DNA of 25,307 nucleotides from a virus, in the IMG/VR virus record IMGVR_UViG_3300006865_000387, positions 1 to 25,307 of that record. One strand, 5' to 3'. Numbering within the stretch: the stretch's first letter is position 1; each line of letters starts with the position of its first letter. The translations under genes and the position numbers were made by a program. This document shows positions 1-25,307 of the stretch, piece by piece. A model generated the notes under the pieces. It did no database searches. It was not told the origin of the DNA and saw nothing but the letters and a program-made list of their open reading frames with translations.

Positions 1-144
1 AAGAGGGCGGCGGCGGCGCGGAGCGCCTGGGCCCGTCCCGAGGTGCGGGCGAAGATGGCGGCGGCGCTGGCCCGTCCCGAGGTGCGGGCGAAGAGGGCGG
101 CGGCGGCGCGGAGCGCCTGGGCCTGTCCCGAGGTGCGGGCGAAG
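1..144 (+). repeat. 90-bp tandem DNA repeat coding for NUMOD3-like units
   Basis: Bases 1-90 recur from 91 to about 144 with a single change (c to t at 124) before diverging. Inside this, the 21-base block that starts cgtcccgaggtgcgggcg occurs at 34, 73 and 124. The array continues past the left edge, so the copy number is unknown. Near-identity at the DNA level points to recent duplication or recombination between units. Confidence 0.85.
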
Positions 145-531
145 GCGCGCGCGGCACGCTGGGAGAGCCCGGCCGTGCTCGAGCGCCAGGCGCAGCGCCT
201 CCTCGAACGCGCTCGAGCTCTCAAGGCTTCCACGGCGACGGCGACGCAGTCGCCGGAGCCCACGCGACCTCAGGCGCGCGACCGTCGGCGGGTCCGCCGC
301 GGCGTGGCGACCGGGGACGTCACGCCCCTCATTACGCCGGCGCAGCGCGAGCGTCTCGCCGAGCTCGTGCGCGAGCTGCTGGCGGCGGAGATCTCCTCCA
401 ACTACCTCGCGGCGGTCCGTCTACGCGCGTGCGGTCGGCCTGAGCCGGCGACGTCGATCGAGGCCGAGAAGTGCATCGAGGCGCTCAAGGGCCTGCTCGA
501 GCGCGCGCGCGCCCGCTGGCGGCCGGCGTGA
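1..531 (+). CDS. C-terminal part of a NUMOD3-like repeat protein (5' end outside window)
   Basis: The reading frame is open from base 1, so the true start lies upstream. The visible 176 residues begin with repeats of the form RPEVRAKRAAAARSAW / RPEVRAKMAAAL, then a basic linker and a helical tail rich in Leu, Glu and Arg that ends at the TGA at 529-531. Short repeats with an x-P-E-V-R-A-K core resemble the NUMOD3-type DNA-binding repeats that follow HNH or GIY-YIG nuclease domains in phage homing endonucleases; that is family knowledge, and no nuclease domain is visible here. A GTG at 43 could serve as a start but sits inside the repeats and is unlikely. The 3' end overlaps the next gene by GTGA. 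Role: probably DNA binding; alternatively an uncharacterised early phage protein. Confidence 0.55.
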   Translation, partial: KRAAAARSAWARPEVRAKMAAALARPEVRAKRAAAARSAWACPEVRAKARAARWESPAVLERQAQRLLERARALKASTATATQSPEPTRPQARDRRRVRRGVATGDVTPLITPAQRERLAELVRELLAAEISSNYLAAVRLRACGRPEPATSIEAEKCIEALKGLLERARARWRPA

Positions 532-701
532 AGCGCGGCACCCGGCCGGTGACCTATCACCAGGTCCACCAGGTGGACGGCGTGCGGTTCACCCACTGCG
601 TCTATGAGAACGCCGGCAGCCGCGTCGTCGAGCTCGGCCGGGCGCGGACGCGGTGCCCACGCTGCGGTGCCGAGCTGCGGAGGCGCGGATGGCGGGCATG
701 A
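528..701 (+). CDS. Small zinc-binding-like protein, 57 aa
   Basis: The GTG at 528 overlaps the previous stop (GTGA), which favours this start over one further upstream at 471. The product is short and basic. It has a CPRCG knuckle near the C-terminus (about residues 44-48) and a Thr-His-Cys about 23 residues earlier, which together could supply four metal ligands. This resembles the small zinc-ribbon proteins common in phage early and middle operons, but no specific family is recognised. It is translationally coupled on both sides: its stop at 699-701 overlaps the ATG at 698. It may be a DNA- or RNA-binding accessory factor, but this is inference only. Confidence 0.6.
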   Translation: MKRGTRPVTYHQVHQVDGVRFTHCVYENAGSRVVELGRARTRCPRCGAELRRRGWRA

Positions 702-1009
702 GGGTGCTCTTGCCGGCGGGCGGCATCCGGATCCGGTCCGGCCAGCGCCGACTGATCTTCGCGACGGCCCGCATGCTCGGCCTCCGCGACGAGCAGCTCT
801 ACGACCTGGTCGAGAGCGCCTCGGATGGGCGCACGCGGGCGATCGCGCACCTGACGATCGGCGAGGCGCGGTGGACCGTGGGCGTCCTGAAGACGCTCGA
901 GCGCAACGGTGCGCGCCTGGCCCTCGAGGCGGCGCGCTGCCCGGCCCGCATGCCCGATGTCTCTGAGGAGCTGCTGCGCAAGGCCGTCCGCCGAGGAGGT
1001 GCGGCATGA
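698..1009 (+). CDS. GemA/DUF1018-like phage protein
   Basis: The start at ATG 698 overlaps the upstream stop (ATGA); ATG 689 is a possible earlier start. The 103-residue product has the pattern R-S-G-Q-R-R-L-I-F-A-T-A-R-M-L-G-L-R-D-E-Q-L-Y followed by an H-L-T-I-G-E-A helix. This resembles the core of Mu GemA (gp16, DUF1018) and related helical proteins, where a Q/H-x2-Ile helix, 'LGLddexl' and a 'LT-x-x-EA' helix follow one another. In Mu-like phages GemA lies just upstream of the middle regulator and lysis genes, and that is the context here. GemA is described as affecting host gene expression and supercoiling. The assignment rests on pattern and synteny; the motif match is moderate. Confidence 0.5.
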   Translation: MRVLLPAGGIRIRSGQRRLIFATARMLGLRDEQLYDLVESASDGRTRAIAHLTIGEARWTVGVLKTLERNGARLALEAARCPARMPDVSEELLRKAVRRGGAA

Positions 1010-1254
1010 GAGCCGTGCCGAAGGACTGGGACCTGCCCGATGGCGTCCTCGAGGGCGACACCGCAGCCGCTGAGGTGGCCAAGGACATCCATCTGTCGCG
1101 CGCGCTCCGCGGCTACAAGGGCGCCTGGCGCCCGCCCGACGCCGACTACCGCGAGTACTTGATGGCCCGCGCCCGCCGCGGCGACGAGGCCGCCGCCAAG
1201 GAGCTGCTGGCCCGGTACAAGGTCCGCCTGATCCCACCAGCGCCGAGCGCGTGA
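1006..1254 (+). CDS. Hypothetical protein, 82 aa
   Basis: The ATG at 1006 overlaps the previous stop (ATGA) and the TGA at 1252-1254 overlaps the next GTG start, so the gene is tightly embedded in the operon. The protein is charged and soluble, with a Trp-Asp-Leu-Pro motif near the N-terminus, a central G-Y-K-G-A-W-R-P-P stretch and a helical second half ending in a proline-rich tail. No membrane segment or known domain is recognised. Position between a GemA-like protein and an HTH protein suggests an early or middle phage function. Confidence 0.65.
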   Translation: MRAVPKDWDLPDGVLEGDTAAAEVAKDIHLSRALRGYKGAWRPPDADYREYLMARARRGDEAAAKELLARYKVRLIPPAPSA

Positions 1255-1478
1255 GGCTCTTCCGCCGGATCTTCGCCAAGCAGACCTACACGCCCGAAGA
1301 GGTGGCAGGGCTGCTCGGCGTGAGCCTCGCGACGATCTACCGGTACCTCGATGAGGGCAAGCTGCCCGAGATCCGGCGCGTCGGGAAGCCGCGGCGCATC
1401 CCGATGGACAAGTTCCACGAGATGTACCCCGAGCTGAAGCCGCCCGTGCAGCTCGCGCTGTTCCCCTTCTCCCGGTAG
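1251..1478 (+). CDS. Helix-turn-helix (MerR/excisionase-type) DNA-binding protein
   Basis: This 75-residue protein has the HTH_17/MerR-type signature: Y-T-P-E-E-V-A-G-L-L-G-V-S-L-A-T-I-Y-R-Y followed by L-D-E-G-K-L-P and R-R-I-P-M-D wing residues. Residues about 13-50 form the winged helix, as in phage excisionases and small transcription factors. The GTG start at 1251 overlaps the stop of the previous gene. It is the last gene before a 174-base gap that precedes the lysis genes, where Mu carries its middle or late regulators (Mor, C), so it may control the downstream transcript. An excisionase role is less likely because no integrase is visible. Confidence 0.8.
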   Translation: MRLFRRIFAKQTYTPEEVAGLLGVSLATIYRYLDEGKLPEIRRVGKPRRIPMDKFHEMYPELKPPVQLALFPFSR

Positions 1479-1652
1479 GGCCCCAACCCAGGCCGCCACT
1501 TCCCTCCGGCTTGCGCGCCTTCCTCCCGTCGACGGACGGAACGGGCGGGGCGCGAAAAGTTTCTCATTGTCCTCACTGTCGTCATCCCTCTGCTGCGCGC
1601 CGCCATAGGCTGTCGACCACCCGATGCACCAGGGGCGGGACGGCGGCCGTCG
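1479..1652 (+). other. Intergenic gap before the lysis genes, possible late promoter region
   Basis: This is one of only two sizeable gaps in the window. The centre (about 1555-1590) is distinctly less GC-rich (aaaagtttctcattgtcctc) than its surroundings. That would suit a promoter or activator site between the HTH gene and the lysis genes. No convincing -35/-10 pair or strong hairpin can be pointed to by eye. Confidence 0.35.
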
Positions 1653-2168
1653 GTGAGCTGGTTCGAGGCGCTGCGCTACGGACACTTCTCGCCGGAGACG
1701 GACGCGGCGCTGCGCGACCCCCACGGCACCGTCATGGACGAACGGCTCATGGTGCTGCTCGATCAGGCGCGCCAGGAAGCCGGCGTGCCCTTCATCGTGA
1801 CGTCCGGCGCGCGGCCGCCCGCGGTGAATCGCGCCGCCGGCGGCGCCACCGATTCCGCCCACCTGATCACCGACGACGGCCACAAGGCGTACGCCGTCGA
1901 CGGCCACTTCGTCGGCTGGCCGCTCCTCAAGCAGCTGCTGCACATCATGCGGTTCCCGTTCTTCGGCATCGGCGTGTACCCGCATCCGCTGCCCAGCGCC
2001 GATCGCGGGCGGCCGTGGACGCCGGTCGTGCACGTCGATCGCAAGGACCGCGGCAAGCCCTACAACGCCCAGGTCCTCTGGATCCGCAACGCGGCCGGCG
2101 CCTACGTGTACTGGCCGAGCGCGGAGTTCTGGGCGGAGTTCCGGGCGCTGGCGCGGGAGGTCGCATGA
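1653..2168 (+). CDS. Endolysin, M15-family peptidase
   Basis: The product is a 171-residue peptidase M15 (D-Ala-D-Ala carboxypeptidase/L-alanoyl-D-Glu endopeptidase fold) that would cut peptidoglycan stem peptides during lysis. Visible elements are SGARPP at about 51-56, then S-A-H70 with A-V-D83 and H127-V-D129, matching the Zn-binding S-x-H...D...H-x-D pattern of the family. The H70 to D83 spacing is longer than usual (I-T-D-D-G-H-K-A-Y insert). No signal peptide is present, so export would need a holin. The start is GTG 1653. It opens the lysis region, where Mu carries its lysozyme, and its stop overlaps the next gene by ATGA. Confidence 0.85.
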   Translation: MSWFEALRYGHFSPETDAALRDPHGTVMDERLMVLLDQARQEAGVPFIVTSGARPPAVNRAAGGATDSAHLITDDGHKAYAVDGHFVGWPLLKQLLHIMRFPFFGIGVYPHPLPSADRGRPWTPVVHVDRKDRGKPYNAQVLWIRNAAGAYVYWPSAEFWAEFRALAREVA

Positions 2169-2497
2169 CCGTGCCGATCCACGGCGCGGATATCCACACC
2201 GTGGATATCCCGGGCGCCACGTTGACCGCGGGACACCGCCTGGTCGACGGCAAGCTGCTCTGCGACTCGCGGGGCCGGCGGAGCTGGGCACACACGCTGG
2301 CGGTGCCGGCCGCGGTCGTGATCACGCTGTGGTTCATCACCGGCGGCCTGGACATCACGATCGGCTCGCTACACGTGCTGCTCGCCACGCGGTCGGCGGC
2401 CGAGTACGCGCTGGCCGTCGGGGTGTGGCTGGCCTTCCTCGGGCAGCGCGAGTACACGGAGAAGAAGCTGAGCGCGGGAGGCAGCGGTGGGGCTTGA
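2165..2497 (+). CDS. Two-TM membrane protein, candidate holin
   Basis: The ATG at 2165 overlaps the endolysin stop (ATGA). The 110-residue product has a hydrophilic N-terminal part of about 40 residues, two hydrophobic segments (about 43-63, AHTLAVPAAVVITLWFIT, and about 76-91, AEYALAVGVWLAFLG) and a charged C-terminal tail (REYTEKK). Size, two TM helices and position directly after an endolysin fit a class II holin or a related phage membrane protein. No named holin family is recognised. The last 11 bases overlap the GTG start of the spanin-like gene. Confidence 0.65.
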   Translation: MTVPIHGADIHTVDIPGATLTAGHRLVDGKLLCDSRGRRSWAHTLAVPAAVVITLWFITGGLDITIGSLHVLLATRSAAEYALAVGVWLAFLGQREYTEKKLSAGGSGGA

Positions 2498-3095
2498 GCT
2501 GCTGCTCGGGCCGCTGCTCGGCAAAATCCTGCCCTGGGTCGTCGGCGCCCTCGCCGTACTCGGCCTCTACATCGGCATCAAGCGCAAGGGGGCCAGCGAG
2601 GAGCACGCGCGCCACCAGCAGGCGACGATCGCGGCCCAGCAGGCCGCTCAGCAGCGGATCGACGACGCGCGCGACGCCGACCGAGCGGTGGACGAGGCCA
2701 CGCGTGCCCGCATCGCGAAGGCCAGCCCGCCTCCGGCGCCGGCGCCGCCGCCGACTGGCCACAAGCCGGGCGACCGGTTCCAGTTCTCCTGGCTCGTCGG
2801 CATCGCCCTGGCCGGCCTGAGCGGCTGCGCGGCGGTCGCCGCCGCGCCGACCGTGCGCATCGACGTGCCGGCGCGTCCGGTGCTGCCCGCCTGCCCAGAG
2901 CCGCCGCGGCCTGCGGGCACGATCACGCGTTCGGAGAGCGGCGGGCTCGGCGTCCTGCTGACGATCGGGGACGCGGACTCGCTCCGGACGTTCCTGCGCG
3001 AGGCGCCGGCCTGCTGGACGATCCGCGAGCTGCTGCTCGACGGGCACATCACGAAGCTCGAGAACCGGCTGCGCGCCGTCGGGGGTGCGCGATGA
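2487..3095 (+). CDS. Spanin-like fusion: i-spanin-like N-terminus and o-spanin-like lipobox region
   Basis: The 202-residue protein starts at GTG 2487. The N-terminal half reads like an inner-membrane spanin (Rz): a TM helix at about 11-31 followed by an Ala/Gln/Arg-rich helical stretch at 35-80. A Pro-rich linker (81-94) leads to a second hydrophobic segment, F-S-W-L-V-G-I-A-L-A-G-L-S-G-C114, which is a good lipobox, followed by the Pro- and Cys-rich start typical of outer-membrane spanins (Rz1). In most phages these are two genes. Here both are in one frame without a stop. An in-frame GTG at 2688 might allow a separate o-spanin. Spanins join inner and outer membranes at the end of lysis, so a diderm host is implied. 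The C-terminal 60 residues are not recognised. Confidence 0.6.
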   Translation: MGLELLLGPLLGKILPWVVGALAVLGLYIGIKRKGASEEHARHQQATIAAQQAAQQRIDDARDADRAVDEATRARIAKASPPPAPAPPPTGHKPGDRFQFSWLVGIALAGLSGCAAVAAAPTVRIDVPARPVLPACPEPPRPAGTITRSESGGLGVLLTIGDADSLRTFLREAPACWTIRELLLDGHITKLENRLRAVGGAR

Positions 3096-3481
3096 GGCTG
3101 GCGGTGCAGGCCCCGCGTGTCCAGGTGGACACCATCGTCGTGCGAGGCGGCGAGGCTGTCGGGGGGTTCAAGTCCCCCGCGGGGCGCCATCGAGCTCCGG
3201 CGCGGCGCGACCCCTGGCGCGCCGTCGTCGGTGCGGTCGTCGGAGCGCTGGCCGCCGTCGCCGCGGCCGGCGTTCCGGCGAGCGCGGGCGCCCAGGAGCT
3301 GCCGACCCCAGGGGGCGTGCTCGCGCGCGAGGTCACCGCCGCCGAGCTGGCCGACCTCGAGGCGCTGCGCGCCGAGGCGCGACGGGCGCTGGGCGGCTGC
3401 GACGTCCGCCTGGCGATGCGGACCCATCCCGACGAGCCTGGGCTCATCGAGCTACTCGCCTGGTGCGCGGAGCGCAGCTGA
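3092..3481 (+). CDS. Membrane-associated hypothetical protein overlapping a tRNA-like element
   Basis: The ATG at 3092 overlaps the spanin stop (ATGA), and the stop overlaps the next ATG (TGATG), so 129 residues are likely translated. Residues 1-43 are basic and are encoded largely by the tRNA-like element. Residues about 44-66 (W-R-A-V-V-G-A-V-V-G-A-L-A-A-V) form a hydrophobic helix with an A-S-A-G-A end that could be a signal peptide or TM segment. The C-terminal 60 residues are helical and contain two cysteines. No in-frame ATG, GTG or TTG start lies between the tRNA-like element and the hydrophobic segment; a GTG at 3140 is the latest option before it. Function is unknown; position suggests a lysis or envelope role. 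Confidence 0.5.
   Translation: MRLAVQAPRVQVDTIVVRGGEAVGGFKSPAGRHRAPARRDPWRAVVGAVVGALAAVAAAGVPASAGAQELPTPGGVLAREVTAAELADLEALRAEARRALGGCDVRLAMRTHPDEPGLIELLAWCAERS
3110..3189 (+). tRNA. tRNA-like cloverleaf with encoded CCA (possible degenerate tRNA)
   Basis: Read directly: a 7-bp perfect acceptor stem, GCCCCGC (3110-3116) with GCGGGGC (3179-3185); discriminator G3186; CCA at 3187-3189; and a perfect T arm with stem GGGGG (3162-3166)/CCCCC (3174-3178) around the consensus T loop TTCAAGT. Inside are a 6-bp hairpin GTGTCC/GGACAC with loop AGGT (3117-3132) in the D-arm place and TCGTCG/CGGCGA (3135-3153) with loop TGCGAGG in the anticodon place. Total length is 80 nt. Deviations: a 4-nt D loop, no U8, and G instead of U33 in the anticodon loop (CGA would be the triplet). 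It lies in the sense direction inside a coding gene. It may be a decayed tRNA, a tRNA mimic or an attachment-site relic. Confidence 0.5.
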
Positions 3482-3825
3482 TGGTCGAGCGGGCCCGGCA
3501 CGCGGCGCAGGAGTTCTTGCCGTGGGCGGCGCTCGCCGTGTTCACGGGCGCGGCGATCTGGGCCGACATCGGCCCCGAGATGCGGGAGCTGCTCTTCAAG
3601 TGGGGCCCCGGACTCTTGATCTTCCTCGTGATCGCGCAGCACGTCCCGACGTTGGTCCGCGCCCAGGCCCGGCAGGCCGACGCGATGGGCGCCGTCGCCC
3701 GGCAGCTCGAGGATCTGCCGCGTCGCGACGAGCTGAAGTTCCAGGACGTCATCATCGGCCAGGAGCTCATCCTCCGCGAGCTGGCCGACGTCAAGGCGAG
3801 GCTCGATGAGCAGCGTGCACGCTGA
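3481..3825 (+). CDS. DUF2730-like phage membrane protein (Mu gp25 position)
   Basis: The ATG at 3481 overlaps the previous stop (TGATG). The 114-residue product has two hydrophobic segments (about 13-30 and 40-56) and then a long soluble helix with the pattern A-R-Q-L-E-D-L-P-R-R-D-E-L ... L-R-E-L-A-D-V-K-A-R-L-D. A membrane anchor followed by 'LP-x-x-x-x-L' and a heptad helix is the layout of the DUF2730 family (Mu gp25). In Mu-like phages this gene sits between the lysis genes and the small terminase, exactly as here. Its biological role is not established. Because it has two hydrophobic segments rather than one, a holin role is an alternative. Confidence 0.65.
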   Translation: MVERARHAAQEFLPWAALAVFTGAAIWADIGPEMRELLFKWGPGLLIFLVIAQHVPTLVRAQARQADAMGAVARQLEDLPRRDELKFQDVIIGQELILRELADVKARLDEQRAR

Positions 3826-4126
3826 AGTCGCCCGTCGCTACCTGCTGCTGATCCTCGACGCGGCACGCACGGCCGACCGCGAGCGGGCCGACGACTCGTC
3901 GACCTACCGCGCCGAGGAGGTCATCCAGGCCCAGCTGCGGAAGGTGGGGCTGCCGCTCCGTCTCGCCGAGATGCGCGGCGAGCTCTACTACCTCTACGAC
4001 AAGGGCCTGGTGAAGTTTCACCGCGAGCGGATCGGTCGCGAGGACTACTTCAGCTGGCGCATCACGGCCGAGGGCGTGGACGTCGTGCAGGGCACGCGCG
4101 CCGTCCCTGGGATCGCCGGTGCATGA
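3806..4126 (+). CDS. Mu gp26-like (VpaChn25_0724 family) winged-helix phage protein
   Basis: This 106-residue protein starts at ATG 3806, inside the previous gene. It has an N-terminal helix (V-A-R-R-Y-L-L-L-I-L-D-A-A), an internal winged-helix pattern (E-V-I-Q-A-Q-L-R-K-V-G ... L-Y-Y-L-Y-D-K-G-L-V) and the ending I-T-A-E-G-V-D-V-V-Q-G-T-R-A-V-P-G-I. That 'G-x-D-V-x-x-G-x-x-x-V-P-G' ending is characteristic of the Mu-like phage family found between DUF2730 and DUF3486. The neighbours on both sides fit this. The family role is undetermined; DNA binding during packaging or late regulation is plausible. The stop overlaps the next ATG (ATGA). Confidence 0.75.
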   Translation: MSSVHAEVARRYLLLILDAARTADRERADDSSTYRAEEVIQAQLRKVGLPLRLAEMRGELYYLYDKGLVKFHRERIGREDYFSWRITAEGVDVVQGTRAVPGIAGA

Positions 4127-4689
4127 GCCGGCGCAAGGGCGCTCCCTGGAAGCATCGGCCGCACCATCGGGCGTTCGCGCGCCTGTCTGCGGCCGGGCGG
4201 CAGCGGGCGATCGACGGCTTCAGGCGGAACGAGGCGACGACCGCCATCGCGGCGGCGATCGCGGAGGAGCACGGCGAGGCGATCGCCGTCTCGTCGCTCA
4301 ACCGCTTCCGAGAGTGGTGGAACGCCACGGAGCGCCCGGTCCTCGAGGCGGCCGCCAAGGCCGAAGAGCTCGTGCGGGCGCTGAAGGACAACCCGACGCC
4401 CGAGATCGAGTCGGTCATCCGCCAGCTGTTGCAGGCCCAACGGCTCACGGCGATGGCGGAGGACCAGCGCCCCGATCCATGGGATCTCGGCCGGCTCGAC
4501 ATCGCCGAGCGGAAGCTCCGCCTGCAGGAGCGCGCGCTGGCGCTCCGGGAGCGAGAGCTCGAGCGCCGCGTGACGGCCGCCGGCAAGAAGATCGAGAAGG
4601 CGCTCGAGGGCAAGAACCTCGACCCCGACACGCTGCGGAAGATCCGCACCGAGGTCTACGGTCTTGCGCCTGAGAGGAAGTCGGCGTGA
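4123..4689 (+). CDS. Terminase small subunit, DUF3486 (Mu gp27-like)
   Basis: This 188-residue protein matches the DUF3486 layout. A basic N-terminus precedes R-L-S-A-A-G-R-Q-R-A-I-D-G-F-R-R (compare 'LP-x-x-x-R-x-x-I-x-x-x-L'). An HTH-like region (A-A-I-A-E-E-H-G-E-A-I-A-V-S-S-L-N-R-F) follows, then a long charged helical tail with a coiled-coil-like section at 125-165. In Mu-like phages this protein recognises the phage end and loads the large terminase. It lies directly before the large terminase gene, and its TGA overlaps the GTG at 4686. Its length is close to the usual size for the family. Confidence 0.8.
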   Translation: MSRRKGAPWKHRPHHRAFARLSAAGRQRAIDGFRRNEATTAIAAAIAEEHGEAIAVSSLNRFREWWNATERPVLEAAAKAEELVRALKDNPTPEIESVIRQLLQAQRLTAMAEDQRPDPWDLGRLDIAERKLRLQERALALRERELERRVTAAGKKIEKALEGKNLDPDTLRKIRTEVYGLAPERKSA

Positions 4690-6227
4690 CGGGGCCACGC
4701 ACGTGGTGGGGCGAGGTCGTGTTGACCGCCATCGTGCTTGCGGGCGCCGTCCTCGTGGGGCTGGCGCTCACGCTCCTGCTGGGCAGCGCCATGGCTGAAC
4801 CGGCCGTCAAGCTCTACGGCTACCAGAAGCGCTGGGTCGACGACCACGCGCGCTTCAAGGTCGGTCGGTGGGCGCGGCAGACGGGCAAGAGCTTCGGCAC
4901 GACGCTCGAGGCGGCGCTCGACATGGCGGAGGCGGGCGCGCCGTGGGTGATCCTCTCGAACGGCGACCGCGGGTCGCGCGAGGACGGCGAGAAGCTGCAG
5001 CTGCACCTGCAGGCCATCGGCGCGGCCGCCCAGGCGCTCGAGGGTTACGACGTCTTCGGCGACGGCACGTACAAGGTGCACGAGATCCGCCTGCCGAATC
5101 GCGCCCGGTGCCTCTGCCTGCCGGCGAATCCCGACACCGCCCGCGGCCACTCCGCCAACGTGCTGCTCGACGAGTTCGCCTTCCACAAGGACAGCCGGAA
5201 AATCTGGGCCGCCCTCTTCCCGACCATCACGCGCGGCTACAAGATCCGCGTCGTCTCCACCCCGCAGGGCAAGCAGAACAAGTTCTACGAGCTCTGCACC
5301 AACCCGCACTACTCGCAGCACGTCGTCACCATCCACGACGCGCTGGCCGACGGGCTCGAGCTGCGCGACGAGGACGGACGCCTGACGTCCGCCGAGGATC
5401 TGCGCGTGGGCCTCGGCGACGAGGAGGCCTGGCGGCAGGAGTACCTGGTCGAGTTCCTGGACGAGGCGACGGCCTGGCTCAGCTACGAGCTGATCGCCGC
5501 CGCCGAGGACGAAGCGCTCGTGCTGACGCCGGCGTGGGCCGACGAGCTCGCGGAGCTCGCCCACCAGGCCCACGGCGTGGCGCCCACGGAGATCGCGCCG
5601 CTGCCGGTCAACGCGCCGGCGCCGCCCGGCGAGCTGCTCCTCGGCCTGGACATCGGCCGCCGGCGCAACCTCACGGTGATCTGGCTGCTCGCGCGCCGCG
5701 GCCTGCCGTGGGAGACGTTCGCCGTCATCGACCTGGCGCGCGCGCCGTTCGGCGTGCAGGAGCGGGTCCTCTGGAGCCTCCTCACGACATTGCCCGTGCG
5801 CCGGGCTTGCATCGACGCCACCGGCCTCGGCATGCAGCTCGCCGAGCGCGCCGTCGAGAAGTTCGGCGAGCACCGCGTCGAGCCGGTCACGTTCACGGGC
5901 GCCGCCAAGGAAGCGCTCGCGGTCCGCCTGAAGACGGACCTCGAGGACCGCGTGGTGCGGATCCCCGTCGAGCGCCGGATCCGCGAGAGCCTGCACTCGC
6001 TCAAGCGCCTGCAGACCGCCACCGGCAACTTCCGGTTCGACGCCGACCGCTCCGAGGCCACGGGCCACGCCGACCATGCCTGGGCGCTCGCCCTCGCGCT
6101 CCAGGCCGGCGCCGGCTCCGGCGTGCCGGCCGCCGACGTCGGTGAGCGGGAGCCGGAGGAGGAGGCCGGAGCCGGGCTCGGACGCTTCCGGCGGGGCGAG
6201 GCCGGTTTCTGGAGGCGGCGCGGATGA
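4686..6227 (+). CDS. Terminase large subunit (TerL) with hydrophobic N-terminal extension
   Basis: The 513-residue protein is the packaging ATPase/nuclease. Walker A is R-Q-T-G-K-S (64-69), Walker B is V-L-L-D-E-F (159-164), and the coupling motif is S-T-P-Q-G-K (191-196). The nuclease acidic residues are D322 in G-L-D-I-G, D377 in C-I-D-A-T-G and D463 in H-A-D-H-A-W-A. It resembles Mu gp28-type TerL. From the GTG at 4686, which has gagagg about 10 bases upstream and overlaps the previous stop, the first 35 residues contain a clear TM-like stretch (V-V-L-T-A-I-V-L-A-G-A-V-L-V-G-L). The ATG at 4791 (M-A-E-P-A-V-K-L-Y-G-Y-Q) would give a normal terminase start but lacks a visible ribosome-binding site. 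Function is certain; the start is not. Confidence 0.92.
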   Translation: MTGPRTWWGEVVLTAIVLAGAVLVGLALTLLLGSAMAEPAVKLYGYQKRWVDDHARFKVGRWARQTGKSFGTTLEAALDMAEAGAPWVILSNGDRGSREDGEKLQLHLQAIGAAAQALEGYDVFGDGTYKVHEIRLPNRARCLCLPANPDTARGHSANVLLDEFAFHKDSRKIWAALFPTITRGYKIRVVSTPQGKQNKFYELCTNPHYSQHVVTIHDALADGLELRDEDGRLTSAEDLRVGLGDEEAWRQEYLVEFLDEATAWLSYELIAAAEDEALVLTPAWADELAELAHQAHGVAPTEIAPLPVNAPAPPGELLLGLDIGRRRNLTVIWLLARRGLPWETFAVIDLARAPFGVQERVLWSLLTTLPVRRACIDATGLGMQLAERAVEKFGEHRVEPVTFTGAAKEALAVRLKTDLEDRVVRIPVERRIRESLHSLKRLQTATGNFRFDADRSEATGHADHAWALALALQAGAGSGVPAADVGEREPEEEAGAGLGRFRRGEAGFWRRRG

Positions 6228-6405
6228 GGGCCATCGCCGCATTTGCCCCAGGATCGACGATCGGCCGGGGGGCCGGTATCGAGGTACCCCCCCCGGGGGG
6301 TGTCAACGCTCGTGACAGCCTTGTGACAGTTTGTGACACCGGTTGGGAACACGGTTGCACACCCGCCGGTAGGCGTTTCACCCCCCGGCGGCTCGGAGAC
6401 CCCCG
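6228..6405 (+). other. Non-coding gap between terminase and portal genes
   Basis: The 178 bases hold no credible gene. They contain GGCC-rich inverted repeats (6262-6275), a C8G6 block at 6287-6300 and the GTGACA repeat cluster described separately. It is the largest gap in the window and splits the packaging and head genes, so it could house a promoter, an operator, a recombination junction between modules or a packaging-related site. The sequence alone does not decide. Confidence 0.6.
6301..6338 (+). promoter_or_regulatory. Phased GTGACA repeats, candidate operator
   Basis: GTGACA occurs at 6312, 6323 and 6333, i.e. 11 and 10 bases apart, so all three copies face the same side of the helix. 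The last two lie in near-identical 10-base units, ttgtgacagt and ttgtgacacc. A TGTCA at 6301-6305 forms an inverted repeat with the first copy. Such spacing suits cooperative binding of a protein, and the site is about 70-105 bases upstream of the portal start. No protein partner is shown by the sequence. Confidence 0.5.
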
Positions 6406-7926
6406 GTGACCCCCCTCCGACAGCGCCTCGGGGAGTACCTGGCCGGCGACCTGATCGCCGCCCGGGTCCGCGAGGTCGAGACCCGGCTGAAGGCCGAGGC
6501 CGATGCTCGCGTGCGGGAGGCGTACTCGGCGGGCATGTCGCGCGCCGACGAGCAGCTCGCCGCGCAGGGCTTCCGCCGGTTAACCGCGAACCCCAGCGAC
6601 CGTGACCTCAACCCGCTCGCCCAGGACGCGATGCTGGACATCGCGTACTGGCTGTGGGAGGCGAACCCGCTCGCGCAATGGCTCATCGAGGTGGTCGTCG
6701 ACTTCGTCTGGGGCGAAGGCGGGAAGGTCGAGGCGGCCGACGACAAGGTGCGCGCAGTCGTCGAGCGCTTCTGGCAGGACCCGGTCAACGCCCTCGAGCA
6801 GCGCTACGACGACTTCATTCGTGAGCTGGGCCTGCAGGGCGAGCTCTGTCTGCCCGTGGCAGTCAACGAGTACGACGGCCACGTGCGCCTCGCCTACGTG
6901 GACCCGTGCGAGATCGACGAGGTCATCACCGACCCCGACAACGCGCTCGTGCCCGTCAGCGTGGTGCTGAAGGGGCGCGACGGCCGGCGCAAGCGCCAGC
7001 TCAAGGTGGTGCGCGAGGACACGTCGCCGCTCTCGGACCATCGGGGCCTGCTCATGCCCGCGCTGCCGGGCGAGACCGACCCCGTCACCGGGCGCGGCTA
7101 TGACGGCTCGTGCCTGCTCACCCAGGTCAACAAGCTCTCCGGCGCTCGCCGCGGCCGCTCCGACCTCCTCCCGCTCATCGACTGGCTCGACGGCTACGAC
7201 GCGCTGCTGTTCGACTTCATGGATCGCGCGCGTCAGCTCGGTGCCTACATCTGGGACGTCGAGCTGCAGGGCATGGACGAGACGCAGATCGCCGCCTGGC
7301 TGACGAAGAACAGCCGCGTGCGGCGGGGCATGGTGCGCGCCCACAACGAGAGGGTGAAGTGGCAGGGCACGGCGCCGGACATCAAGTCGTACGAGACCGA
7401 CGAGATGGCCCGCCTGCTGCGCGGGCACATAATCGGCTCCAAGAGCTTGCCCGAGCACTTCTACGGCCTGGGCGGTGACGTGACCCTCGCCACCGCCAAG
7501 GAGATGAGCCTGCCGACGATCAAGCGGATGACCCGTCGGCAGAAGACGGTGAAGTTCATGATCCGCGAGCACGCGCGCTTCGCCGTTCACCAGGCCATCC
7601 GCGTAGGCGCGCTACCGCGAGACGTCGACCAGACGCTGACCGCGACGCTGCCGGAGATGTCCATGCGCGACACCTCGGCAGTCGCCACGGCGCTCGGCAG
7701 TCTCACCGTCGCGCTGACCCAGGCCGAGGAGCTCGGCTGGATCCGGAAGGAGACCGCGGCCAAGCTCTTCGGCCTGCTGGCCAGCCAGTTGGGCGCGGAG
7801 ATCGACTCGGCCGCCGAAGTGGCGGCCGCCACGGACCCCGCCCGCGGCACCGAGCGGGACTACAACGCACGCAGCGCCGAGAGCCTGCGCGCCCGCCTGG
7901 CCTCGGCCCGAGAGGCGCGCGCGTGA
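6406..7926 (+). CDS. Portal protein
   Basis: This 506-residue protein starts at GTG 6406. It forms the dodecameric DNA gateway at one capsid vertex and contacts TerL and the neck. Portal-like features are a helical N-terminus, the N-P-L-A-Q-W-L-I-E-V-V-V-D-F-V-W-G-E-G segment (about 85-103), and a central D-L-L-P-L-I-D-W-L-D-G-Y-D region followed by a long helix. Then come R-A-H-N-E-R-V-K-W-Q-G and I-I-G-S-K-S-L-P-E-H-F-Y-G-L, where portals carry the 'stem to wing' transition. It does not look like the DUF935 portal usual in Mu, so this module may come from another lineage. Position between TerL and the gp7-like protein supports the call, and its stop overlaps the next GTG. Confidence 0.85.
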   Translation: MTPLRQRLGEYLAGDLIAARVREVETRLKAEADARVREAYSAGMSRADEQLAAQGFRRLTANPSDRDLNPLAQDAMLDIAYWLWEANPLAQWLIEVVVDFVWGEGGKVEAADDKVRAVVERFWQDPVNALEQRYDDFIRELGLQGELCLPVAVNEYDGHVRLAYVDPCEIDEVITDPDNALVPVSVVLKGRDGRRKRQLKVVREDTSPLSDHRGLLMPALPGETDPVTGRGYDGSCLLTQVNKLSGARRGRSDLLPLIDWLDGYDALLFDFMDRARQLGAYIWDVELQGMDETQIAAWLTKNSRVRRGMVRAHNERVKWQGTAPDIKSYETDEMARLLRGHIIGSKSLPEHFYGLGGDVTLATAKEMSLPTIKRMTRRQKTVKFMIREHARFAVHQAIRVGALPRDVDQTLTATLPEMSMRDTSAVATALGSLTVALTQAEELGWIRKETAAKLFGLLASQLGAEIDSAAEVAAATDPARGTERDYNARSAESLRARLASAREARA

Positions 7927-8774
7927 CGGGCCGCGTCCGCCTCGCCTCGACCCCGCAGGACCGCTTCGTCGAGCGCGTCGAGGCGATCCGGGCCCGGCTC
8001 GACCGGCTGCCCGATGCCGCCCTTCGCGCCGCCATGGAGGAGCTCGAGGCCATCCGACAGCGCGTGCTCGGCGAGCTGGTCGGGGCGGAGGGCTTCGAGG
8101 CGTTCCGGCTGCGCGAGCTCACCACCCGCCTCGAGCGCGTCCTGGACGCCTTCGCCGAGCGGTACCAGACCGCCGTCGCGCCCTACCAGCGCGAGGCCGT
8201 GACGCTGGGACGCGCGCTGGTGAGCGAGCCGATGGTGCAGTCGGGGCTCACCCTGGGCGTCCCGGAGATCCCGCGGCGCCTGGTGGAGGCCGCGCTCGAC
8301 TACCACGCGGACCTGATCCAGGGCGTCAGCCAGGACGCCCGCCGGCGCATCACCCAGTCGCTGCGCCTCGGCGCCATCGAGGGCAAGAGCCCATTCGAAG
8401 TCATGCGCGACGTCGCCGGCTCGCTGCGCCGCCCCGGACCGTTCGCGTCGATCGCGGCCCGCGCCGAGGCCATCACCCGGACCGAGCTGGGACGGCTGCA
8501 GTCCATCGCCTCGGACGGCGCGCTCGGCGAGGCCAAGCGCCTGGTCCCCGATCTCCTCAAGCAGTGGGCGCACAGCGGGGCGATCGATTTCCGCGTGACG
8601 CACAAGCTCGCGGACGGGGCGACCCGGGAGGTCGACGACGACTTCGAGATCGCGCCGAAGCCGGGCTTGCCCAAGGAGCGGCTGCGGTACCCGCGAGATC
8701 CACGGGCGAGCGCTGCCAACACCGTGAATTGCGGGTGCCTCGTGCTGCCCTTCAAGGCCGACTGGCCGGCATAG
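7923..8774 (+). CDS. Head morphogenesis protein, SPP1 gp7 / Mu F-like
   Basis: The GTG start at 7923 overlaps the portal stop. The 283-residue protein has a helical N-terminal half and a C-terminal domain with A-R-A-E-A-I-T-R-T-E-L-G-R (about 179-191), W-A-H-S-G-A (217-222), V-T-H-K-L-A-D-G and a final T-V-N-C-G-C-L-V-L-P-F motif. The R-T-E helix, histidine and 'N-C-x-C' ending are the signature of the SPP1 gp7/Mu F family. These are minor head proteins carried in a few copies near the portal and linked to DNA delivery. Its place directly after the portal is standard. Confidence 0.88.
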   Translation: MTGRVRLASTPQDRFVERVEAIRARLDRLPDAALRAAMEELEAIRQRVLGELVGAEGFEAFRLRELTTRLERVLDAFAERYQTAVAPYQREAVTLGRALVSEPMVQSGLTLGVPEIPRRLVEAALDYHADLIQGVSQDARRRITQSLRLGAIEGKSPFEVMRDVAGSLRRPGPFASIAARAEAITRTELGRLQSIASDGALGEAKRLVPDLLKQWAHSGAIDFRVTHKLADGATREVDDDFEIAPKPGLPKERLRYPRDPRASAANTVNCGCLVLPFKADWPA

Positions 8775-8787
8775 AGAGGAGAGCGTC

Positions 8788-9057
8788 ATGGACGAGAAGC
8801 CGAAGGACGAGAAGCCGCGGGACGAGAGACCACGGGGCGACGAGCTCAGCGACGCGGCGCTCATCGCCCGCGCCAAGCGGGCCTACGGCCTGAAGGACCA
8901 CGAGGTCATGGCGGCCGCGGTGAGGGACGGCGTCGTCACGCTGGTGACCATCGGTGCCCACAAGGCGCGCTGGAAGCCGGGCGACGAGGTGAAGCCGCTG
9001 CACGACCTGCACGCGGGGCGCTCGATCAAGCCGCAGGCGCCGCCGGCCGCGAAGTAG
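8788..9057 (+). CDS. Small hypothetical head-region protein, 89 aa
   Basis: The ATG at 8788 is preceded by agaggagag, a good ribosome-binding site. The first 20 residues are a Lys/Asp/Glu/Pro/Arg-rich repeat (D-E-K-P-K-D-E-K-P-R-D-E-R-P-R), probably disordered. The rest has a helix (L-S-D-A-A-L-I-A-R-A-K-R-A-Y-G-L) and a beta-like part (G-V-V-T-L-V-T-I-G). It ends with a W-K-P-G-D-E-V and L-H-D-L-H-A-G-R motif. It lies between the head morphogenesis and capsid genes, where small accessory head proteins often sit. No family is recognised. Confidence 0.7.
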   Translation: MDEKPKDEKPRDERPRGDELSDAALIARAKRAYGLKDHEVMAAAVRDGVVTLVTIGAHKARWKPGDEVKPLHDLHAGRSIKPQAPPAAK

Positions 9058-9090
9058 CGGCACGACCGCAACGACGGAGGGGCGACGACG

Positions 9091-11442
9091 ATGGCGCTGA
9101 GCTTCGAGGACCGGCAGCAGAAGATCCGGACCGCGCTCGAGCAGAAGTTTCCCCGGCGCGAGGGCCAGTACGAGGCCGGGCCGTGGCTGGTGGCCACGTT
9201 CGACGACGTCGCGGTGATCCAGCGCGACGGCAAGCTCTGGCGCCTGCCGTACACCGTGACCAACGAGCAGGACGTCACGCTCGGGGAGCTCGAGCTCGTG
9301 GAGGTGCAGTACGAGCCGGTCAGCGAGGCGGTGGCCTTCGAGCGCTCGCGCGAGAAGGACGGCTCGGCCTGGGAGGTGCGGATCCTGAAGTTCGGGCGCT
9401 CGGGCAACGGCTTTCTCTGGACGCGGGAGAGTGGCGAGGCGCTCCTGCCGCACCTCGAGGGCGCGCCGATCGGGCTGTATACCAGCGCGGCTGGCGTCGC
9501 CGGTCACCTGCCCGAGCATGCGGTCGTCGTCGCCGGCGGCGGCCTCGTCCGCAACATCGTGGGCCATACCGCGACGGCCCGCCTCGAGGCCGACGGCGTC
9601 TACGCGACCGCGCACATCCACGAGGACGCGAGCTGGCTGCGCAAGAAGCTCCTCACGCTCGAGCAGGGCGGCGTGCTCGGCAAGACGCTCGGGCTCTCGG
9701 TCGACACCCTCTGCGGCTTCATCCCCGTCCGCGTCCAGGAGGGCCTGAGCCGCTGGGTGCGGACGGTCAAGCAGCTCATCTCGACGGACATCGTCACGGC
9801 GCCCTCCGCGGACGGGCGCTTCATCCGGGCGACGGCGGGGCCGTTGCTCACCACCCAGGAGGACTGCATGACGCGCAGCCAGCTGATCGCGGTCATCAAG
9901 GAACACCGGCCCCAGCTGCTCGAGGGGCGGGTCGTCGAGAGCCTGACCGACGCCGACGTCGAGGGCCTCGTGCGCGAGGCGCTCAAGCCGCCCGCCGCGC
10001 CGGCGCCGGTGGAGAAGCCCGAGTGGGCGAAGGCGCTCGAGGTCGAGCTGAGCCAGACGCGGGTGCGTGAGGCCCTCGTGGCCTCGAAGCTGCCCGGACC
10101 CATCACGGAGAAGCTCGGCAAGCAGTTCGCCGGGCGCGTCGTGGAGGCCAAGGAGCTCGAGGACGCGATCAAGGCCGAGCGCGAGGTTCTGGCGCGCCTC
10201 ACCGAGAGCGGCACGCCGTCGGGCTTCGGGGAGCGCCGCCGCGCCGAGATCCTGACGGCGCCCCGCGACAAGGTCCAGGCCGCCATGGACCGGCTGTTCG
10301 GGGTCACGCCGGAGCGCTTCGGCCGGATCCTCGAGTCGCTGCCCATGAGCGAGTACGCCGTGGCGCGCGTGCGCGAGAGCCTCGCCCCCAACGCCGAGGC
10401 CCACAAGGACCGCGGCCTGGACTTCGGCGGGTCCCTGCGACGCGCCTACGTCGAGCTGACGGGCGACGTCGAGGTCAGCGGCTTCATCCAGCCCGGACGC
10501 GCCTCCGAAGCGATCGCCACCACGACCTGGGTGAACATCCTCGCCAACTCGCTCCACCGTCTGCTGCTCCAGGACTACGCCGCCGTGGACTACAAGGAGC
10601 GCTCGATCGCCCAGTTCGGGCGCGCCACGGACTTCCGCACCAAGGAGACGGTGCACCTCAACTACTTCAGCGACCTGCAGGAGTTCGACCCCCAGGCGCA
10701 GGATTACCCGAACATCGCCGAGCCCGGCGACGGCGCGGTGTCCTACGCGGTGAGCGGGCGCGGCGGCGTCCTCACCATCACGCGCCGCACCATCATCAAC
10801 GACGATCTGGGCGCCGTGCAGCGCCTGATGTCGCGAATGGGGCGGGCGGCGCGGCGGACGCTGGCGCGCTTCATCTGGTCGTTCTGGACCGGCAACGCCG
10901 CCTTCGACATCGATGGCCTGGCGTGGTTCCACGCGACCCACGCCAACACGGGATCGACGGCCCTCACGGCCAACCTCGCCGGCGCGAACGAGGTGCTGGC
11001 CAAGATCATCCAGCTCGCCGACATGCTGGAGGCCGGCTCGAACGAGAAGCTGGGGCTGCCGTCGATGGACGCGCTGTGGCTCGACGTCCCGCACGCGCTC
11101 TATGGCGTGGCCAAGCAGATCAACGACTCGCCCGAGTTCGGCGCGGGCAACGTCAATCCGGTGCTCAAGCACTTCGGCCAGAACGGCGAGCGCATCAACG
11201 CCAACCCGCTCTTCGCCGATGCCACGGACTGGGGCGTGCACGTCGACCCGCGCGCCGGCGGCCGCGAGTCGATCGTCGTCGACTTCCTCAACGGCCGGGA
11301 GGAGCCCGAGTTCTTCGTCGCCGACCAGCCCACCGTGGGCCAGACGTTCATCGGCGACAAGAACCAGATGAAGATCCGCCACGAGTACGGCGGCGACATC
11401 CAGGACTTCCGCGGCGCGACGAAGAACGTGGTGGCCGGGTAG
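9091..11442 (+). CDS. Fused prohead protease - scaffold - major capsid protein
   Basis: A 783-residue open frame starts at ATG 9091 behind ggagggg. Residues 1-90 form a small beta domain (W-L-V-A-T-F-D-D-V-A-V-I-Q-R-D-G-K-L-W-R-L-P-Y). Residues about 90-255 read as a prohead protease, with A-T-A-H-I-H-E-D, W-L-R-K-K-L-L-T-L-E-Q-G-G-V and L-G-L-S-V-D, where His and Ser could be catalytic. Residues about 260-430 are helical and scaffold-like. Residues about 440-783 are the capsid protein, with S-G-F-I-Q-P-G-R-A, N-I-L-A-N-S-L-H-R, D-Y-P-N-I-A-E-P-G-D and a C-terminal F-I-G-D-K-N-Q-M-K-I-R-H-E-Y-G-G. Such fusions keep scaffold, protease and coat in one transcript and need proteolytic maturation. 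Domain limits are approximate. Confidence 0.85.
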   Translation: MALSFEDRQQKIRTALEQKFPRREGQYEAGPWLVATFDDVAVIQRDGKLWRLPYTVTNEQDVTLGELELVEVQYEPVSEAVAFERSREKDGSAWEVRILKFGRSGNGFLWTRESGEALLPHLEGAPIGLYTSAAGVAGHLPEHAVVVAGGGLVRNIVGHTATARLEADGVYATAHIHEDASWLRKKLLTLEQGGVLGKTLGLSVDTLCGFIPVRVQEGLSRWVRTVKQLISTDIVTAPSADGRFIRATAGPLLTTQEDCMTRSQLIAVIKEHRPQLLEGRVVESLTDADVEGLVREALKPPAAPAPVEKPEWAKALEVELSQTRVREALVASKLPGPITEKLGKQFAGRVVEAKELEDAIKAEREVLARLTESGTPSGFGERRRAEILTAPRDKVQAAMDRLFGVTPERFGRILESLPMSEYAVARVRESLAPNAEAHKDRGLDFGGSLRRAYVELTGDVEVSGFIQPGRASEAIATTTWVNILANSLHRLLLQDYAAVDYKERSIAQFGRATDFRTKETVHLNYFSDLQEFDPQAQDYPNIAEPGDGAVSYAVSGRGGVLTITRRTIINDDLGAVQRLMSRMGRAARRTLARFIWSFWTGNAAFDIDGLAWFHATHANTGSTALTANLAGANEVLAKIIQLADMLEAGSNEKLGLPSMDALWLDVPHALYGVAKQINDSPEFGAGNVNPVLKHFGQNGERINANPLFADATDWGVHVDPRAGGRESIVVDFLNGREEPEFFVADQPTVGQTFIGDKNQMKIRHEYGGDIQDFRGATKNVVAG
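9857..9870 (+). promoter_or_regulatory. Internal Shine-Dalgarno and in-frame ATG for scaffold-capsid product
   Basis: A perfect AGGAGG at 9857-9862 sits five bases before an ATG at 9868 that is in frame with the fusion gene, at its residue 260. Initiation here would give a 524-residue protein starting M-T-R-S-Q-L-I-A-V-I and lacking the protease. The placement at the protease/scaffold border matches in-frame nested scaffold starts such as lambda C/Nu3. This is a sequence-based prediction. Confidence 0.65.
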
Positions 11443-11466
11443 TCCTCCACCAGCTGAGGACCGCGG

Positions 11467-11484
11467 GGCGGCCTCCGGGCCGCC
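11467..11484 (+). terminator. GC hairpin after the capsid gene
   Basis: GGCGGCC (11467-11473), loop TCCG and GGCCGCC (11478-11484) form a perfect 7-bp stem 25 bases after the capsid stop. No T-tract follows, so it may be a weak or attenuating terminator, or an RNA-stabilising structure. Confidence 0.5.
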
Positions 11485-11525
11485 TCGCACGACGGGAACG
11501 TGGTCAACGAGGAGGACCAGGAACG

Positions 11526-12050
11526 ATGGCCAGGAAGCTCCTGAGCGTGACGCTCATCGCGGTGCTCGCACTGCTGCTGCCGTTCGGCGCGAAGACCGGC
11601 GGCGTCATCCCCTGCCACGACCAGATCGGCGTCGTCGCCTGGCTCAGCCCTTCCGTCGTCGAAGCGGCCGCGCCCCAGCTGCCGGCGCTCGGCGCCAACC
11701 TCCACATCCTCACCTTCCACGCGTCGGGCCAGTTCAACGCGTCGAAGACCAACCTGGTGAAGTTCCCGGCGCCGTTCGACCTGCGCGTGCTCTACGTCAC
11801 GGCAGCGATCCAGGCCAAGGGCGGCACCCAGGGCACGACGACCCTCACCGTGCTCAACGCCGGCCAGGCGGTGACGAACGCCATGGACATCGGCTCGCCG
11901 GCGGCGGCCACGGTCGTGGAAGCGACCCTGGTCGCGGCACAGCAGAACGTGGCCAAGGACGCGGCGATCACCGCGGACCTGGTCATCACAGGCGGCACCT
12001 CGCCGACGATCGACCACATCAGCCTCGTCATCGTCGTCGCGCGACGGTAG
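11526..12050 (+). CDS. Beta-rich protein with signal-like N-terminus (decoration protein or moron)
   Basis: The ATG at 11526 has gaggagg upstream. The 174-residue product begins M-A-R-K-L-L-S-V-T-L-I-A-V-L-A-L-L-L-P-F-G, a classic n- and h-region of a signal peptide or TM anchor. The remaining beta-rich domain (about 60-174) alternates Val/Ile/Thr with Gly and Ala and ends V-I-V-V-A-R-R. Directly after a major capsid gene one expects a head decoration protein, and the C-terminal domain could be one. A hydrophobic leader would be strange for a capsid protein, however. The gene also stands apart from its neighbours: it has its own intergenic spaces with a GC hairpin on each side (11467-11484 and 12100-12127), the layout of a moron. 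Confidence 0.6.
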   Translation: MARKLLSVTLIAVLALLLPFGAKTGGVIPCHDQIGVVAWLSPSVVEAAAPQLPALGANLHILTFHASGQFNASKTNLVKFPAPFDLRVLYVTAAIQAKGGTQGTTTLTVLNAGQAVTNAMDIGSPAAATVVEATLVAAQQNVAKDAAITADLVITGGTSPTIDHISLVIVVARR

Positions 12051-12060
12051 CGATTCCGAG

Positions 12061-12094
12061 GGCGCGCGCCACGGACAGCACGGCGCGCGCCACG
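12061..12094 (+). repeat. Short direct repeat ggcgcgcgccacg
   Basis: The 13-base sequence ggcgcgcgccacg occurs at 12061-12073 and 12082-12094, starts 21 bases (two helical turns) apart. The core GGCGCGCGCC is itself palindromic. It lies between a CDS end and a strong hairpin. It could be a protein-binding site or simple GC-rich sequence. Confidence 0.5.
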
Positions 12095-12099
12095 CAGCA

Positions 12100-12127
12100 C
12101 CCGGCGGGCCGCGAATGGCCCGCCGGG
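12100..12127 (+). terminator. Strong 11-bp hairpin before the neck genes
   Basis: CCCGGCGGGCC (12100-12110), loop GCGAAT and GGCCCGCCGGG (12117-12127) form a perfect 11-bp stem. It lacks a T-run, as many terminators in GC-rich genomes do. It separates the head genes from the neck/tail genes, which resume with a strong gggaggggaggg ribosome-binding site at 12137-12148. Confidence 0.6.
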
Positions 12128-12154
12128 GTCATTCCGCGGGAGGGGAGGGACTGG

Positions 12155-12367
12155 ATGAGCTGGTGGACCCAGGCGGTGGGCAAGAAGGAGAAGGTCGCCG
12201 GCAAGGTGGTCGAGGAGCCGTACATGCCGGACGCGGTCAAGGACGGCATCGTCGGGGCGCTGCGCGCCTTTCCGGACGGCTGCGACGTGGCGCTCGAGAC
12301 GTCCGGCCACATCGACAGCCACTCCGCGAAGCTCGAGCTGAAGATCCAGAAGGTGCAGGTCCTCTAG
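12155..12367 (+). CDS. Small hypothetical protein, 70 aa
   Basis: The ATG at 12155 follows a purine-rich ribosome-binding site. The product opens with M-S-W-W-T, has a lysine-rich stretch (G-K-K-E-K-V-A-G-K-V-V) and ends in a beta-like G-H-I-D-S-H-S-A-K-L-E-L-K-I-Q-K-V-Q-V-L. It sits between capsid-region and neck genes, where small head-completion proteins occur. No family is recognised. Confidence 0.7.
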   Translation: MSWWTQAVGKKEKVAGKVVEEPYMPDAVKDGIVGALRAFPDGCDVALETSGHIDSHSAKLELKIQKVQVL

Positions 12368-12370
12368 GCC

Positions 12371-13060
12371 ATGCTCGCCGACTGGCGCCTCCTCGTCGAC
12401 CAAGAGCTGAAGGACACCGCCGGCATCCTCGGCCAGGGCGACAAGGACGCGTCGATCGGCGAGGCGGTGAAGGAGTACTCGAAGCACCGGCCTCGCGAGC
12501 GCGTGCACGAGATCGCCGGCAACGGCTCGGCCTTCGAGTTCGTGTTGCCGGGCGACTGGGAGGAGGGCTTCTCGGCGATCCGCGGCGAGGTCGAATACCC
12601 GGCCGGCAAGCGGATCCCGGAGTTCATCGAAGCCGACGCCTGGATCCTCTATCGCGATCCCGCGGCCGGGCTGCGGTTCCGGCTCAAGCACCACACGCCG
12701 GGCGCCACGGAGACGGTCCGGTTCACGTACACCATCCGCCACAGCCTGGACGCGGTGACGGATACCGTCCCCGTCGCTGACCGCGAGGCCGTGGTGAAGC
12801 TGGCCGCCAGTTATGGCGCCCGGAAGATCGCCGCCTACTACGCGCAAAGTCAGACTCCCACGCTCGGCGCCGACGCCGTCGACTACCGGAGCAAGGCCCA
12901 GGACTACACGATGCTCGCCGACCGTCTGCTCAAGGCGTTCAAGGAGCACCTCGGGCTGCGCGACGGGGACCAGGTGCCGGCAGCCAGCGTGTCGATCGAC
13001 ACGAGCGTCGACCTGCAGCCCGGCGGCGACCGGTTCTATCACCCGCGGCGGTGGCGGTGA
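12371..13060 (+). CDS. Probable head-tail connector / adaptor protein
   Basis: This 229-residue protein starts at ATG 12371, three bases after the previous stop. It has a helical N-terminus and a central part with F-V-L-P-G-D-W-E-E-G-F-S-A-I-R-G-E-V-E-Y-P and A-W-I-L-Y-R-D-P. Next comes the helix A-V-V-K-L-A-A-S-Y-G-A-R-K-I-A-A-Y-Y and a C-terminal tail with Y-R-S-K-A-Q-D-Y-T-M-L-A-D-R-L-L-K-A-F-K. The 'Y-R-x-K-A-x-x-Y-x-x-L-A' type tail occurs in phage neck proteins that sit under the portal. Position before the gp10-like gene supports a connector. The exact family is not recognised. Confidence 0.6.
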   Translation: MLADWRLLVDQELKDTAGILGQGDKDASIGEAVKEYSKHRPRERVHEIAGNGSAFEFVLPGDWEEGFSAIRGEVEYPAGKRIPEFIEADAWILYRDPAAGLRFRLKHHTPGATETVRFTYTIRHSLDAVTDTVPVADREAVVKLAASYGARKIAAYYAQSQTPTLGADAVDYRSKAQDYTMLADRLLKAFKEHLGLRDGDQVPAASVSIDTSVDLQPGGDRFYHPRRWR

Positions 13061-13554
13061 TGGCCCAGCTCTCGTTCGACGTCGAGCTCCGCGGGCCGCT
13101 GTTCGTCCCGCAGCTCAGGGAAGCGTTCGCCGAAGAGATCGATCGCGAGCTCGCCGAGCTGACGGCCATCGGCCAGCGCATGGTGGTGAAGGAGACGCCG
13201 CGAGGGGCGTCCGGGCTGCTGCGCGGCTCCGTGATCACGGAGCTGCGGGGGACCCCGCTCCGGGTGGGCGTGGTCCTGTCGTCGATGTTCTATGCCCCCT
13301 ACGTCGAGCGCGGGCGGCGCCCGGGCCGGCGCCCGCCGGTGGCCGCCCTGCGGCTCTGGGTAGTCCGCAAGCTCGGCATCCGCGACGCCAAGCAGGCCCG
13401 GGCCGTGGCCTTCGTCATCGCCCGGAAGATCGGGCGTGTGGGCACGGGCGGCGCCGCGATGTTCTTCAAGGCGTCCCAGCGGCTCGAGCCGATCGCCCAG
13501 GCGCGGTGGCAAGCCCTGGGCCAGCGCATCGCCCGACGGCTCGGAGGGGCCTGA
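13060..13554 (+). CDS. HK97 gp10-like neck / tail-completion protein
   Basis: The ATG at 13060 overlaps the previous stop (TGATG). The 164-residue product has R-M-V-V-K-E-T-P-R-G-A-S-G-L-L-R-G-S, then F-Y-A-P-Y-V-E-R-G-R-R-P-G-R-R-P-P. The 'T-P-x-x-x-S-G-x-L-R' and 'Y-A-x-x-V-E-x-G' motifs are the signature of the HK97 gp10 family, which closes the neck or joins it to the tail. The C-terminus (A-A-M-F-F-K-A-S-Q-R-L-E-P-I-A) fits the family's final 'P-F-x-x-x-A' helix. Confidence 0.82.
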   Translation: MAQLSFDVELRGPLFVPQLREAFAEEIDRELAELTAIGQRMVVKETPRGASGLLRGSVITELRGTPLRVGVVLSSMFYAPYVERGRRPGRRPPVAALRLWVVRKLGIRDAKQARAVAFVIARKIGRVGTGGAAMFFKASQRLEPIAQARWQALGQRIARRLGGA

Positions 13555-13557
13555 GCG

Positions 13558-14025
13558 GTGTCGGTGGCCACCATCCGCGCCGCGATGAAGGCCGCGCTCG
13601 AGACGGTCGCGAACGTCGGCAAGGTCAACGCCTTCGAGCCGCTGGCCGTCCGGGAAGAGGACTTCAAGACGTGCTACGTGGACCGCCGGCTCGGCTACGT
13701 CCTGGGGTGGAGTATCGCCCGGGAGAGCGCCGAGGAGACCCGCAGCAGCCACCGGACGAACCTCGTCGGGCACACCCTGGTGGTCCGTGGGGTCCGCGCG
13801 CTGGCCGAGGGCGGCGCCACCGACACGGAGTTCCAGGGCCTGGTCGACGCGGTGCTCGCCGTCATGCGGAAGAACCAAGTGGCTCTGTACGGCGCCAGCG
13901 TCGTCGAAGTAGGGCCGCCGCAGCTGCGCATCACCGAGCCGCGCACCTTCGCCGGCTACACCGTCCACTACTGCGAGATCGCCCAACGGTGCGCCGAGCA
14001 GGTCGACCTGGTGCCGCAATCGTGA
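13558..14025 (+). CDS. Probable tail terminator protein
   Basis: The GTG start at 13558 lies three bases after the previous stop. The 155-residue protein begins with a helix (T-I-R-A-A-M-K-A-A-L-E-T-V-A-N-V-G-K-V), then a beta-strand-rich body, the central helix E-F-Q-G-L-V-D-A-V-L-A-V-M-R and a final strand region with G-Y-T-V-H-Y-C-E-I. The helix-beta-helix-beta layout, length and place between a gp10-like gene and the tail tube gene are those of siphophage tail terminators (lambda gpU-like fold). There is no sequence-level signature. Confidence 0.65.
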   Translation: MSVATIRAAMKAALETVANVGKVNAFEPLAVREEDFKTCYVDRRLGYVLGWSIARESAEETRSSHRTNLVGHTLVVRGVRALAEGGATDTEFQGLVDAVLAVMRKNQVALYGASVVEVGPPQLRITEPRTFAGYTVHYCEIAQRCAEQVDLVPQS

Positions 14026-14059
14026 GCTCCACACCCGAGCACGGGAGGACACCGCCGCC

Positions 14060-14932
14060 ATGATCACCGCCGCGAATCTTCGCCTCGGCCCGGCCAACGT
14101 CTACATCCACGAGAAGCCGCGGGCCACGCTGACGACGGTCCTCACCGGCAACAACAACGACCTCACGTTCACGGCCGACAAGCCCGGCGCCGGCGGCAAC
14201 GCCATCACGATCGCCTACGTGAACCCGGCCGCGGCGAACAAGCCGCTGGCCGTGACCGTCGTGGGCACCGCCATCTCCGTGCAGCTGGCGACGGACGGCG
14301 CGTCGGCTATCGTCTCCACCGCCGACCAGGTCAAGGACGCCATCAACAACTCCTTCGCCGCCCGCTCGCTGGTGTACGCGGTGCGTGCCGCGGGCAACGA
14401 CGGCTCCGGTGTCGTGGAGGCGATGGCGGCGACCCAGCTCGCGGGCGGCAGCGACACGGCGACCCCGGTCGATGTGGGCGCGATGGGCAACGAGCTCCGC
14501 ATCGTCATCGGCACGAGCGTGACGCCGCTGACCGCGGCGCAGACCGGCGACGTCGCTCAGGACGAGGTCATCGTCGGTGGCAAGGTGGAGTTCACGATCC
14601 CCTTCAAGGAGATCGTCTTCGACAACTTCGCGCGCGCCATCCCGAACGCCCGCGTGCTGGCAGGGGCGAACGGGCTGAAGCGGCTCGACATCGTGGCCCG
14701 CGTGGGCGAGTCGCGGCGGGCCTTCGCGGTCAAGATGGAGATCCGCCCGCTGATCGGCGGCGTCGAGACCGCGGACCCGAACGAGATCTACGTCATCCCC
14801 CTCGCCACCGCGGTCGCCGGCGACGTCAGCATCCCCTTCGGGCCGACGACCCAGCAGGAGCTACCGGCGACCTTCCGAGCGTGGCCGGACGCCAACGGCC
14901 GCTGGATGTTCAAGGGCACCGAGACGCTGTAG
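14060..14932 (+). CDS. Major tail tube protein with an inserted beta domain
   Basis: The ATG at 14060 follows gggagg. The 290-residue protein starts N-L-R-L-G-P-A-N-V-Y-I-H, typical for siphophage tail tube proteins, and resumes after about residue 135 with T-P-V-D-V-G-A-M-G-N-E-L-R-I-V-I. A K-V-E-F-T-I-P-F-K-E-I strand region and a C-terminal F-R-A-W-P-D-A-N-G-R-W-M-F-K-G follow. Residues about 30-134 (D-L-T-F-T-A-D-K-P-G-A-G-G-N-A-I-T-I ... G-N-D-G-S-G-V-V ... L-A-G-G-S-D) look like an inserted domain common on phage structural proteins, probably exposed on the tail surface. It sits upstream of the chaperone and tape measure genes. Confidence 0.85.
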   Translation: MITAANLRLGPANVYIHEKPRATLTTVLTGNNNDLTFTADKPGAGGNAITIAYVNPAAANKPLAVTVVGTAISVQLATDGASAIVSTADQVKDAINNSFAARSLVYAVRAAGNDGSGVVEAMAATQLAGGSDTATPVDVGAMGNELRIVIGTSVTPLTAAQTGDVAQDEVIVGGKVEFTIPFKEIVFDNFARAIPNARVLAGANGLKRLDIVARVGESRRAFAVKMEIRPLIGGVETADPNEIYVIPLATAVAGDVSIPFGPTTQQELPATFRAWPDANGRWMFKGTETL

Positions 14933-14945
14933 GGGCAGGGAGGCG

Positions 14946-15365
14946 ATGACGAGCATGGAGACGACCGGACCTCGGCCCACCGGCGACGCCGAGCTGCATC
15001 TCGACCTGGACGCGTTCGTGCCGCGGCCGGCCGGCACGGTGACATTCCAGCGCCAACGGTACGACGTGCGCGCCGTGATCGACCTGCCAATGCAGGAGTA
15101 CTTCGATCTGCTCCAGTTGGACCGCGAGCTCGCGAGCGCGACGGACGAGGAGACGATCCTGCGCGGCGCCATGAAGAAGGTCCGGATGCTGGTGCCCGAC
15201 ATGCCCGAAGGCGTCGTCGCCCAGCTCTCGTACACCCAGGCGCTCCGCGTCGCGGCCGCCGCCTGGACGATCGCCAAGCCAAACCCTCCAGCGGCCGCCG
15301 CCGGCTCTTCCTCCGGCTCGCCCGCGTCGGCCGATTCTGGAGCGGCTGGAGCCGGCGCGAGCTGA
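14946..15365 (+). CDS. Tail assembly chaperone, upstream frame (gpG-like)
   Basis: This 139-residue protein starts at ATG 14946 (ATG 14955 is an alternative). Residues 18-115 are a compact domain with L-H-L-D-L-D-A-F and an E-Y-F-D-L-L-Q-L-D-R-E-L helix. After K-P-N-P the zero frame turns into a low-complexity Ala/Ser/Gly tail. Position between the tail tube and tape measure genes is where siphophages encode the gpG/gpGT pair, which binds the tape measure before tube assembly. The slippery site at 15281-15287 would move some ribosomes into the next frame and make a fusion of about 212 residues. The stop also overlaps the next ATG (TGATG). Confidence 0.75.
   Translation: MTSMETTGPRPTGDAELHLDLDAFVPRPAGTVTFQRQRYDVRAVIDLPMQEYFDLLQLDRELASATDEETILRGAMKKVRMLVPDMPEGVVAQLSYTQALRVAAAAWTIAKPNPPAAAAGSSSGSPASADSGAAGAGAS
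15281..15287 (+). promoter_or_regulatory. Candidate -1 ribosomal frameshift site AAACCCT
   Basis: In the gpG-like frame this reads A AAC CCT, an X-XXY-YYZ heptamer. Slipping back one base puts both tRNAs on AAA and CCC. The -1 frame then runs without a stop into the 15365-15583 gene. Beyond the site the -1 frame encodes a structured-looking sequence (L-F-L-R-L-A-R-V-G-R-F-W-S-G-W), while the zero frame becomes Ala/Ser/Gly-rich. Confidence 0.6.
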
Positions 15366-15583
15366 TGGCGCTGAGCCTGCGGCAGCTGGCGCGCTGCGAG
15401 GCCGTCATGGAGGAGCTGCGCGCCGAGGAGGAGCTGGCCGCGGTCCTGGTGACCGCGTGGCCGCACATGGACTCCGCTAGCCGCGCCTCCTTCATGGCGG
15501 CGCGGGCGGGCGGTGAGGTAGCTGCGGCACCGAAGACGATCGAGCGTGGTCCAGCACTAGACGCCTTCATCGGGGCGAAGTAG
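15365..15583 (+). CDS. Tail assembly chaperone, downstream frame (T part of gpGT)
   Basis: This frame has an ATG at 15365 overlapping the gpG-like stop (TGATG), giving 72 residues if used alone. It is helical and acidic (M-A-L-S-L-R-Q-L-A-R-C-E-A-V-M-E-E-L-R-A-E-E-E). Just upstream, the same frame encodes R-F-W-S-G-W-S-R-R-E-L, which joins smoothly to M-A-L-S-L-R. The ATG may therefore be internal to a frameshifted gpGT protein rather than a real start. Such T domains recruit the tube protein to the tape measure. It ends seven bases before the tape measure ATG. Confidence 0.7.
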   Translation: MALSLRQLARCEAVMEELRAEEELAAVLVTAWPHMDSASRASFMAARAGGEVAAAPKTIERGPALDAFIGAK

Positions 15584-15590
15584 CGAGCCG

Positions 15591-17492
15591 ATGGCCGACG
15601 CCAACAACCAGGTCCTCCTGAAGATCGTCGTCGACCGCTCCGACCTGCCCGCGGCGCTGAAGCGCGTCGAGGCCGAGCTCGGCGGCGTGAAGGGACGCGC
15701 CAGGGAGATGAGCGATGAGTTCCAGCTGAGCAACGCCCGGGCGCGCGGCCTCGCCGCCCAGGGCCTGGCCCAGCTCGGGACGGCGGCGCCCGGCGTCGTC
15801 GGCGTCTTCTCGGACCTCATTACGCACTCCGGCAAGCTCGCGGCCGGCCTGCAGGCCGTCGCGGTCGCGATCGTGGCCGTAGAGGGTGCCCGCGCGCTCA
15901 TGAAGGGTGGCAAGGCCCTGGGCGACCTCTTCGAGTTCGGGGAATCCGAGGAGGCGTGGGTCGAGCGCATGAAGCAGCGCGCCGAGGAGGAGCGGAAGTT
16001 CCTCGGGGCGCGGGGCGCGCTCGCGCAGTTCGCGATCGAGCAGGACAGGCGCCGCCTCGAGGTGACGGCCGAGCTCACCGCGGCACAGCTGCGCGACAGC
16101 GGGCAGGTCGTGCGGGCGATCGAGGTCGAGCGGGAGGCGCGCCTGGCCACGCTGGACCTCGAGCGCCGCGAGCTCGAGTTCAAGCTGTCCGGCCTGGCCC
16201 GCACCGAGGAGGGCCAGCTCGAGGCGGCGCGGCAGCGCACGGCGCTCGAGGAGCGCCTCGCCGAGGAGCGCCGCCGGATCAACCTGGAGGCCGACCGGGC
16301 CATCAGGGAGGCACGGGATGAGGCCGCCGCGCGCGACGAGGAGCGGCAGCGCGAGCTGGACGCTGCGGCCAGCGAGCGGCGCCAGGCCGAGCTCGGCGCC
16401 CAGGCCGAGATCGCCCAGGGCGAAGGGCGCCTCCTCGAGGCGGCGCGCCTGGCCACGGCCCAGCGGCTCGAGCAGATCCGCGCCGAGGCCGAGCAGCGGA
16501 TCCGGGCGCTGCAGGAGGCCGCCAAGGCCGACCCCGAGCTGGCGGCGCGGTCGCAGGCGCTGCGGCTCGAGATCGTCCAGGCGACGTCCGCGAAGATCCT
16601 CGCGGTATACGCCCAGGAGGCGCAGGCCACCCGTGAGCTGTTCGATCGGGCGGCCGCGTCGACGGCGGCGATCGTGGGGCCGCGCCGGGACCCGGCCGAG
16701 CTCCGGCGCACGACCGAGGAGCGTGCGCAGGCGCTCCGCGAGGCCGAGCGCGCGGCACGTCTGGCCGGCGGCGTCGGGCTACCCACCGGACGCGGCGAGG
16801 CGGAACTCCGGAGCGATTTCAGCATCGCCGCACAGATAGAGCGCCTCCGGGCCCAGGACGCCGCGCTGGACGAGCTGCAGCGGCGTCGGATGGAGCACCT
16901 GCAGGCGCTCAATGCCGAGGCCGCCGAGCAGAACCGGCCCAACCTGCTGGAAGGCCGGCGCGACGTCGAGCGCCTGAACGCCCAGATCAACGAGCAGGCT
17001 GAAGCGTTCGCGAAGCTGCAGCGCGAAGGCGTGCCGCTCCGGGAGCTCCTGCCGGAGATCGACCGTCAGTCGGCGGCGCTCGCCCAGGAGGTCGAAGCCC
17101 TCAACCAGCGGCTGGCCAACTCGCCGGCGGCCCTCGAGCTGGTCCGTCAGAAGCTCGGCGACATCCCCTTCGGGGGCTTCGCGCAGCGCGTCCGTGACGC
17201 ATCGGCCGCGCTCGGCGAGACCGAGCGGCCCGTGGCCGCCGTCACCCAGCGGCTGCTGGAGCTCGGGCCCGCGGCCGGCGCGGCTGGCCCGTCACTCGCC
17301 ACGCTCAAGGGCCAGCTCGACACGGTCCGGGACTCGGCGATCGCGACGGCGCAGGCGGTCAGCGTGCTCAACCAGGTCCTCGCCGCCGGCGGCGCGGTCG
17401 CTGCCGGCGAGCCGACTGGGCCCAACCCGGGGAACACGGGCATCCAGGTCGTCGACGCGCCTGTGGACCTCGCGGGCTCCGGCGTGGAGTAG
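15591..17492 (+). CDS. Tail tape measure protein
   Basis: The 633-residue protein starts at ATG 15591. Its layout is typical: a short N-terminal beta/helix part (V-L-L-K-I-V-V-D-R-S-D-L), a hydrophobic segment at about 82-105 (L-A-A-G-L-Q-A-V-A-V-A-I-V-A-V) and a very long Arg/Glu/Ala/Leu-rich coiled-coil region at about 115-480. The C-terminal part (about 500-633) is less regular and Ala/Gly-rich. By the usual 1.5 angstrom per residue rule this would set a tail of roughly 95 nm. The hydrophobic part is thought to assist DNA entry through the inner membrane. No lysozyme or peptidase motif is seen in it. Confidence 0.85.
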   Translation: MADANNQVLLKIVVDRSDLPAALKRVEAELGGVKGRAREMSDEFQLSNARARGLAAQGLAQLGTAAPGVVGVFSDLITHSGKLAAGLQAVAVAIVAVEGARALMKGGKALGDLFEFGESEEAWVERMKQRAEEERKFLGARGALAQFAIEQDRRRLEVTAELTAAQLRDSGQVVRAIEVEREARLATLDLERRELEFKLSGLARTEEGQLEAARQRTALEERLAEERRRINLEADRAIREARDEAAARDEERQRELDAAASERRQAELGAQAEIAQGEGRLLEAARLATAQRLEQIRAEAEQRIRALQEAAKADPELAARSQALRLEIVQATSAKILAVYAQEAQATRELFDRAAASTAAIVGPRRDPAELRRTTEERAQALREAERAARLAGGVGLPTGRGEAELRSDFSIAAQIERLRAQDAALDELQRRRMEHLQALNAEAAEQNRPNLLEGRRDVERLNAQINEQAEAFAKLQREGVPLRELLPEIDRQSAALAQEVEALNQRLANSPAALELVRQKLGDIPFGGFAQRVRDASAALGETERPVAAVTQRLLELGPAAGAAGPSLATLKGQLDTVRDSAIATAQAVSVLNQVLAAGGAVAAGEPTGPNPGNTGIQVVDAPVDLAGSGVE

Positions 17493-17498
17493 GGCGCG

Positions 17499-17792
17499 GT
17501 GGCAACAACGCTCGACGTGGCGGCGCTCGAAGCGGCGCGCGCGCTGGAACAGTTCGACGCCGGGCTACGCGCGGTCCGCGCCCGGCTTCAGGTGGCGGCG
17601 CACGAGCTACCAGGCACGACGGTGCAGGTGGTGGAGTTCGTGATCGTCGCCGGTGTCCCGGTGCGCCGCGACGTGCTCGAGGAGTTCCTCGACGCGCTCG
17701 AGCTCGGCACTCCGGGCGGCATCTGGCGCTGGCCGTCGACCGAGGCTCGGATCGCGGCGGCGAACGCCCGGTGGAGGGCGCGGTGGCGCTGA
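17499..17792 (+). CDS. Small tail-region protein, 97 aa
   Basis: The GTG at 17499 lies six bases after the tape measure stop. The protein is helical at first (V-A-A-L-E-A-A-R-A-L-E-Q-F-D-A-G-L-R-A-V) and then beta-like (T-T-V-Q-V-V-E-F-V-I-V-A-G-V-P-V). It ends with a Trp-rich basic tail (G-I-W-R-W-P-S ... A-R-W-R-A-R-W-R). No family is recognised. Position between tape measure and distal tail genes suggests a minor tail or assembly protein. Its end overlaps the next gene. Confidence 0.65.
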   Translation: MATTLDVAALEAARALEQFDAGLRAVRARLQVAAHELPGTTVQVVEFVIVAGVPVRRDVLEEFLDALELGTPGGIWRWPSTEARIAAANARWRARWR

Positions 17793-17980
17793 CCGATGCG
17801 CTGAACGAGGCGACGGCGGGCCTGCAACGCTTCGCGGCGCACCTGGAGGCGCTGGCGTCCCGCCAGGTGCAGGTCCGGGTGGCGGCCGAGCTCGACACGC
17901 AGGCCCTGGTCGACGTCATCCGGCGCAAGCAGGCGCCCGAGCTCATCGAGGCGCTGCGCCGAGAGCTGGATCTGCGGTGA
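17783..17980 (+). CDS. Small helical tail-region protein, 65 aa
   Basis: The GTG at 17783 is preferred because it overlaps the previous stop closely; a GTG at 17771 would add four residues. The product is almost entirely helical and charged (A-T-A-G-L-Q-R-F-A-A-H-L-E-A-L-A ... L-V-D-V-I-R-R-K-Q-A-P-E-L-I-E-A-L-R-R-E-L). Its stop overlaps the next GTG (GTGA). It could be a tail assembly factor, but no family is recognised. Confidence 0.6.
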   Translation: MALTDALNEATAGLQRFAAHLEALASRQVQVRVAAELDTQALVDVIRRKQAPELIEALRRELDLR

Positions 17981-18702
17981 GCCTGATCCTCTTCGCGCAC
18001 AACCTCCTCGAGCTCGGCACGGTCACCGCCGCGGCGGCCGCAGCGTTCCCCAAGGAACGTCTGTACGACCGGGATCGGGGACCGCAGTGGCAGGCCGACG
18101 CGGTCGCCCAGCGCGACATCGACGTCGACCTCGGCGCCGGGGTCAGCCTGTCGGCGAGCGCCTGGGCCCTCGTCAACCACAACCTCACCGTAGCGGTCGA
18201 GATCCGCACGTCGTCCGACGGGGTCACCTTCGGCACGCTCGTCGATTCGGCGACCCCGGCCGGGGTCGATCCCTTCCTGCGGACGTTCACCCTCGCGACC
18301 TCGCGCTACTGGCGCATCCGAATCCCGGCCGGCGCCTCGGCGGCGTCGATCGGCGAGCTGCTGTTGGGGGTGCCGGTCACGCTGCCGACCGAGCCGACGG
18401 AGATCGCGGAGACCGTGGAGGGCAACGTGCGCCGCGACGAGTCCCCGGCCGGGTTCGCGTGGCGGGTGAAGCGCGGCGCGCCGCGGCGGCGCGTGGAGTT
18501 CAGCTGGGACATGCTGCCCGAGAGCGACTACGCCGAGCTGCTCGAGGCGTTCGCAGACACGGAGGACGGGGCGAAGGCGCTCCTCGTCCAGGATCCAAGC
18601 GGCGTCCTGCGGTGGATGGAGTTCGCAGCGCCGAGGATCCGCAGCGCCGTCCGGGTTCGGGACTGGCGGGGCACCGCGGTGAGCTTTCTCGAGGCGCTGT
18701 GA
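17977..18702 (+). CDS. Distal tail-like protein with discoidin-type beta-sandwich
   Basis: This 241-residue protein starts at GTG 17977. Residues about 5-135 follow the pattern of a galactose-binding-like beta-sandwich: N-L-L-E-L-G-T-V-T, D-I-D-V-D-L-G-A-G, A-L-V-N-H-N-L, then I-R-T-S-S-D-G-V-T-F-G and S-R-Y-W-R-I-R-I-P. Residues about 140-241 contain beta strands with R-R-V-E-F-S-W-D-M-L-P-E-S-D-Y-A-E-L-L-E-A-F and a final L-R-W-M-E-F region, as in distal-tail (Dit-like) proteins. It would form the ring joining the tube to the tip and may bind host glycans. Order after the tape measure supports this. Confidence 0.7.
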   Translation: MSLILFAHNLLELGTVTAAAAAAFPKERLYDRDRGPQWQADAVAQRDIDVDLGAGVSLSASAWALVNHNLTVAVEIRTSSDGVTFGTLVDSATPAGVDPFLRTFTLATSRYWRIRIPAGASAASIGELLLGVPVTLPTEPTEIAETVEGNVRRDESPAGFAWRVKRGAPRRRVEFSWDMLPESDYAELLEAFADTEDGAKALLVQDPSGVLRWMEFAAPRIRSAVRVRDWRGTAVSFLEAL

Positions 18703-18703
18703 C

Positions 18704-19870
18704 GTGAAGACCTTGACCAGCGCCGCCGCGCTCGCTGCGACCCGCCGTTACGCGTCGCCGCTCTATCTCCTGCGGATCGACTTCACCGCACCGTCTGCGA
18801 AGACCCTCCGATTCTCCGACCGGTATGTGACCGCGCTCGGAGAGCAGTGGCTGCCGTTCGTCGCGAGCTGGGGGTCGCTCGACGAGGCCCTGAGCACGAC
18901 GAGCGTCGACGGCCGCCCCGCCACCGCCTCGGTGACGTTCTTCAACACGAAAGCGATCGAGGGCAAGAGCCGGCTGTCCGACCTGATCCGGACGCCGCTC
19001 AACACGGCCGGCGCCTACGAGTGGGCCTTCGCCAAGGTCACGGTCTACCAGCTGTTCGAGGGGCTCGCGGTCGGCGACGAGGTGCCGGTCGGCGTCTGGT
19101 ATCTCGAGGATCCGACGGAGATCGGCGAAGACCTGCTGACCGTCCGGATGAGCGACGAGGCGCTCGTCCTCGAGCACAAGCTCGCGGTCACGCGCGTGAG
19201 CCGCGATGAGTTCCCCGCCGCCCCGCCCGAAGCAATCGGCCGGAGCATCCGGCGGCCGTTCGGCGTGCTGCGCGGCGTGTCCGTGCTGCCGGTGGTTGAG
19301 AGCGCGACGTCACGCCTGGCCAGCGCGCTGCTCGCGGCCGGGACGTCGATCGTGCTGGACGACGCCAGCCTGTTTCCGGCGACGGGCACGGTGCAGATCG
19401 ACTCCGAGCACATCGTCTACACGTTCAAGTCGGGCAACACGCTGACCGGCCTCACGCGGGCGGCGAACAGCACCACGGCCACCGACCACCAAGACGGCGC
19501 GGTCGTCTATGAGGTGCGCCTGGACGCCAATGCCTACCGCTACGCGGTCGGCGAGAGCTTCGGCAATTTCAAGATCAAGGGCGTCCAACGTCCTCGTCAA
19601 CGGCTCGACCCCAGCGATCTCGCCGGCCATCGAGCCGGATGTGACGACCCTCGTCGCCGGCAAGAGCTTCGCACTCCTGACGTTCCCGTTCCTGGCGAAG
19701 TTCTTCCAGCCGGCCGCCGCGAGCGCCCAGCGAAACATCAGCGTCACGCCGTTCGCGCTGCTCGGCTTCGATGGCGAAAGCGCCGGCTGGCCCACCACGT
19801 ATCAGCAGGTTACGCGCACGATCGCGCCGAGCAGTATCGGCGGCACCACGTCGACCGATCGAATCCTTAA
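18704..19870 (+). CDS. Tail hub/tip protein, N-terminal part (frameshifted after residue 294)
   Basis: The GTG at 18704 begins a frame that is convincing up to about base 19585 (residue 294, F-K-I-K-G-V) and then turns into Arg/Pro-rich out-of-frame sequence ending at 19870. Residues 18-195 are a tail-tip domain with Y-L-L-R-I-D-F, A-S-V-T-F-F-N and G-V-W-Y-L-E-D-P-T-E-I. Residues about 198-270 are a small inserted domain (S-I-V-L-D-D-A-S-L-F-P, V-Q-I-D-S-E-H-I-V-Y-T, L-T-G-L-T-R). The natural continuation is in the +1 frame from 19587 (N-V-L-V-N-G). So this is one gene split by a +1 shift at GTC-C-AAC; a sequencing error or a real mutation are both possible. Confidence 0.75.
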   Translation: MKTLTSAAALAATRRYASPLYLLRIDFTAPSAKTLRFSDRYVTALGEQWLPFVASWGSLDEALSTTSVDGRPATASVTFFNTKAIEGKSRLSDLIRTPLNTAGAYEWAFAKVTVYQLFEGLAVGDEVPVGVWYLEDPTEIGEDLLTVRMSDEALVLEHKLAVTRVSRDEFPAAPPEAIGRSIRRPFGVLRGVSVLPVVESATSRLASALLAAGTSIVLDDASLFPATGTVQIDSEHIVYTFKSGNTLTGLTRAANSTTATDHQDGAVVYEVRLDANAYRYAVGESFGNFKIKGVQRPRQRLDPSDLAGHRAGCDDPRRRQELRTPDVPVPGEVLPAGRRERPAKHQRHAVRAARLRWRKRRLAHHVSAGYAHDRAEQYRRHHVDRSNP

Positions 19871-21767
19871 CTGCCGCGTGCTCGCCCGCAACAATCCGAG
19901 CGACTCGACGCAGGTCAAGCAGGCCCACATCCTGTGGAGGATCAAGCGCCGGCTCTCGGGCGGCTCAGACCTGACCATCGCCTCCGGCGAGTTCCCGCCT
20001 GGCGGCATTGGCGGGGAGGTGAGCGTCGCCGATACGCGTGTCTATGACGCGACGGCGGACGAGATCATCACGTTCGAGTACACGCATGGCGGCGCAGACG
20101 ACGACGACCTGGAATGGATCATCGACCTCTACAAGGTCATCGACCACGCGACCGTGATGGCCGGAGGCGGGCCGACGCGAATCGGCGAGATCACCGTCGA
20201 CGTCGAGGGCATCCGTGACGACGGCAGCGGCACGATCTCCGGGACACCGAGCCTGCTGCTCGAGAACCCGGCCGACATCACGCGCTTCATCCTGACGCAG
20301 CTGTACGGCGTCGCGTCCGCGAGCCTCGGCTCGACCTGGGCGACGACGCGGGCGCTGCTGGCCGTCGGCGGGTACAAGTGGGCCTTCCTGCTGGAGTTCG
20401 AGGAGTTCTCGAAGCTGCGCCTCCGCCTCGGTGAGCAGGCGCGCTCGATTCTGTACCTGGCGGCCGGCGTCTGGGAGCTCAAGTTCTTGCCCGACAACCC
20501 GACGGCCCAGCTCACGCTCGACTACATGCGGGACGTGGCGCGCGACGTCCCCGTCAAGATCCGCCGCACACCGCGCGCCGACGTCCGCAATAGCATCTGG
20601 GTCTACAGCCAGCGTGACGACGCCTCCGGCGACTACCGGCGCCTGAGAAAGCACGAGGACCTGACGCAGCCGGGCCTGACGGAGGTGTTCCAGCACGACC
20701 TCCGGCTCGACCTGGTACAGGACGCCGCCACGGCGGACCTGCTCGGCGCCTTCTGGCTCTCACAATGGAAGCGGCAGCGGTTCGACATCGAGTTCACCGC
20801 CTTCTGGAACGTCCTCGCGGCCGAGCCCGTCGACTACGTGCGCCTCGCGAACCATCCCGCCCTCGCCGCGCACGGCCTGCCCGTGCTCCGGGTCATCGGG
20901 AAGCGCTCTGGGCTGGGCGAGGAACACCCGGGGCGCATCCGGCTGCGTGGAATCGAAGTCGCGACGGATCGGCCGACGGAGACCCCGGACGGTGAGGAGG
21001 AGCTGATGCGCGTGCAAGGACTGGTCGGCGCCAACAACGCGGGCACGCCGAACACGCAATACGACCTGAACGCCGATGCCGTCGTCGCGCGCGATCCCGG
21101 GCTCGGGCAGCGTTACGTCCGGATCGGCGGATCGCCGATCACCTGCAACATCGCGACGGCGGGACCGGCGGCGAACGGCCGCGACCAGTCGGGCGCGTTC
21201 ACGGCCGGCTCGTTCGTCCATTTCTACTTCATTCACAACCCAGGCACGGACACGTGGGCGACGCTGGCGAGCGCCACGGCGCCGCCGAACGGGCCGACGC
21301 TGCCGAGCGGGTACACCGCGTGGGCCTACGCCACGACGGTCCGGTTCAGCGGCGCCTCGGCACTGTACAGCACCTACGCGCGCGGCCCGGTCGTGCTCTA
21401 CGCGGTGCCGTTTACCGACCCCGCCGTCCTAGTGGGCGGCGCAGCGGCAGTCGATACCGGCATCACGATCTCCGGGTTTGTGCCTTCCAACGCGGCCCGA
21501 ATCATGCTCGCGCTGAGGATGTACAACACTGGAGTGAGCAGCGGCGGTCAGGACAGCCTGCTGCTCCGGGTCGTCGCCGGTGGGTCGAACGTCGCTCGCC
21601 ACGACCATCTCTCCACCAGCACGGCTGCTGGCATCTCGAGCAGCGAGGCCGTCATTCCGAACGTCGGCCAGACGCTCCGCTACCTGATCTCCCGCTCGTC
21701 GTCCGGCGGCACCGTGCAGGCCGACGTCTACATCAAGGGCTACAGCGTGCCGAACGGGGACGCCTGA
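19587..21767 (+). CDS. Tail hub/tip protein, main and C-terminal part with receptor-type domain
   Basis: From 19587 the frame reads N-V-L-V-N-G-S-T-P and continues for 726 residues; with the upstream part the protein would be about 1,020 residues. An independent start is doubtful (the ATG at 19509 would add out-of-frame residues). The middle part (about 20350-20960) holds a hub-like region with W-A-F-L-L-E-F-E-E-F-S-K-L-R-L and D-Y-V-R-L-A-N-H-P. The last 250 residues include N-T-Q-Y-D-L-N-A-D, V-H-F-Y-F-I-H-N-P-G and T-L-P-S-G-Y-T-A-W-A-Y. That 'YxxYxxxNP ... LPSGYT' pattern is common to phage fibre C-terminal domains, so receptor binding is likely. Its stop overlaps the next ATG (TGATG). 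Confidence 0.8.
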   Translation, partial: NVLVNGSTPAISPAIEPDVTTLVAGKSFALLTFPFLAKFFQPAAASAQRNISVTPFALLGFDGESAGWPTTYQQVTRTIAPSSIGGTTSTDRILNCRVLARNNPSDSTQVKQAHILWRIKRRLSGGSDLTIASGEFPPGGIGGEVSVADTRVYDATADEIITFEYTHGGADDDDLEWIIDLYKVIDHATVMAGGGPTRIGEITVDVEGIRDDGSGTISGTPSLLLENPADITRFILTQLYGVASASLGSTWATTRALLAVGGYKWAFLLEFEEFSKLRLRLGEQARSILYLAAGVWELKFLPDNPTAQLTLDYMRDVARDVPVKIRRTPRADVRNSIWVYSQRDDASGDYRRLRKHEDLTQPGLTEVFQHDLRLDLVQDAATADLLGAFWLSQWKRQRFDIEFTAFWNVLAAEPVDYVRLANHPALAAHGLPVLRVIGKRSGLGEEHPGRIRLRGIEVATDRPTETPDGEEELMRVQGLVGANNAGTPNTQYDLNADAVVARDPGLGQRYVRIGGSPITCNIATAGPAANGRDQSGAFTAGSFVHFYFIHNPGTDTWATLASATAPPNGPTLPSGYTAWAYATTVRFSGASALYSTYARGPVVLYAVPFTDPAVLVGGAAAVDTGITISGFVPSNAARIMLALRMYNTGVSSGGQDSLLLRVVAGGSNVARHDHLSTSTAAGISSSEAVIPNVGQTLRYLISRSSSGGTVQADVYIKGYSVPNGDA

Positions 21768-22240
21768 TGCGCTTCGGCGCCGGGCTCGTTCTCGCCATCA
21801 TCCTGTTGTGTGCCGCGCCGGCCCAAGCCGAGCGCGCGGATCTGTACGGCCCGGTCCCCGACGAGGCGACCGCGCTGCATGTCGTGCCGGGTCCGGTGTG
21901 GAGCTTCGTAGGGTCGGCGGCGTCGGCGTCCGCGACGCCCTTCGACGCCGACCTCATAGAGCCGATCGCGCGCGCCAGGTTCTGTCTCATCTGGACGCCG
22001 GGGCCGGCGTCCAACCGTGTGCGTCTGGTGTCGTGGTGGACGGGCATGGCCGAGATCGCGCGCGTGCAGTCCGACGGCTCGCTCACGCCCCGCGCGCAGT
22101 GCTGGTACATCACCGAGGCGCTGGAGGCGCTCCGCCAGTCGCTCGCTGCCCGCGGGGGGATGACCTTCCTGGCCTATCAGGTTGCGGGCGAGTGGGCGGG
22201 GCCGATGACGCTGTACGCGGTATGGGTGGACTGGCGATGA
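21767..22240 (+). CDS. Exported small protein with Sec-type signal peptide
   Basis: The ATG at 21767 overlaps the hub stop (TGATG). The 157-residue product begins M-R-F-G-A-G-L-V-L-A-I-I-L-L-C-A-A-P-A-Q-A followed by E-R-A-D, a textbook signal peptide with an A-Q-A cleavage site. The mature part has A-L-H-V-V-P-G-P-V-W-S-F-V-G and W-T-P-G-P-A-S-N-R-V-R-L-V-S-W-W-T-G, probably a small beta domain, with two cysteines (Cys in R-F-C-L and Q-C-W-Y) that could form a disulphide. An exported protein in the tail-fibre region is unusual. It could modify the host surface or block superinfection. No family is recognised. Confidence 0.7.
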   Translation: MRFGAGLVLAIILLCAAPAQAERADLYGPVPDEATALHVVPGPVWSFVGSAASASATPFDADLIEPIARARFCLIWTPGPASNRVRLVSWWTGMAEIARVQSDGSLTPRAQCWYITEALEALRQSLAARGGMTFLAYQVAGEWAGPMTLYAVWVDWR

Positions 22241-22287
22241 GCGGGCGCCTCATGCCCCGCGACGTCGAACGATAGGAGGAGCGACCG

Positions 22288-22947
22288 ATGAGCGCCAAGA
22301 GCGACTACCTCGAGCAGAAGCTGATCGACCTGGTGCTGAACAAGGTGGCGTTCACCGGGCCGGCGACCTACGTGGCGCTCTTCACCGCCGCCCCGTCCGA
22401 CGCCGGCGGCGGCACCGAGGTCTCGGGCGGCAGCTACGCCCGGCAACTCGTCAACGAGAACGCGAGCGGCTCCACGCCGAAGTGGAAGCTCGCCGCCCCG
22501 TCCGGCGGCGGCTACCTGGTGGAGAACCTGCAGGCCATCACGTACCCCCAGGCGACCGCCAACTGGGGCGAAATCCTCGCCTTCGCCATCTTCGACGCGC
22601 CGGCCGCCGGCAACATGCTGTACCGGGGCTGGCTCTCCACGCTGCGGTACATCTTCACCGCGGCCGCGGCCACCGACGTCTTCACGGCCCCCGGCCACAC
22701 CCTGGTGAACGGCGACCGCGTCATCCTCCAGGGCGACGCCCTGCCGACGGGTGTCGCCGCCGACACCGTGTACTACGTCCGGGACGTCGCGGGCAGCACG
22801 TTCAAGCTGGCGGCGACCCAAGGCGGCGCGGCGATCGACATCACCGCCGACGGCGCAGGCGAGGTGCACAAGCTCGCGCCGAAGACCATCACGTCCGGGG
22901 ACACGTTCTCCTTCCCGGCTGACGCGCTGGACATCATCGAGAAGTAG
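22288..22947 (+). CDS. Gp80-like tail/fibre protein with an inserted domain
   Basis: The ATG at 22288 follows a strong aggagg. Of 219 residues, 1-120 match a widespread phage structural family (Gp80-like): Y-L-E-Q-K-L-I-D-L-V-L, Y-V-A-L-F-T-A-A-P-S-D-A-G, G-T-E-V-S-G-G-S-Y-A-R, then I-T-Y-P-Q-A-T-A-N-W-G and F-A-I-F-D-A-P. The family's usual ending 'I-x-x-G-D-T-x-x-F-x-x-x-x-L' is present at 201-215. Between them, residues about 121-196 form an insertion (H-T-L-V-N-G-D-R-V, L-P-T-G-V-A-A-D-T-V-Y-Y-V, T-F-K-L-A-A-T). It is probably an accessory fibre or decoration protein in the adsorption apparatus. Confidence 0.78.
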   Translation: MSAKSDYLEQKLIDLVLNKVAFTGPATYVALFTAAPSDAGGGTEVSGGSYARQLVNENASGSTPKWKLAAPSGGGYLVENLQAITYPQATANWGEILAFAIFDAPAAGNMLYRGWLSTLRYIFTAAAATDVFTAPGHTLVNGDRVILQGDALPTGVAADTVYYVRDVAGSTFKLAATQGGAAIDITADGAGEVHKLAPKTITSGDTFSFPADALDIIEK

Positions 22948-22976
22948 GGCGGTCGGCATCGAGAGGGACCTGCTAG

Positions 22977-23738
22977 ATGGGCGTCCTACAGTTCGACGGC
23001 GTCGATGATCGGATCAGGTGGACGACCCTCGCGACGGCCCTGCAGAACCTCCCCACGGGCGCCTACACCCTCGCCGTCCTCTTCAAGCGCGGTACGCCGA
23101 CGGGAACCTGGGACGCGCTCTCGTACCTCAACTCAGGAAGCGGGAGCGGCTCGGCCGAAGCTGGGATCAGCATCTCGGACGTGAACACCGCGTTCATGGA
23201 CCTGAACCTGAGCCAGAGCAACCCGAAGACCGCCACCACGTTCACGAACACGACGTCGCCTTACCTCTGGGTGCTGTCGAAGGCCGCGGGAGCGTCGGCG
23301 CCGCGTCTGGGGTGGAAGCTGGGATCCGGCGGTGCCTGGACGCACGAGAACCTCGACAACTCGCCCGCCGACCAGAGCGCTGCGACGATCCTCGGCATCG
23401 GCGAGTGGCAGGCGGGCGACATCTTCGAGGGCTGGATCGGCCTCGTGGCGTGGTGGAGTGGCGCCATGTCCGACGCCAACAAGGAAGCGCTCGACGACAA
23501 CTGGCGCACGTCGGACTGGTGGGCCAGTGTCCACGGCCAGCCGGTCTTCCTCGCGGAGTTGAACGTGGCCGGCGCGAGCGTCGTCGACCTCGCCGGCAAT
23601 GCATCATCGCTCACGGTCGTCGGGACGACGCTCGACGCTGCCGAGACGCTGGATAACTGGAATTTCGACGGCACCGGCGCGGCGCCCAAGAGCCTCATCG
23701 TGGCGCCACGCCCGATGCGGCACATGCTCGTCCGCTAG
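22977..23738 (+). CDS. LamG/concanavalin-like lectin-fold protein, probable receptor-binding protein
   Basis: The ATG at 22977 opens a 253-residue protein starting V-L-Q-F-D-G-V-D-D-R-I-R-W, which matches the first strand of LamG-like jelly-roll domains ('FDGVDDYV'). It continues with Y-T-L-A-V-L-F-K-R, I-L-G-I-G-E-W-Q-A-G-D-I-F-E-G-W-I-G-L-V-A-W-W-S and N-K-E-A-L-D-D-N-W-R, which correspond to the family's 'G.IdevriWnraLs..Ei..l' ending. Such domains bind carbohydrates, and at the tail-fibre end of a phage genome it is a good candidate for host recognition. The C-terminal 60 residues are not recognised. Confidence 0.8.
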   Translation: MGVLQFDGVDDRIRWTTLATALQNLPTGAYTLAVLFKRGTPTGTWDALSYLNSGSGSGSAEAGISISDVNTAFMDLNLSQSNPKTATTFTNTTSPYLWVLSKAAGASAPRLGWKLGSGGAWTHENLDNSPADQSAATILGIGEWQAGDIFEGWIGLVAWWSGAMSDANKEALDDNWRTSDWWASVHGQPVFLAELNVAGASVVDLAGNASSLTVVGTTLDAAETLDNWNFDGTGAAPKSLIVAPRPMRHMLVR

Positions 23739-23747
23739 GAGGGGAAC

Positions 23748-24230
23748 ATGGGCAGGGTCTACACCGTCGGCTTCAACGGCGTCGCGGTGACGGCGCAGCA
23801 AGACCTCTTCGAGATCCTCGCGCCCGCGGACGCCACGGTCATCGTGCACGACTACCAGCTCTCGCAGGACACCGAGGTCGGCGACGCCGCTGAGGAGCAG
23901 CTCGCCATCATCGAGAAGCGGGGCGTCGGTAGCGTGACCAGTGGAAGCGGCGGAACGACGGCCACGCCTCAGCCCGTGGAGGACGGCGACGCCGGCTTCG
24001 GGGGCACCGTCGAGGTCAACAACACGACCAAGCTCGCGGCCGGCACGGGGACGATCGAGACGCTGCAGCGCCGGTCGTGGAACGTCCGCGTGCCGTTCGA
24101 GAAGGTCTACACGCCCGAGACGCGCCCGAAGATCTCGCCCAACAACCGCTGGGCGCTCGAGCTCGCCTCGACACCGGCGGACGCCATCACGATGAGCGGC
24201 AGCGTCACGATCGAGGAGATCGGAGGGTAG
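23748..24230 (+). CDS. Conserved phage structural protein, 160 aa
   Basis: The ATG at 23748 follows aggagggg. The product reads Y-T-V-G-F-N-G-V-A-V-T-A-Q-Q-D-L-F-E-I-L, then Q-D-T-E-V-G-D-A-A-E-E-Q-L, a Gly/Ser/Thr linker (S-G-S-G-G-T-T-A-T-P) and A-L-E-L-A-S-T-P-A-D-A-I-T-M-S-G-S-V-T-I-E-E. The pattern 'YTV-F-G-V-A-V-T-A-x-Q-D-L-F' with 'D-A-A-E-E' and a final 'P-A-D-x-x-T-M-S-G' is a recurring uncharacterised phage family seen near tail-fibre genes. It is beta-rich and probably part of the virion. The exact role is unknown. Confidence 0.75.
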   Translation: MGRVYTVGFNGVAVTAQQDLFEILAPADATVIVHDYQLSQDTEVGDAAEEQLAIIEKRGVGSVTSGSGGTTATPQPVEDGDAGFGGTVEVNNTTKLAAGTGTIETLQRRSWNVRVPFEKVYTPETRPKISPNNRWALELASTPADAITMSGSVTIEEIGG

Positions 24231-24232
24231 CC

Positions 24233-24544
24233 ATGCTCAAGGGGAGCACGCTCACGCGCGAGACCTTGCCGGCGTCCATTCGCCGCCGGCTGCCCTCGCC
24301 CGAGGCCCAGCAGGAGTACGTGCGGGCCCACAACGGCCGGTGGGCGATCGTGGCGAAGGACTCCGACGGCACGCCGCTCGTGGCCGAGGAGCTCGACGCC
24401 CGGGCGCTCCGCCGGCTGTCGCCGAAGGCGCGCCGGATCGCGGGCGCCATGCTGCGCCTCAGCGAGGAGGAGCGGCTCGAGGTCCTGGGCGCCTTCACCG
24501 CCGCCGGAAACCTGAAGCGGCCGTTCGAGGCGGTCGCGGGGTAG
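24233..24544 (+). CDS. Small hypothetical protein, 103 aa
   Basis: The ATG at 24233 follows the previous stop by two bases, with ggaggg just upstream. The protein is basic and helical: L-P-A-S-I-R-R-R-L-P-S-P-E-A-Q-Q-E-Y-V, a central W-A-I-V-A-K-D-S-D-G strand part and R-L-S-P-K-A-R-R-I-A-G-A-M-L-R-L-S-E-E-E-R. No family is recognised. It sits among the last tail-region genes, so it could be a fibre assembly helper, but this is only positional. Confidence 0.65.
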   Translation: MLKGSTLTRETLPASIRRRLPSPEAQQEYVRAHNGRWAIVAKDSDGTPLVAEELDARALRRLSPKARRIAGAMLRLSEEERLEVLGAFTAAGNLKRPFEAVAG

Positions 24545-24548
24545 CCGC

Positions 24549-25307
24549 GTGTCGACGGGCGTCTTCCGGCGCTACCCGTTCCCGACCTACCACCGGCGTC
24601 CGGTGTGGATCGGGACGACTGCGCCGGCCGGCCAGGCGGTCACCGCCGAGGCCGCTGTCGAGGGCGTGGCCGAGGTCGCCGCGGCCGGCGCCGTCACCGC
24701 AGCCGCGGGCGCCCGGGCGGAGAGCGGCGCCGAGGCGCGCGCCTTCGCCGAGGTCCTCGTCGCAGCCGCCGCGAAGGTCGAGGGCGTCGCGCAGACCGCG
24801 CCTGCGGGCGCCGTCGCCGTCACGGCGAGCGTTGGTGCGACGGGCGATGCCGAGACCGCGGTGGCCCCTGAGGTCGCCGTCCAGGGCGCCGCCACGGCGA
24901 CAGGCGTGGCCGAGCTCGTGGGCAACGCCGGCCTCGTGACCGCCCAGGCGGCCGTGACCGGCCAAGCCGAGACGGCCGCGACCCCGGCTGTCACGGTTCG
25001 TGGTGCGGCCGCGGCGACGGGCCAGGCGATCGCGCGCGCCTCCGCCGAGGTCCTGGCCCGGGCGGCGGCCACGTGCGAAGGCTCGGCGGTCGTCGCTGGC
25101 GCGCCGGTCCTGACGATCCGTGCGGCCGCTCTGGTGAGCGCCGTTGCCGCAGTCGCCGCGGCTGGATCCACGGCCGTTGTCGGCGCGCTGCCCGAGACCA
25201 TCGTCGCGACCGTTCGGTCGCTGACTCCCACGCATACCGTCGCCGATCTCAACCCCGAGCGCTCGGTCGGCGACCTGCAGCCACTCCGCACCGTGGAGAT
25301 GCTCTGA
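24549..25307 (+). CDS. Alanine-rich repeat protein with C-terminal short repeats
   Basis: The GTG at 24549 starts a 252-residue protein that ends exactly at the last base of the window. After a short N-terminal head (V-F-R-R-Y-P-F-P-T-Y-H-R-R-P-V-W) comes a region of about nine degenerate units of roughly 20 residues, such as A-V-T-A-E-A-A-V-E-G-V-A-E-V-A-A-A-G, and V-A-V-Q-G-A-A-T-A-T-G-V-A-E. The alternating Val/Ala and Gly-x-Ala-Glu turns suggest a beta-solenoid-like or fibrous shaft. The tail, about 25 residues, has repeated T-V-x-x-L-x-P units (T-V-R-S-L-T-P, T-V-A-D-L-N-P, S-V-G-D-L-Q-P, T-V-E-M-L). Possibly a fibre or virion surface protein. No nuclease or enzyme motif is visible. Confidence 0.7.
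   Translation: MSTGVFRRYPFPTYHRRPVWIGTTAPAGQAVTAEAAVEGVAEVAAAGAVTAAAGARAESGAEARAFAEVLVAAAAKVEGVAQTAPAGAVAVTASVGATGDAETAVAPEVAVQGAATATGVAELVGNAGLVTAQAAVTGQAETAATPAVTVRGAAAATGQAIARASAEVLARAAATCEGSAVVAGAPVLTIRAAALVSAVAAVAAAGSTAVVGALPETIVATVRSLTPTHTVADLNPERSVGDLQPLRTVEML

Follow-up and report, generated by a model that had tools for sequence, protein, structure and literature searches.

The tRNA-Sec gene (selC) is nested inside the selB open reading frame (ORF) in Alphaproteobacteria, and cutting of the transcript at the nested tRNA has been proposed to lower expression of the gene that contains it (Mukai 2021, PMC8124441). This is the one report of a tRNA nested in a bacterial ORF that we found, and it describes itself as the first (PMC8124441). 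According to a review, an allo-tRNA(UAU) pseudogene overlaps a transposon-related ORF in Edaphobacter C40 (Mukai 2017, reviewed in PMC7609411). The layout of tRNA-Sec includes a 6-bp D stem and a 4-nt D loop (PMC7609411), and a long D stem has also been attributed to 9/3 allo-tRNAs (PMC7590224).

The sequence analyzed here, referred to as the window, is an IMG/VR virus record of 25,307 bases with a G+C content of 71.6%. It carries an 80-nt tRNA-like cloverleaf (the element) at 3110 to 3189 of the plus strand, with an acceptor stem, a D arm, a T arm, G73, and an encoded CCA. The element resembles selC in selB in that the whole tRNA-like sequence lies in an ORF with overlapping operon start and stop signals and has a 6-bp D stem with a 4-nt loop; selC remnants are translated as a protein extension, as may be the case here. 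However, the selB-nested sequences are functional tRNAs or truncated remnants located at the 3' end of the gene and conserved across genera, whereas the element is phage-borne, lies at the 5' end, seems to have no anticodon that could be used, and is without known relatives. The Edaphobacter pseudogene, as the review presents it, is likewise a noncanonical tRNA-like sequence on a mobile-element ORF, and it is unusable for Escherichia coli translation. Compared by published description only, the acceptor domain of allo-tRNAs is 8/4 or 9/3 and their variable arm is long, whereas the element has a 7/5 domain (8/4 is drawable) and intact stems. Since nested tRNAs are already known in bacterial genes, the element is a curiosity. 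A phage case at a gene start, if true, would mean that recruitment of tRNA sequence for coding is possible, and an mRNA that contains an intact acceptor/T module could thereby be a target of RNase P.

Anatomy and rarity of the cloverleaf

The element is composed of the following parts.

3110 to 3116, plus strand: 5' strand of the acceptor stem, GCCCCGC, with 7 of 7 Watson-Crick pairs to 3179 to 3185
3117 to 3132, plus strand: D arm, GTGTCC-AGGT-GGACAC, with a 6-bp stem and a 4-nt loop
3133 to 3161, plus strand: degenerate anticodon/variable region with several near-equal foldings
3162 to 3178, plus strand: T arm, GGGGG-TTCAAGT-CCCCC, with 5 of 5 Watson-Crick pairs and a consensus loop
3179 to 3189, plus strand: 3' strand of the acceptor stem, GCGGGGC (3179 to 3185), discriminator G (3186), and CCA (3187 to 3189)

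All 18 bp of the acceptor, T, and D stems are perfect. The element nevertheless differs from an ordinary tRNA: the 7-bp acceptor stem, the 5-bp T stem, the TTCRANY loop, and the CCA end are present, but a 5-bp/7-nt anticodon arm with U33, U8, and a normal D loop are missing. Position 8 is not U, as G3117 directly follows the acceptor, and no base separates the acceptor from the D stem if all 6 bp of the latter form. Exhaustive enumeration between the D and T arms found no 5-bp stem with a 7-nt loop and U33; an alternative arm with U33 is drawable with a 5-bp stem and a 9-nt loop. Two foldings of the middle region (3133 to 3161) lie 0.1 kcal/mol apart, and a 6-bp variable-arm hairpin (3146-3151/3155-3160) occurs in the minimum free energy (MFE) structure with a pair probability of about 0.37. 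The mean pair probability of the acceptor stem is 1.00 for the element alone and 0.74 to 0.99 in longer contexts, in which the acceptor and D helices also dominate. Owing to the run of G residues, the T stem has a predicted pairing of only about 0.2 in its exact register. The acceptor domain can be drawn as 7/5 or, by adding G3117-C3178, as 8/4.

ARAGORN called the element as the sole tRNA in the window, a tRNA-Ser(CGA) of 80 nt, with an anticodon stem CGTCG/CGGCG at 3136-3140/3148-3152. An earlier note on this DNA had described the cloverleaf at exactly these coordinates, with the 7-bp acceptor, T arm, discriminator, CCA, and two further hairpins, and had proposed the check that this call now answers. 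The deviations that it listed, a 4-nt D loop and the lack of U8 and U33, were confirmed, U33 being absent from the ARAGORN loop TGCGAGG. The covariance-model check that it suggested turned out less favorably, as no Rfam family passed its cutoff. For the general tRNA model (RF00005), no match at E<=10 was reported past the initial filter of the search tool and none at the gathering score, and the best match, tRNA-Sec (RF01852), reached 29.6 bits, below the gathering cutoff of 47. The element shares the 6-bp D stem with a 4-nt loop and G73 with bacterial tRNA-Sec, but there is no TCA within 3133 to 3161 that could supply a UCA anticodon, and the acceptor/T domain is not clearly 8/5. Assignment to a single isotype was dropped because Leu, Asn, and Arg gave the best and similar scores in global matching to 305 tRNAs and ARAGORN indicated Ser.

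In dinucleotide-shuffled sequence, ARAGORN made 9 calls in 10.1 Mb (about 0.02 per window), and by itself its call does not weigh heavily in sequence this rich in GC. In contrast, a strict motif consisting of a perfect acceptor, a perfect T stem, the T-loop consensus, and CCA was found 0 times in codon-random sequence (1.57 Gb) and Markov sequence (74 Mb). It is expected about 8.5e-6 times per window by the codon-random estimate, a figure that leaves out the adjacent 6-bp D arm. This combination is strong evidence for a tRNA-like element and bears out the earlier view that a joint match of acceptor, T arm, and CCA is unlikely by chance. The folding z-score is only -2.3 versus dinucleotide shuffles and the MFE does not stand out from those of synonymous recodings, which indicates that the evidence lies in the tRNA-specific sequence and helix layout and not in stability.

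The surrounding ORF and its neighbors

The small terminase of the window is a member of the Mu Gp27 family, and the nearest named phage for the large terminase is Alteromonadaceae phage B23, with Pseudomonas phage B3 lower in the ranking. Judging from the two terminases, the virus is predicted to be of the Mu/B3 type, with a GC-rich bacterium as its likely host. No transposase was identified in the window despite these transposable-type relatives. A lysis-type stretch of three genes lies between the endolysin and the terminases.

1653 to 2168: endolysin, peptidase M15
2487 to 3095, plus strand: upstream gene with a weak Rz-like spanin match (E 0.0046)
3092 to 3481, plus strand: ORF of 129 amino acids (aa) that contains the whole element, with a signal-peptide-like stretch after it
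3481 to 3825, plus strand: downstream gene, conserved in contigs L007, L008, and L009

The start of ORF 3092-3481 overlaps the stop of the spanin-like gene as ATGA, in agreement with the earlier note, which had placed the element in a gene with coupled start and stop signals. The whole tRNA-like sequence is in frame within this ORF, for which a homologue exists in L009. The sequence from the element to the hydrophobic stretch has no in-frame ATG, GTG, or TTG, and any protein made must therefore be translated through some or all of the element.

For ORF 3092-3481, a single homologue was found, L009:4341-4619, with 42% identity. Its first residues are likewise MR, at a start/stop overlap, and it then enters the signal-peptide-like stretch directly, giving an alignment of MR, a gap of about 36 aa, and RR, in which the gap covers the element-encoded stretch. 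The gene upstream of the homologue differs in L009, which places the element at a module junction, and L007 and L008 carry different genes at the place of ORF 3092-3481. A protein search of viral contigs with ORF 3092-3481 gave no relatives, none were found for the spanin-like gene, and a profile search with the downstream gene recovered only the three contigs already known. An 11-bp exact direct repeat (about 17/19), GCGCGCCGTCG, flanks the element at 3071 to 3081 and 3217 to 3227; it was rejected as an insertion scar because it is too weak, 1.6% of random flanks sharing as much.

In the frame of the gene, the element has G+C contents of 0.81, 0.56, and 0.85 at the three codon positions, a gene-like pattern. 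The margin of the best frame over the next is 26.4 bits; 0.56% of dinucleotide shuffles and 5 of 289 real tRNAs have a margin at least this large, and none of the 289 attains the absolute score of the best frame. Since the codon table was trained on the genes of the window and the comparison tRNAs came from mixed phages and bacteria, this periodicity is supporting evidence only. It fits a long-translated tRNA remnant and, equally, coding sequence that is tRNA-like by chance.

Related tRNAs and the origin of the element

The acceptor GCCCCGC/GCGGGGC is common to about 20 genuine phage tRNAs, found at viral loci matched by an acceptor-only pattern plus CCA, with the isotypes Leu, Thr, Asn, Val, Gly, Lys, and Arg. 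Among them, a tRNA-Asn (L209) has the acceptor, G73, and CCA identical to those of the element, and a tRNA-Leu (L215) has the same acceptor and most of the T arm. These phage tRNAs thus resemble the element in an identical acceptor, a similar T arm, and an encoded CCA, but theirs are canonical anticodon arms, and U8 is present. The 17 bases of the T arm recur identically in a Nitrospiraceae genome (query positions 53 to 69), within a tRNA-Leu (L191). In addition, tRNA genes do occur in this phage group, as shown by an ordinary tRNA-Met in L026, a phage with a related terminase; this tRNA overlaps an ORF end and lies about 3.2 kb upstream of the large terminase.

The element itself was not found elsewhere. 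In the contigs of the closest relatives compared, it is absent altogether and not merely varied. A pattern of the D arm plus the T arm had no exact match, and relaxing it yielded 15 loci, of which most were ordinary tRNAs or unrelated sequence. With a covariance model built from the one sequence of the element, no convincing copy was found in 84 viral and 62 genome loci, and 19 whole records gave only weak matches to ordinary host tRNAs; 148 genomes of one phylum also gave no convincing copy, a search that was uninformative because it had no positive control. Within the window, no stretch of at least 11 bases of the element is repeated elsewhere on the plus strand. Sixteen bases (3136 to 3151) recur exactly on the minus strand at 11479 to 11494 (E 0.003), probably by chance in GC-rich sequence.

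The element is probably a phage-tRNA-derived, non-decoding sequence that is translated as an N-terminal extension. A phage tRNA gene would have come to the junction of the spanin-like gene and its downstream neighbor in the lysis region and lost a usable anticodon arm, and it would now be translated as residues 7 to 33 of the 129-aa product, before the signal-peptide-like segment. More speculatively, the intact acceptor, T arm, and CCA might direct an RNase P cut at 3110 of the operon transcript, which would inactivate that mRNA for ORF 3092-3481. A tRNA origin is suggested by the rarity of the motif, the ARAGORN call, the acceptor shared with phage tRNAs, the tRNA of L026, and the gap in L009; the missing 5-bp/7-nt anticodon arm with U33 and the gene-like codon periodicity also argue for a remnant. 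On the other side, the periodicity fits an ordinary coding origin equally well, the isotype cannot be fixed, and with one homologue at 42% identity, an insertion in the lineage of the window and a loss in L009 both fit. Moreover, 18 perfect bp are odd for free decay unless inactivation was recent, and they would point either to a recent loss of the anticodon arm or to a function still served by the folded ends, such as that of an RNase P target. The earlier note had offered a decayed phage tRNA captured as coding sequence, a mimic or decoy acting on host factors, and an attachment-site relic. The first is the best supported of the three through the phage-tRNA acceptor, the unusable anticodon arm, and the stretch absent from L009, although the intact stems sit badly with the decay that it supposes. 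The second may hold, the compared relatives lacking the element and thus giving no covariation for or against it.

Continued use of the folded ends leads to a rather unlikely explanation, in which the structure would be maintained for dual use, with RNase P or a synthetase such as SerRS acting on the acceptor/T/D module and a cut at 3110 lowering expression of ORF 3092-3481. The coexistence of 18 perfect bp, the consensus T loop, and CCA with codon periodicity would suit it, as would the dominance of the acceptor and D helices in longer contexts, the tRNA-Sec precedent nested in an ORF with coupled start and stop signals (PMC8124441), and the best Rfam match to tRNA-Sec, with the 6-bp/4-nt D arm being tRNA-Sec- or allo-tRNA-like; G73 and the possible variable arm at 3146 to 3160 suggest SerRS. 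However, no compared relative keeps the element, so there is no covariation supporting RNA selection, the 29.6 bits fall short of the tRNA-Sec cutoff, the variable- and anticodon-arm foldings are ambiguous, and the T-stem pairing predicted for the exact register is low, at about 0.2. It is unlikely that a non-decoding tRNA-like structure, kept at the 5' end of a lysis-region ORF, tunes the gene as a target of RNase P or a synthetase while its bases also specify protein. Chance resemblance of ordinary coding sequence in a phage of 72% GC is quite unlikely: the in-frame periodicity is nearer to that of genes than of tRNAs, the MFE is not unusual among synonymous recodings, and a scan of very many windows would occasionally meet such cases, but the expectation for acceptor, T arm, and CCA is minute even with the D arm uncounted, and the element coincides with the stretch absent from the L009 homologue.

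A working noncanonical tRNA is very unlikely. One candidate would have the stem 3135-3139/3149-3153, fully paired, and the 9-nt loop GTGCGAGGC, with U33 and the triplet GCG; a Nitrospira tRNA-Arg aligns to the region of the element at 31 bits, and short D loops occur in tRNA-Sec, with one modeled in a phage tRNA-Met (L160). However, we know of no ordinary decoding tRNA with a 9-nt anticodon loop, U8 is missing, and the general tRNA model reports no match. The 3' ends of tRNAs are classic integration sites, which would favor a host tRNA 3' end carried by an integrating element, but such an attachment-site relic is extremely unlikely. The search proposed in the earlier note, for a host tRNA sharing the 3' half, gave none: the exact 26-base 3' end occurs in 0 of 84,980 GTDB species genomes, and none of the viral contigs scanned has a 25-base version. 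Furthermore, the element includes a 5' half that is perfectly paired to the 3' half, no stretch of 11 or more of its bases has a second copy on the plus strand of the window (though 16 bases recur on the minus strand), and transposable phages of the type suggested by the Mu/B3-type terminases need no tRNA attachment site.

Other features of the window and of phage tRNAs

The tRNA-Met of L026 (L026:2723-2798) overlaps the end of ORF 1933-2760 and has the anticodon loop CCCATAG, with C and not U at position 33. Another phage tRNA-Met (L160:1117-1187), which adjoins a tRNA-Gln, has the CCAGGTGG D-arm core of the element and a short D loop. In the window, 9091 to 11442 is a single ORF of 783 aa whose C-terminal end matches a capsid family, while a more upstream part matches head maturation protease families. 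Between ORFs 18704-19870 and 19509-21767 there is an overlap of about 360 bases, and the reading of the first seems to stop making sense near 19600, which may reflect a frameshift, either programmed or due to an assembly error.
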